Position numbers and translations under genes: made by a program | Origin: Microglena sp. YARC | Lineage: Eukaryota; Chlorophyta; Chlorophyceae; Chlamydomonadales; Chlamydomonadaceae | Length of the DNA stretch: 64,000 nucleotides | NCBI GenBank assembly: GCA_022414725.1 | Contig: CM039462.1 | Span: 50,011,876 to 50,075,875, forward strand | Direction of reading: 5' to 3' | Notes under the pieces: model-generated | What the model saw: only the letters and a program-made list of their open reading frames with translations | What the model was told of the DNA's origin: nothing | Databases searched by the model: none | In this document: positions 1-64,000 of the stretch, one piece after another | Position numbering within the stretch: position 1 is the stretch's first letter | How the letters are laid out: every line of letters begins with the position of its first letter

Positions 1-25
1 CTGTTAGCAGTTATAGAAGACAATG

Positions 26-2562
26 CTAACGCGTTATTACTACTACTACTACTACTTCTTGCTCCAGTGATACGACGCCACCGTGTTCCGAAAGGACGCT
101 CATGAGGCCCTTCGGGCTGGAGGAGGAGAGGCTCGCGCCTTTCACATCAGATACGCGGAGACTAAGGTTACCTCCTCCGTCCATGAGGTTGCTCAGCGTC
201 ACACTGCATTCGGCAGGGGTCGCAAATAAAACGCACGCGTCATCGAACGCTCGAATAGTGGGGTTGGTCAGGTACGTAAGCCCTATAGAGTTGTTGCTAG
301 CGAACGATGCCATAGGGTACAACGTCTCGTTCACAACGTTAGAGGTGTACGCGGCAACCACTGATGTTTTGTGCGCAAGGTTCGACGGAAAAAAACACGA
401 CGGTGTCAAATTAGCAAACAAAAAATTAGAGGACGCGAGACTTGTGTTCGAGGCCCAATGCGAATGGTTGCTAGCGAAAGACGCCTGTGGCACCGTCACC
501 CCGAACAATTTGTTGGAACATGTAAAGGACACGTTGCTCGCTAACAATGCAGTTGGTGCAATGACAGGAAACAGGAGGTTTGAACAATTAATGGCGATAT
601 TGTAGGCGGAACCACCCGCGTTGCTACCGAACACGGCATCCGGGTGCGTCTTAAGATAGACATGGTTGGAGGTGGCCCATGCGGTATTGCTACCGAACAC
701 GGCATTCGAATGCGTAGAACGGTGTAACATATTTGACGTGGACCATGCAACATTGCTTCCGAATACGGCATTCGAATGCGTGCTGATGTATACGATGTTA
801 GATGTTGCCCTTGAGGCATTGCTAGCGAATATCGCGTCCGGCTGTACATTGATATATACCAGGTTGGAGGCGGCACATGCGGTATTGCTCCCGAACACCG
901 CATTTGAATGCGTGTTTAAGTATACAAGGTTAGATGTTGCCTTTGAGGCATTGCTAGCGAATATCGCGTCCGGTTGCACATTGATATATACCAGGTTGGA
1001 GGCGGCACATGCGGTATTGCTCCCGAACACGGCATTGGAATGTGTAGAACGGTATACCATATTGGACGTGGACCAGGCAACATTGCTTCCGAATACGGCA
1101 TTCGAATGCGTGCTCATGTACACAAGGTTCGACGTAGCATTTGCAACATTGCTTCCGAATACGGCATTCGAATGAGTGCTCATGTACACAAGGTTCGACG
1201 TAGCATTTGCAACATTGCTTCCGAATATGGCATTCGAATGAGTGCTCATGTACACAAGGTTCGACGCAGCATTTGCGGCGTTGCTCCCGAATACAGCATT
1301 CGAATGCGTGCTTAGGTACACAAGGTTCGACGTAGCATTTGCTGTGTTGCTTCCAAATACTGCATTCGAATGCGTGTTTAGGTATACAAGGTTCGATGTT
1401 GCCCTTGAGGCATTGCTAGCAAATATCGCGTCCGGTTGCACATTGATATATACCAGGTTGGAGGACGCACATGCGGTATTGCTCCCGAACACGGCATTCG
1501 AATGCGTGCTTAGGTACACAAGGTTCGATGTTGCCCTTGAGGCATTGCTAGCGAATATCGCGTCCGGTTGCACATTGATATATACCAGGTTGGAGGCGGC
1601 ACATGCGGTATTGCTCCCGAACACGGCATTCGAATGCGTGCTTAGGTACATAAGGTTTGATGTTGCCCTTGAGGCATTGCTAGCGAATATCGCGTCCGGT
1701 TGCACATTGATATTTACCAGGTTGGAGGCGGCACATGCGGTATTGCTCCCGAACACGGCATTCGAATGCGTGCTTAGGTACACAAGGTTTGATGTCGCCC
1801 TGGCGACATTGCTCCCGAATGTTGCATTCGAATGCGTGCTTAGGTACACAAGGTTCGATGTCGCCATGGCGACATTGCTCCCGAATATTGCATTCGAATG
1901 CGTGCTTAGGTACACAAGGTTCGATGTCGCCTTGGCGACATTGCTGGCGTATACGGACATGAGGTAAGCGTCTCGATACATCATCATGTTGGACGCGACC
2001 GAATACGTTAAGTTGCTGGCGTACACCGAAGCGTTGCTCGCGAACAACGAGGTAGGATACGCTCCTGTGTACACCAAATTGGACGCTGAGCAGGCAGTGT
2101 TGCTCGCCGTCACAGAACGTTGGGCTTCGCAACAACCGAGGTAGGATACGCTCCTGCGTACACCAAATTGGACGCTGAGCAGGCAGTGTTGCTCGCCGTC
2201 ACAGAAACATTGCTCGCAAACAACGCAGTAGGATACGCGCCCCCGAACACAATGTTGGACGCGGCGAATGACGCATTCATTGCCGCTACAGCGGCAGGGG
2301 CCGTGGATTTGTGCAATAGATTGCTTGTGCTCGCGCAAACATTGCTTGTGTTCACGCAAAGGTTGCTCGTATACACAGCAGTTAGTGAATTGGTAAATGA
2401 CAAGTTGCTGGCAAAAAAGGTGTCGATACTGACCACATGAACGGTGTTTGATGTCCCGTATGCGAGGTGCTCTTCCCTTAGCAGAACGTGCTTCGCATGT
2501 CCCAGTGCCGGTATGCGAGATTGGAAGCAGCGACGCCTCTTAGAGAGCGGTCCCCCCTCCAC
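26..2562 (-). CDS. Ser-Asn repeat fibre-like protein (F0), frameshifted
   Basis: A long minus-strand frame runs from about 2500 down to a TAG at 26-28. It is dominated by a 22-residue repeat in which Ser-Asn recurs at spacings of 7, 9 and 6 residues (for example SNVAMATSNLVYLSTHSNA). The composition, rich in S, N, A, T and V, suits an extended beta-rich fibre. No peptidase-S74 domain is visible at the C-terminus, which ends in a poly-Val stretch encoded by a (GTA)n run at about 36-57. The frame breaks near 2115-2140, where one repeat carries several small indels relative to its neighbours, so two frames must be joined. The upstream end is unclear: fibre-like sequence stops near 2480 where sequence quality collapses, so the true start may lie beyond the noisy region. 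The virion fibre role is inferred from composition and from the other fibre genes here. Confidence 0.6.
621..1941 (-). repeat. 66-bp coding tandem repeat, about 20 copies
   Basis: TTGCT followed by CCGAA-type sequence recurs every 66 bases from 621 to 1941. The repeat codes for 22 residues on the minus strand. Two unit types alternate, one coding LSTHSNAVFG and the other INVQPDAIFA, giving partial 132-bp higher-order units. Copies differ by point changes, so the array is older than the 447-bp array in F2. Confidence 0.85.
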
Positions 2563-5500
2563 TGCGACTAGTCCACGAACATCTCTACTGGCAAGGGTCG
2601 GAAGGACATTACTATAACCGCGTTGGATGTGTCAGTGGCAACACAATTCGAGAAATCGCTTCCCAATCCCGTGCGCGCCTACCCCCAGTTAGAGGCAAAG
2701 TCGGACCTCGGTCCTGTTGTGTAAGCCACCATTTTTGACGACAGTACACGCAAGATGAGAGTGAACGTCCGATAGGAACCTGACGGAAGAAGCGGGGGTC
2801 GGTGTCACTTGCGGCATGCGTGGGGGCCGTGTGACAAGACCTAGTTAAGTGTACGCGAAGAAAGCGGGGTGCGCTATACAATGCAAGGTGAATACCTGCA
2901 TCCTCCCTTAATAAATGTACCCGCCACCGTTGCAGTGGATTGGACACGAACGAGATGCCCCCCTCGACACGGCCCAGGTTCGACAGAGGTTGAGATAGAA
3001 TGGACGAGTTGGAAGTCGCAAATGTTCGACGGGTACGCGCCGGCGTTGCTGCTCTGAAGCCGGTGCTTCCTGATGTAATGAACCCCCAGTCGATAGAGGC
3101 GCTGCCTCGCAAAGATTGCGGCTAATGTTTAGATAACGTTATTGAGACCTCCGAGAACGCCGTTATTGGTATGCGGTTTCAGTCTTCATGAGCGTCATAA
3201 TTTCGATTATCGCTGATGCCGCATGGCAGCTAGCGCGATCGTAAACCAGATCGTACGGCCCTTCCGCAGATGCTGCCGCGTCTGTGTAAGAGAAGTCAAT
3301 TTCTCTGACCGTGAGTGTTTGATACGTCAGTCACTAAACATCCACTGAAACATCTATACCGGCCGTTAAAGGTTTCGGTGGCTACGGAAGGTGGCATTGG
3401 ACGCGAGTGCAAGTGAAGGTTCCTGTGTCGTTTCTTAATGCCCGTATCGATGCCAACTCCACCATATCCTGGCCTCCTATCCTCATTTGCTTCCAAGCCA
3501 CAAGAAATTATTGGAAACTTGAAGACATAAGTTGGTGTTGTTCGCACGATGGCGTTGCTGAGCTCATTTTAGTATGCGTTCGAAGCAAGGAAATGCACTT
3601 GGAGGGTATCGATGCAGCAGGAATGTTCTTGAAGTCGCAGCACAGATTAGAATATTGCCGTGAGCGAATATAGAGCCTGCGACAAACAGGTCTCCACATC
3701 GCAGCCCGTAGCCTATGTCTACGCCTTCATCCATACCCCCCCGTTAATGCGATGTCGTACGGATTCGAGGTAATCTATCCTCACATTCGAGCACGATGTC
3801 TCGTTCGATCCCAAACCCCGCCTGCGGCGACAGTCGCGATCATGTTGCTGAGTGACCGCTAAGCGATACTTATTGTATGAAGCATGCAGGTCGCCTGGAG
3901 ATTGCTCCATCTCGGAGGACGCATGTGTGGCGTGGTGTGCACGAGGTTCTCGTACCTTTGTCCCCGGATCATGTCTGCGTCCATGCGACCCGTTACTGTT
4001 AGTTGGCGGGTAATCTCGCCATAGCCCCGAAGTCACGAACCCGTACTTCGACTCACTTCCCTTCCAGTTACCTTGCCATCTACGAAGCGAGCCCGTAAAT
4101 GTGACTTCCGTATTCGACGACTACTAACAATACCAACGCGGCGTTCCCCTGTAGATACTCCCGGACGGTCGTTCTGAATGTCATATGTGAGCTTGTGGAG
4201 GGACCATAGCTGTACGTCAAAGAACTGCCTATGCGGACGCCTGATCTGAATGTCCTTGCTATCGGCGTACGCCCCATTCTCCGCACTCGCGTTTCCTCCC
4301 TCCTGGGTTTGAACTACAGCGCCATGCAACGTTTCCTCCACATGCCACATTAGCCCTAGTCTTCCATATCAGACGTTGGTGAAGAACTACAACGTGCATG
4401 CGGTCGTCGGATCCTTGCTGCAATCAAAACACGCAATTTCATCCAACATGTGCGCCCTATGCAGATCGACCAGGCCAGGGTTGATCAAGTCCAACATTGG
4501 GTTTTGGAAAGCCGTTGTTCGATGCGTCGCTAAAGACTGAAAAGAAGAATGAAGAGGACATCAGCGATCAATTCAATCATCATACAGTTGATTCAGAATT
4601 ACACCCATCCAGAACGAAGCTTGGGGATGTGTCTCCAATAAAAGAAGAAAGCACTCCCACGAACTCCAACGATAAAAAGCAGATGCGATACGGACCTTTA
4701 CTGGCAAAGCTCGGCTGCAAAATGTGTTGTACCAATGGACATCAACCCCACTCTCCCAGCGTAACAATTTCCTGAAAGCCTCACTTGAGTCGTCTCATTA
4801 ATGGGAAACTGGTTAAGATTGTGAATCATGAGTCGTCTGAAATATCCTAAATAATCGTTCATTCCGATGTGCGCCAGCTGCATGTACGGGTTTCCTTCCG
4901 GTGCTGCAAGTACACGCATGTTTAAATAGGTTTACAAACATTAGCGAATTCGAGTTTCAGTAAGAAAACTCCTTAGTACAGAAAGATGTTACCCCAACAA
5001 TGCACGACTTCTTGTGTACAAATCAAGCCGTACAGCGTAATAACCCTCTAAGTATGCGCCCAATGACTCGGCATCACATCCACCTAATAAATAACATCGA
5101 CAAGCTGAAACTCTCTACAAACCTCACCAACGAGTATCGAGCCAATTGAAACTTGATCCCCTCGCACCCCTTGAAGCTTAGTCCGGACGACTATGATGAC
5201 GAAAACTCACTATCCCGGTCTTATTTCAGAAGAGTACAAGTAACAATCTGAGCCTCACATTCTTGGAGGGTCACCACCTTGGGCAACCGCCAATCTTACC
5301 ATCAGTCGCCCAGTTAATTACCGTTATTTTTCACTCGCGGACAAGGGTGACGAAGATTTCAATCGTAGTCTCCCCCTGAAAGATGTAAGAGTGTCCGTGA
5401 TATTGCAAGTAGTTCCACATTTTATCCTAGCATGTTTTCACGGCATTATCACCGTCTAGACCTGCGGTACACATACCAACATCAAGACGTCATTTTCCAA

Positions 5501-5870
5501 CAAAACTACATAGTACTTGTTTTATCCAACCGTGAAGCTTGATTGTCCTACTATCTCTTGATGTCTGTACTCGTGCGATTGTAGTGCTTGTGTAAGAAGA
5601 ATATTCCGAAATGGTCGATTGCGTTGTTAAGCCCATTATACACGTCTATAGCAAAAGCGTGAGCCACTTACAGGTATTCAAAATTGGATGAAGAAACCGG
5701 GCACGAAAGTGGGGCCCTTTGAACAAGTACCACTCGTATTGTTAATCAAAATTCCCGAAAGCGTAACTATTCCTATGCGTGCTTGAAACAGTCCCATAGC
5801 ATATACCGCGGTTGTAGAAAATCACACACTATTAGAATGAGAAAAAACCCGCGCCATTACACCTCCAATA
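2563..5870. other. No supportable gene; frames collapse
   Basis: No reading frame here has recognisable motifs, repeat structure or plausible length on either strand; the longest are about 90-166 residues with unlikely composition. The change from the well-behaved fibre frame at about 2480 is abrupt. I see no tRNA, promoter or mobile element. It may be low-quality sequence or decayed DNA. Confidence 0.5.
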
Positions 5871-8455
5871 TTATTCCATGCAGGCTTCGACCGTAGTATA
5901 TAAAGATATCACTCGTGCAGTGACATGCCAAGTCCATCCTGCATTCCGACCCGAATGTGCCTCACGTCTAACATTGCAGACTCCCATAAGATCCGCATTG
6001 AATCCAAACGTACACGCGACATTTGTTCTGACCCAACACGAATTCACCCGCTCTAGATCCCCCAGCAGATCCTGCATATCCCCGACCCGGAATTCACCCC
6101 GCATTAGATCCAAAGTTATTCCTTGCATTCGACCCTCTCGAATTCACCCCCGCATTAGCATCCAAAGTATCCTGCATTCAACCGAATTCACCCGCCCATT
6201 AGATCCAAGAGTTAGTCCTCATATCAACCTCGTAATTTCCTCACCCGCTATAGTAGTATCCAAGTATCCGCGTCATTAGATCCCAAAGTATCTCACATAT
6301 GTAACGCACTCTCTGACAATAAATCTACCCCGTCCCCTAGATCAAAAGTATCCTGTGCCATTCCCCCGAATCACCCGCATTAGATCCACGAAGTATCCCC
6401 CGCATGTGATCCAAAGTATTCCGCATTCGACCGGATATCACCTGCCATTAGATTCAAAGTATCCTGCATTCGACCCAATTCATCCTTGCATTAGATCCAC
6501 ACACCTACCTGCGCAATTCGTATCAGCCGACCCCAAGTTCACCTGCTGATCAACATTGTCAACGAGTATCCGCAGTTGGACGCGCTGAAAAATTCACCCC
6601 CCTATTAGATCCAATCGAGCCGTATTCTGGCATTGGACTCCAAGGCCGAATGTCACCCAGCAAATAAGAACCCAAGGTACCCGCAATTTTTGACCGATCT
6701 ACCCCACTCGACCCATATTGCCCTGCATTAGATGCAAAAGAGCTATCCTGCATCGACCCCCGGAATTCCATCCGCATTAGTGATGCATAATAGTATCGCA
6801 CTTGGACGCCGATTCCCACCCGATTAGGATCCAAATAGTATCGGCATTTGTACCCCGAATTCACCCCCGCATTAGAACCAAAAGTATCCGGCATTGCTGA
6901 CTCCGAATGTAGTTTTTACCACTGCGACAGAATACGAACGCATCATGATTTCAACCCTTGTGTCCGCCGATTAGATGCAAAAAAAGGTATCCTGCGCGCT
7001 ATGATCGGACCGTCCTGAAATCCCTGCTATTCGAGCGAACAAATATGCCTCCCCAATTCACCAAAGCACCAGAGAAAGTATCCGGCATTGACCCCGAATT
7101 CACCGCGTCCGTATAATCCAAGGAGTATGCCGCCACATTGCGGACCCGAAATCCGTTTTCTCCCCTGCTATCTAGAACCAAATTAATCCGCATCCGTACG
7201 CCGCAATTCACCCGCTCACTCATAGGAATCCAAAGTATGCCTGCTACTCATGCGGCCCACCCCAAAAGACCGAAATAATAATCACAAACCGAACATTGGT
7301 TTAATTAGATAACAAAAGTATCTCTTCAGTTCGACAAACCCGAATGTCACCCGCCCATAGATCCAAAGTATCCTCGATTCGATCACCGAATTGCAACACC
7401 GTCATATAGATCCTAACTATCCTGCACTTGCGACCCGAATTCACCGCGCTGCAATCAGATCCCAATAGTAATTTGCTCTGCGATCTCGACCCCGGATGAT
7501 CTCACCCAAGTGGGCCCATTACGATACCAGAAGCCTATCCCTGTCACCTTGCTTATCGCTGAAATCAACCACCAGACATATACAGATGCCAAAGTAATAC
7601 CAGCTGACATTTGACCCGAATTCAACCCGCTCTGATCCAAACCAGTATCCTGGCTATTTAATCTAGGTATCCAATATTACCTACCTTCCAAACGCATATT
7701 CGACTCCCGTCCGAAATCACCTGCATTAGATCCAAACCTCCTGCATTCGACCTGAATTCACCTGCATTACATCCAAAGGTATCCTGCATATTCGACCCCG
7801 AACCCTTCACCATAATGTAACAACTATCAGTCGAGACAAATAACTCTCCGTTCTTTGAACCCGAAATTCCACCCCCATTTAGCATCCGAAAGTATCCTCT
7901 TGGCATTAGGATCGAAACCGAATTCACCACGCTTGCTGATCTAGTATCCCAAACTATTAAAATCTCTCCTGGAATCTTTCATCGTAACCACAATTTACCC
8001 CGCTATGTTCACCCATCCCGAATTCACCCTGTCTATTAGAGGTGCTCTCCACAGATAATTTATCCTTGCAGTCCTCGACCCGCATCTTTCCACCTTGCAT
8101 TAGATCCGTCAAAGTTATCCTCGCAATCCGACCCGAACTCATCAAAGTCCATTAGATGCAAAGTATCCTGCCATCCGCGACCTTCGAAAATTTCTACCTG
8201 GCAGTGTAATCCAAATATCCGGCATTTTGGAACACAATTCACCCCCATTAGATCCAAAGTATCCGTGTCATATTGGATGCGCGCGAATTTTCTCGCTATT
8301 CGTCCGAACTCAACTGCATTAGATGCAAATATTCCTGAGCATTTCGACAGGCCGTAACTTCACTCCAAGCATTAAAGCAAATCGACAACTCGATATTCAC
8401 CCTGCATAGATTGCAAAGTTATCCGCATTAAGTACTCACGAATAAAAGTGTGCTA
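5871..8455. repeat. Degenerate 42-bp tandem repeat, very indel-rich
   Basis: Approximate copies of a 42-bp unit containing GAATTCACCCGCATTAGATC and CAAAGTATCCTGCATTC recur throughout, perhaps 55-60 in total. Nearly every copy differs by single-base insertions or deletions, often in C or A runs. Read on the minus strand the consensus unit is open and codes for NAGYFGSNAGEFGS, two Ser-Asn heptads. The indels break that frame in almost every unit. The density and type of indels resemble uncorrected long reads, but a decayed repeat gene would also fit. Confidence 0.7.
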
Positions 8456-9455
8456 NNNNNNNNNNNNNNNNNNNNNNNNNNNNNNNNNNNNNNNNNNNNN
8501 NNNNNNNNNNNNNNNNNNNNNNNNNNNNNNNNNNNNNNNNNNNNNNNNNNNNNNNNNNNNNNNNNNNNNNNNNNNNNNNNNNNNNNNNNNNNNNNNNNNN
8601 NNNNNNNNNNNNNNNNNNNNNNNNNNNNNNNNNNNNNNNNNNNNNNNNNNNNNNNNNNNNNNNNNNNNNNNNNNNNNNNNNNNNNNNNNNNNNNNNNNNN
8701 NNNNNNNNNNNNNNNNNNNNNNNNNNNNNNNNNNNNNNNNNNNNNNNNNNNNNNNNNNNNNNNNNNNNNNNNNNNNNNNNNNNNNNNNNNNNNNNNNNNN
8801 NNNNNNNNNNNNNNNNNNNNNNNNNNNNNNNNNNNNNNNNNNNNNNNNNNNNNNNNNNNNNNNNNNNNNNNNNNNNNNNNNNNNNNNNNNNNNNNNNNNN
8901 NNNNNNNNNNNNNNNNNNNNNNNNNNNNNNNNNNNNNNNNNNNNNNNNNNNNNNNNNNNNNNNNNNNNNNNNNNNNNNNNNNNNNNNNNNNNNNNNNNNN
9001 NNNNNNNNNNNNNNNNNNNNNNNNNNNNNNNNNNNNNNNNNNNNNNNNNNNNNNNNNNNNNNNNNNNNNNNNNNNNNNNNNNNNNNNNNNNNNNNNNNNN
9101 NNNNNNNNNNNNNNNNNNNNNNNNNNNNNNNNNNNNNNNNNNNNNNNNNNNNNNNNNNNNNNNNNNNNNNNNNNNNNNNNNNNNNNNNNNNNNNNNNNNN
9201 NNNNNNNNNNNNNNNNNNNNNNNNNNNNNNNNNNNNNNNNNNNNNNNNNNNNNNNNNNNNNNNNNNNNNNNNNNNNNNNNNNNNNNNNNNNNNNNNNNNN
9301 NNNNNNNNNNNNNNNNNNNNNNNNNNNNNNNNNNNNNNNNNNNNNNNNNNNNNNNNNNNNNNNNNNNNNNNNNNNNNNNNNNNNNNNNNNNNNNNNNNNN
9401 NNNNNNNNNNNNNNNNNNNNNNNNNNNNNNNNNNNNNNNNNNNNNNNNNNNNNNN
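8456..9455. other. Assembly gap of exactly 1000 N
   Basis: Positions 8456-9455 are all N. The round length suggests a placeholder, so the true size of the missing sequence is unknown. Open frames spanning the gap are artefacts. Confidence 0.99.
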
Positions 9456-9816
9456 AAAATGATCTGATCAAATTGGGTGTTTCCATCATGTACACAGTAC
9501 GTGTCAGAATGTCCATGCGTCGCAACAAATATCGGCGTGCATCAAGAGAACCTACGACGCTCCAAAAATGCGGTGATGCGAACAGTGGGACGTATCGCCG
9601 CTACAACTAAACCTTGAAAACCCGATTGTACGCCCTCCTTCAACCCTCCTGCCGTGAGAAAAACGTCAATTGCATGGTTTTCGTGTACATCCCGTAAACT
9701 GCTAACTATTTTTGGGACACCCCTACGTTCTCAAATAATTTGGCGACCACTGAGTTATAATTTCAAACTCCCAACGTTACCCAAAAGCAACGATCTGCAG
9801 TCATGGATGATTATTA

Positions 9817-9845
9817 GGGGTGTCCCACTTATTAGAACAACTGCA
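9817..9845 (+). promoter_or_regulatory. GGTGTCCCA / GAACAAC motif
   Basis: This matches the motif at 61461-61492 (minus strand) and several motifs just upstream of viral genes. It may be a late-type promoter or the left end of the TnpB element. One TG is missing relative to the other copies, in keeping with the noisy surroundings. Confidence 0.35.
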
Positions 9846-10616
9846 CCCTTAAACCAGAACTACAGGATATCGATTTCATTATATTGCAAGATTAAGTCAG
9901 AGGACCTACTTTTTCTTCCTCATTGACGGCTTGTACCAGAGGGCAATGTACTGTCATTCAATCAGCTGCATGACCCTCTCCGTTGCCAACTTAATCGTCG
10001 GATAACATTATTACATTATTATTGTCACCACCATCACCTTGTCCTTCTGAAACAAGTACGCGGTCTCGTTGTTGCAAGCATCATAGCAGAATTCTGATCA
10101 AGTTATCTGCTGATTCTGAGAGAGGAACGTCCGTGCACATGCGAAAGGTACGGATACTCTGCGCGAATCAGCGTACTCGATGCGAAAGTAACGCATAGTC
10201 TTGTTTACAAGACTACTTCCCGATACCTAGGATTCTACCACAATAGATAATCATGAGAAATCTCTGCTTACCGTATCCAGAGGATCTCTTGCTGACCTCA
10301 TCCTTTTCTGCGAGATCCTTTGAATGTACCTACTACGCTACGAAGAAGCGTCAACACTCTACATACAAGTGCACGAACCCGTCGGGATCTGTGTTGATTC
10401 GGGCTCGTGTGTTTGTGTTTGAAATTTATAGTTTCGATCACCGACATCTGGTTTCAAGAGATTGCTGGTTTAGCCAGATTTTTATCTTAGGTTCGTACGT
10501 TCTGCTACGCGAATAAGATCTATAGCAATTTGCGAGAATATCCTCTGACATCTCCATTATCCTACACAGTCAACGAAACAATAAAATACATGATCGTTTA
10601 ACGCAAAATTACATGC

Positions 10617-10663
10617 GGAGTTCGAACAGAATTCCTGTTCGTAAAGGAACATGGGGAGTTGAC
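10617..10663 (+). ncRNA. Candidate TnpB guide-RNA scaffold tail, copy 1
   Basis: The segment has a stem CGAACAG/CTGTTCG around an AATTC loop, then GTAAAGGA, a G run and AGTTGAC. The same order occurs at 61015-61066 on the other strand, where it overlaps the stop codon of a TnpB-type zinc-ribbon gene. Similarity between the copies ends at GTTGAC. In IS200/605 and IS607 families the guide-RNA scaffold overlaps the 3' end of tnpB and the guide begins at the element boundary, so this layout fits. The RNA itself is inference. Confidence 0.4.
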
Positions 10664-10733
10664 AAACCCATATTTCACCACTTAGAGGTCAGCCTAAGTG
10701 CCCAATCCTTCGCAATGCAAATAATGGGGGTTG

Positions 10734-11293
10734 TCAAACAGCCTTCCCTTTGTATTTTCGAACCCGTCGCCAAATAATGTGTTCAACTCCTAGCGGTTGA
10801 GCTCCTAGCGGCATCTCGCATGTCCCCCCCGACGGAACTTGACACCCCCCCAAGCACGCTGCCACCCCTACCCAAACGAAAAAAGGGACAAATCCTCGTC
10901 TTCCGTGCACGTCTGTCCCACACACCACCCCTGAATTCATCACGCTACCACGCGTATTAAAAACACCCGAAGACGACGAAAGTTGAGGGTGGAGGCAACA
11001 CGAACCCAGACCCGAATATATCGTCCTCCACAACGGCATCCTCGTCGACACACGGTCCGTCGGCTGAGCCGAGACTATATCCCACGACAAGGTGTTCTTA
11101 ACCATTGTCAAACGAATCGATGCGTCCCCAATCCAGAAAAGACTGCTGTGTAGAAGCAGAGGAGGAAGAAACGCAAGCGGATTATACATGGGGAACCGCG
11201 CCACCACCTAACACGGTGCCCACCCCATATCACTATAACCTGGGCGCGCCGCGCACGCAGGTCAACATTAACCACCGAAACTGAGTCGATTTT
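10734..11293 (-). other. GC-rich stretch, possible gene remnant
   Basis: Sequence quality and base composition recover here. A minus-strand open frame of 157 residues (10734-11207) has no recognisable motif. A different minus frame around 10968-11160 reads like an acidic protein tail (EDAVVEDDIFGSGF) but contains an in-frame TAA. I see no family resemblance and treat this as an unresolved, possibly broken gene. Confidence 0.25.
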
Positions 11294-12909
11294 TCATTTT
11301 GAATCTGAATTTGAATTCTCCTCACGCAAGACCCAGTGTGTCGTCAACAGCCAGGTGGAAGAGGTCACATCCAACACATAGTAAGACCCATTCCTCCTGG
11401 CATCAACCTGTTGCTCTATGACAACGACGTCACCAGCACGGACAATGGCGCTGTCGCCACCCACAGAAGCAAGCCACGTACAGTGACGGTCCACACGCCG
11501 CCCCCGGTGAAACAATAACTCCTTGCGCACCAAACGCATCTCGAGATTCGAAGGAGGCACAATCAGTAATGGAGTGTCGTCTGAGTCATAATAACCTTCA
11601 ATAGAATCAGGACGACGACGACGACCTTCACCAACATCAAACGTCTCGGTCGTTTTTTCTTGGGACACCACTGACCCACCCATCAGCTTCTCGTTCGCAT
11701 GCGCAAGCGCATCCTTCACAGCAGGAGAAATCTTTAAAGACTCTTGCCAGAGAGTTAAGTTCGTCATGCCCACGTGGTCGGCACCATCCTCGCTATTAGA
11801 CAGAGACAGGAATGTTGATCTGATGATAGGCGCGGACAAAGCAGGGTCAGCACTCAATACAGGAACAGAAGCAGACGTCGATTCGGAGCCAGAAGTAGAT
11901 CGATTGCGGAGCCAGAAGCCAAGTCGATGCGGAGCCAGAAGCCGAAGTAGACGTCGATGCAGAGCCAGAAGCCGAAGGAGACGTCGATGCGGAGCCAGTA
12001 GCCGAAGTCGATGCGGATTCAGAAGCAGACATAGAGATGCTTGGTGGCGTGAGTATGGACGTATAGCTCTTGAACACCGCCATCACTCGGGTCGATGGCT
12101 CTACTCCGATACGGGCGTCAGGCAGAATGTTCTTCACATCGACATCGGATGGGAGCACAGACGGAGACACCGCCATCAAATCAGCCGTGTCATCAACGTC
12201 CGTGTACTGCAAACACCTAACACCAGCGCTAGTGTTGCTTACCCATTGCATTCACCGTCACACGAATGAACTCAGGAAGACCCCATACTACCAGAACGTC
12301 GTATTTATGAAGTTTAGATGAAGTATCAGCAGCAGTCAGCATCGGATCTATATTTCTAGGTCCGGTAATTAGTGTCATTGCGGGCACAACAGGTTTCGTG
12401 TTATTTTGGCGTTGCATTAGCTTCTCGAGAATACTCACAGCTCCAGCGGAAACTTGCCCCACACAATGGACAACTAGGGATGATGACCCCTTCTCGGCGG
12501 CAATTCCACGGAGCGTTGATGAGGATGACGCAGAAGACATCGAGGGGCCCGCAAAAAACAACAAGACGCTGTAAGAGTCGAACAAGGTAACGACCAAAAG
12601 TGAACCTGTAGGCAAAGATATCGAAGCAGAGAGAGCATCCGCAACGATCAATCTGCTATATGTGACGTGAGTGTACCCGCGTTCTTTTTCGAGTTTTCGA
12701 AGCGCATCAGGTCCCTTCGAACCACGGACAACCGTAAGACCATAAGCATCCAATGGGGCCAACACAGACATTACGTCTGTCGTAATTGACTCTTTAATGT
12801 CATCGATAAACACACGATGCGAAGGCTGGGTATGAACGACAAACAAGTACTTCTGGTTGTTAGAGGAGGAGGATTCTTCGAATGTCTCACGATATCTTGC
12901 CCCTAACAT
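11294..12909 (-). CDS. Membrane-anchored Ser-rich protein, two frameshifts
   Basis: Three overlapping minus-strand frames join into one protein of about 535 residues. Changes of frame fall near 12240 and inside the Ser-rich repeat near 11900-11935. Codons just upstream of the first ATG (12909) encode a hydrophobic segment, GIFSGSILILVIIALLIAL, so the true N-terminus probably lies near 12980 and includes a membrane anchor; a further small indel there would be needed to reach an ATG. A central low-complexity tract of S, A, T and G (SASTSPSASGSAST) separates a mixed alpha/beta N-terminal part from a basic C-terminal part. I do not recognise the family. The downstream neighbour on the same strand is the recombinase-fibre block. 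Likely a virion or membrane protein, by inference only. Confidence 0.5.
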
Positions 12910-13075
12910 CCTCTGGTAGTGTAATGCAATCAGTAATGCAATAATTACTAAAATAAGAATAGACCCGGAGAATATCCCCGTACGAATGTTGCATGTCTTT
13001 TGGGATCTCTTTTTCCCAACCCATAAACCTTATGCACTTTTTTTGGACAACAACCAAGTATCCAAGAAAATGTTA

Positions 13076-16000
13076 CTACTTCTTGACTCTCCACAAGGCG
13101 CGGACCTCAGCTCCAAGTGCACCTATCTGCTTGTTCTGGCTCTGCAATGTAGCGACGGCGATAGCGTTAATCTGATCAGTGCGAACCATCTTGAAGTCAT
13201 CCACACGTGTTCCCAACACGAAGAGGACGTCCTCGTCCTCAATACCAGGCATCGCGATAGAAGACAAAACGGTCACCAGGTCACCCTCACGACGCAAAAC
13301 GGTCACGAAGAAGGTCTCGCCACCCGGGGCACGGCACTTAAGCACTGCATCATCGACGATGCGCGCGTTCGTCTCAGCGGAGAGAGACACATCAGATATG
13401 GAGACCACACACTCCCTGTCGTCACGAGAAATAATGGGGAGGGAGCTATAAATGTCGTCACGAAAGCCGAGGTCGTGCTCACGCAATCAGGAGCCACGCT
13501 CTCGACCTCCTGAGCGATGAAACCGACCATGGAACCAGGGTGCTCCACGTGTCAACGTACTCGAATCGCTTCACGGACAGACGCTCTAATCAAGTCGTCC
13601 GCAAACATAAGCCTCAATGCCAGTCTTGGGACGTCTGAGAAGACAACGAACTCTGAGCGATCACCTTCGCAGAACAGTTCATGGAAAACACTTCCACACT
13701 ACTCTGCACGTCCACGGGGTAGCCAGGCTCGTGAATACCCACACCCACACGCCCGTCGAAAGCAGCAGTTCTACGCACAAACAGACCGTCCTCTATCACG
13801 ACGTCACCCTGAACGTCAAGGTGAACGTTAGAAAACTCGGGGGCAAGGGCGTTAGGTAGAGAAGGAGCATTCGAGTTCATGTTCGAGCCAACGAACAAAG
13901 TGTTGCCAACAAAAGCGTTAGAACGCAGGGCAAGAGAACTGTTCAGGGCAGTGTCTCCATTGACCTCGAAAAGGACAGACCCCAATGCAACGTTTGAAGA
14001 AGCCATCGGTAATGTACCGGAAAGAACGGTGGTCGTGTTGGATGAGATTGATCCCGCGTCAGTGTGGAAGTTGGAATGTCCTCCGCTGATGACCACTGAC
14101 TTAAGAACTGCGCTATTTCCTGTCAGACTCCCTATGACGGACAATGAGCCGTCGACCATCAAGGAGCCGGTGGTGAAAAGGTTTTTGGCAACAACGTCAC
14201 CCCCCGCGCAGGTGATAAACTCGTCCCATGCAAGCGGGAGATTCCTGTTGGCAGTGCCAGGGACGGATTTCTCCAAGGCGAGGTTGTCGACAATTGCACC
14301 ACTGCCCAACAGCTGCGCCTTGTTGAGGATACCGGTGCCGGTGGTGTAGGTAGTAGAACTCGCCCACACGTCGCCGCGGAAGACGGAAGCCCCTGCAACT
14401 CCTGCCACACAGTCAGATCGCACGCCCCTGAAGAAGGACTCGTTGCTGTTCACGTAGACGCCATCAGTTGCGCACACAGATCCCACCACGTCTAGCGCGT
14501 GCGATGGATTAGAGGTGCCCATGCCGACGAATTTGTTAGATGTATACATTGACACCAAGCCTGAAGTGTTGCTCAATGAGAATGCGAGGTTGTTTGACTG
14601 GTACACTAGCAACGTGTTGGTGGCGGTTGAGGGGCCGCTGAATGCGGCGTTCGAGTTGATGTAGTTGCCCCACTGGTTGGAGTTCCAGCCACTGAAAACG
14701 GCCCCATTTTGGTAGATCTGTCCTGAGAAGTTGATGTCACCGTTAATGTCTACGGTATACTCCGCATTGCTGGTAGGGAACATGTTAATACCAAAGTTGT
14801 TGGAGCTTGCGGACAGAGTCGCTGATCCTCCCAAGTTGCTCTGAGTCACAGTGGACACTCCGTTGTACAGGGTCGCCGAAGAAAACAGGTGAAGCTCGTT
14901 GGAGAGCGTGCTAGTTCCCTCCACCATCAAGTTGCTGTTCACATCTAGGATACCCTCCACCAACAAGTTGCTGCGAATCTCCTCGGACGAGTAGATGACG
15001 ATGTTGCTCACGTTGTAAGTGATAGAGTCCACACTCAGGTCACCAAGGATGGTCACGTTGCTCAGGAAGCTTGCGGAGCTGGTCACGGCCATTGTGATGG
15101 AGAAAGTCGAGGCACCGGTCACAAACATGGAGTTGTCGAGAACAGTGGCCCCGTCGACCGTTAGGGTGTTGGACAGAGTGGATGCCCCGATCACCAGAAG
15201 GGAGTTGTCGACAGTGGCTGCTCCGGACACAGTGAGGGAACTGGAGAGCGTGGATGCGCCGGTCACAAACAGGGAGTTGTCGACAGTGGCTGCTCCGGAC
15301 ACAGTGAGGGAATTGGAGAGCGTGGATGCGCCGGTCACAAACAGGGAGCTGTCGAGAATAGTTGCACCGTCGACAGTTAGGGTATTGGATAGGGTGGACG
15401 TTCCCATCACGAGGAGGTTATTCTGAAGACTGGCGGGGCCGTACACGTCGACGGAGTTGGACAGAGTGGATGCCCGGTCACAAACATGAGTTGTCGAGAT
15501 AGTGGCGCCGTCCACAACGAGGGTATTGGATAGGGTGGACGTTCCCATCACGAGGAGGTTGTTCCGAAGACTGGTGGGGCCGTACACGTCGACAGAGTTG
15601 GACAGAGTGGATGCCCCGGTCACAAACAGGGAGTTGTCGAGAATGGTGGCGCCGTCCACTGTGAGGGAATTGGAGAGGGTGGATGCGCCAGTCACGAGCA
15701 TGGAATTGTCGAGAATAGTGGCACCATCGACCGTTAGGGTGTTGGACAGAGTGGACGCCCCGATCACCAGAAGGGAGTTGTCGACAGTGGCTGCTCCGGA
15801 CACAGTGAGGGAATTGGAGAGAGTGGATGCGCCGGTCACAAACAGGGAGTTGTCGAGAATAGTGGCACCGTCGACAGTTAGGGTATTGGAGAGGGTGGAC
15901 GTTCCCATCACGAGGAGGTCATTCTGAAGACTGGCGGGGCCTTACACGTCAACGGAGTTGGACAAAGTGGATGCGCCGGTCACAAACAGGGAGTTGTCGA

Positions 16001-17677
16001 CAATGGTGGCACCGTCCACAATGAGGGTGTTGGAGAGGGTGGATGCGCCGGTCACAAACAGGGAGTTGTCGAGAATAGTGGCACCGTCGACAATTAGGGT
16101 GTTGGAGAGGGTGGATGCTCCTGCGACGAAGAGGTCATTCCGAAGACTGGCTGGACCGTACACGTCAACAGAGTTTGACAGGGTGGATGCCCCGGTCACT
16201 AACAGGGTATTGTCGAGAATAGTGGCTCCGTCCACAATGAGGGTGTTGGAGAGGGTGGATGCACCGGTCACCTTGAGTGCGTCCCCAAATGTGGTGACTC
16301 CTTGAACCGCAAACTTGCTCGACACGTAAACGTCATTGGAGAATGACGCCACCCCATCCACCTGGAGACCGGACTTCGCTACCAAGTTGCTATAGACATC
16401 CAGAGTATCTTTGATTATGACCGCGCCTTCGAATGTCTGCGCACCATCAGATAGGAAGAATGTGTTGCCTGTAACGATCAAGTCGTTGGACATGGTGGTT
16501 ACCCCCTTTATAAAAACGTTGTCAAGTCGTCGCCAATTAAGGTTTTACCACCCAAGGACACGTTGCTCCGCACGTCCATGACACCCTCCACAAGCAAGTT
16601 GCTGCGCAACTCCTCGGATGCAAAGACAACGATGTTGATCACATTGTAGGTGCCGGTGTCAACGCTGAGCTGCCCGAGGACAGTCACGTTACTAAGGAAG
16701 GTGGAACTGTTCGCGAAAGAGATCTCGTTGGAAAACGTGGACGCACCCATGACCAGCAGGGTGTCGTCCAAAATGGTAGCACCGTCCACCGTTAGGGAAT
16801 TGGAAAGGGTAGCAGCACCAGTCACCATTAGGGTATTATCCAATGTAGTAGCGCCGTCAACAATCAGAGAATTGGAGAGGGTGGATGCACCAGTTACCAG
16901 TAGGGTATTATCGAGGGTGGTGACTCCGTCAACTATTAGGGAATTTGAAAGGGTGGCAGCACCAGTTACCAGTAGGGTATTATCGAGGGTGGTGACTCCG
17001 TCAACTATTAGGGAATTTGAAAGGGTGGCAGCACCAGTTACCAGTAGGGTATTATCGAGGGTGGTGACTCCGTCAACTATTAGGGAATTTGAAAGGGTGG
17101 CAGCACCAATTACCAGTAGGGTGTCCTGCAAGGTGGTTGATAGCCCGACATCTAGCGTCTCTCTGATTGTGACGTTAGATGACACGTTGATGGACCCGTC
17201 CACGTCAAGTTCTTGGGTCGGGTTGGGGGTGTTAACACCCAAGTAGGTCCCTGAGGACCAGATGTTTGCCTTACCTGTAGCATTGGACATGGACACATTG
17301 GACCCCAGCTGGGCCTTGCCGTTCATGGTGAAGTTATTGACGTACATACTTTCCCATCAAGATGCATCAGATCCGAAGGTCACGTTGCATGACGATGCTG
17401 GGATGATGGACCCTGTGGTGTACATTACATCCCCCTGTGCGGAGAGCTGCACTCCGCCTGAGTCGTTCATCATGGACAACTTGGCATCCCTCACTGTGAC
17501 CTCGGTTTGCTCGAACGAAACTAGCGCAAAATTATTGCTTTGTGTTCCTACCAGAATCTTTTAAGAAGAGCCTCCGTTGATACCGTGGATCAGCAAATCT
17601 CCAACTGCAGAGTTAGTGAACTGATATCCTGAGAATGGAGCGATCGTTAATGTCGCCAAAGGTATCCCAGTCGCCAT
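13076..17677 (-). CDS. S74 fibre protein F1 (broken into several frames)
   Basis: The start is an ATG at 17677-17675. The same frame continues through TAA (17563-17561), TGA (17359-17357) and, after a one-base slip near 16500, TAA (15944-15942). The body is built from a 24-residue repeat (ASTLSNSLTVDGATILDNSL) followed by a more varied stem with NFGINMFPTSNAEY and GMGTSNPSHALDV motifs typical of tail-fibre trimers. The C-terminal 190 residues form a peptidase-S74 intramolecular chaperone domain scattered over three frames: an SD..R..KTGIEA region near 13640, LERLSVKRFEYVDTW near 13580 and GFIAQEVESVAPD near 13530, then a coiled-coil tail ending near 13076. The S74 family trims itself off after helping the fibre trimerise. 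At 15942 sister repeats carry TAC (Tyr) where this copy has TAA, showing a point nonsense change. Confidence 0.8.
15100..17120 (-). repeat. 72-bp coding repeats in F1
   Basis: A 72-bp unit coding ASTLSNSLTVDGATILDNSL plus FVTG recurs in tandem at about 15100-16270 and again at about 16740-17120. Units are similar but not identical. One copy near 15470 carries three compensating indels compared with its neighbours. Confidence 0.8.
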
Positions 17678-17734
17678 AGTTTTGTTTCAGTGGTTGTAAT
17701 AGTTAATAATAATTTATTTAGCCCGGGGAAGAAT

Positions 17735-18933
17735 TTACTTGATGGGAAGATGCACAACGGAGCCGAACTTCCTCTTCTTCGTTGATTTTGTCTGTAATTT
17801 ACCCCCACTACACTGCTCACACATTTGAGAGAGCGTCTCGCAGATCTTCGCGCGGTCCCAGTTATACTTCCGTTGCGGGTCGGTCGAGTGCAACATTTGA
17901 CGCGCGATGTCTTCCAGCTCGTCATCGTTCATCGAACCCGAGTCTACCTTCTCCGTGATGAAAATATGTCGTAGCATGGTCACTCCAGTCGCACGTCCGA
18001 ACAGACGAGAAAACACGCTCTGCACCCACCGTCCGTACGCATTGTTCCTGGCGAACGGTAGGTTGTGTCCGCGGCGGGTCACGAACACGTAGTCGCGTGG
18101 CCAGTGACGCAGACTGTCCAGGAGGTCTGCGGTGGCGCTATGAGGAAGATCCGTCTCGACACGACCGTAGGAGGCGGACGTCTTGTACTTGTTCAATACG
18201 ATGTAGGCGGTGGCAGCATTAACGGAAGACGCCCGGCGCAATACCAAGTAGTTTTCTGAAGACAAACGAGGGTCCGTGTCCTCGTAGATGCGCAAAGCTC
18301 CCATGTCAGCGCGTTTAGGAGGCATCGAAAGGACGAATGACAACAACAAATGTCAAGGGTAGCTTGAAGAGTAGTAGTAGTGTTAGTAACATCTCCGCCC
18401 TTCAGCTCTTGGTACTTGGAATCGATTTGGTCGAGGCCGACGTACTTCTCGAGTTGCCGCTCCGAAGGCATGTGCTGTTTGTAACGAGACTCTTGAAACG
18501 CGCGAGCATGTCCGTGAAATTCTGTCCAACGAGCACGTGCAGATGCAGCGCGGGGGTCGTCACGTAAGGAAGGAGTGTACCGCAAAAAGGCCAATATGGC
18601 GGTCAAAAAGTTACGTCGCGTAGACATGTTAGAGTACCGCACACGCAACACGTCGTACGCAGCGTCGATGTCATCTACCGTTGTGAAAGATGAATTCTTC
18701 GGAGATGATGATACCACCAAAGACTTCTTCGCAGAAGACTTCTTCTTCACAACAGAACGTCCGCCAATAACTATTATATCCAATCTCAATTCAGGGAACA
18801 CAGATGTTTCCAAAGTAGACAATCGGTTAAGGTAGTTGGAGATAGAGCTCTCTCTAACACCCTCTGATAATGCGAAGGAACGGAACTCGGACCGTAGATC
18901 ACCGTCAGTCTTGGAATTAGAAGGATTCTTCAT
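17735..18933 (-). CDS. Tyrosine recombinase (integrase), frameshifted
   Basis: Two overlapping minus frames (18933-18193 and 18349-17735) join near 18345 into about 395 residues. The N-terminal part has a core-binding-like helical region (STRRNFLTAILAFLRYTP). The catalytic part shows box I with Arg in MPPKRADMGALRIY, a beta-hairpin Lys in VLNKYKTSASYG, TMLRHIF for the second Arg, and MLHSTDPQRKYNW with the His/Trp position and the Tyr nucleophile. This arrangement matches integrases of giant viruses and their virophages. Such enzymes cut and rejoin DNA at specific sites through a 3'-phosphotyrosine, and could serve genome integration or concatemer resolution. As read, the frameshift separates the core-binding half from the catalytic half, so the gene is either inactive or misassembled. 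Confidence 0.8.
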
Positions 18934-19006
18934 CTTACAATTTGTTTGTTTTTATTTTGTATGTTGGACAAGTCAATTCTTTACACACAATCCAATCCAT
19001 TCAAAA

Positions 19007-19648
19007 TTAATCAACATTGTTCACGACGATGGGGGAGGTGGTGACATCGCACGCAATGTCATCGCACGCAATGTCATCGCATCCGCTATCGATCAATGAA
19101 AACATGCCCTTCACGACCATCTGCAACTTCTCCGTGTTCGTCGCATAAGGACATGTAACGTCCTCAATAACGCCCTTCAAAACATTGATCACACTACGCA
19201 AAACTTGGTTCCGAGCAGTCATAATCTCCAAAGAGTTACCGATAGAAACCGCAGTTGCGTCTTCAACCATGTCCACGTCGCGACTCCCTGTTTCAATGCC
19301 AGAAGATGACGAAGAAGCCCCTGCACGCTTCTCAACCAACCACAACTTGCGGAGACGCTTCCACTCCCGACGAACCATTTCAGCAAGTTCGTCGCACTCC
19401 GATTCACCAATATCTGCACGCGCATCCTCAGAACGCTCCAGAAGGAACAAAAGAGCCGTCTTAGGCTTAGTGTTGTCCATGGAGGTGAGACGAATCCATT
19501 CGGTAACGTCGTTCTTCACAAGCGTCAGGTAGGAACGAAGGGTAGTCTCTTCACGATCCAGGTTCAGAGAACGCAGCAAACGGGAATGTGCGATCTCATA
19601 CTCGCGGTTCTTTGTAGACAACAACTCTGAAACGGTGGTCAGGTTCAT
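19007..19648 (-). CDS. Hypothetical helical protein
   Basis: The frame of about 213 residues is best started at the internal ATG at 19648 (MNLTTVSELLSTKNREYEIA), since upstream codons lie in an AT-rich intergenic stretch. The protein is charged and helical, with a Ser-rich linker (GASSSSSGIE) and a short repeat near the C-terminus (DDIACDDIACD). No family is recognised. It is divergent from the gene at 19774, and the 125-bp spacer is AT-rich and probably holds both promoters. Confidence 0.6.
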   Translation of the reverse strand: MNLTTVSELLSTKNREYEIAHSRLLRSLNLDREETTLRSYLTLVKNDVTEWIRLTSMDNTKPKTALLFLLERSEDARADIGESECDELAEMVRREWKRLRKLWLVEKRAGASSSSSGIETGSRDVDMVEDATAVSIGNSLEIMTARNQVLRSVINVLKGVIEDVTCPYATNTEKLQMVVKGMFSLIDSGCDDIACDDIACDVTTSPIVVNNVD

Positions 19649-19773
19649 TTTAAGGATGCGATCGTATCCTATTTGTATTTTTGTTGTCGAAGATTCTTTA
19701 TACCGTCTATGTGGAGTGCGTCTGGAAAATCCACTTTTTTCCGACACGTGAAAGTAGTAAAACACAAAACAAT

Positions 19774-20763
19774 ATGTCAGCTACACACAACAGACAGCTC
19801 TCCCTCGTGTACGACAGGTACTCCACAGACCTTCTTGCGGAACTGCAGGAGTTCGACAAGACGGTCGGTCAAGAGGAATCAACTAACCATGCCTCAACGG
19901 AAGAGGACGCAGCAATACGCAGAGCGGCCACAAACATGGATAAAGAGAAACTGAAGACCGTGCACGACTCCTTCGAGTTCTATCCTGGAATCAGTGCAGG
20001 TAGGGCCCTAGCTATCGCAACGTCCACACATGACAAGAGCAAGGTGCGAGTGTATCTCCCAGTCCTAGCAACACTGTGCCTCACATGGACTAAGATTGAT
20101 GACCCAACGACGACACTAGATGGAGCAGCACTCGTGAAAGTGGTCCTAGACAACATATCAAAAATCCAGCAAAAGGCTAATGATGATGGTGATAATAATG
20201 ATAAAAATACCAATACTAAGACCTGCGCCAGTAATTTCATAGGTGACGACATAGACGACCTGGATGTACGAGAGATGCTCAAGAGATTAGCAAACAACGT
20301 CGCGAATGATGATGGTACAAAAGGCAATGATGATGGTACTTAAGGCATGGACGCGGTCTTCCAGGAAATCGCAAACGATATCGACATATCCAGTATTGCG
20401 GAATCGCTCTCAGGAGGAGACGGACAACTCGATATAGCAAAACTATTCGAAAACAATGGGCTCATCGGAAACATAGTCAGCTCAGTTAGTTCAAAGATCC
20501 AACAACAAATGGCTAACGGAGACGCAGACTTGGTAGGCGAGGCGATGGGCATCATGTCATCCTTCGGGAAATGTAACTCCTTCGCCAACGCAAACAAGAA
20601 CAACAACAAGAGCAAGAGCAAGAATCTCGATAAATCGATTTCGACATCAACAAGAAAGAACAATCACAACAATGCCGGGAACGCCCCGATGATGCCACCA
20701 GGAATGGGTGATTTCATGGCCGAAATGTTCAAGTCACTCAACACCAACAACATGAAGAATTGA
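19774..20763 (+). CDS. Acidic/Asn-rich protein with in-frame TAA
   Basis: An ATG at 19774 opens a frame that reaches TAA at 20341-20343 and resumes three bases later in the same frame at ATG 20347, ending at 20763. Read through, it is about 329 residues. The first part is helical and ends in acidic, Asn-rich low complexity (NDDGTKGNDDGT). The second part has IANDIDISSIAESL, a Gly/Met helical segment (LVGEAMGIMSSFGKC) and a Pro/Met-rich tail (APMMPPGMGDFMAEM). The near-seamless continuation suggests one gene with a nonsense codon, but two tightly spaced genes are possible. Asn/Lys-rich tails are common in giant-virus virion proteins. Function unknown. Confidence 0.6.
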
Positions 20764-20782
20764 ATATAGAAAGTTTACTTTG

Positions 20783-21008
20783 TCGATTCTCTCCAGAAAC
20801 CAGCACTTACTCGGACCGGGACCGCTCCTCTGCTCTCACAATCGCAAGGCTGCACTGCATGGAACTGTTGGGTCAAGGGAGACCGCTTCCATTTTGCAGA
20901 GATGCGTGTTGTTGATGGGCTACAAAAAACATGATGGTGTTCCACTGCAATGTGGGTTGCTACACCATAAGGCACACACTCCGGTACACTCAAGAAAGCG
21001 GTTTCATT
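20783..21008 (+). mobile_element. Solo Fanzor 3' tail (plus orientation)
   Basis: This matches the 3' end of the Fanzor gene at 47.7 kb and continues through its downstream non-coding part. It starts in the RuvC-III region ([15 protein letters not shown] in translation), passes the stop, then reaches the conserved tail with GTGGGTTGCTACACC and ends at GCGGTTTCATT. The outermost TIR bases are missing. No transposase sequence remains, so this is a truncated derivative lying between two viral genes. Confidence 0.8.
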
Positions 21009-21029
21009 AATGATATTTAGCGGACGTCG

Positions 21030-23543
21030 TCATTCAACGACCAGACGGAAAAACGGAATAGACAATACAACGATAAAGGTGTTGAACAAAATGTCCTTCA
21101 TTGCACGCATCCCTATCAATGGGTCATACCTGTACCTGAAGAACCTCTTATCTTTCACGACCAACCCGATCGAAACAGCAAGAATGCTCATTACAACATT
21201 AGACGTGCAATAGTCAACCACAATGGCAACCCAAAGATTGCGTTTGATCATCGGATCCACAGGATCCGAAAGCAACCAGTCAACAATCAAAAGGACTACG
21301 AACAACAAAGCATTGATTGCAAGGTCAAACAATAAAAACAAGGCAACGAAATACAAAGGGGATGGAGGATTCTGAGAGTACGACGTCGTAGGATCGCTCT
21401 CGATCCGACGCTGAAACATAGAGTACGCAAACCGCAAAGACATCCAAAAGAAGAAAACACGAACGACCTTGATCACGTACGATACCAGAAACACATGGGA
21501 CATCAACACGTCAACCCATGACAACGTGCCCCGAATGTGCACGTCTATAATCCAATTCCCCTTCTTCTCAACCCAATCGATGAAATTACCAAACAACTTC
21601 ATAACCATCTTCTCCTGCTTCTCGTCCAAACGCACGATCATTGCCCCGTTAGTGACATTCATTGTAACCACCAGCGTGTTGTCCACATCCGATATGATCA
21701 CCTGAATCACACTCTCATTGATGTAGTCCACGATTTTGTCTCGCGTTTCAAGGTACATCGTAACAAGTTTCCGAGACAGCTCGTCACCGATTTCAGGATT
21801 CTGTTGCATCTTCTCATCCCAATACATCACGTAAGCCAATGCGTCTTGATGCTGCTCAAGAATGAAAGACGTGTTCTCCTCCAGAAAAGTATTCACGATA
21901 TTCTGCAAAGTAGAAATGTACGACTTGTAAGCGGAAACCTTCATTTCACGGGCGGACTGCATATTCAACAACATGTTCCCATCATTCGTCGTCCTATCCG
22001 AAGCAGCCTGCTTGTCCAACGCACTCAAACGAGAAATGAGTTGGCCCTTGGCATTATCGATGCCACCGGAAAGAAGCTTGTTTTCACTGATCTTCTCATA
22101 GAAACCACTCAACTGGTTCACGTACGTATCAAGGAATTCGTCGTCAATACGACGGTGCATCAACCCACCCGACGACTTCTTAAACCACGTCGGATTACGA
22201 GAGGGAGTCTTCAACTTGTTGTACTCGTCTAAAATAGACTTGGGGGCATCCGCAGAAGAACTCGTCGTCTCTTTGTAAGAACCGAGATCCTCAATCTTCA
22301 AACGATCCATAACCCCCTGCTTTTTCTTCGCCACCTCTAAGAACTTCTTCAACTTAGAAACAACCTCATCAACATCGAGCAGAAGACCCACGTACTGCAA
22401 ATCCTTTGTCGCCTCTAAAATATACGTCAAGTCCTCGATGTGCTGTTGGAGAATACCGATATTGTCCCCTCCAGTGGGACCCTTCGTCTTATTCTGCCGA
22501 TCAACAAGATTAAGGAGCTCATCTTTCATCTTGTTCGTACCGTCTCGGACAAGGTTCGCAGTGGCGTCCAAAGGCTCCTTCACCAAGGACACAAACGTGT
22601 CGGGACTCAATAAATGATCGATATCCCCGCTTTCTTTATTGCTACCCCCCTTGCGTTCGGTAAGGTCCCTGAGTTTGTAAGGCTTATCCGCATTTGCAAG
22701 CGCTGTTGCAAGGTCCTTGTTCGCTACTAACAGACTGCCCTTCAGATTGCGAACCTGACGCTTGTACTGGGTGAAAATAACATCATCGTCCATGACAACA
22801 AGCTGGTCCGGCACGGGGGTGAAATCACGCGGATCTATGGAAATATCGTCTATACCACCGATCTTCTCCGTGATGTCATTCAGGATACCGATCATGTTTA
22901 CTTTCATCCGGTTTTTCGAAGCATCCGATGTCGATGGGGACACCCCACCCCACCCCACACTCCGGGGATTGGACATCGATACAAAACTAGAGTAGTTACT
23001 CTCAAATGAGTTGATCAACACCTCAACCTCCTTGAGTTTCTGCGCGCTATTGCGGATCTTCTTCACGGAGGCAGCTTTATCATCCAAGAAACCCTTCCAC
23101 CGGGCCAGGACATCCGACAAGACTGCCGCATTCAATGCTGAATAATCAACCAAAGCAGTCTTCGTCGCGTCCGGCAACATCGTCGTGCGCGGAATCCCCT
23201 CGATCGTGCGAAGGAGGGTAGAGAGTCGGCTAGAGACCTCCGCTGATGAGGCAGACGTAACGGATTTCAATGACTCGACGATAGCCACCACAAGCAAAGT
23301 CTTGCTCACCAGGTCGCGAATGGTCGTCGTTCTCTGCCCACCCACACCTGCTGCCACCGGAATCTGTGTCTTGGAAGAAGAGTTGTTGCCATTAGAATAC
23401 GGAGAAGAACTCTTAGCTTCCTTATTAATCAATGCTAATTTTGGATCCCCAACCCTGGGACCCAAAACCGGACGATTGCTCCCGAACGCGGGTGCAGAGG
23501 ATGATGCCGTAGGAGGTTTTGACGGGTAGGGGGAGGCCGACAT
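21030..23543 (-). CDS. Large C-terminal multi-span membrane protein
   Basis: An intact frame of 837 residues starts with a Pro/Ser-rich segment (MSASPYPSKPPTASSS). A long helical, charged central region with coiled-coil character follows. The C-terminal 220 residues carry about four hydrophobic spans (near VLMSHVFLVSYVIKVV, YFVALFLLFDLAINALLF, WVAIVVDYC and ILFNTFIVVLSIPFF). The pattern FFRYRYDPLIGMRAMKD followed by a final span ending IPFF resembles a large virion membrane protein conserved in phycodna- and mimivirus relatives; that link is from memory. It probably sits in the inner membrane of the particle. No frame damage is visible, unlike many neighbours. Confidence 0.75.
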   Translation of the reverse strand: MSASPYPSKPPTASSSAPAFGSNRPVLGPRVGDPKLALINKEAKSSSPYSNGNNSSSKTQIPVAAGVGGQRTTTIRDLVSKTLLVVAIVESLKSVTSASSAEVSSRLSTLLRTIEGIPRTTMLPDATKTALVDYSALNAAVLSDVLARWKGFLDDKAASVKKIRNSAQKLKEVEVLINSFESNYSSFVSMSNPRSVGWGGVSPSTSDASKNRMKVNMIGILNDITEKIGGIDDISIDPRDFTPVPDQLVVMDDDVIFTQYKRQVRNLKGSLLVANKDLATALANADKPYKLRDLTERKGGSNKESGDIDHLLSPDTFVSLVKEPLDATANLVRDGTNKMKDELLNLVDRQNKTKGPTGGDNIGILQQHIEDLTYILEATKDLQYVGLLLDVDEVVSKLKKFLEVAKKKQGVMDRLKIEDLGSYKETTSSSADAPKSILDEYNKLKTPSRNPTWFKKSSGGLMHRRIDDEFLDTYVNQLSGFYEKISENKLLSGGIDNAKGQLISRLSALDKQAASDRTTNDGNMLLNMQSAREMKVSAYKSYISTLQNIVNTFLEENTSFILEQHQDALAYVMYWDEKMQQNPEIGDELSRKLVTMYLETRDKIVDYINESVIQVIISDVDNTLVVTMNVTNGAMIVRLDEKQEKMVMKLFGNFIDWVEKKGNWIIDVHIRGTLSWVDVLMSHVFLVSYVIKVVRVFFFWMSLRFAYSMFQRRIESDPTTSYSQNPPSPLYFVALFLLFDLAINALLFVVLLIVDWLLSDPVDPMIKRNLWVAIVVDYCTSNVVMSILAVSIGLVVKDKRFFRYRYDPLIGMRAMKDILFNTFIVVLSIPFFRLVVE

Positions 23544-23682
23544 CGCACTTTACTTATTACTTGTACATCTCAAAAAAATGGCGGTACCTTGACGATACGT
23601 ACAGTCGGAGACGCAATTTGAATTTCAGGATGGTAATAATGTAACTTCAATAAAATAAAATGGGATACCCCGCATCTTTATC

Positions 23683-24906
23683 TTAAGAGTCACGTTTGCT
23701 GCGGCTACGCCCCGATTTAGTATTGGTACTACGCTTGCTTTCCTGCACCCACCATCGCAGCGCATCACGCGCAGTTGACAGGTGCGCCAATGGGTCGCCG
23801 TAGTCCACCAGACGGAACGCCAATGCCAGCGCGCGCTCGCGCATGCGAACCGACAGAGCATCGTCGTAAATGCACACAAACGCCGTCAAGATCAGACCGA
23901 TGTCCTAAAGGTCAAAGGATTGCGCGTAACGATCAAGAAGGTCGAGACGCAGCTTCTTGTCGGTGACCTTGTCAAGCTTGAACAGTGGATTACCGCCGAG
24001 AATCGATCGCAACGCCAGGTTGAAGGACGTGTACGCGGGCGCTACCAATGCACGCATCGGAGGACACATCGCCACTCGCTCCATGTGTCGCGTGACGATC
24101 ATGGTCATGAACACGAGCGAAGCGGCGTAATTCAGTCCACTGGAGAACCAAGCCATCGGAGAGGAGGTGTTGTTCACGAACCCGAACCGCGTATTGTCCA
24201 CATATCTGGCAAGCATCTCAGCATGGTCGGCAGTCTTGCCCCAGTCGATCAGCCGGTAGCGGTCGTCCTTGGCACAGTAAATCATGTTGTCCAGCTTGAC
24301 GTCGCCGTGGATGACCCCGGCACGGTGGATCACGTCGAAGTTCTCGAGGGTCTCACGGACGAACTTGTCCATGTCTGCATCGGAGGAAATTCCCTTGGAT
24401 GCGGCGCTCATCGAGCACCTAAGAGAGAACACGTAAAAGCCGCTGTCACGAGACAGAATAGCTTTCCCACCAAGATCAAGACCGACCACATTGAAGCGCT
24501 TAAATGGAATCGAAGAAAAGGTAGACGCCTTTGCGAGACCGGACGCGCTCACGTTACGGAAAAGCAGTTCAGCTGTACGGATCTCCTCATTGAACGCAGT
24601 GGCGCTGTTTAGGTCCTTGCACACAAACTTGTCGGACACTTTTGTGGTCAACACATTTGAGCAAAATTGTTCCTTTTCCACGGAGGTTGTCAACTTCACA
24701 CGGGTCATCATTCCCTTCTTGTTCTTCTCCAACACATACAGAATCCACGCCCGCCGGCTCTTGGTTTTCTTTACATCTGCCAGCGCAGACACGAGGATGT
24801 GCTTAAAGGTATAGGTATCGGTAGCGTCGGATGGATTTGAGATTTCGATAGTCCGCGCGGTAACGCCGCGACCCAACTCACGTCCGCCTGTTTGGTGTTG
24901 AGCCAT
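23683..24906 (-). CDS. Ser/Thr protein kinase-like, in-frame TAG
   Basis: The start is placed at ATG 24906 (MAQHQTGGRELGRG). Kinase motifs are clear: the catalytic loop IHGDVKLDN (about residues 197-205), corresponding to HRDLKxxN, and the metal-binding LIDWGK (about 216), replacing DFG. The N-terminal lobe is divergent, as in atypical viral kinases. The frame meets TAG at 23907-23905 and continues in the same frame for another 70 residues (AFVCIYDDALSVRMRERALAL) to a basic tail ending at 23683. The extension looks coding, so the TAG probably interrupts the gene. Giant-virus kinases of this kind are often virion-packaged. It is divergent from the phosphoribosyltransferase-like gene at 24959, with only 52 bp between them. 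Confidence 0.75.
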
Positions 24907-24958
24907 TCCTTTTTCAATACACTTACTGCAATTATTACATTTTAATATTGTAACAAAC

Positions 24959-26328
24959 ATGCCGTTGATATCCATCCCCTGGGAGCGATTGTCATCCCGT
25001 ATAAGTGACTCAGACTTGCGGGGCGACATGGTGCGCGGCGCATCATTGTCCCTGATTCCCTACGCGTCGGTCATGCGCGAGTACCTTGGAGAGGCTGGGG
25101 GCGCGGTGGTCGAGGCCGCACAGGAATTACTGAGTCCTCGGCTCGTCGGCTTCGATGAGTTCGAGGCGCGTTGGATAAAAATGGTGGACGACATTTCCGA
25201 AAAAATCCTCCGCGAGACAGACGTCGAGTTCTCTTTCCTAATGATGGTCGCTAAGGCCAAGTCGGACACGTGGATGTTCTACAGGACTATGAAGATGATG
25301 CGGACGCGCGTCCCCCCTGACCGTTGGTCCGATGTCAGAAAAAGAATTCACGTTGTGTACTTTCAGGACAGCGTCACTAAGAAAGACATCGTGTACATCC
25401 CCACATTGCCGGTAGTGATCGTGATTCTTGACGACGTCGTTTACTCTGGTATGCAGATGCGGTCAAAGATCTCACGGGGTTGTGAATTCCTCATCACGAC
25501 AGATTGGTTAATACAAGAGATTCTGATATTTCCCATTTTCTCGTCTGATAATGGTTTGCAAGTACTTCGGAAGATAATCAGGAATGAGCGACGGAAATTC
25601 GCGTCTAAAAAATCAACAAAGACCCCGGAAATCAAATTGAATGTGCAAGAAGTTTGTACGAGGCCGATGTTGCGGTATGCACAAGCATCAATCGCCCGGA
25701 TGGAAATATCACGTATGCGTTATCTCTTTTCGAGGTGATGGAACTTTTGAATTACAGAAAAATTATGAACAAATACATGTACCATGATGATGATGTTGAT
25801 TTATTCCAGGTACATCAACTGAAGAGCAAGGGCGCCACCGTTCATCGCACTGGAGTCACGACAGTAGTGTTCTCGCACAAGGTGGCGGACACTGTGTCCA
25901 TCCCGACGAATGCGATCATGATGGGACCCACATTGAGGCATTTCATGTCAAAATCGTGTGTCAAAAACGCGATATGCGATGGCTTGATACCCAAGGACGC
26001 GATAGTACACACATGCAGGATGCGGGACTTGGTGCGGTGCGCACCTGAGAAGTTTTATCACAATATTATAATATTCAAGGACACTCAGAAAGTCGTTCGG
26101 CATCCGAGTCAATTGACATTGATCCCCGATAAGGTGCACCGACGATTTGAGACGATGCCGTTTCTCATCCCCATGTTGAAACCTTCATCCTCATGTGGCA
26201 TACGCTTCGGAAAGCTGATTCACGGTATCGATACGGACTGGTCCGTGGACGTCGAAGGAGAAGCGATGCACAACCGGTGCACACAACGAACGTATAAGAA
26301 GATAATCAACAAAAAAAGCAAAATATGA
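24959..26328 (+). CDS. Phosphoribosyltransferase-like protein, frameshifted
   Basis: Two plus-strand frames, 24959-25738 and 25654-26328, overlap and join near 25650-25700 into about 455 residues. Residues 150-164 contain VVIVILDDVVYSG, which fits the PRPP-binding loop of type I phosphoribosyltransferases (a run of hydrophobic residues, two acidic residues, then S/T-G). The remaining parts are not typical of nucleotide-salvage enzymes, so this is a PRTase-fold protein of unknown substrate. The joined C-terminal part is basic near its end (RTYKKIINKKSKI). The frame change may be a sequence error; either half alone looks incomplete. Confidence 0.6.
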
Positions 26329-26423
26329 ACGTACACAAACTTATCTTCGCGTTCCAACACATTTTTGTAATATAATTTACAAATTGTAAGTATTTGTAAG
26401 TAATTTAAACCAAAGAAGTGTAA

Positions 26424-26765
26424 ATGATACTCTTCAATCTTCTGAGGGACCGCCTTGAGCACCTCGTGGTGGACGTGCGCGACCCGTTTACTATTCTCGT
26501 GAACGGCGAAGACATATTCGATTACTACGACGAGGTCTTCGACGAGCTTGACGATATCTTAAAATTTTACAAAGATCAAGGGCTTAAGATGCCACGCATA
26601 CACATACGAGCCGCACGAATGTGTCTTACTTCGAGGGAACCGGATACCCCGGCTCGATTTGATACTGTCCCAGACGAAGTGCTCGAGTCATTCTGCGATG
26701 GCCTCTCATACTCACGCTCAGTTTTCGACTTCACAGATCTGTTCGGTCGTTACATAAATCAATAG
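26424..26765 (+). CDS. Hypothetical protein, 113 residues
   Basis: An ATG at 26424 follows an AT-rich upstream stretch. The product is acidic in the middle (DYYDEVFDELDDILKFY) with otherwise globular composition and no membrane segment. No family is recognised. It is convergent with the F2 fibre gene, whose stop lies about 50 bases beyond. Confidence 0.6.
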   Translation: MILFNLLRDRLEHLVVDVRDPFTILVNGEDIFDYYDEVFDELDDILKFYKDQGLKMPRIHIRAARMCLTSREPDTPARFDTVPDEVLESFCDGLSYSRSVFDFTDLFGRYINQ

Positions 26766-26814
26766 ATGGGAGGATCTTCACAAGTAGCTGCTACTTGGTT
26801 GTTGCAAAATATTT

Positions 26815-29800
26815 TTAACGAGTTTCTACAGCTGACATTCGGGACAATAAGTCATTAATTTGCACATCCTTTTCTTGAATAGATTTGATTAAATATGGGA
26901 TAATCCCTGTGTAATTAACACAAGCCAAATTGGAGCCCCAATCTTTGTAATCAGGATCTATTCTTGGATCGGCTGAGGATGTTATAGGAGTTGAATGCAA
27001 TGCGTTACTATCTGCACCGTCTGGCAAGTTTATAATATGCCTCAATTCCGGGGCGTCATAGAATATCTCTTGTGCAATAAGACCAGACTCTCTGGTGGTG
27101 GTAATAACGTTACTATTATTAGAATTACTAGAATTGTCAATTTGGGATAGCTTGTCGTAAATCTGAGGTCTCAGCTTGTTAATAGTGGTTGTAGCATCTG
27201 TAATGAATTCTTCGTTTATCTTTATCCTATCGTCAGATGTTAGTACTGTTGAGTTCGCATATCCCGTGCCATAGGTCTTCGACCCCGTGCTGTTAGCTTC
27301 AAATTGTATTGCACCCGACACATGAAATGCGTGCTTAGCAGCTGCCGGTGCATTATACATTAATTTATTATCTTGTATACCGAACGAATATATGTACGGT
27401 GTTGTTTTTATATCCCCGAATAGAGCAATCTTGTTGGTATCTATTGTCATAGGGAATTGCAGGTGCCCCAAATCGGTAATTTTCAGCCTCTCGGTACCAC
27501 CTGTGCTAAAGCCCAGAGTGTCGGTAGTAACCATATACATACCGGTATTGGTATCGCCATTAAATGAATATGAGGGCCCACCAGCCCCTCCTGGCGTCCC
27601 TTGTATTTGTCCTGTAAGTGTCCCACCCGTCCGAGAATAAGCCGAATTAGCTGTATTATTAGCTGTATTATTAGCGGCATTGGCCAAATTATAAGCTGTT
27701 CTTACAGCATCGGAACTTGCAGCTACCGTACTAGATGTACTACTTACAGAAGAGCTAATACTTGTCTTCGGGAGCGCATTATTTGCTGTAGTATTAGCAA
27801 CGTCTGCCAAATTATAAGCTGTTCTTACAGCATCGGAACTTGCAGCTATCGTACTAGATGTGCTATTTGTCACAGAACTTGTGCAAGATCCTGTAAAACT
27901 GCTACAACTTAATATCCCAGTTACAGTTAATCCGCTAGAATTAATTGTAGCTATGTTGCCCCCTCCTGTAGCAAACCCTATTGAATCTGCAGCAACACGA
28001 TACATTCCCGTATTTGCATCAGTATCCCAAGAGTACCCTGGAGCAGTTACAGAATCGTTAGGGTTTACAAATAGATTGACTCCGCTTCCGAAGGTCATGT
28101 TACCATTGATCGTCGAAGGCCCAGAAGTTGAAAGAGATGCAAAGTTAGTTGTTCCTGTAAACGTTGGAGAAATACTCAAAACAACACTCCCTGTTCCGGT
28201 ACTGATGGAGACACCCGTTCCTCCTCTAGCAACGTCTAATGTTCCACTGGATATGTTGTTTGCGTTAAGGGCACCTAAGCCAGTACTGACTCCCGTGCCT
28301 CCATTAACAATCGCTAATATTCCACTGGATATGTTGGAAGCATTTAAACTGGTTATACTAGCTCCGCTACCCACTATCCCAGTGTTGTTTATAGTAGCTT
28401 TATTGACCCCGCCTACAGCAAACCCTATTGAATCTGCAGCAACACGATACATTCCCGTATTTGCATCAGTATCCAAGAGTACCCTGGAGCAGTTACGGAA
28501 TCGTTAGGGTTTACAAATAGATTGACTCCGCTTCCGAAGGTCATGTTACCATTGATTGTCGAAGGCCCAGAAGTTGAAAGAGATGCAAAGTTAGTTGTTC
28601 CTGTAAACGTTGGAGAAATACTCAAAACAACACTCCCTGTTCCGGTACTGATGGAGACACCCGTTCCTCCTCTAGCAACGTCTAATGTTCCACTGGATAT
28701 GTTGTTTGCGTTAAGGGCACCTAAGCCAGTACTGACTCCCGTGCCTCCATTAACAATCGCTAATATTCCACTGGATATGTTGGAAGCATTTAAACTGGTT
28801 ATACTAGCTCCGCTACCCACTATCCCAGTGTTGTTTATAGTAGCTTTATTGACCCCGCCTACAGCAAACCCTATTGAATCTGCAGCAACACGATACATTC
28901 CCGTATTTGCATCAGTATCCCAAGAGTACCCTGGAGCAGTTACGGAATCGTTAGGGTTTACAAATAGATTGACTCCGCTTCCGAAGGTCATGTTACCATT
29001 GATTGTCGAAGGCCCAGAAGTTGAAAGAGATGCAAAGTTAGTTGTTCCTGTAAACGTTGGAGAAATACTCAAAACAACACTCCCTGTTCCGGTACTGATG
29101 GAGACACCCGTTCCTCCTCTAGCAACGTCTAATGTTCCACTGGATATGTTGTTTGCGTTAAGGGCACCTAAGCCAGTACTGACTCCCGTGCCTCCATTAA
29201 CAATCGCTAATATTCCACTGGATATGTTGGAAGCATTTAAACTGGTTATACTAGCTCCGCTACCCACTATCCCAGTGTTGTTTATAGTAGCTTTATTGAC
29301 CCCGCCTACAGCAAACCCTATTGAATCTGCAGCAACACGATACATTCCCGTATTTGCATCAGTATCCCAAGAGTACCCTGGAGCAGTTACGGAATCGTTA
29401 GGGTTTACAAATAGATTGACTCCGCTTCCGAAGGTCATGTTACCATTGATTGTCGAAGGCCCAGAAGTTGAAAGAGATGCAAAGTTAGTTGTTCCTGTAA
29501 ACGTTGGAGAAATACTCAAAACAACACTCCCTGTTCCGGTACTGATGGAGACACCCGTTCCTCCTCTAGCAACGTCTAATGTTCCACTGGATATGTTGTT
29601 TGCGTTAAGGGCACCTAAGCCAGTACTGACTCCCGTGCCTCCATTAACAATCGCTAATATTCCACTGGATATGTTGGAAGCATTTAAACTGGTTATACTA
29701 GCTCCGCTACCCACTATCCCAGTGTTGTTTATAGTAGCTTTATTGACCCCGCCTACAGCAAACCCTATTGAATCTGCAGCAACACGATACATTCCCGTAT

Positions 29801-32800
29801 TTGCATCAGTATCCCAAGAGTACCCTGGAGCAGTTACGGAATCGTTAGGGTTTACAAATAGATTGACTCCGCTTCCGAAGGTCATGTTACCATTGATTGT
29901 CGAAGGCCCAGAAGTTGAAAGAGATGCAAAGTTAGTTGTTCCTGTAAACGTTGGAGAAATACTCAAAACAACACTCCCTGTTCCGGTACTGATGGAGACA
30001 CCCGTTCCTCCTCTAGCAACGTCTAATGTTCCACTGGATATGTTGTTTGCGTTAAGGGCACCTAAGCCAGTACTGACTCCCGTGCCTCCATTAACAATCG
30101 CTAATATTCCACTGGATATGTTGGAAGCATTTAAACTGGTTATACTAGCTCCGCTACCCACTATCCCAGTGTTGTTTATAGTAGCTTTATTGACCCCGCC
30201 TACAGCAAACCCTATTGAATCTGCAGCAACACGATACATTCCCGTATTTGCATCAGTATCCCAAGAGTACCCTGGAGCAGTTACGGAATCGTTAGGGTTT
30301 ACAAATAGATTGACTCCGCTTTTGAAGGTCATGTTACCATTGATCGTCGAAGGCCCAGAAGTTGAAAGAGATGCAAAGTTAGTTGTTCCTGTAAACGTTG
30401 GAGAAATACTCAAAACAACACTCCCTGTTCCGGTACTGATGGAGACACCCGTTCCTCCTCTAGCAACGTCTAATGTTCCACTGGATATGTTGTTTGCGTT
30501 AAGGGCACCTAAGCCAGTACTGACTCCCGTGCCTCCATTAACAATCGCTAATATTCCACTGGATATGTTGGAAGCATTTAAACTGGTTATACTAGCTCCG
30601 CTACCCACTATCCCAGTGTTGTTTATAGTAGCTTTATTGACCCCGCCTACAGCAAACCCTATTGAATCTGCAGCAACACGATACATTCCCGTATTTGCAT
30701 CAGTATCCCAAGAGTACCCTGGAGCAGTTACGGAATCGTTAGGGTTTACAAATAGATTGACTCCGCTTCCGAAGGTCATGTTACCATTGATTGTCGAAGG
30801 CCCAGAAGTTGAAAGAGATGCAAAGTTAGTTGTTCCTGTAAACGTTGGAGAAATACTCAAAACAACACTCCCTGTTCCGGTACTGATGGAGACACCCGTT
30901 CCTCCTCTAGCAACGTCTAATGTTCCACTGGATATGTTGTTTGCGTTAAGGGCACCTAAGCCAGTACTGACTCCCGTGCCTCCATTAACAATCGCTAATA
31001 TTCCACTGGATATGTTGGAAGCATTTAAACTGGTTATACTAGCTCCGCTACCCACTATCCCAGTGTTGTTTATAGTAGCTTTATTGACCCCGCCTACAGC
31101 AAACCCTATTGAATCTGCAGCAACACGATACATTCCCGTATTTGCATCAGTATCCCAAGAGTACCCTGGAGCAGTTACGGAATCGTTAGGGTTTACAAAT
31201 AGATTGACTCCGCTTCCGAAGGTCATGTTACCATTGATTGTCGAAGGCCCAGAAGTTGAAAGAGATGCAAAGTTAGTTGTTCCTGTAAACGTTGGAGAAA
31301 TACTCAAAACAACACTCCCTGTTCCGGTACTGATGGAGACACCCGTTCCTCCTCTAGCAACGTCTAATGTTCCACTGGATATGTTGTTTGCGTTAAGGGC
31401 ACCTAAGCCAGTACTGACTCCCGTGCCTCCATTAACAATCGCTAATATTCCACTGGATATGTTGGAAGCATTTAAACTGGTTATACTAGCTCCGCTACCC
31501 ACTATCCCAGTGTTGTTTATAGTAGCTTTATTGACCCCGCCTACAGCAAACCCTATTGAATCTGCAGCAACACGATACATTCCCGTATTTGCATCAGTAT
31601 CCCAAGAGTACCCTGGAGCAGTTACGGAATCGTTAGGGTTTACAAATAGATTGACTCCGCTTCCGAAGGTCATGTTACCATTGATTGTCGAAGGCCCAGA
31701 AGTTGAAAGAGATGCAAAGTTAGTTGTTCCTGTAAACGTTGGAGAAATACTCAAAACAACACTCCCTGTTCCGGTACTGATGGAGACACCCGTTCCTCCT
31801 CTAGCAACGTCTAATGTTCCACTGGATATGTTGTTTGCGTTAAGGGCACCTAAGCCAGTACTGACTCCCGTGCCTCCATTAACAATCGCTAATATTCCAC
31901 TGGATATGTTGGAAGCATTTAAACTGGTTATACTAGCTCCGCTACCCACTATCCCAGTGTTGTTTATAGTAGCTTTATTGACCCCGCCTACAGCAAACCC
32001 TATTGAATCTGCAGCAACACGATACATTCCCGTATTTGCATCAGTATCCCAAGAGTACCCTGGAGCAGTTACGGAATCGTTAGGGTTTACAAATAGATTG
32101 ACTCCGCTTCCGAAGGTCATGTTACCATTGATTGTCGAAGGCCCAGAAGTTGAAAGAGATGCAAAGTTAGTTGTTCCTGTAAACGTTGGAGAAATACTCA
32201 AAACAACACTCCCTGTTCCGGTACTGATGGAGACACCCGTTCCTCCTCTAGCAACGTCTAATGTTCCACTGGATATGTTGTTTGCGTTAAGGGCACCTAA
32301 GCCAGTACTGACTCCCGTGCCTCCATTAACAATCGCTAATATTCCACTGGATATGTTGGAAGCATTTAAACTGGTTATACTAGCTCCGCTACCCACTATC
32401 CCAGTGTTGTTTATAGTAGCTTTATTGACCCCGCCTACAGCAAACCCTATTGAATCTGCAGCAACACGATACATTCCCGTATTTGCATCAGTATCCCAAG
32501 AGTACCCTGGAGCAGTTACGGAATCGTTAGGGTTTACAAATAGATTGACTCCGCTTCCGAAGGTCATGTTACCATTGATTGTCGAAGGCCCAGAAGTTGA
32601 AAGAGATGCAAAGTTAGTTGTTCCTGTAAACGTTGGAGAAATACTCAAAACAACACTCCCTGTTCCGGTACTGATGGAGACACCCGTTCCTCCTCTAGCA
32701 ACGTCTAATGTTCCACTGGATATGTTGTTTGCGTTAAGGGCACCTAAGCCAGTACTGACTCCCGTGCCTCCATTAACAATCGCTAATATTCCACTGGATA

Positions 32801-33334
32801 TGTTGGAAGCATTTAAACTGGTTATACTAGCTCCGCTACCCACTATCCCAGTGTTGTTTATAGTAGCTTTATTGACCCCGCCTACAGCAAACCCTATTGA
32901 ATCTGCAGCAACACGATACATTCCCGTATTTGCATCAGTATCCCAAGAGTACCCTGGAGCAGTTACGGAATCGTTAGGGTTTACAAATAGATTGACTCCG
33001 CTTCCGAAGGTCATGTTACCATTGATTGTCGAAGGCCCAGAAGTTGAAAGAGATGCAAAGTTAGTTGTTCTTGTAAACGTTGGAGAAATACTCAAAACAA
33101 CACTCCCTGTTCCGGTACTGATGGAGACACCCGTTCCTCCTCTAGCAACGTCTAATGTTCCACTGGATATGTTGTTTGCGTTTCGTGAAAAGGTCTCAGT
33201 CGCTATGGGTGTGAGGGAGCCTTGCGGACCTATTACGAACGTGTTGTCCGACCCTAAAAAGAAGCTGATATTCGGGAGGAGGATGCGGGTGTCAATTTAA
33301 GATTTTTCACAAGGTTGACGTTGAAGAAGGACAT
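26815..33334 (-). CDS. S74 fibre protein F2 with 149-residue repeats, two one-base slips
   Basis: I place the start at ATG 33334, upstream of the long frame. It gives MSFFNVNLVKNLKLT, then needs one extra C near 33290 to enter RILLPNISFFLGSDNTFVIG and the repeat array. The array codes for twelve 149-residue units (GPSTINGNMTFGSGVNLFVN, then DTDANTGMYRVAADSIGFA). A single C is missing in the CCC of one unit near 28473, splitting the gene into two long frames. The C-terminal part has an Asn/Thr/Ala stem and an S74 domain with SDDRIKINEE, SGLIAQEIFYDAPELRH and a helical tail to 26815. SDxRxK holds the Ser and Lys used for self-cleavage in phage homologues. Full length is about 2,170 residues. 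Probably an adhesin or surface fibre. Confidence 0.85.
27970..33180 (-). repeat. Twelve near-identical 447-bp coding repeats
   Basis: The tetranucleotide after GGTCA recurs at 28098, 28544, 28991 and then every 447 bases to 33014. One interval is 446 because a C is missing near 28473. I see only about five substitutions among all copies, for example CTTTTGAAG for CTTCCGAAG near 30322. Near-identity implies very recent expansion, gene conversion, or strong homogenisation. Confidence 0.95.
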
Positions 33335-33405
33335 GTCATTCGTAGAAATACGAAGTATATTTTATCTTACAGTCGGATACAAAAATTGCGGGACACCTTA
33401 CATGT
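33335..33405 (-). promoter_or_regulatory. Upstream region of F2 with GGTGTCCC motif
   Basis: On the minus strand AAGGTGTCCCGCAATTTTTG lies about 50-70 bases before the F2 start. GGTGTCCC followed by an A/T run also precedes the genes at 46072 and 58383. It is a promoter candidate. Confidence 0.35.
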
Positions 33406-33544
33406 GACCTTGAACCCAGTTACTTTTACCGAAGCCAACAACGGTCGTCTGTGCCCTTGGTGCAATCACATATCATATCTTTTCAATCATCTTCTGTTTG
33501 CCATCGTATCGAAAGAATCCAAGATGTAATGAGCGTTTAAATGT

Positions 33545-33699
33545 AATGCCTCCCGGCCGATTTTGACTGGTTGCGAAACATGGTATGAGCGGAATTGTGA
33601 TTCCTTGGTGCTGATGTCTCAAGCTAGCGAGTCGTTCAGGAGGCTCTAAATCCTGACTAGAAATTTAAAAAAATTGGCCGGGAGGCAGGAACGCCCATT
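33545..33699. mobile_element. MITE copy 1 (4-bp TSD ATGT)
   Basis: The right terminal inverted repeat ends GGAACGCCCATT. The left TIR has lost about ten bases (AAT joins directly to GCCTCCCGG). ATGT flanks both sides (33541-33544 and 33700-33703). The interior contains GGTTGCGAAACATGGT, shared with the other three copies. It is non-coding. Confidence 0.9.
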
Positions 33700-33730
33700 A
33701 TGTGTGGATGCGAGTGTTTCTTGACAATTA

Positions 33731-33750
33731 TTATTTGAGAACAACTTTAT
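33731..33750 (+). promoter_or_regulatory. Late-type promoter candidate
   Basis: TTATTTGAGAACAACTTTAT ends seven bases before the ATG of the structural gene at 33757. The same core precedes other genes on this window (see 42249, 44619, 58349). Confidence 0.45.
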
Positions 33751-33756
33751 GTAACA

Positions 33757-34596
33757 ATGTTTTCTCCTCCGTGTTACCGCGTAGACCGCAAGATCTTGAT
33801 CGACAGTCGGTCGCGTGATCATTCGACGTACCCCAATCCTAACCACTAAGCTGTAACTCTCGACACCGAAATCAGGGACATTCGGTCGGTGCACCTTGCA
33901 GGTGCTATTCTTCCCAACGCAGCATTCACGGTACCGGGACATCGAAATAGCGACTTTGGTATCGTGCCGGGCACCCCATCTCCCACAACACTTGAACTTC
34001 AAATGGGCGATTACATGTCTGGTGCAGCTCTCGCTATTGCTCTAAATACATCGATAGGATCTAATACATCCCATTCTATCACTGCGTCTTTTCGGGGCGT
34101 AGATAGCCGGATCATGTTCTCAAGTCCGGATGCCGCGTTCGGTATTTGGTTTGGCAAAGAATCCTCATGTCCGGCGCGGCTCCTCGGATTCGAGTCTGAT
34201 TCGATTCTGTCAGCGACCTTAGACGAAGACACTAACATCTGGCGATTGGAGGCCCCGTTCTGTATAGACCTACTAGCTTACAGACGTTTCGTCGTAGTCG
34301 AGATGTGGCAGCCGAGCGCCGAAGTCCTTGTTAGCCCCAACGCGAACGTGAACACAGCATTCGCAGTGATCGAGTATCCAACGAACAATTCCACGTCCGA
34401 GCATTGCGGAAGTCTCTCTAGTGGGATACGGACCATCATGGGGACACCAAAGACTTGGGACCCGCCTCTGTCATCGATCCGACGTATCGGCATCACACTA
34501 AAAAACGACGACGGATCTCTTGTCGACTTTCAGAATCAAGACCATGTTCTGGAGATCGTTGCAGAAAGTAGCACAATTACATCGAGATTCACGTAA
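33757..34596 (+). CDS. Giant-virus structural protein family, in-frame TAA
   Basis: An ATG at 33757 opens a frame with KILIDSRSRDHSTYPNPNH, then TAA at 33847-33849, and continues in the same frame as AVTLDTEIRDIRSVHLAG and on to 34596, about 279 residues. IDSR..RD...YPNPN followed by a Tyr-x-Val strand, and a C-terminal IRRIGITLKNDDGSLVDF with QDH, are hallmarks of a beta-rich structural protein found across phycodna- and mimivirus relatives (family knowledge). The stop falls where the family normally has Tyr, so a TAC/TAT-to-TAA change is likely. MITE copy 1 sits 57 bases upstream. Confidence 0.75.
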
Positions 34597-34615
34597 AACA
34601 TAATCATTTAATCAT

Positions 34616-37600
34616 TTAATCAAGAAGACACTCGCAAACACATCCCGAAATGGTGAGCTTAGCTGTAGATGTATCAGATGCAGCAACTTGGCACTGATCG
34701 ATAGTGGGGGCATCACAGCTACACACACAAGATGAAGGAACAATAACTCTGCAACTTCCTGGGTTTCCTGGAGTTCCTGGGTTTCCTGGAGTTCCCGGGT
34801 TTCCTGGAGTTCCTGTGTTTCCTGTGTTTCCTGGAGTTCCTGGGTTTCCTGGAGTTCCTGGATTTACAGGGGTTTCTAGGTAGTCGGTTTGCGTCGGGGG
34901 AAAGATGTCATTGTAATCGACATACAGTAAACGGAATACTTAAATGAAACCGCTGCGTGTACGGCACACCTTGCGGTGTAACCTAATGTTGTCGCGACCA
35001 CCGGAGGGGGACCGAGTGGTGTCTACAACAATACGAGTTTTTATTCATCAACAACAACAGAGCTGCTGTGGGCAAATGGAAGAGGTCGTCCTAGACCCAT
35101 CAATTCCATGCAGTGCAGCCTTGCGATTGTGAGAGCAGAAGAGCGATCCCGGTCCGAGTAAATGCATGTTTATGGAGAGAATCGCAGTCCTCGTACCTCT
35201 GGGTACCGCTCGATCGATTTTTGAGAATCGACAAGGGAAGTGGAGAAGCCACCCCTCCTGTGCTTCTCTTGTGCGCCTTTACGTTTATTGCACAAGTTTT
35301 CCCCTAAGTGGTCGCAATCAGCGACCTTTGGCATCGTTTTCGATTTCGTGTGGACAAAACGTTCACCACCCAACCTAAGCTTCACGTCTGCTTAACAAAC
35401 GCTTGGGATCTTGTAAACACGTTCTTTTCTTTACACGTCTCCCACGACATAAGAGTCGTTTTGAACTCATCTGTCACAGAAACGTCCTCTTTGAAAATTC
35501 TTTTACACGATGCGAACATGGCCCCAGTGGGAACTGCAACTTCTCCCGGTCCAGTAGGCTTCAGTTTCGTGATGGCAGATCCGTAGGCCACGCAAACCTT
35601 CATATCAGGAAGTTCTTTCATCATGCACCGCTTGATACCCGCCCAGAAAGAGTCTTTGACCTTTCGTTTTCCGATGTAACGCTGCAAGTTGTCACGGGAT
35701 TCTCGGCGTCGCAAAGCCAATCTCCACCACTCGTCAGAAAACTTAGCGTAATTTGACAAGTACGCCGAGATCTTATCCGTCCTCGATGTACTCAAAGCTG
35801 CTCCATTTTCACGCAGAGACTCCCACATAGGAATCATGTCAGCAAAACGCAGTTCCTTCTGCCTTGTCTGCTTCTTGATACCCGACTTGTGGTAAAATGC
35901 ACCACGTGTCAGCGTCCATGTCTTATTTTTATCGTCTGCCAAATACGTTACCGTAGCGATGTTGCTCCGTCCTGGGTCCACACCCAGGACGACGATACCC
36001 ATATCGGGCAATATCGTTTTAAGTGAGCCGTCGTATTTTTCTGCGATCTTGATACCTTCTTCTTTACGAGGCTTCTTACAGGTCTTCTTCAGATCTGAGA
36101 CAAGGACCTGTACTGTCTTGCTGTACTGCATGCTCAAGGAGACTCCGTCAGTACAGATGCTGCAGTCGAAAACCCACCCATTCTTGATAGGTGGTTTTCT
36201 GAAGAAGGAACCTGCGACTGTTTTTCATGCGTTCACAAGCGTGTCATACAAACCCTTTGCATGTCTGTACTCGTCAGTAGCCTTGATATCCTAAACATCA
36301 TCATCGTACTGCTTCAGGACCGACTTGTATGCCTCCCATTCACCAGGACCACATGATTTTTTCTTCTTCTGTGCAGGCCTCTGGGGCAACATGAAGCTGT
36401 CGGGATTCTTTACATGTTCCCACTTGGAAAGCTCAACGATGTTCTGGTCATTGGGGAACATGTGCCTGAACAGGTTCACGAGGGTCTTCAGGTCAAGGCG
36501 AACATGCACCCGTTGGACATTGAAGATGGGCATCAATCGGATACGATGTGCATCCATATCCTCCAACCGTGTCTGTATCCAATAATTAAACCGGACCATG
36601 GTCGGAAAGTCCATGTCTTTGCCATAGTTATCATAAACTCGACTTCCATCTGGAACACTCAGCATCTCCCTAACTTCATTGACGTACTCTTGAACAGACT
36701 CTGGCCATCCCTCCATGTTTTGGACTTCTTGCCGAATAGCCCGCATCACGTCGTATCCCCGAATGATCTTCGATGTGTCCAGCGTCTTCAGGGCATTTAA
36801 TTTATTTAAAGTGGTGGAAGTGAGTCTGGCCAGACGTGGTATCAAAGGAACCCATGCGTTGTTTGACACGACAGTGCTCAATGTGTGACCTGCATAGTTC
36901 AATACCTGATCGAAATAGATCGGATAATACTTGATGTAGTCAGCGTCGTCATTACCAATTACATCGCCGATGGAGTCCTTCACAGCTTGGTACGATATCT
37001 TGCTTTCCTCATCATGGAAGATTCCGTCTACCCCGATACGGAGCCAATCCTTCCAGTAGGTATCTTTCATGTTGTACAGGTCTGGAATCTCCAGACCTTT
37101 CTCTAAGAGACTCGTGATGTGGAAAGTCAGCACCAGACTGGACCGCCGTAACATGCGGCTCACCACATTGACGAGCTGGTCCACATGCTCCCTAAACTTA
37201 CCAAATTCTTCATCGTCAAGACTCATTGCCTTCTTCAGGGCGCATTTCACGACACACATCTTTTCCACCGTCTTGTATTCTGGAGGGGTCTGGCGATGAG
37301 ACCATTGTCTTCGCATAAACGGACAAGATCGTCCTTGTTGGACTTCGACGAGTATGGTACTTCAGCCAATTTCAGTAGCTCCTTCAATTTCGCGACTGTC
37401 GGAGGTTTCGTCGCCATCTTCCATAATCAATACGTCACAGACCGCTTTATACACATAAGTGTTCCAAACGTGTTCAAAACAACCCATAATAATTTTATCA
37501 GTGAGGTTGCCGAATGCTAAGGAAATCATATCAGACACGTGTGTCTTTGTTTCATTCGGTATGTAGTTCAAACGACGAAAGTCTCTCTTCACCTTAGCGA

Positions 37601-38407
37601 AGCATAGCTCAATAGCATTGAATTCTGGACTGTAAGGAGGTGTGTAACAAATATTGACGGGGTGACTGAGGACCAATTTCTTATGGATACTGGCATTGTC
37701 CATTATTACTACTGAGTTATTGCACAAACTCAATGATTCAATAAATGCAACGAAGTCCGTCTTCTTCACAGATCCTTTCTTCACAACGAACTCTTTCCTA
37801 CCATCTGAAAAAACTGCCATCAACAAACTGTGGTGTACCCACCCACCAGTAGTTTTAACGATAACAGGTTTTCCTACAGGGGAATACCCATAATGTGGCT
37901 TGAGACGCTCACTAAACCCACATTCGTCAACTGATACTACAATTTTCCCAGCATTGATTGTCTCCTTGTACCTACTACAAAATTCATTGACAAGTGGAAA
38001 TAAGTCCCCTTTACACTGTCCATGGGGTTTGCTCCTTTTTCTTGTAAACCCAAGTAGATTAATGAAACGATACACTGTTTTAGTTGATAATCGTACATTG
38101 TGAGTACTTTTGAAAAAAGCAACAACGCCTCTTGCGGTTGTGCATTGAGTTGACAATAAAAACGATTTTAACAAATCCTTATTCGTCTCAAAAAGGTTGC
38201 TTACAAATTCACGTCGTTTTCGATTTACACCAAAGCGTTTCCACCTACACAGAGTAGAACGACTGATGTTCGTAAACACAGAAGTTTTTAACACACCCAA
38301 GTCAGCGACCATTCTTAACGCCAATTTTCTAACGGCGATGTCGTACATTTATTTCCATCTGATATATGTTTCATTTTACTGTTCCGCCGACTGTAGGTGT
38401 GCGCCAT
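34616..38407 (-). CDS. Collagen-like protein gene split by transposon
   Basis: The 5' exon-like piece is an ATG at 38407-38405 plus three codons; the rest lies at 34924-34616. A 3,469-bp transposon with TA duplications separates them. With one TA copy kept, the frame passes through a Tyr codon and continues to TAA at 34618-34616, giving about 106 residues. The middle is Gly-X-Y collagen-type repeat ([16 protein letters not shown]) and the C-terminus is Cys-rich (SCVCSCDAP and [10 protein letters not shown]). Collagen-like proteins decorate particle surfaces of several giant viruses. In the present arrangement the gene cannot be expressed whole. Confidence 0.8.
35041..37417 (-). pseudogene. 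Fanzor-type RNA-guided nuclease, damaged
   Basis: I place the start at ATG 37417, inside the 3' end of the transposase gene. The first 40 residues ([20 protein letters not shown], then [13 protein letters not shown]) look like a SAP DNA-binding motif. A frameshift near 37280 leads into a 340-residue helical recognition region. The frame then runs through TAG (36293-36291) and TGA (36227-36225) into [12 protein letters not shown], the RuvC-I motif [10 protein letters not shown], a [20 protein letters not shown] segment and DEFKTT. After another slip near 35388 come RGLRFSP, a TAA (35172-35170) and the RuvC-III motif [15 protein letters not shown]. This order is that of Fanzor1-type TnpB relatives. 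The usual CxxC zinc ribbon is not apparent. At the TAA the copy at 47.7 kb has GAA. Confidence 0.8.
37362..38348 (-). CDS. IS630/Tc1/mariner DDE transposase, intact
   Basis: The frame of 328 residues starts 45 bases inside the right transposon end. The N-terminus is helix-turn-helix ([16 protein letters not shown] and [14 protein letters not shown]). The catalytic triad is visible: [19 protein letters not shown] and [14 protein letters not shown]. Only 29 residues separate the second Asp from the Glu, fewer than the 34 usual for Tc1. The last 56 bases overlap the Fanzor start. It would excise and insert the element at TA sites through a hairpin-free cut-and-paste mechanism typical of the superfamily. 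It is one of the few undamaged genes in the region, so it may be active or recently arrived. Confidence 0.9.
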   Translation of the reverse strand: MYDIAVRKLALRMVADLGVLKTSVFTNISRSTLCRWKRFGVNRKRREFVSNLFETNKDLLKSFLLSTQCTTARGVVAFFKSTHNVRLSTKTVYRFINLLGFTRKRSKPHGQCKGDLFPLVNEFCSRYKETINAGKIVVSVDECGFSERLKPHYGYSPVGKPVIVKTTGGWVHHSLLMAVFSDGRKEFVVKKGSVKKTDFVAFIESLSLCNNSVVIMDNASIHKKLVLSHPVNICYTPPYSPEFNAIELCFAKVKRDFRRLNYIPNETKTHVSDMISLAFGNLTDKIIMGCFEHVWNTYVYKAVCDVLIMEDGDETSDSREIEGATEIG

Positions 38408-38461
38408 GTTCAGGTGAAGCAACGCAGGGAGGCCGGACAGAGGTGATATATCGGTCACGCA

Positions 38462-38494
38462 GGTGTCCCAACATTATTTGAGAACAACTGTATG
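38462..38494 (+). promoter_or_regulatory. GGTGTCCCA / GAGAACAAC motif, orphan
   Basis: AGGTGTCCCAACATTATTTG continues into AGAACAACTGTATGG. It matches the motif upstream of 58383 and that at 61461-61492, but no plus-strand gene follows. It may be the relic of a lost gene or of a TnpB element end. Confidence 0.35.
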
Positions 38495-38589
38495 GTTTTC
38501 CCACACGAATTCCATTTTTATTGCATTACAAAATTGTGACTTCTCCATGCAAACGAATTAAAAAAAAATGTACACAACAACTAATTAAC

Positions 38590-39006
38590 TTAGGCACGTT
38601 CTCCTCGGATTCTTCTTGCTAGCTTAAGATCCTTGGGCATTATTGTCACTCTCTTAGCGTGGATAGCCGCCAAGTTGCAGTCCTCAAAGAGGCCAACCAG
38701 GTAGGCCTCTGAGGCCTCCTGGAGGGCAAGGACAGCCGAAGACTGGAACCTAAGGTCGGTATTGAAGTCCTGTGCGATCTCTCGCACCAGCCTCTGGAAA
38801 GGCAACTTTCTAATCAGAAGGTCCGTAGACTTCTGGTACTTGCGGATCTCGCGCAGGGCGACGGTGCCGGGGCGGTAACGGTGAGGTTTCTTCACGCCAC
38901 CTGTGGCAGGTATGTTTGAAGCATGCTTGGACGCTTTTTGGGCTAGCTGCTTTCTGGGAGCCTTGCTACATGTGGACTTACGAGCGGTTTGCTTAACACG
39001 CGCCAT
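38590..39006 (-). CDS. Histone H3
   Basis: The 138-residue product starts [20 protein letters not shown] and keeps the whole histone-fold core ([65 protein letters not shown]). Compared with eukaryotic H3 it has Val for Thr3, Cys-Ser for Gly12-Gly13, and a two-residue-longer segment [14 protein letters not shown] in which Lys27 is replaced by His. The positions equivalent to Lys4, 9, 14, 18, 23 and 36 remain. No H4, H2A or H2B is in the window. An AAAAAATTGA motif lies about 80 bases upstream, which suggests viral early control rather than host contamination. It could package viral DNA or act on host chromatin. Confidence 0.95.
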
Positions 39007-39083
39007 TCGTGAGATATAGAGTTGGTGTGAGAGATAGAGATGTTGTGCTATTGTGTGCACTTTAATGAGATTGCCAAACGCAT

Positions 39084-39093
39084 TCAATTTTTT
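39084..39093 (-). promoter_or_regulatory. Mimivirus-type early promoter motif for H3
   Basis: AAAAAATTGA on the minus strand, 78-87 bases before the H3 ATG, contains the AAAATTGA motif known from early genes of mimivirus and relatives. Confidence 0.6.
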
Positions 39094-39127
39094 GTATACT
39101 ATTTATTGAGCCAGGGTTCAGACCCCT

Positions 39128-41401
39128 TTATTGTTGGTGGTCTTGTTGTGCACGTCTGCCCTCTATGTCACCCATCAAACGGTCCACCGTGTACCGCGGC
39201 TCAGGATCAGGCTCGACAGTGTTGTAAGGCAACAACATGTCACCGCCCCCAGCCACACTAGAATTCAAGTACCTACTCTGCCACCCACCGTCACGCAAAG
39301 CAGGGTCCCCGCCACGTTTGTCGCCAACAACACCCATCTCAGCTACGCCGGCACCGAACTGCGCCCCAGCCGGAGCGTCACACCCCCTCCTGTCAACCAG
39401 AAATTCGCGCCCAGTCATCACAAGCGCCTCACGAGACAGCGCGGGCTCCACCGAACTGACGTCGGCACGCGAAACCGGTCCGGTCACAGCAGACTCAGAA
39501 GTACCATAGTACTCAGACCCGTCAGTCGTCGTGCTGCGCATCGTCGCCTCTAAACTGTCAGGCTTGGCCACAACGTACGCACCAGAACTCTCTGCAAGCC
39601 GAGACACACCGAACCGTGTTCCCGAATCAGCGGCCGTCTCACGCATTGTCGCTCGAGGAGGGTCCAACACTGAAACACTGTAAGCTCCGCGTCCAGATGT
39701 CATCGTTGGCAAGCCACCACCACGATCCTGGCCCACCGCAACGTCCTTACGAGTCGCATCGGGCGCCGCGTCATCAGCCGAGTAAACAACGCCACCAACG
39801 TTCTTCGCATACAAATTACGTTGGTGACCGTCAGTGTTGACAGCGGTCGCCTCGCGAAGCGTGTGGCGCGCTCCAGAATCAGGATCCACCACAGGGCCGC
39901 GGCGTGACACAGAACCGCCCGCAAAGTTGCCAGTCTGATGTCCGTCGTGGATACCCACCTCCTTGCGCGTCGTTCGCGTGACATCCTGCGAGTCGTACAC
40001 CGTGAGCTTGGGAACGCCGTGAGATCCTACAAGGTTCAATACAGGCGCCGAATCGAGGTGAACATCCTTGAGCGTCGTTCGCGTGACATCCTGCGAGTTG
40101 TACACCGTGAGCTTGGGAACGCCGTGAGATCCTACAAGGTTCACCACAGGCGCCGAATCGAGGAGAACATCCTTGAGTGTCGTTCGCGCGACATCCTGCG
40201 AGTCGTACACCGTGAGCTTGGGAACGCCGTGAGATCCTACAAGGTTCACCACAGGCGCCGAATCGAGGTACTCCTCCTTACGCGTCGTGCGCGGCACATC
40301 CTGCAAAGGCGGACCAACGCCTTGACGGCCGTAGTGAGAGTTCCAGGGCGCGTGCGAGACCCGGTCTCCATTCGCGCGTTGCCAGGGGCCGACATACTGC
40401 TCCGACCGTAGTCAGTGACGCTCTTGACCGTCGTCGTGGCAGGCCCTCGCGACATCTCACCCAGGGGGGTTCGAAAGATGAGGTCCCGTTGGGACCCTCC
40501 TCGGTCCTCCATCCGGTGCACGCCCACAGGGGCAGCTGCACCCTTGTACAGGTCGGCGGAACGCATCGTTTCACGCTCGGTGAGCCGGTCGACAATGCGG
40601 ATTTTGTCGTACCCGGGCTGAGACCCGGCCGCACCACCGCATAAAGTCGTCGGTGGTCTTCTGCTCGCGAATGAGAGGAGGGGGGCGCGTCTGAGTGTTG
40701 ATGGGTTGGTGCTTAGGTCGGTTTGTAGCAGAAGATGTGGACGACCCGGGGATAATCTGTCCAGGCAAGCTCTGTTTGGGACGCGTGAGAGGACGCATGT
40801 CGTCCACTGTTAGCGCGCGCAGACCCCCCATTTTGCGCATCTCTTCCTCCGGGATCGGTTGAACACCAACCTGTTCGAAAGGGAGTTCGTTAGCGCGATT
40901 GCGTGGCAATTGCACAACGTCGCGGTACTCGGATCCCCCGACGCCTACAGGCGGACGCAGGACGTCCACTTTCGCCTCTGTAGGGCTGAAGAGTTGCTGA
41001 ATTTCTCGCTTTCCACCGCTTAGTGATGTGAAGTCTTGGGAGCCTTGGGAGCCCCCGAAGTTCTCCATCTCGTGTCCTCGGCCGTGCGTCGCCGGCATGC
41101 GGTCGCCAGTCATTGAGGACCTGAATGTGTTCTGCATGAGGAGCTCCTTTTCGTTTGCGTAGACATCTTGCACGCGTGTGCAGTGGTACGGGTCTTGAAC
41201 GGATGGTCGGTCGCGAGCCTCCGCGTCAGACGCGTCAAACGAGACAGGCATTGATGATGATTTGCGGAATGTGCCTTGTCTTTTCTTTATCGTGTATGAT
41301 GTCATCGGGGAGACAGCTAGCGGCACCCTGCCCGGTTTGTTGCGTCGCTTTGAAAGCATGTACCCTGCGCCTGCGACAATAAGGAGAAGCGCAGCCTCCA
41401 T
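39128..41401 (-). CDS. Conserved giant-virus protein (DUF5899-like), two frameshifts
   Basis: Three minus-strand frames join at about 40600 and 40305 into roughly 755 residues. The N-terminus is a membrane anchor (MEAALLLIVAGAGYMLSKRR). Then come MENFGGSQGSQDF, IQQLFSPTEAKVDVLRPP and RNRANELPFEQVGVQPIP, a motif order I associate with the DUF5899 family of mimi- and phycodnavirus relatives (name from memory). The remainder is built of spaced repeats of the type ARTTLKDV, ATMRETA, HTLREAT. Three tandem 35-residue units carry GSHGVPKLTVYDSQDV. It is probably a virion protein; the molecular role is unknown. The frame breaks fall in otherwise continuous homology, so they are lesions rather than gene boundaries. 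Confidence 0.75.
39981..40305 (-). repeat. 105-bp coding tandem repeat, three units
   Basis: ACATCCTGCG recurs at 39981, 40086, 40191 and 40296. The units are nearly identical and code for 35 residues including NLVGSHGVPKLTVYDSQDV. Confidence 0.9.
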
Positions 41402-41538
41402 GCGGATGTGTTCTTTCCTTCAAACCACAATATGTGTGTCAAAAAATGCGCATGGAGGGAGATGTATCTGTTTGTCGCGTGCCAAAAAAAGTGTTATGTT
41501 TCAACATGTAATAGCCAATAGTCATTCAATAAGCATAT

Positions 41539-42238
41539 ATGTCCGCGTACATATTGACAGGAGCCCCATTGAACGAGGTTTGGAACAACAACCACGACCG
41601 TGTCTTCACGGACAAGCGAGCTCCAGGAACCAAAACAAAGAAGACGACGAAGAGCAGCTTCCCGAATAATAAGAAGAAGAATGATGGGGGGGGGGGGATC
41701 AATTGCGAAATCAAAGACGCCGTCGTACGCGTGCGTCTTTGACAAGAACCCTAGTCCGTTGTGCGACATGTACACCCAGGGGTTCAATTCCTCATTCGAC
41801 GACATCATGGACCAACGTGACACAGAATATCAAAAATCTCATGCCGAAGAAGAAAATATTGAAGAAGAGCAGCAGCATCCTACATACAACAATAACACCG
41901 AATACGACAATAATGATCCTGACTCCGAATCGGATGATCATCCTAATGACGATGCCAACGATGATTCATCAGATTCATATAATGAGCCGCCGCCCCCAAT
42001 AACAAAAATTGCATCAGATGATCGCCTGCCTAAAAGCAGTAAAAATCAAGTCGAGGGATTCTTTCATCCACAAATGGACACACACCATAAGCCTAGACAA
42101 GCGTTGACGGAGCTCGCAATGTTTGTGCTAGCAGGCTTCATGCTCATATTCATTCTAGAGACATTCGTAAAGTTGGGAATGGGGATGCGGTACCGTCGGC
42201 ATGGAGGAGGCGGCGGCGCCGCGTACACTCACTACTGA
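41539..42238 (+). CDS. C-terminally anchored virion-type protein, frameshift at G12
   Basis: An ATG at 41539 gives MSAYILTGAPLNEVWNNNHD and reaches a run of twelve G at 41686-41697. There the frame is lost, while the +1-shifted frame continues as SIAKSKTPSYACVFDKNPSP to 42238. Joined, the product is about 232 residues: a basic N-terminal part, a central acidic, Asn-rich stretch, and a C-terminal membrane span (ELAMFVLAGFMLIFILETFV) with a Gly-rich tail. The opening YILTGAPLNEVW resembles a conserved small virion membrane protein of giant viruses. The G run may be a homopolymer miscount or a natural slippage site. Confidence 0.65.
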
Positions 42239-42248
42239 TTAAAAACAA

Positions 42249-42275
42249 TCCCATTTTATTTTGAAAACAATTGTA
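42249..42275 (+). promoter_or_regulatory. Late-type promoter candidate
   Basis: TCCCATTTTATTTTGAAAAC followed by AATTGTAT lies ten bases before ATG 42286. It matches the CCCA + T-run + GAAAACAA pattern seen upstream of 44593 and 58383. Confidence 0.45.
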
Positions 42276-42285
42276 TGAACTGAAA

Positions 42286-42525
42286 ATGACCTCTATCACT
42301 ATCTCAATTACTGTGTGCGATGCAAATATGCTGACGGAGGAGAAGATGGACATGGTAAGGGCCATTCCCGGCGTCTCGACAGTCGAGGTAAGCCAAACCG
42401 AAACCGATACACTAAATGTCTTACTTGACGAGGCTCTCCAGACACCCAAGAGCACCGCCAGTGTCGCCATGGCTATCGCCAAGCAGTTCCCGAGCTGCCC
42501 CGTCAAGTATGGGGTCCCCCAGTAA
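42286..42525 (+). CDS. Hypothetical protein, 79 residues
   Basis: The start is ATG 42286 (MTSITISITVCDANML); the frame is open five codons further upstream but only with a TTG. It is a small globular alpha/beta protein ending VKYGVPQ. A promoter-like motif immediately precedes it. No family is recognised. Confidence 0.6.
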   Translation: MTSITISITVCDANMLTEEKMDMVRAIPGVSTVEVSQTETDTLNVLLDEALQTPKSTASVAMAIAKQFPSCPVKYGVPQ

Positions 42526-42575
42526 TTTTGTCAAGTACATGTAAAGCAGTTTAGTTGCTATATCAACTACTCAAC

Positions 42576-43311
42576 ATGAACGACAATGCGGCAGCAACCA
42601 CAACTATATGGCACGATGACCTACGCAGTTTCATGGGCACGACGGAAGCACTCTACAGTTTCGTACCCCTTTCAGGGATGCTCCTCACAGAGCAGCTGAC
42701 ATTCAGATTCTCCATATACTACGGCATCGCCGTGTGCATTTTCTGTGCCTCCCCCAAGGCGCTGCTAATTCCTGTTTTGACAGGTGCGCTGACCGCCGCG
42801 GTCCACCGATTTGACGTTGGCCAGCGAACGAACATGATCGAGATGATGCGCAACGAGGGGCTCAAACGTGACCCCGAGACGGCGAGGCTCTGTCGCGCGC
42901 CCACGTAAGAGGACCCGTTCATGAATCCTGCAATCGGTGACATGGGTGCAGTGCTGGTGGGAGGGACGCGCCCCCCTTGCGACATCACGCGTCCGTCGGT
43001 CCGAAAGCGAGTTGACAAACTCTTCCACGGCGATAAATGGCAGGAGCCGCACGATGTGTTCAAACGCAACTCCGGCTTCCGCAAGTTTTACACTGTTGCC
43101 GCCCCCAACGACCAGGGCGCCTTTGCGAACTTATTTATTTCCATCTGATATATGTTTCATTTTTTTTTATTTCCATCTGATATATGTTTCATTTTACTGT
43201 TCCGCCGACTGTAGCGGAGGTAACCCCAAGGAAAACGATGCTGCTGCTGACGATGCTGTTGCTGATGATGAAGAGGACGTGCTTGGGGACAATGATGAGG
43301 GGGAACAATGA
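42576..43311 (+). CDS. Conserved giant-virus protein (DUF5762-like), interrupted twice
   Basis: From ATG 42576 the frame has two hydrophobic spans (around YYGIAVCIFCASPKALLIPV), then CRAPT, a TAA at 42906-42908, and without a shift EDPFMNPAIGDMG, VFKRNSGFRKFYTVAAPNDQ and GAFAN. In the family I compare it with (DUF5762, from memory) PT..NPFMN and RqFYT...iPNDQ..FA.WLYG are continuous, so the TAA is a lesion. Just after FAN a transposon end (43130-43211) is inserted. Beyond it GGNPKENDAAADD and an acidic tail continue to 43311. Damaged as read; a virion assembly role is plausible but unproven. Confidence 0.65.
43130..43211. mobile_element. Solo B-type transposon end
   Basis: TTATTTCCATCTGATATATG with its following TTTCAT appears twice in tandem. 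It then runs into ACTGTTCCGCCGACTG, identical to the right (transposase-side) end of the element at 38393, followed by TA. It lies within the C-terminal coding part of the DUF5762-like gene. No internal element sequence remains. Confidence 0.85.
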
Positions 43312-43377
43312 TTGGGGTGACTTTTAATGCGTATTTAAATTTGTAGATTATTCTACACTAAAATACATGTACATGTC

Positions 43378-43881
43378 ATGATTTTGTTTGTGATCATATT
43401 TATTACGTTGTTATTTATCTTGATTTTCTCTGCGCAGGTAAAAGTTCATTCCAATCCTGTACTTAGCCCCGAAATTGTCCAGACATCTATCGATAGTGCG
43501 GCTGCTGGGGACCTTTTGATCAATGAAAAAAACCCTATACTCCTCACACGTGGCAATGTTTCAGGGATGCAACAAGTTCGATCTCTTCTCCGTTTCTCAT
43601 ATGTTCGTGCGGGACCTACACAACTGTTATCCTCTGCTAGCGGCGTTACAAATGACGCTAGATACCTTGTGACCTGGACAGAATCTTCATCGGTGCCTGC
43701 AGAAGTAGACATTGTTCATCCGCATATGGAGAAAACTCCATTTCGAGTGCGATTGAACGCGGGTGAGGTGCTTGTCCTGCCTCCCAAGTGGAGGTTGGAA
43801 ATTATAGGGAATTCTGTAAATGTGTACACTTTGCGATTTTACGACATGTTTAGTCTTGTCCGTACGTGGTTCGAAAAATAA
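43378..43881 (+). CDS. N-terminally anchored protein, cupin-like C-terminus
   Basis: The 167-residue product starts with a membrane anchor (MILFVIIFITLLFILIFSAQ). The C-terminal part contains LNAGEVLVLPPKWRLEI followed by a Tyr/Phe-rich end, reminiscent of the GqvLylPphW segment of cupin/JmjC-type folds, but metal-binding His residues are not obvious. The family occurs in giant viruses by my recollection. The frame is intact. Enzymatic function is doubtful; a structural beta-barrel is the safer reading. Confidence 0.65.
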   Translation: MILFVIIFITLLFILIFSAQVKVHSNPVLSPEIVQTSIDSAAAGDLLINEKNPILLTRGNVSGMQQVRSLLRFSYVRAGPTQLLSSASGVTNDARYLVTWTESSSVPAEVDIVHPHMEKTPFRVRLNAGEVLVLPPKWRLEIIGNSVNVYTLRFYDMFSLVRTWFEK

Positions 43882-44079
43882 TACGGGAGTGGGTTGCGTC
43901 ATCCGATTGTTTCCGAATACAGTCAGAGACAGAATTTATGGGACACCCTTACCGGTGAGACGTTTGCCCAAACACTGTTGCATGCCATTCTCGCCATTTG
44001 TATTGAGACTTTCAAATGTCCCTAGCTGTATGTCGTGTCGTACGGGACTCATCGTACTTATCAAGAGTCGAAGTTGTTT

Positions 44080-44593
44080 TCAATAATTGTACGCTTCGCA
44101 TTCGGCTTTCAGAGCTGACCATGAAGTTTGCAACTCTTTCTCATATGTATTGCATATTTTGAGCGCGGGCTGCAAATCGTATTTTTTTCATATCGATGGT
44201 GTTTTCTTTCCCAGGCATGGATATGTACCCTACATTGCCGTATGCCGTGTACTGTCGACGACACTTCCGTGCTCCCGAACCATCTTCTTCGAGCGTCCAA
44301 TAGTCCGGGCATGTCGATACGCTTATGAGTCGCCGTGTGTCGTACGCGGCTTCCCTCATTTTCTTTATTCTCGCCTCGTAGTTCCAGACGGCCAGTAGTG
44401 AAACTATTGACAATGCGAAAAGACCAAAGAGGACCGTTGACAAGAATAACTTGTACTCGGAAACCTTTTCGATATACATTTTGCTTTTGAACAAGGCCAC
44501 AACAACAACCGCGAATAAGAGGCAGCATGTGGCGAAAATCAATGTGTTCAGGTACAAGTTCTTTGGCTTGTTGTCCTCATTCTCGTAAACCAT
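44080..44593 (-). CDS. Two-span membrane protein with CPDYW motif, A-run slip
   Basis: The start is ATG 44593. Two hydrophobic spans (LIFATCCLLFAVVVVALF and LFLSTVLFGLFALSIVSLLAV) precede VSTCPDYWTLEEDG and a Cys-containing region. A run of seven A at about 44193 shifts the frame. Removing one A continues the protein as KKYDLQPALKICNTYEKELQ with W..L...C to a TGA at 44082-44080, about 170 residues. CPDYW and the terminal W..L...C pattern recur in small virion membrane proteins of giant viruses (family knowledge). A homopolymer miscount is the likeliest cause of the break. Confidence 0.65.
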
Positions 44594-44618
44594 AGTTGAA
44601 CTCCTGCCTCTTTTTTGT

Positions 44619-44648
44619 ATACACTTGTTCTAAAAAAAAATTGGGACT
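44619..44648 (-). promoter_or_regulatory. Late-type promoter candidate
   Basis: On the minus strand AGTCCCAATTTTTTTTTAGA followed by ACAAGTGTAT lies about 25-55 bases before the ATG at 44593. It resembles the motifs at 42249 and 58349. Confidence 0.45.
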
Positions 44649-44688
44649 GTAATGTGAATGTCATGGGAGACAGGTGCCAATAAGGAAT

Positions 44689-44847
44689 AATGGGCGTTCC
44701 TGCCTCCCGGCGGATTTTTAATGGTTGCGAAACATGGTCTGGAGCGGAATTGTGATTCCTCTATGCTGATATCTCAGGCTAGCGAGTCGTTCCGGAGACT
44801 CTGAGTAGAAATTTCAAAAAATCCGCTGGGAGGAAGGAACGCCCATT
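44689..44847. mobile_element. MITE copy 2 (4-bp TSD GAAT)
   Basis: The element is 159 bp, with inverted ends AATGGGCGTTCCTGCCTCCC and the partly diverged GGGAGGAAGGAACGCCCATT. GAAT flanks both sides (44685-44688 and 44848-44851). The interior is shared with copies 1, 3 and 4. Confidence 0.95.
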
Positions 44848-45007
44848 GAATGTGTTTACAAGATTCCAAGTGTTTCTCTAAACGCTGAATGTCAGATCAG
44901 TCTCGTGATGAGTGGTTGTGAGACAGTTATTTGGCGCAGTTATGCGCCAAATGTATGACCGTGCAGAACGCGATCACCACCACCGATCAAGTGATAAACC
45001 ATGGCTC

Positions 45008-45103
45008 GTGAGGTACACTTGGGGGTGGCGCATGTGGTACACTTGGGTTAGGTACAGTTTGAGCATGTGGTGCGCTTGGGTTAGGTACAGTTTGAGCATG
45101 TGG
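45008..45103. repeat. Short GT-rich tandem repeat beside transposon derivative
   Basis: GAGCATGTGGT with TTGGGTTAGGTACAGTTT recurs about three times with a period near 33 bases. It ends at the TA of the adjacent derivative. On the minus strand it would extend the methyltransferase-like gene by about ten residues if the element were absent. Confidence 0.7.
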
Positions 45104-45105
45104 TA

Positions 45106-45441
45106 CACTCGACGGAATACTTAAATGAAACCGCTTTCTGGAGTGTACAGTACACCTTATGGTGTAGCAACCCACATTGCAGTGGAAATTTGAAAAATGC
45201 AACAATACCTCTTGCGGTTGTGCATTTAGTTGACAATAAAAACGATTTTAACAAATCCTTGTTCGTCTCAAAAAGTTTGCTTACAAATTCACGTCGTTTT
45301 CGATTCACACCAAAGCGTTTCCACCTCCACTGTGTGCGCGGGAAGACGGGCTTACTCATGCGCAGACAAACGGAGGCAGCTTCGTCAAGCAGGCGGATGT
45401 GGCGTACATGAAGCGGTTTCATTTTAGTATTCCGTTGACTG
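45106..45441 (-). mobile_element. Non-autonomous derivative of the mariner-Fanzor element
   Basis: The element is 336 bp, flanked by TA (45104-45105 and 45442-45443). Ends: CACTCGACGGAATACTTAAA and, inverted, CAGTCAACGGAATACTAAAA. Inside are about 70 bases of the Fanzor-side tail joined to about 135 bases of the transposase N-terminal coding region ([15 protein letters not shown] in translation). Both ends are type A. It is fully non-coding and would depend on transposase supplied in trans. Confidence 0.9.
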
Positions 45442-46072
45442 TAGGCAACTGTTGCACCCTTTTCCACGAAACGCGGAAGCGTTCAGGGGCGAATATGACG
45501 AGCCCCGTACCGGACCAGTGACCTGACGAACTGATGTTGTACTTGGTCTGCTTGATGTCGTCCCAAAAACGCTGCATGTGTTCGTTCAAGTGAATGTCGT
45601 CCACTATGAGGAGTCCGTCGAACTTCGCCTCCTCGAGGACCTTGAAGATATCGCGTTCCGATTTGCCCAGGTGGTCAATGTCGAGAAGGACGAGGTTTGA
45701 GGTTCGCAGGTGGTCAGGGAGATCGCGCATGTAGTTCGGGCCGATCTCAATACGTACGTTGGGGATGTGGACCGCGGTGGGAACAGACGGGTCTGAAGGT
45801 AGGGAAGATATAAGGTCAAAGCTGCGCACCGTCTTCTCGGTCGCTAAGGATAGCGCAGCGGCTGACAAAACTTGAAAGTGCCCGATATCGATGATAGTGG
45901 GACGTCGGACGGAACGTGCAACATGTGCGAGTAATCTGTAGTGCTCCTCTCCTGCAGAAAGGTCAAAGAACCTGAAATTGGATGACCACCGACATACTGA
46001 TTTCACACTGGAAAGGTCGATCGCGTTCAAATCCGTGGGATCGAGGACGATATCGATGATCTCTGATGCCAT
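45419..46072 (-). CDS. SAM-dependent methyltransferase-like protein, 3' end in transposon
   Basis: The 217-residue product has TIIDIGHFQVLSAAALSLA at the position of SAM-binding motif I, SNLVLLDIDHLGKSERDIFK, and FDGLLIVDDIHLN. This layout matches class I methyltransferases of the Methyltransf_24 type. The Gly-rich loop is weak, so activity is uncertain. The last residues TVNGILK and the stop are encoded by the inverted end of the 45106-45441 element; the original C-terminus would have run a few codons into the neighbouring repeat. AAAGTGTGTCCCACTTTACT about 30-60 bases upstream is a promoter candidate. Confidence 0.65.
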   Translation of the reverse strand: MASEIIDIVLDPTDLNAIDLSSVKSVCRWSSNFRFFDLSAGEEHYRLLAHVARSVRRPTIIDIGHFQVLSAAALSLATEKTVRSFDLISSLPSDPSVPTAVHIPNVRIEIGPNYMRDLPDHLRTSNLVLLDIDHLGKSERDIFKVLEEAKFDGLLIVDDIHLNEHMQRFWDDIKQTKYNISSSGHWSGTGLVIFAPERFRVSWKRVQQLPTVNGILK

Positions 46073-46224
46073 TATTTATCGTGACCACTTTAAAACCTTA
46101 CAGTAAAGTGGGACACACTTTTTATACTCTAAAAATCCTCTGAGTTTTTACCAATCAGTTTAAAGCTGACTGAACTCATTAAAAACATTCCCGGCTTCTT
46201 CTGCTTGCCGTTTATGACACCAAG

Positions 46225-46608
46225 ATGCCACCGACTCACCAGGTCATTCAGGCAATAAGGGTTGCCATGCCACTCGAAGGAACTGAGCCTTATAAGTTTT
46301 ATGAGAAGGGCGTTAAAACTTTGGCGGATGTAAAGGAGTACCTGCGCACATGGTTCATCCGCCAACCAGGGGGGTACTCAAGGGAGTGGGATGGCGCCCA
46401 CTACACATTGGTCATGGGGTTTAGACGGGGCTTCTGCAGTCACCGGGTGTTTGTGGACACCGACACCTGCCGCTACATTTTCACATGTGATGAGGAGAAG
46501 GAGATTCCTCCTTTTGTCACTGGGGAGTTCTCTTCCTTCGAGGCCGTAATACACGATATTGCAGCATATTTTGCCAAGGTGTGGAAGATACACTCGACGG
46601 AATACTAA
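46225..46608 (+). CDS. Hypothetical protein truncated by transposon end
   Basis: An ATG at 46225 opens 127 residues with a globular alpha/beta composition (EWDGAHYTLVMGFRRGFCSH and FVDTDTCRYIFTCDEEKE). The final HSTEY and stop come from the type-A transposon end starting at 46591, so the native C-terminus is lost. No family is recognised. Confidence 0.6.
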   Translation: MPPTHQVIQAIRVAMPLEGTEPYKFYEKGVKTLADVKEYLRTWFIRQPGGYSREWDGAHYTLVMGFRRGFCSHRVFVDTDTCRYIFTCDEEKEIPPFVTGEFSSFEAVIHDIAAYFAKVWKIHSTEY

Positions 46609-46800
46609 AATGAAACCGCTTACTGGAGTGTACGGTACACACACCTTATGGTGTAGCAACCCACATTGCAGTGGAACACCATCATGTTTTTTGTAGCCCA
46701 TCAACAACACGCATCCCTGCAAAATGGAAGCGGTCTCTGACTTTGGTGTACTGAAAACTTCCGTGTTTACGAACATCAGTCGGCTTCTGATTGACAATCC
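46591..46800. mobile_element. Rearranged transposon relic
   Basis: TA at 46589-46590 precedes a type-A end (CACTCGACGGAATACTAAAA) and the Fanzor-side tail through ATGGAAGCGGTCTC. There the sequence switches to transposase N-terminal coding sequence in the opposite orientation ([15 protein letters not shown] on the plus strand). The right boundary is unclear. The head-to-head arrangement indicates inversion or template switching. Confidence 0.7.
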
Positions 46801-46966
46801 TATTGGCTTTATGAAGAGGGATTGCTGCAGGTTTGCAGTGTGTGCGGACAGGTGTGGTGTAAAACACACACACGGCGGCTTGCGCAGACTCCCTACGTCC
46901 ATCCTCACACATGCCGCGGCGGCTTGCGCAGACTGTTGCTCCGTGCGTCTTCAACACTTCTTTACT

Positions 46967-47410
46967 CTAATTTCTGGCCAAGAAGTTGTTGGTAAAGCCC
47001 TGAATATCTCTGTTGATATCCTGCTTTGTGGGCGGTTTGGTGACAGTTGTTGATGGCACCACTTTTGAATCGTTGCGCTTGACCATGTTGAAGACTCCTC
47101 TAGCGCACGGTGTGCAAGTGCCGCAGCATGCCCAACAGCATCCGCACAACGTGAATGGCATTAGCATCGATGCAATGCATTACACCGAGCAGGTCGCTAC
47201 GAACCTTTCCTCTCCAGGCTTGGTTTTCAAGTCGAATGCAGTGGCTGAGTATGGTTCGTATTTACCGCAGCAACCTCCGAAGCACATACAACATGGGATG
47301 CAGCAGACAGCATCCGCCGAGAGAAAAGCACAAGCTTTGATAGTTCTTACACAACTAACATCGTCCACTGAAGACTGTTTCTTGGCATCAGTAGCGACGA
47401 AGACTGACAT
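46967..47410 (-). CDS. Cys-rich protein with in-frame TAA
   Basis: From ATG 47410 (MSVFVATDAKKQ) the frame has CCIPCCMCFGGCCG, a TAA at 47182-47180, and continues unshifted with MPFTLCGCCWACCGTCTPC to 46967. Read through it is about 147 residues. Paired cysteines in short hydrophobic stretches suggest a membrane-associated, perhaps acylated, protein. The symmetry of the two Cys clusters around the stop supports one gene. GGTGTCCCACTTTTAAATGT lies about 100 bases upstream. Confidence 0.55.
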
Positions 47411-47585
47411 GTTTTCTTCTGTAGAAAAGTAGATCAATCAACTAACTAAAACAATTCATTACAGCTTTATACTTCCACATTTCTAGGCATACAGCTAGGG
47501 ACATTTAAAAGTGGGACACCTTGTCGTTAGAGTTAGAGTTACTGTTGTCGTTTGTATCAGCCTGTGGACGGAACGCCTTTACCTA

Positions 47586-48386
47586 CACTCGACGGAATAC
47601 TTAAATGAAACCGCTTTCTGGAGTGTACGGTGCACCTTATGGTGTAGCAACCCACATTGCAGTGGAACACCATCATGTTTTTTGTAGCCCATCAACAACA
47701 AGCATCCCTGCAAAATGGAAGCGGTCTCCCTTGACCCAACAGTTCCATGCAGTGCAGCCTTGCGATTGTGAGAGCGGAGGAGCGGTCCCGGTCCGAGTAA
47801 GTGCTGGTTTCTGGAGAGAATCGCAGTCCTCGTACCTCTGGGTACCGCTTGATCGATTTGTTGTCGACAAGAGAGGGGGCTAAGCCACCCCTGCTGTGTT
47901 TTTCTTGGATTTTTTTACGTGTGCAGTACACCCTCACTGCCAACTGGTCGCGGTAAGAGACCTTTGGAGTCTCCTTCAATGGGGTGTGACCCAACAACTC
48001 GTAACCTAGACGAATCTGACCTTCTGTGGTTATTTGGACACTTGGAATCTTGTAAACACATTCCTTCTTGGCACCGGTTTCCCAAGACATGAGAGTCGTC
48101 TTGAACTCATCTGTCACATGAACCTCCTCTTTGAAGAGGCGCTTGCAGGAAGCGAACATAGATCCCGTAGGCACAGCTACCTCTCCTGGTCCGGTAGCCT
48201 TCATCGTCTTGATTGCAGAACCATATGCGATGCGAACTTCTAGTGTGAAAAAGATTGAACTTCTCGGCGAAACGCGAGAGGTCGCTCTCTCCCAAAGACT
48301 TGGTGGGGTGTAAGCAAGAATCAGTTGTTCCTGGAAGCGTTCACATCGCGGTCCCAAGTATTCCCGCAGTGTAGCCTGGCCCAACT
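47586..48386 (-). mobile_element. 5'-truncated copy of the mariner-Fanzor element
   Basis: TA at 47584-47585 precedes a type-A end, the conserved Fanzor-side tail and the Fanzor C-terminal coding region up to about 48270. The other end is missing. Similarity to the 61.5-61.6 kb relic (CTTCTCGGCGAAACGCGAGA) occurs near 48262. The copy abuts the stop of the capping enzyme gene. Confidence 0.8.
47692..48384 (-). pseudogene. Fanzor C-terminal half, open frame
   Basis: A continuous frame of 230 residues matches the damaged Fanzor at 35041 from VRIAYGSAIKTMKATGPGEV through [13 protein letters not shown] to [20 protein letters not shown] and GQGRPLPF. It holds the RuvC-III Asp but lacks RuvC-I, so cannot cut DNA by itself. 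It is undamaged over the region where the 35041 copy has a stop and a frameshift, which makes it the better template for the family. The first 40 residues appear to be unrelated junction sequence. Confidence 0.75.
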
Positions 48387-51300
48387 TTAAACAGAGTCAG
48401 AGTCTTTCTTTCGGAACGCGAACCAACGACTTAAGAAACTGTACTGCTTCTCCTCAGGAGTCATCTTGTTCCCAAGCATTTCCCGCAATGCAGGCGGTGC
48501 GTTCAACAACTTCTGAGTTGCCGCCCCCCCCCGCGTGACCTTGACCGTGGATGTGTGATCCAACCCGCCTACTTTGCCTACAACCTTGTCAAACAGAGGT
48601 TCTATCATACCGGTTGAGTAGCGCCCCAGACCGCTTGTCTTAAGTTCTGCTGAAGTCAGTGGTCGCATTCCTACCTCGCCCATCGCGCGCACAAGCTCCT
48701 TGTAGTCCATGAGGAACTCGGGAATATCCTGTCCGATGCTCTCTACGAACACGTCCACCTGTCTCCCGTACTTGTTCTTGGCTGACGCAGCGGCGTACCG
48801 CTTTGTAATCCGCCAGAGAAGCGAGGATCCCCCGGATGAAGCTCCAACTGAAGACCTTCCTTCCACGAATTCCCCCACATTTGTACGGGAGAGCGCTTCC
48901 GCGATAGCGTCGCCGTCTGGTGAAATACCTACGAAGGTTCCACCCGGCCTTAGCACCGCGGCGACGTTGCGGCAGAGCCCGGAGAGACGCGCTGGGGACT
49001 CGAAGAAGTAATGGATTGCGAACATGCACGTCGCGAGGTCGAACGTGCCCTCCTTAGCGAAGTTCACCATACTGCGTGCCGTGGCGTCTTCCGTTTTGTC
49101 GTTGTTTCCGTGCAGAGCGGCGCTTACGATTAGGCGATCTGATTCAGGAATGGCAACCGATCCCTCCTCCCATTCTTTCCCGGTTTCGTAGATTGGAGTA
49201 GTGGCATCGAATGGGAAAAAAAGCATTTCCGGAACAATGGTGTGTTCTTCATTGTTCGCACTCAGCTTGCCCTTGGTCTGCAGAGCGCGTGCGTACGCGC
49301 CGTTGACCGGGTCTGTCAGATTGGACAAGAACTTGTCGATTCCAGCCACATTGGACGCCCCTGCGCGTATCCACTTGTGCAGATCACCGGCCTTGCCCAC
49401 GCCGAAGTCGAATATGCGCGGCGACGCGCCAGCGAAGCTCGATATCAAGTGCGCTTTCACATAGCTGTGAAACTTGCGCATGACCACCATGCCGCCCTCG
49501 TCTGTGCGCATGCGCGTGATGAAGTAGACAGACTTGACAAGTTCGGCGCGAGCGGATGCCTCGTCAAGGGTCTCCTCGCCGGTAATGATCGCCTCGTAAA
49601 CAGGGTGCATGATCGTGCGCCACACGTTCATCGCTGGCTGTCACACGTCCAGTAGCCGCAGCGGATTCCGTCTTGTCGTAACGGATGCGCTTGGGCACCC
49701 AGTTTGCCGGAGAATGGCGAGAGGACTCGTTGCGGTACGCGAATTCTACCACCATACCGTCGCTGATGAGGTCACCGTTTTCGCACTTCGAGTTATCGGG
49801 GAGAATTGCAGTATGTAAAGGAGGCATAGCAGGAGATGCTGCTGATGGCGGTTCCAGGAATGCGAACGGACGCGCCTGGTACCTCGTCTTGGATGGTAGT
49901 AGTACCGCCTCTGTGTTTCTCACCTCGGAGGCTGAAGCCTCCAAGAACAAGCGCAGGTCGCGTGTGCCGTCATTTCCACCGACAGCGTCCGTGTTGTACC
50001 CAACCAACAGATCAACGCGTTGGCGTATTGGCGCCGTTTCATGATCCGCTAGCCTGGAATCCGCTGAAGTATCAGTAAACTTTACCAAGAAGTCGATGGT
50101 GCTGTCTTCTGGCGGCTTCCACTTGAGCACCTCGCGCCTGGTTCGGATGCGGGCAAGCGAACTTGGGCGTTTGGCATCGTCGAAGGTCCCTCCAACTGGA
50201 AGGTCAGCAGGGGTGAAGACCAGGCCGTCGATGAGGTACGGATACAAGCCTGAGTCACGACGCCGGAGGACAGCTGCCGCGTGCTGGAATATTGATGATG
50301 TATCGGTATCCTCAACTGAGAACATGAACGTCTTAACGAAGAAATTGTCAGGTAAACCCGCGAGAGCGTTGCGCGCCACCTCCAGTCTACAGGTCTCGTC
50401 TTCTTTGGATTTGGATTTTTTCTTTTTCTTCGTGTGAGCAGAAGCATCCACGAGCGGCAGATGTGCGACCGACTTGCAGTTGGCGACGTATACGTCAAAC
50501 ACGGCGAATATAGGTGATGCCGAATCCCCTGTGCGGTCAACGACGTACTCTCCGTCGAGTAGACACTGTCTGTATCCCGTGGAGGCGATGTATTTGGTAG
50601 CGAACGCATGCACACCGAGACGATCGTCTAGCGTGAAGAGACGTCCTTCGTCATCCACAACCATGAGACGCCGCTCGCCGTCTGCCTTCTCCGTGACAGT
50701 GTACTTGTTATCAGTGATGGAAACTGCTCCAGGGATAGCTGACGCACCAGAAAGGAGGTTCGACATGTCCAGCGTTGCTGGTTTCGGGGCGACAAGACCA
50801 TTCGGACGTCTACTACCGTCGTCGTCACCTAGCGACAGTAGGCGCCAATACATCTCCATCACGCGATGCTTCTCGCACAGAGAAAGCGCAACCTCAGAAT
50901 CGTCGATCACCTTCAAAACGACCGAAAAACATTGCATCAATCCCCGAGCGATGGTATCATTCTCATTCTCATTGGGGGCGGAGGCACGTGAAATGTCACC
51001 AGGCGCCGACGGACTAGATTTCACCAACTCGACCTCGAACTCGTACGTCTCTGCAGCGCCCAATACGTGTTGAGAGAACCACCCAGTGTAGTCCCGTTGC
51101 TGCTGATGATACATTCCTTGGCTAGAGTATCCTGGGGGAACCGCCGCAAAGCAGACTGCCGTGATGTCGAGCCGGAACATTGGAGTCATCTCGAAACTGA
51201 ACCGCCGTTTCAAACGGAAGTTTATCACCTCGTACAGACCTGACAGGCCTGCGCTATCGGTTCTTTCAGTTTCTTCGCGCAGATTAACGCGCATGGAGTA

Positions 51301-51723
51301 CTCGGGAATGGTCACATATCCGAGCAGTCGCTTTTCGGTGACCGTGACGGCGTTTGTGCGCCGCCCGAGGAGAGATTCAGCGAACGTCTCCATTGCCAAA
51401 ATGCGCTCCTTCTCGTCGTCTGAATTAGGGGACAATGTCAGACGCGTCCTAATTTGTTGCGCACCATCTCGAGGGAAGCTCCTCCCAGACCTTACGGACA
51501 CGTCGAGCGTATCGGACACAGGCATGGCGGGATACCGGGTACGCATGAGCTCGATCGCGCGCATGGCGATGCGCCTGTCAGGGACACGATAGTGCTGATG
51601 TCTAAGGTGGGTGGACGGATGCACGTAAGATGCCTCAAGTTCCGTTGCATGCCCGCCACCAGAGGCGGGACGCTTACCGACGAGGGCAGACAAAGCCTCC
51701 CAAGAGACCTTGTCGATCTTCAT
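48387..51723 (-). CDS. Trifunctional mRNA capping enzyme, one frameshift
   Basis: Two frames (51723-49564 and 49631-48387) join near 49635 into about 1,115 residues. Order of domains: RNA triphosphatase of the tunnel type (ELEASY at about residue 27); guanylyltransferase with the Lys nucleophile in EKADGERRLM (about 344), LLDGEYVV, IDGLVFTP and VLKWKPP; then cap N7-methyltransferase with FDFGVGKAGDLHKWIRAG, DLATCMFAIHYFF and LRPGGTFVGISPDG. This is the organisation of vaccinia D1 and mimivirus R382 proteins, which cap viral transcripts in the cytoplasm. The slip falls between the GTase and MTase parts (after RIRYDKTE), where the family is continuous, so it is a lesion. It is divergent from the F3 fibre gene. 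Confidence 0.9.
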
Positions 51724-51830
51724 GATTGGAAGTGGTATTGTTGAACGTCATTTACACAAACCCATTTATACTCTGTTACGGAATTTTTAAATTCCCGTAA
51801 ATGTAGTAACAGCATCAGCAGCAGCACAAC

Positions 51831-54800
51831 ATGAGCAGCAGCAGCAGAGACAATGTGCACCTTCGAATGGTGGGAAGCAACCCTGTCATACACACGGAGG
51901 CACCCACCTTCGGGATCGTTATGGACCCAGCTATCTCTAATCCAGGAAACGCAGCTCTCGCTCTCAGGCACGGAGACGACGTCTTCTTCACAGCAACCGA
52001 GCTCGCAGACGGCAAGCACAGCGCCGTACTGCGAGCGGGCGATCCTTCGCATCCGGATGCAGGCGCCACCCTTACGCTGGGCGTCCAAGCGAACGACGCT
52101 CTTCGCATCTCACAGACGGACGTTCTCTTCCGAACCACCGCACACATGCAAAGCAACCTGATCGTGAGAGATAGTCTTGTTGTGCAGAACGGGGCGATAA
52201 GCGCTACAAACTTCGACAACCTCGTGGACGACTTCATAACCAACTCCCCCATACTCCCACCGACAGCCAACGCTCTAGCTACCGCGTATGTCACGCTCAG
52301 CAATCTCATCGTATCGAGGGTCGCATCCGCATCCACAGGTGGTGCCAACAATGAATCGTATTATGGGTCCAGGATCCCCACCGGCTCCGAGACCATGCAA
52401 ATGGGGTCCATCGCGTGCGCGGACGTCGTTGCAGGATCGCTCATGGCGTACACGTACTGCAACCTTCCTGCGGACTTCAGATGCGCGTTCATGGACCAAC
52501 CCCCGTCCGCGTACGCCCTCAACATGGCGTACGTGCAGCTCAGCAACTACGTGCAAACGAAGCTCGCGACTCTGAACATGACCCTATCCGTCATGGAAGG
52601 AGGGTATGGTGGAAACACGAGCACTTTTAACAACAGCATCCAACTGCCCATATCCGACGGCATGTGGCAGACGGACATGTGGCTCCAGAGCGCAGATGGA
52701 ACAGACCGCATGTTATTCCACACCGGCGGGGGAACTGAGTTCCCCTTTCAGCGCTACACATGGCGGGCGCAGGAAGTGGGGGCTTCGTTCCTTGACATCA
52801 AGCCAGGCGTGGGGATGACGCTTCACGAGGGAACGCTGTTCGCACCCAGCGTTGACGTCGCAGGCCCGCTAAGCGCCGGAGGGAGCCTGGTGGTGTCGGG
52901 ACCGGACGTAGACTTCCGACAAGTCGAGTGTCTACGCATCCCGACGGGCAACGTGGAGGCAGGCACGGTGTTCGCTAACCATTACTGCAACCTCCCCACG
53001 GCCTCTTCCGTGCAAAGGGGGGTTGTACAAATAGCGGCGTCGAGAAACCAACTTCTCGACACGTACTCCTCCTCAAACGTTGCAGTATCGGCATCCCTCT
53101 TTGCCGCAGTCAATTTGAATATTGACAGTCGCGTGACCAACGCGACTGTACTGGTAACAGAGGCGTTGTACGCCGCCACGGAGTCGTACCAACGATCGAT
53201 CAACGACACACAGAGGATCGTGCGAGACTACAACACAAACGAACCCGTCGAGTGCATCAAGATGACGAGTCACGCCTCAAACGCAGGGGACGTCATGAGT
53301 CTGATGCTGATCAACGACACAGACGAGAGCGTCAAACTCGATATATACCCTGATGCGGCTGGATCCGAAGCATCGCTTGTGGCTACCAAAGGGTTAATGA
53401 TACGCGGGTCAACTGCCGCGGAAATAGACATCGGATCGGTAGTTCGCGTGCGCACCGGTCCGGATGCGGCGAGAATCATACCCGAGGGTCCCGAGTTCGC
53501 CCTCACACCCGGATTCGAAGCGACGTCCTCGTCAACATATGCACCTAACAGTTGGTCTACCCCCTACCAAGCGTTTTCGGATACCCCTCTCGTGACAAGC
53601 TGGATATCAAAGCTGGGTGCCTACACCTCGGACTCTGGTGCGCCGACTAGCGAGTCCGCGCTCACGAACACTCTGTCGCTGGTGGGAGATGCCCCAATCT
53701 CAGTGCATGGCGAGTGGGTGCAGCTGAATTTCCCTAGCGTGCTCTACGTGCACTCTGTGTTCATCGCGTGCTCTTCCATGAACTACATGCCGGACGACTT
53801 CGCGATTCTCGGGCTCCCGGAAGGGGATGCCGGTTGGCGCAATCTCTATTTCCGTGCGTCGCAGTCGCCCTTTTTAGGAAGAGGGGAAGGGATGTGGTAC
53901 ACGCTCCCTAGAGGTGCAGGTATCTTGCCTCTCGTCGCTGTGAGGTTGGTGGTAACGCGTATGGCATCTCGTGCCACGCTTCCCGGGGTCTTCTCGACAT
54001 CCGTGCAGGTGGACCTCGTGCGCTTCCTAGCGTCAGAGTCGGTGCTTGCATCGGACCTTCTATTTTCAGTAGGAGATGAGGTGGCCCCGACACTGAGCAT
54101 GTCTCACGCAGGCTCGGTGGGGGTGAGGTTGGTTGGGACGCCATCTGCGGCCTTGCATGTTGGAAACGCGTTAGAGCCTCGCACAGTCGTCCTTTTTGAT
54201 AATGATCCTGACATGCCTAACGAGCACGAGTTTCGCGGGTTCGGGATCTCACCTGCGGCACTCACGATGCGTGTAGAGGGTCCCGAGGCCTCCTTCAGTT
54301 TTGAGGCGGGCAGATGCCTCTCCAATTCCGATGAGGTGGCAAGCATCTCCGGCTCGGACGGAATGCTCATCACAGGAGGATCTCTACGTTTCGCTGGAGA
54401 ATTCAGACACACGTCCTCGCAACACGCCTTTATCATCGATAACGGGGACTTCATGGCTGGCCCTCTGGTAATGCCAGACGCCCACCGGGACACGGTCCTG
54501 ATCCGCGACTCCAACACTTACGTAACCATAGGAGGTCGTCTATCGTTCGTAAATAACTACGGAAGTAACCTGGACTTGGACTCTGCAAGCAACCTAGACT
54601 TGGACTCTGAAAGCAACCTGGACTCCGTAAACAGAGAGGACTCGAATGCGCTTCTGGTACTCGACTGGAACACCGTGAGTTCGCCTTGCGGGCACGGGAT
54701 GCTGGGCACACCCGAGGTTCCCTGGGCATCCATCGCCGGTAGGGATCAACTGTACCTACAAAACGGTCGTCTCCTCGGCGCCGCCATCTCCGACCTGACG

Positions 54801-57647
54801 TGGAACGATGCATTGCTTCCGATGGTCGACCGCAATCACGGCCTGCCATGGGCGGACGTGCATGCTGGGCATAGGTGCCATCACATAGGTTCATCCTCGA
54901 CGCGATTGGTGAAGGATGAAGCGAGCAGCCTTTTCAATCTACACTTACCAGGAGAAGTCACGCTCGCGATAGGCGGCGCGGACGCCGTCCTCGGGTACTC
55001 CCTTTCTTCCTCGTCATCGCGGCACGTCGTCGTCGACATCCTCGTCGCGGCCAGCGGTGCGATCCGGGTAGCTGTATTGCCTGGAGACATATGGACGTGG
55101 GAGGAGGACCCGAGAACGGAGGCAGCCGTCACCCTCTGGCGAGTGCAGTTGGCGGACAAGTCCCCCTACGTAGAAAGCATGGAGGCCGTACTGGAGGTGG
55201 TGGTCGCTGATGACGGAGGGGGCTCCATCATCGAGGGTAGCGAGGGCGGAGGGATCTGGGAGACGGACCCCGATCACCTTGTGCTGATGTTCAAAACAAG
55301 AGGAGGGTACTACGGAGAAGGCCAAATCCGATGGAAGAAAATTGGCGCCGCACACCCGTTTACTCTGATCCCTCCAGCGAACACTTCTCTTCATACAAGC
55401 GTCGTTCTCTCGATATCTTTCGATGAGGTCAGTTGGGGGCGCGCTCTCGGTACCGCCTCCGCTGCATGCATGGACCTCAGGGTTGCCTGTTCGTCTGATT
55501 TGTTCGCGTTGAGCATCCAGGCAAGTGGAACCGTTTGGGTCAGAGACTGCGTCAATGCGTCAGCTCTGGTGGTCGACGACGTCTCCCTTTCCGGCGACGG
55601 GGGCGTCGTATGGGCTGTTTTTCCTGCTGGGGCAAGCGATATTGTATGGTCGAGGAAAGTGGGTGCTGCTTTATCCGTCGATTGCCTATTCGACGAAGAA
55701 GATGAGTCGCTTATTGTGGCCCTGCATTTCGGTACGTTTTCCACACATTTCGAGATGGTGACGTTTGACCAGTCTTTGTCCTCATCGGTCGTAGCACTTC
55801 CCGCGTCTGGGGAGAACGTGGTGGTAGCATCCCAGTCCTCCCCGAGGACACCTGGCAACGCGCTCATGTTCAGAGGTATGTGCAACGCCGTGCTCGGAAC
55901 GTACTCGGAGGTGCGCCTTGCAAGTTTGCTACTCTTGTCGATTCGTGGTGATTCATCCTTTCCTGGGCTACTGTGGCTTGCGGGATCCGATCAATTGGAG
56001 GTACCTGAGAACGCTGTTGCAGTGATCGGTTGCGATAATAACAGTAGTACTTGTACTTCAGCTTGGATGAATGTCGTGTCCCTGCACAACTGTTCGTTGG
56101 ACAGAGCGATCATGGCGGCGGGCATCGCCGATTCTGGGTTGTTGTTCATGTTGATGGTATCTATTAAGGATATCGTAGATCCACGTGCTGTACGGATAGG
56201 ATGCAGTAGCAGCAGCTACAGCGGCAATCGTTCATTTTCTATCGAACACTTATGTTCCGGTACCGGTGGTGGGGGGGGTGTTCTGGCGTTGCAGCTTCCC
56301 GGTCATTCGTCTTCTCTCAAGCTCCCTGGCGCGGCGATGGAGGCGCTCGGTGGCGTGTACTTGTCCGGGAACCGGCAGGTGTTTTCCCCGTCTGTGGGGG
56401 GCGCGGGCCTTGTGTTGGTAGCGCCTGACGCGGACGTTGGAATCGTGGCCTCGGGAGATGTCCACCTTCGGAGCACCTTGGGGAGAGTGCGAATTTCCTC
56501 TGATATCGTGGCCGAGCGGGACTGTCGTGTGCTGGGAAGTTCGTGTTTCCTGGGTCCCACCTCGTTCGAGGCGCCCTCCGCTTTCAACGAGGAACTTGTC
56601 GTGGATGGAGACTTGTTTGTGAACCGGTCGATGTCGGTACGTGGTTTGGTATTTTTAGATGGCCCCGTCTCCATGGCACCTTCGGGTCCACCCGTCAGGC
56701 TTTCGGGCAACGCGCTGACCGAGGTCGGTCAGATTGTTTTCAGGGATGACGGGCGCGGCTTTGCGCTGGTCGGAGGGACTTATGCGGACAATGATGACCC
56801 TCGTCTATTGTTTGAAGGCTTATCGCATCCGGACACAGCCCAGCGGTACTACAGGCGTGCGCAGATGGGCGAGGTCGGTGGGGGGGGGCAGAGTCTGGTG
56901 GACGCGGCGTGGGTGTACGCAGACGGTATGGAGACGCGCGACCGCACCGTTGGGACGTTCCTGCGTTTGTCCGAGTCTATAAAGTTGCACGCTGGCCAGA
57001 AGTTAAGGGCTAGCGTGGACGCTTCTGGGGGGGTGCGTGTGCTTGCCAACGACGGTGATTCTCGTTTCCCACTGACCGTCAGTGGAGATGCACCGTCGGA
57101 CCTCGTGCAGGCGGCGTTTGGATCCTCGATATCGAGGCCGCCCGTAGCTCCGTTGCCGAGTTACACGGGAATGCGTTTGGAGAGCGGGGGGGGGGACTTG
57201 GTGATTCTAGGTGGCGAGGGGGGTGGCGTGATGCAGGTGTCCGACGTTGGCGTCGCTTTGGATCTGAACCCTGCTGGCGGGCTTGTGCGTGTGAACGGTG
57301 TGCCGATTCAGTCCACGTCGGACGGGCGCCAGAAGACGAATCGCTCGGATCTTTTGGGTACCTCGTCTGCGGACATTTTGCGGAGGCTGCGTCCGTGCAC
57401 GTACACCCAACGTGGCGTGGTGGAGGCGGGGTTCATAGCACAGGAGGTGTTCTGCGAGGTCCCGGAGATGCGGCACCTCATCTCACTCCCTAGAGACTTT
57501 GAGATCGAGGACGACGACAACACGCTTGGCAATGCGCCGGTCGGGTCAGTGGGTTTGAACTATGTAGGCATTATCGCGTACCTAGTGAGCGCGATGCAGG
57601 AGCAAGCAAAAAAGATCGAGGACCTCCAGGCGAGAATCGCCAAGTAG
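51831..57647 (+). CDS. S74 fibre protein F3, 1,938 residues, intact
   Basis: One uninterrupted frame starts at ATG 51831. The stem is beta-rich with recurrent Ser-Asn pairs (HMQSNLIVRDSLVVQ, YVTLSNLIVS, YVQLSNYVQT) and a short Asp/Ser/Asn repeat SNLDLDSASNLDLDSESNL. The last 110 residues are an S74 intramolecular chaperone: SDGRQKTNRSDLLG at about residue 1829 with the Ser and Lys of the self-cleavage site, VVEAGFIAQEVFCEVPEMRH, then VGLNYVGIIAYLVSAMQEQ and a coiled coil. It shares this domain with F1 and F2 but has a different stem, so the three probably recognise different ligands. It is the longest undamaged gene of the window. Confidence 0.9.
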   Translation: MSSSSRDNVHLRMVGSNPVIHTEAPTFGIVMDPAISNPGNAALALRHGDDVFFTATELADGKHSAVLRAGDPSHPDAGATLTLGVQANDALRISQTDVLFRTTAHMQSNLIVRDSLVVQNGAISATNFDNLVDDFITNSPILPPTANALATAYVTLSNLIVSRVASASTGGANNESYYGSRIPTGSETMQMGSIACADVVAGSLMAYTYCNLPADFRCAFMDQPPSAYALNMAYVQLSNYVQTKLATLNMTLSVMEGGYGGNTSTFNNSIQLPISDGMWQTDMWLQSADGTDRMLFHTGGGTEFPFQRYTWRAQEVGASFLDIKPGVGMTLHEGTLFAPSVDVAGPLSAGGSLVVSGPDVDFRQVECLRIPTGNVEAGTVFANHYCNLPTASSVQRGVVQIAASRNQLLDTYSSSNVAVSASLFAAVNLNIDSRVTNATVLVTEALYAATESYQRSINDTQRIVRDYNTNEPVECIKMTSHASNAGDVMSLMLINDTDESVKLDIYPDAAGSEASLVATKGLMIRGSTAAEIDIGSVVRVRTGPDAARIIPEGPEFALTPGFEATSSSTYAPNSWSTPYQAFSDTPLVTSWISKLGAYTSDSGAPTSESALTNTLSLVGDAPISVHGEWVQLNFPSVLYVHSVFIACSSMNYMPDDFAILGLPEGDAGWRNLYFRASQSPFLGRGEGMWYTLPRGAGILPLVAVRLVVTRMASRATLPGVFSTSVQVDLVRFLASESVLASDLLFSVGDEVAPTLSMSHAGSVGVRLVGTPSAALHVGNALEPRTVVLFDNDPDMPNEHEFRGFGISPAALTMRVEGPEASFSFEAGRCLSNSDEVASISGSDGMLITGGSLRFAGEFRHTSSQHAFIIDNGDFMAGPLVMPDAHRDTVLIRDSNTYVTIGGRLSFVNNYGSNLDLDSASNLDLDSESNLDSVNREDSNALLVLDWNTVSSPCGHGMLGTPEVPWASIAGRDQLYLQNGRLLGAAISDLTWNDALLPMVDRNHGLPWADVHAGHRCHHIGSSSTRLVKDEASSLFNLHLPGEVTLAIGGADAVLGYSLSSSSSRHVVVDILVAASGAIRVAVLPGDIWTWEEDPRTEAAVTLWRVQLADKSPYVESMEAVLEVVVADDGGGSIIEGSEGGGIWETDPDHLVLMFKTRGGYYGEGQIRWKKIGAAHPFTLIPPANTSLHTSVVLSISFDEVSWGRALGTASAACMDLRVACSSDLFALSIQASGTVWVRDCVNASALVVDDVSLSGDGGVVWAVFPAGASDIVWSRKVGAALSVDCLFDEEDESLIVALHFGTFSTHFEMVTFDQSLSSSVVALPASGENVVVASQSSPRTPGNALMFRGMCNAVLGTYSEVRLASLLLLSIRGDSSFPGLLWLAGSDQLEVPENAVAVIGCDNNSSTCTSAWMNVVSLHNCSLDRAIMAAGIADSGLLFMLMVSIKDIVDPRAVRIGCSSSSYSGNRSFSIEHLCSGTGGGGGVLALQLPGHSSSLKLPGAAMEALGGVYLSGNRQVFSPSVGGAGLVLVAPDADVGIVASGDVHLRSTLGRVRISSDIVAERDCRVLGSSCFLGPTSFEAPSAFNEELVVDGDLFVNRSMSVRGLVFLDGPVSMAPSGPPVRLSGNALTEVGQIVFRDDGRGFALVGGTYADNDDPRLLFEGLSHPDTAQRYYRRAQMGEVGGGGQSLVDAAWVYADGMETRDRTVGTFLRLSESIKLHAGQKLRASVDASGGVRVLANDGDSRFPLTVSGDAPSDLVQAAFGSSISRPPVAPLPSYTGMRLESGGGDLVILGGEGGGVMQVSDVGVALDLNPAGGLVRVNGVPIQSTSDGRQKTNRSDLLGTSSADILRRLRPCTYTQRGVVEAGFIAQEVFCEVPEMRHLISLPRDFEIEDDDNTLGNAPVGSVGLNYVGIIAYLVSAMQEQAKKIEDLQARIAK

Positions 57648-57675
57648 TTCAAGGCATGTAAAGATACATACACTA

Positions 57676-58261
57676 CAGTCGGCGGAACAGTAAAATGAAA
57701 CATCAAAAAAACGGTATTAAATGGGCGTTCCTGCCTCCCGGCAAATTTTGACTGGTTGCGAAACATGGTCTGGAGCGGATTTGTGATTCCTCGGTGCTGA
57801 TGTCTCAAGCTAGAGAGTCATTCAGGAGGCTCTAAATCCTGATTAGAAATTTAGTAAAATCGGCCGGGAGGCAGGAACGCCCATTATTAGGCGGTGACAA
57901 TCATATTGTATGAGTGGATGGTCCTATAAAATGACCCGTCCAACAAAGAAACCTCCTTTCATGACGCATTGCACATAAACAAAGACCCCGTGTTCTTTTG
58001 GGCCACGGTATTGGGGAAGAGGCGATCGCTTAAGTGCGGCTGGTCCTTCAATGGACACTCTCGAAAGTACCTACAAAAAAACGATACGGAGTCTGCAGGA
58101 TGGAGAGCCGTGATCTAAAAAAGAACCACTATATTCTCGTTAACATCCTGCAATTTGTTGATTCAAAATCGTATTGGTGTTCCACTGCCCCGTGGGTTGC
58201 TACACCATTAGGTTACACCGTAAGGTGTGCCGTACAAGAGGTGGTTTCATTTCGTCGACTG
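57676..58261 (+). mobile_element. Non-autonomous mariner-Fanzor derivative with nested MITE
   Basis: TA flanks both sides (57674-57675 and 58262-58263). The left end is type B (CAGTCGGCGGAACAGTAAAA) and the right end is a type-A tail with GTGGGTTGCTACACCATTAG and TTTCATTTCGTCGACTG. It is 586 bp including MITE copy 3. No transposase or nuclease coding sequence remains. The order of end types shows an internally deleted copy of the 34925 element in inverse orientation. Confidence 0.85.
57720..57885. mobile_element. MITE copy 3 (4-bp TSD ATTA), nested
   Basis: The element is 166 bp with inverted ends AATGGGCGTTCCTGCCTCCC and GGGAGGCAGGAACGCCCATT. ATTA lies on both sides (57716-57719 and 57886-57889). 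It sits inside the 57676 mariner derivative and is therefore the younger insertion. Confidence 0.95.
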
Positions 58262-58348
58262 TAACTTACATGGACAAAGTAGCCTGAAAAGTCAAATTGT
58301 TGTCTCACGTTACTATGTCGCCGACTGTAAAATCCAGTTAGAGTCAAA

Positions 58349-58380
58349 GGTGTCCCATTTTTTTTTCAAAACAACTTTAA
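58349..58380 (+). promoter_or_regulatory. Late-type promoter candidate
   Basis: GGTGTCCCATTTTTTTTTCA continues into AAACAACTTTAA, ending three bases before ATG 58383. It is the best full match to the recurring GGTGTCCCA + T-run + GAAAACAAC motif directly upstream of a gene. Confidence 0.5.
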
Positions 58381-58382
58381 AG

Positions 58383-59150
58383 ATGATCATCAATTTTTCA
58401 GAAGTATCTGATCGTTCTGAAGTCACTTCTAATGTTGTGAACGCCGCCTACCCTCCTCTGTCGGGTATCAGAGCACAGTCAGGCACTTCAGGACTTCCAA
58501 CCCTATCTTTCTCTAACGCTCCTGACACCGGGTTGTTTAATCCAAGTGTGGGGACGCTAGGTGTGGTTGCCGGGGGAGCAGAGCTGGTGCGAGTGTCAAA
58601 CAATGTATCCGTGTTGGCGGATATAGTGGTGTCGTCGAACATTATCCCTGTGAAGAACGCGACGCAGCACATCGGGTCATCCAACATGCACTTCAAGGAG
58701 GCCTGGATTGACACGTTGCACATATCCTCGAACACGTTGTACGTGGGCGACACGCTCGTCCTCGGCACTGACGCCCAGACCTTGGCCATGAGCGCCGGCC
58801 CCGGCCAGGGCATCTCTATCACGACCACCGGCGCTGGCGAGACCTCGCTCGTGTCCGAGGAGGGTGTCAACGTGACCTCGGTCGGCGGCGTCACCATGCA
58901 TGTCACCGGCATCAACAAGGTTGTAGACATCCAGTCGACTGGCGCAAGCGGCATTGTGCAGCTGGGCGCGACCAAATAGGTGGTCTTGACCGCGCCCATA
59001 ACCACGGTCTCTAGCAACCTGACCGTCAACGGAACCAACTTCACGGCGGGAATCCGCGCGAAGTCCGGTTCTGCCGTAGCGCCTTCGCTGTCTTTCTCGA
59101 ATGCGACCGACACCGGTTTGTTCAACCCCGGGGTGGGCATGCTGGGGTGA
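58383..59150 (+). pseudogene. Truncated fibre-type gene F4 with in-frame TAG
   Basis: From ATG 58383 the product has GLPTLSFSNAPDTGLFNPSV and GTLGVVAGGAELVRVSNNVS, a stem motif also seen in F2 (DTDANTGMYR). A TAG at 58977-58979 interrupts the frame, which then continues with LTAPITTVSSNLTVNG and a second SFSNATDTGLFNPGVGMLG. At that point the similarity ends and a TGA follows at 59148. The S74 domain and most of the stem are missing. It is a decaying fibre paralogue or one side of a rearrangement junction near 59147. Confidence 0.7.
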
Positions 59151-59345
59151 ATCGAAAACGTGGTGTGAATCAAAAACGACGACGCTTTGGTGTGAATCGA
59201 AACCACCTCCAAATGCCTTTCCAACAACTGCCTTGCCAGAAGAGACCTTTCCAACAACGGTCTTGCCAGCAGAGCCCTTTCTAGAAGCGGTCTTGACATC
59301 ATCGGTTTTACCAGCAATAACTGAGACTTCTGAGGATGATGGCAT
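59150..59345 (-). pseudogene. Lys/Gly-rich N-terminal fragment
   Basis: An ATG at 59345 opens MPSSSEVSVIAGKTDDVKTA followed by short repeats of the type GKTVVGKVSSGKAVVGKAFG. This composition resembles a basic protein tail. After about 65 residues the frame enters sequence antisense to F4, so the real gene is cut near 59150. Three copies of TGTGAATCGAAAAC-like sequence mark the junction at 59147-59205. Function unknown. Confidence 0.4.
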
Positions 59346-59369
59346 TTTATTAAACAACCAGTTTTTTAA

Positions 59370-59876
59370 TCAGAGTACATTTACATGATGAGATCCGTAC
59401 ATGGATTCTGAGACCCGGGTCTTCACTGGAACGGCGTCGCACATTAGCGGGCCTCCGCAAATTCCTGTAACGTCGACGGCTTGCATACCATTGTGACCGT
59501 TCATCACGTTAAAGTTTATATATTCTCCTTTCCGCAGAGTCTTGTAGTTGCTCGTCAGAGGACGGATGCCGCTGTGGTGCACGAAAATATCGCGCCCCTT
59601 GTGCACGCTTTCGTTAATGACAGTGCAAAAGCCGTATCCCAAGCGATCATTGAACCACTTGACTTGTCCTGTTAGTTCGCCGACAGGGAGTGCGACGTAC
59701 ATAATTTCGTCCATCACCAGCGGGGCGCCGAAATGTGCGTCTACATGAGGGATGTCTCGATGTACATGAGGGATGTCGGTATCTGATTGATTCAAAGAAT
59801 CTTGTGAGTCGTCGTTGTGATTGGTATGGTTTGAATCGGAGGAACAGTCACTCTGTGTCTGGAGGGGGAGAGCCAT
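59370..59876 (-). CDS. Cold-shock domain protein
   Basis: I start at ATG 59876 (MALPLQTQSDCSSD) because upstream codons are not conserved in character; an ATG directly before it is equally possible. An acidic, Ser/Asn/His-rich leader is followed by one cold-shock domain: LTGQVKWFNDRLGYGFCTV with RNP1 and RDIFVHHSGIRPL with RNP2, and a final YINFNVMNGHNGMQAVDVTG. The fold binds single-stranded nucleic acid and often acts as an RNA chaperone. About 168 residues. It could stabilise viral mRNA or be packaged. The gene is intact. Confidence 0.85.
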   Translation of the reverse strand: MALPLQTQSDCSSDSNHTNHNDDSQDSLNQSDTDIPHVHRDIPHVDAHFGAPLVMDEIMYVALPVGELTGQVKWFNDRLGYGFCTVINESVHKGRDIFVHHSGIRPLTSNYKTLRKGEYINFNVMNGHNGMQAVDVTGICGGPLMCDAVPVKTRVSESMYGSHHVNVL

Positions 59877-60029
59877 CATAAATAAATAACGAAAGGACTT
59901 TGTGTATGATGAAACAACATACAATTTATCACGTTTTAAATCCATTGTATTTGACGCGGACGCCTTGGAAAAATACAACCATTTTTTAGAATGCTTCAAT
60001 TTAAAGTTACAGTACATTGATTTATCACC

Positions 60030-60500
60030 ATGTCGTTGTACGCTGGGAAAACGTCTCTTGTAGTCATTTTCCTGTACTTATTGGTACCTAAGGATGTACA
60101 AAAATCCTTTAACAATTTAGTGAGTAACCTGAAGAATTCGGTGGTACCGAATTTGAATTTAAACGATGCTATCAATAAACTTTTTGCAGATGACGACCTT
60201 GACGAGTACGAGTGGGAATTCGTCATGAACAGCAAAGAATACTTCAAGGTTTCGGCGAGTGACACCGTTGCGCACACATCAAGGTCAACTGTTCGGTTCT
60301 TCTACGAAAGAAGCAAAGCTATGAAAGTGTTTATCATATGCGTAGGCGCTGCTATACTCTTGATTATTGTCCCAATGATCATATACATCTTAATTCAATT
60401 ATACAACAAACCAGTGGAGCTATGGCGAATGCTGTTACTTATGGGCATCACCATGTTGTTCCTCCTAGTATGGTTCATGGCGATAGTAGTTCTCAAATAA
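60030..60500 (+). CDS. Membrane protein with three hydrophobic segments
   Basis: The 156-residue product starts with a hydrophobic segment (TSLVVIFLYLLVP). An amphipathic middle part follows (DDDLDEYEWEFVMNSKEYFK), and two C-terminal spans (VFIICVGAAILLIIVPMIIY and LLLMGITMLFLLVWFMAIVV). No family is recognised. It is convergent with nothing; MITE copy 4 follows 60 bases downstream. Confidence 0.65.
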   Translation: MSLYAGKTSLVVIFLYLLVPKDVQKSFNNLVSNLKNSVVPNLNLNDAINKLFADDDLDEYEWEFVMNSKEYFKVSASDTVAHTSRSTVRFFYERSKAMKVFIICVGAAILLIIVPMIIYILIQLYNKPVELWRMLLLMGITMLFLLVWFMAIVVLK

Positions 60501-60563
60501 CCGTGTGTGTCCCCATACAGCCAGGGACATTTGATATTGGGACACCTTCTATTTTTGGGATTC

Positions 60564-60729
60564 AATGGGCGTTCCTGCCTCCCGGCGGATTTTTAATGGT
60601 TGCGAAACATGGTCTGGAGCGGAATTGTGATTCCTTGGTGCTGATATCTCAGGCTAGCGAGTCGTTCCGGAGACTCTAAATTCTGAGTAGAAATTTCAAA
60701 AAATCCGCTGGGAGGAAGGAACGCCCATT
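60564..60729. mobile_element. MITE copy 4 (4-bp TSD ATTC)
   Basis: The element is 166 bp, flanked by ATTC (60560-60563 and 60730-60733). Its ends are AATGGGCGTTCCTGCCTCCC and GAAGGAACGCCCATT. The interior is nearly identical to copy 2. Confidence 0.95.
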
Positions 60730-60940
60730 ATTCGGAAAAGTTGACCAATTCAAGATTTGTAACCGATCTTGTCAATACAGATACTGTCTTCAGGTGATTG
60801 ACACAACAAATTCAAGGCATCTAAAGACACTGAATTTACATGTTCAAAGTACCCTGAAAAGTCAAACTGATGGCTAACATTGTGCGCATCGATAATCCGT
60901 TGAATTTAAGCTACCCGTATATTCTCGAACCTATTAATTT

Positions 60941-60979
60941 CTTACTACACATCCGGGGGCCCGGGGGACATGTAGTAAG
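60941..60979. other. GC-rich imperfect palindrome
   Basis: CTTACTACACATCCGGGGGC is followed by CCGGGGGACATGTAGTAAG. The nine outer bases pair perfectly and GGGCCC is at the centre. It lies just beyond the TnpB tail and may be a hairpin terminator or element-end structure. Confidence 0.4.
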
Positions 60980-61014
60980 AAAGACAACGAATTCTCCATA
61001 GGGGTATCATAGGG

Positions 61015-61066
61015 GTCAACTCCCCCGGGGATGCTGTCCTTTACGAACAGGGATTTTCTGTTCGAA
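61015..61066 (-). ncRNA. Candidate TnpB guide-RNA scaffold tail, copy 2
   Basis: On the minus strand: stem CGAACAG/CTGTTCG, then TAAAGGACAGC, ATCCCCGGGGGA and GTTGAC. It overlaps the TnpB stop codon (61043-61041). The copy at 10617-10663 shares the stem, GTAAAGGA and GTTGAC. What follows GTTGAC differs between copies. The structure and position fit an IS607/IS605-type guide RNA, but transcription is unproven. Confidence 0.5.
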
Positions 61067-61345
61067 CAGCTTTCAGGAAGATGCCAGCTGCCCCCACAAT
61101 GTCTCTGTCGCAGGTGAATTGACAGTTCTTGCAGGTGTATGTCTCTCCACACTTGTTCAAGAAACCGCACATAGGGCATGTCTGACTTGTGTAATGCTCA
61201 AGCACATGCAAGAACACTGTCCCGTACTCTTCACACTTCTCCTTCAGCCGATTGAACAGCGCAGAGTGGCTCAAAGTCAGCATCTGACGGGCAACCTTGG
61301 TTGTCAGCTCCCGTTCAGCACTGATTGTCATCTTCGCCGTCTCCA
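61041..61345 (-). pseudogene. TnpB/Fanzor-type nuclease, C-terminal fragment
   Basis: The coding region is part of a 149-codon frame but only about 100 codons are TnpB-like. It holds LTTKVARQMLTLSHSALFNR, the zinc ribbon TSQTCPMCGFLNKCGETYTC with a following KNC, and the RuvC-III motif CDRDIVGAAGIFLKAV. This is the canonical OrfB/TnpB C-terminus, and unlike the mariner-borne Fanzor it keeps all four zinc-binding Cys. RuvC-I and the rest of the N-terminus are absent; upstream sequence is a fragment of the other Fanzor family. It is therefore a second, distinct TnpB lineage, truncated here. Confidence 0.85.
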
Positions 61346-61356
61346 ATTGAGGTACC

Positions 61357-61515
61357 AACAACACGCAGCCTTGCACCGGGAAAATGGAAGCGGTCTCCCT
61401 AGACCCAACAGTTCCATGCAGTGCAGCCTTGCGATTGTGAGAGCAGAGGATCAATTTCTTGCAGTTGTTCTCAAATAAAGTGGGACACACCTTATTTTAC
61501 TGTCTGTTCCGCCGA
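61357..61515 (-). mobile_element. Chimeric relic: Fanzor tail plus B-type end
   Basis: 61357-61448 matches the Fanzor 3' coding tail (GGAAGCGGTCTCCCTAGACC). At 61492-61515 TTTTACTGTCTGTTCCGCCG with ACTG resembles the B-type end with a three-base insertion and TA replaced by CA. Next, 61526-61600 matches the 48.3 kb copy. This is a scrambled remnant between TnpB and TFIIB. Confidence 0.65.
61461..61492 (-). promoter_or_regulatory. GGTGTGTCCCA / GAGAACAAC motif
   Basis: On the minus strand AAGGTGTGTCCCACTTTATT is followed by TGAGAACAACTGCA. It is the same motif as at 9817 and 38462, located upstream of the TnpB fragment. Confidence 0.4.
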
Positions 61516-61585
61516 CTGCAGAGAGGAACTTCTCGGCGAAACGCGAGAGGTCGCTCTCTCCCCAAGAATTGGTGGAGTGTAAGCA

Positions 61586-62578
61586 TCAGGATGTTCCTGG
61601 AAGTGGTACATCGATGCCCTGGAGGATTATGTCGCGATGTTGGTGAAGACGCTTGTAGCACTTAAGCATAGTCGACACTGACAAGTAGCATGCTTGAGCA
61701 ATGTCCTCACGCGAGAGTCCGACGTTTAGTTCCAAGTTGGTCATGTACAACGCGCCAGCCGCAACGCTCGTGGGCATAAAAACACATACCAGATCTGACT
61801 CAACGATATTGTCCACTATGTGTTGTGTGAAGGCTCGCTCTATCTCGTCCATTTGAAATTTAGAACTGAACCGTCGGATGTAGTCCTCAGGACGCGACGT
61901 TGACACCTCCAGGTCGTCTACACGACTCTCGATCAACTTGCATCCACGAATAACAATTTTGCTGCTCACGCCGAAAAGTTCACCAATCTCCTTGCAGCTT
62001 CGCGGAACATGGTTTAGCTTGCACGCCATGTACATCGAACATGTGATAATAGCCTTTCGGTTGTCACCACGCGTCACCTTGACAGAGGAAGCCTTCTTGT
62101 ACACCCCCTTGGCCTCTTCCAGAATGATCTGAGGGATGCCGTTCCTCAAAGCGATTGCTGCCAGCTGCTCGAATACCGAACACAGCGTCCGCTCCTTGTA
62201 CGTCATCGAGTTCCAAAAATGGTACCGTTGGATATCCGTGCACGACCTCTGCGTGGCCCTGCCACCATTTGCTAAGGTGGTAGTGGACGGGGTAGAGCTA
62301 TGTGCCCCGGACCCGATGACGCTACCGAGAGTTGGGATAAGACTGTTCGAAGGCGGACAGCTACGCGTCATGTTACGACCGGTTCCTACCCCCCCTCCGT
62401 CCGAGACGGTGCCGAAGAACCGCCACTCAGCACCGTAGTCGATAATGCGGTCCACCACGCTGTGGCATTCCTGGCACGTCACCATACCATCGAGCAACGC
62501 AATGTGTCAACTTTTGCAAAAGACACACGGCATGAATTGTTGATGAGACTGCATGATAGTAGGATCTGTATTGTTCAT
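61586..62578 (-). CDS. Transcription initiation factor TFIIB, in-frame TGA
   Basis: The start is placed at ATG 62578, since the frame upstream of the first undisturbed codons holds the missing half of the zinc ribbon: PCVFCKS, then TGA at 62509-62507, then HIALLDGMVTCQECHSVVD. With read-through the ribbon is complete (two CxxC pairs) and is followed by GAEWRFF, the usual B-reader junction. Two cyclin-like repeats follow (AIALRNGIPQIILEEAKGVY, ITCSMYMACKLNHVPRSCKE and, in the second, FMPTSVAAGALYMTNLELNV, LSREDIAQACYLSVSTMLKC). About 330 residues. It recruits the viral RNA polymerase to promoters. Without read-through the ribbon is lost and activity would be doubtful. Confidence 0.85.
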
Positions 62579-62815
62579 CCCTGCATCGGGATGCGTCTTG
62601 TTCCGAATGACAAGATCTACCCATACAGCACTATCCACCGGGAAAGTTCGCGTTTCACCCACCGTGCGCGGCATTATAAATCGGATTGAAAATGACTAAC
62701 AAAATCGCTAGATGTTGTAGTGTACAATGTAGTGAGGCAGATTGTTTTTATGCTCGTATTTTTCATGAACAGTGTAAATATTGCTTGTTAAATACCTTCA
62801 TCACTACTTTCCGAT

Positions 62816-63571
62816 ATGGTCGGCGATGCTGCCTCCGATGAGAATGCGATACTGGTCGTCCCTAGCGTTCTGTCGGACAACCTTCTGATACGCCCACACT
62901 GCCTAGGGAGCGACATCGACGTCCACGTCCAGGCGGAGCTGCGCAGGAAGGTCGAAGGTGTGTGCACCAGACACGGATACATCCTCCCTAACTCTACATC
63001 GATTCACAGCATCTCTGCCGCACGTCTCGAGTGCGCGTCCATGAATGGTGACGTCATATTCAGTGTGGAGTACAACGCGTTGGTATGCAACCCTCCGGTA
63101 GGGCTCAAGATAACGTTGTGTGTGTCCGACAGCAACATGTTCGCTTTCTTTGCGCATGCAGGGATACAAGCGTCAGACGGCCAGTTCACACCGCTATTGG
63201 ATGCCATCCTTGTCAAGGACTAGCACGAGGGAGACCTTCTGGAGAAACTGAACGGTGTGAAGAACGGCGAGAGCGTCACGGCCGTAATCCTAGGCAAGCG
63301 ATTTGAGATTGGAGACAACCGCATCTTTGTGGTAGCTCGGTTGTTGGCGGACGATGATGAGTTCGCATCTGATGACGATCCGACGCAGCCCCACGTATGC
63401 TTTACGCGTGTGGTGGACTCTGTCCTTCCCGTCACATCCCTCTACAAGTTGAGGATCAACAATGAACATGAAGGAGATTCAGTATTTGAAGACAAGGTCG
63501 ATGATCAGAAGATTGTATCGAATGGAGGCGGCGATACAATGCATCGACAAAAAGAAACCCAAGAACCGTGA
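62816..63571 (+). CDS. Rpb7-like RNA polymerase subunit, in-frame TAG
   Basis: From ATG 62816 the frame has GYILPNSTSIHSISAARLEC, NGDVIFSVEYNALVCNPPVG, and an S1/OB-like strand set (KITLCVSDSNMFAFFAHAGI). A TAG at 63221-63223 is followed in frame by LLEKLNGVKNGESVTAVILG, KRFEIGDNRIFVVARLL and an acidic tail to 63571. The order matches Rpb7/E-type stalk subunits of nucleocytoviruses, which help the polymerase bind nascent RNA. Total about 251 codons. The part after the stop contains the last strands of the fold, so termination at TAG would give an incomplete domain. Confidence 0.7.
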
Positions 63572-63650
63572 AAAAATGTGGTTGAAGAAACTCTCTCGTT
63601 CACAACAGATTGATAAATCTATTTTGTACGTGCATATGCTTTTTGAATGA
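63462..63650 (+). CDS. Small basic helical protein
   Basis: The 62-residue product MNMKEIQYLKTRSMIRRLYR, then a Lys/Arg-rich part (DKKKPKNREKMWLKKLSRSQ) and DKSILYVHMLFE. It overlaps the end of the Rpb7-like frame by 110 bases and its stop shares four bases (ATGA) with the next start. The composition is more protein-like than the competing end of the Rpb7-like frame, so that gene may really end earlier. Family unknown. Confidence 0.5.
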   Translation: MNMKEIQYLKTRSMIRRLYRMEAAIQCIDKKKPKNREKMWLKKLSRSQQIDKSILYVHMLFE

Positions 63651-64000
63651 ACACAATGAGAATCTTACGCAAGCTTCTAAACCTACGAGTTATTGTCATC
63701 ATCGGGATCGTGGTCATGGCGATACTCTTCACTCACACACTACAGAAAAAGAAGAAGGCAGCAACATCAACAGAATCTGCAGGTGGGAAGAGCAATGTCG
63801 CTTCCACCAGCCCTTCCAATGAGAGCGAAACTTTTGATGCAACATCAACAGAATCTGCAGGTGGGAAGAGCAATGTCGCTTCCACCAGCCCTTCCAATGA
63901 GAGCGAAACTTTTGATGCAACATCAACAGAATCTGCAGGTGGGAAGAGCAATGTCGCTTCACCAGCCCTTCCAAGGAGAGCGAAACAGTTGATGCTGCAC
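63647..64000 (+). CDS. Membrane-anchored Ser/Thr-rich repeat protein, partial
   Basis: An ATG at 63647 overlaps the preceding stop as ATGA. The N-terminus is a basic patch and a single span (NLRVIVIIGIVVMAILFTHT), then a Lys cluster and a 26-residue repeat (ATSTESAGGKSNVASTSPSN plus ESETFD). A missing C near 63960 shifts the frame of the third unit. The gene runs off the window. It looks like a surface or membrane stalk; potential O-glycosylation is inferred from Ser/Thr content only. Confidence 0.6.
   Translation, partial: MNTMRILRKLLNLRVIVIIGIVVMAILFTHTLQKKKKAATSTESAGGKSNVASTSPSNESETFDATSTESAGGKSNVASTSPSNESETFDATSTESAGGKSNVASPALPRRAKQLMLH
63765..64000 (+). repeat. 78-bp coding tandem repeat
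   Basis: CTGCAGGTGGGAAG recurs every 78 bases (the C of GCAGG at 63780, 63858 and 63936). The first two units are identical; the third has one deletion and several substitutions. Confidence 0.9.

Follow-up and report, generated by a model that had tools for sequence, protein, structure and literature searches.

A Tc1/mariner/IS630-type transposon carrying a broken Fanzor1-type gene, and its derivatives, in DNA of likely giant-virus origin

Structure and insertion site of the element

A transposon-like element, designated E0, was identified in the 64-kb stretch of DNA analysed here (the window), together with seven related but reduced copies, E1 to E7 (Table 1). Read on the minus strand, E0 consists of a transposase gene, a Fanzor gene and approximately 116 non-coding nucleotides that lead to the end of the element. 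Its termini, CAGTAAACGGAATACTTAAATGAAAC and CAGTCGGCGGAACAGTAAAATGAAAC, are imperfect inverted repeats with 20 of 26 bases identical, and a TA lies directly outside each. The first-pass annotation had described TA duplications and related but unequal ends, and both were confirmed. The R-type end was found exactly again at positions 43186-43211 and 57676-57701, and its count of three matches in the window was reached in none of 100 shuffled sequences. Likewise, the L-type pattern, with up to 2 mismatches allowed, occurs at 34925 and at four further sites in the window, and five matches were not obtained in any of 100 shuffles. E0 therefore carries the TA target-site duplication and terminal inverted repeats of Tc1/mariner-IS630 elements.

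Table 1. Features of E0, its insertion site and the related copies in the window.
Feature	Position	Strand	Details or basis
E0, whole element	34925..38393	-	transposase-side end 38393, Fanzor-side end 34925
TA target-site duplication, Fanzor side	34923..34924	.	sequence
TA target-site duplication, transposase side	38394..38395	.	sequence
L-type terminal inverted repeat	34925..34950	+	end comparison and pattern/shuffle test
R-type terminal inverted repeat	38368..38393	-	end comparison and exact recurrence/shuffle test
DDE transposase, intact, 328 aa, IS630/Tc1/mariner type	37362..38348	-	Pfam, NCBIfam, alignment
Fanzor1-type gene, broken	35041..37417	-	starts 37417, stops 35041; start overlaps transposase 3' end by 56 nt
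Candidate omegaRNA/reRNA scaffold (putative)	34925..35040	-	non-coding, Fanzor stop to element end; similar in five other copies
Collagen-like gene body, apparently severed from start codon by insertion	34616..34924	-	
Collagen-like gene, first four codons	38396..38407	-	
E1	43133..43211	-	R end with TA flank, repeated 31-nt copy of inner part; partner end not found
E2, 336 bp, non-autonomous	45106..45441	-	TA both sides, two L-type ends
E3	46591..46782	-	L end with TA, 3' region; 5' end not found
E4, 5' truncated	47586..48243	-	L end with TA, 3' region, second Fanzor tail
E5, 586 bp, non-autonomous	57676..58261	+	R end to L end, TA both sides
E6	61378..61518	-	partial R end (flank TG, not TA) joined to Fanzor tail
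E7	20784..21023	+	Fanzor tail and 3' region, degraded L end

When the flanks of E0 are rejoined with a single TA, they form an open frame with collagen-like repeats, in which the ATG and three further codons come from the right of E0 and 102 codons, without a Met, from the left. Given that the left part has no Met, E0 appears to have inserted after codon 4 and parted the collagen-like gene from its start codon. Empty-site evidence was claimed in the first-pass annotation; the empty site is deduced from the open frame across the joined flanks, and no empty allele was seen. The GC content of E0 is about that of the left flank and hence of little informative value. On the 5' flank, a C precedes the TA in all four TA-flanked copies with a placed 5' end (E0, E1, E2 and E5), as compared with a background of 0.19-0.21 and with the pattern noticed post hoc; the exceptions are a weaker R-like end at 58327, which has T, and the R end of E6 with its TG.

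The transposase ORF matches Pfam DDE_3 (E 1.1e-24) and the NCBIfam IS630 model (110 bits, cut-off 100). Residues D141, D217 and E247 are invariant in all 21 sequences of an alignment that comprises the window copy and 20 of its 62 matches, and by our own count the second Asp and the Glu are separated by 29 residues. The transposase is thus of the DDE_3/IS630 type with a catalytic triad, as in Tc1/mariner-IS630 elements, and is intact, as first annotated. Its C-terminal ~25 residues are unmatched in most of the 62 relatives, and the final 56 nt of the ORF overlap the Fanzor start in a different frame. Eight IMG/VR loci at 27-29% identity were seen via the transposase alignment.

The Fanzor gene of E0 and its family

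The Fanzor gene was compared with P0069, an uninterrupted 792-aa relative in metagenome data (97% identity over 96% of the query), which placed frame changes near positions 37286 and 35427 and revealed four in-frame stops. An intact Fanzor in E0 is thereby ruled out. Introns are not favoured as the cause of these breaks, as homology to P0069 is continuous and includes no intron-sized gap. The RuvC-I (GVDPGRSN) and RuvC-III (SDRDRSSA) motifs named in the first-pass annotation are both present but lie in different frames, hence the two-gene unit is incomplete in E0, which was wrongly described as a complete viral copy, since its Fanzor is a pseudogene. Nor was an intact Fanzor observed elsewhere in the window. 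Over 117 codons of the Fanzor C-terminus, the comparison of E0 with E4 gave dN/dS values of 0.39 (NG86) and 0.25 (YN00), which suggests that this region was formerly under purifying selection, though the E0 copy is now a pseudogene.

Assignment of the gene to a family relied on its relatives, which include dozens of long uninterrupted sequences. Searched against solved structures, the window Fanzor piece alone gave two unrelated, chance-level matches and an N-terminal profile gave no match, while a single-sequence search with P0069 reached the Fanzor1 of Guillardia theta at E 0.68 only. A profile built from 67 chosen relatives matched the same Guillardia theta Fanzor1 (9cer) at E 8e-10, followed by the Spizellomyces Fanzor (8gkh) at E 0.019. 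The strongest stretches of the profile matches to known Fanzors are the TDG and DPG regions. TDG in the WED domain, described as a Fanzor1 signature (PMC10711439), is conserved in family alignment A5 (66/66, 65/66 and 65/66 for the three residues), as is DPG at RuvC-I (Asp 65/65, Pro 64/65, Gly 65/65), the alternative RuvC-II Glu (65/65) and the Asp of the RD motif (63/63), where each count takes in the aligned members without a gap at that position. D481, E651 and D758 are shared by all of the ungapped members (65, 65 and 63, respectively). The profile homology to proven Fanzor1 proteins, the TDG motif and the combination of DPG with the alternative Glu support the placement of the E0 gene in a Fanzor1-type family. 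A HeH/LEM domain at the N-terminus was detected in 4 of 15 members (E up to 0.05, best 1.8e-6).

Loss of the C4 zinc finger

In the published Fanzor1 motif (PMC3627910), the RD motif is preceded by a C4 zinc finger. The window copy has no such finger, and a census of 97 of the 98 matches (P0001 left out; 86 with both DPG and RD, 11 incomplete) found it missing in 95, as judged by alignment column, so that nearly all of these relatives are without this part of the published motif. All of the Cys columns are filled only in P0150 and P0153, in which the finger lies seven residues past the alternative Glu and directly before the RD motif. Cys residues at the first, second, third and fourth finger positions are found in 5, 2, 46 and 2 of the 97 sequences, respectively, and the Cys at the third position is likely a relic of the finger.

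In a FastTree phylogeny rooted on the two most distant matches, P0164 and P0165, both of them short, P0150 and P0153 are sister to the other 93 members (support 0.998 for the clade of 93 and 0.779 for the 95-member node). The simplest reading, with a root that rests on two short distant sequences, would be a single loss of the finger on the branch that leads to the 93. Part of the ribbon is retained in P0164, which also has a sub-threshold TNB domain match (E 0.02).

The lineage is unusual in that a zinc finger used in defining the family has been lost, and for the same reason activity is not transferable to this branch from the Fanzors that have been tested. A Fanzor without the zinc finger was not found in the literature searched, which is not proof of absence, and the word 'zinc' is missing from the available portion of PMC11423790. 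What is new here is a branch of Fanzor1 in which the TDG, DPG, alternative Glu and RD residues persist but the C4 zinc finger has been lost. Should this branch prove able to cut DNA, Fanzors could dispense with this portion of the target-binding domain, and P0150 and P0153, which have kept the finger, would lend themselves to comparison.

Derivatives of E0 and linkage of the two genes

The derivatives retain different portions of the element. E2 holds a transposase remnant (94% identity over 142 nt) and the 3' region, and E5 keeps the 3' region; neither has a match to Fanzor coding DNA. E3 includes a rearranged transposase fragment at 46732-46782 on the plus strand and, by eye, the last few Fanzor codons at most. 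A second Fanzor is represented in E4 by its last ~180 residues (ORF 47692-48384). Besides E0, five of the seven derivatives have the 3' region, and three of the seven have an R end, one of them partial.

Outside the window, a protein from another dataset, P0020, corresponds to the transposase over residues 1-191 (74% identity), and its residues 191-250 match the 3' end of Fanzor translated out of frame (44%, E 4.4e-9). It is most simply read as the product of an internal deletion in a diverged copy of an E0-type two-gene element. Among the 62 transposase matches, P0020 alone runs into a Fanzor 3' end at E 1e-3, none of 103 Fanzor-type proteins matched a transposase relative, and no DNA relatives of the E0 family were found in phage records, IMG/VR or GTDB genomes. 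Linkage beyond the window depends on this one protein. The first-pass annotation had proposed that a mariner-type element is joined to a Fanzor-type gene, and had reserved the possibility of a chance pair should the genes never co-occur elsewhere. The proposal is upheld by the TA-flanked ends, the transposase and the Fanzor1-type gene of E0, and co-occurrence was found in P0020 and in the joining of Fanzor tails to element ends in E4 and E6. The two genes are thus not a chance pair, given P0020 and seven window derivatives that share ends, gene fragments or the 3' region.

The 3' region as a candidate guide RNA source

The reRNAs of insect-virus Fanzor1 elements reach ~15 nt beyond the target-site duplication (PMC10711439), and the 3' region of E0 is a candidate source of guide RNA. 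The folding z-score of positions 34925-35043 is -1.82, and those of E4, E3, E5 and E7 are -0.21, -1.06, -1.81 and +0.97, respectively. One compensated pair was noted in the outer helix, a result equalled in 96 of 500 shuffles, and RNAalifold gave two compensated pairs with an unfavourable covariation term (+0.78). The spread of the folding scores, the shuffles and the covariation term leave the RNA side of the preferred explanation weak. Five matches to Rfam were all weak and far below the gathering scores. Guide-like matches elsewhere in the window include 3-mismatch sites for E0, E3 and E5 and none for E4, and for E2 sites with 1 and 3 mismatches lie at distances of 33 and 66 bases, apparently within a short repeat.

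Proposed mechanism and alternative explanations

The intact transposase frame, the duplicated TA and the insertion after codon 4 of a collagen-like frame are read directly from the sequence. The explanation that we favour, with moderate confidence, is that E0 is a cut-and-paste transposon of the Tc1/mariner/IS630 type, from a lineage with a Fanzor1 whose RNA-guided cutting of empty sites would keep or copy the element. The transposase would cut out the element and insert it at TA. A full copy would transcribe the 3' region into an RNA that runs slightly past the end into the flank, and this RNA would direct Fanzor to the empty site formed when the flanks rejoin, the target being a motif with (C)TA at its end and, after it, the guide sequence. 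Repair of the cut from a genome still with the element would keep it or copy it onto empty sites, for example in other viral genomes of the same cell. Derivatives reduced to ends and 3' region would be mobilised in trans and might be a source of additional guides. This explanation is weakened by the finding that the E0 Fanzor is a pseudogene and that no intact one was seen in the window; with a dead Fanzor, E0 could at most be moved by its own transposase or be served by a Fanzor in trans. An extended version, which we put forward tentatively and regard as the less probable outcome, is that a Fanzor1 branch that lost its finger once and kept its triad works with mariner as a two-tier viral system, in which full elements would give transposase and nuclease, miniature 'ghost' elements would give ends and extra guide RNAs, and empty sites would be cut and refilled in co-infection.

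Alternatively, Fanzor may be a neutral or declining passenger of a mariner element moved by its transposase alone, and be in the course of loss as in E0. The broken Fanzor beside a whole transposase, and the resemblance of E2 and E5 to non-autonomous elements without Fanzor coding DNA, agree with this. It does not sit well with the dozens of long uninterrupted Fanzor relatives, with D481, E651 and D758 invariant in every ungapped member, with dN/dS values below 1, or with the retention of the 3' region in five and of the R end in three (one partial) of the seven derivatives, and we regard it as rather unlikely. The absence of the C4 finger from 95 of 97 relatives could also indicate an RNA-guided DNA-binding regulator that no longer cuts, but a non-cutting protein would not need the invariant D-E-D residues, which makes this reading quite improbable. 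The view that the mariner element and the Fanzor gene came together by accident could draw on the failure of all 103 Fanzor-type proteins to match a transposase relative and on the missing outside DNA context; P0020, which joins an E0-type transposase to an E0-type Fanzor 3' end, disfavours it, as do E6 (partial R end with Fanzor tail) and E4 (Fanzor tail with L end), and its probability is close to nil.

The nature of the surrounding DNA was also considered, as the window might belong to a chromosome of a eukaryote or to an integrated virus instead of free giant-virus DNA, which would make the element a host transposon. A total of 39 distinct ORFs, from 61 listed at a length of at least 150 aa, were scanned. 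They include an mRNA capping enzyme that adjoins an N7-methyltransferase, TFIIB, a cold-shock protein and histone H3. The histone is close to eukaryotic H3, and no capsid, polymerase or packaging-ATPase family was detected in the 39 ORFs, both of which would suit a eukaryotic window. Against it stand the long single-frame ORFs, 22 of 39 without a Pfam match at E 0.01, as well as the capping pair, TFIIB and the cold-shock proteins, and S74- and fibre-like matches that fall below curated cut-offs. For two neighbouring genes, no relatives were found in IMG/VR. We judge a eukaryotic or integrated context unlikely; the giant-virus genome of the first-pass annotation is the likely but not proven source, with no hallmark gene among the ORFs scanned.

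Comparison with known systems

Bao and Jurka (2013, PMC3627910) had already reported PGv-1, a Mariner element that carries Fanzor1, from the algal virus Phaeocystis globosa virus, hence the core claim is known and E0 is a further case of the mariner-Fanzor1 pairing in viruses. Like E0, PGv-1, the relatives of which include HMa-1, has a Mariner transposase together with Fanzor1 inside a single element flanked by TA. It differs in that it also carries a GIY-YIG endonuclease, and the Fanzor motif described in that paper has the C4 zinc finger missing in the E0 branch.

RNA guidance, reRNA that extends past the target-site duplication and ghost loci were reported by Yoon et al. (PMC10711439) and Saito et al. 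(PMC10432273). The insect-virus Fanzor1 elements with reRNA (PMC10711439) share TDG, DPG and the alternative Glu with the E0 family, whereas the E0 branch is without the zinc finger and its RNA is a candidate only. Spu-1, which encodes SpuFz1 (PMC10432273), resembles the E0 family in Fanzor1 homology and in having one or more bases conserved upstream of its 5' repeat (CATA in SpuFz1). Its ghost loci, which retain the ends and the 3' region in the absence of a Fanzor gene, resemble E2 and E5. In contrast to E0, no transposase was found inside the Spu-1 repeats by Saito et al., and SpuFz1 has a CCCC zinc finger, which the E0 branch does not.

The derivatives are also comparable to the Submariner MITEs of Pandoravirus salinus (PMC4495683), non-autonomous TA-flanked mariner-type elements that have multiplied in a giant virus and, as in the E0 family, lie in some cases inside genes; the term 'Fanzor' does not occur in the accessible text of that paper. 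The related transposon of Submariner is in the amoeba host, whereas for E0 an intact transposase lies in the same window. A single window thus brings together a transposase, a Fanzor gene and ghost-like copies that all belong to one family, which makes the use of Fanzor to its transposon a more testable question.

Second Fanzor tail and other features of the window

The ORF of E4, a 5'-truncated derivative from the family of the mariner-type transposon E0, runs without interruption for 230 aa. Over its final ~180 residues it encodes the C-terminus of another Fanzor, a diverged one, and this part lacks the nuclease motif RuvC-I. As judged by eye, an internal inverted repeat is apparently present in the non-autonomous element E5 (GGGCGTTCCTGCCTCCCGGC and its complement). 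An apparent short repeat with a step of 33 bases adjoins E2, another non-autonomous element, and shares the 3' flank of E2. Elsewhere, near-identical repeats are encoded over a long stretch, in which both strands are open (reading frames of 1556 and 1592 aa).

Window positions of the features described
Feature	Position
Repeat-coding stretch	28425-33300
Histone H3 gene	38590-39087
Short repeat beside E2	45039-45105
E4 ORF	47692-48384
E5	57676-58261

The histone H3 gene adjoins the E0 insertion and is closely similar to eukaryotic H3 (top PDB match, E 1.1e-72).
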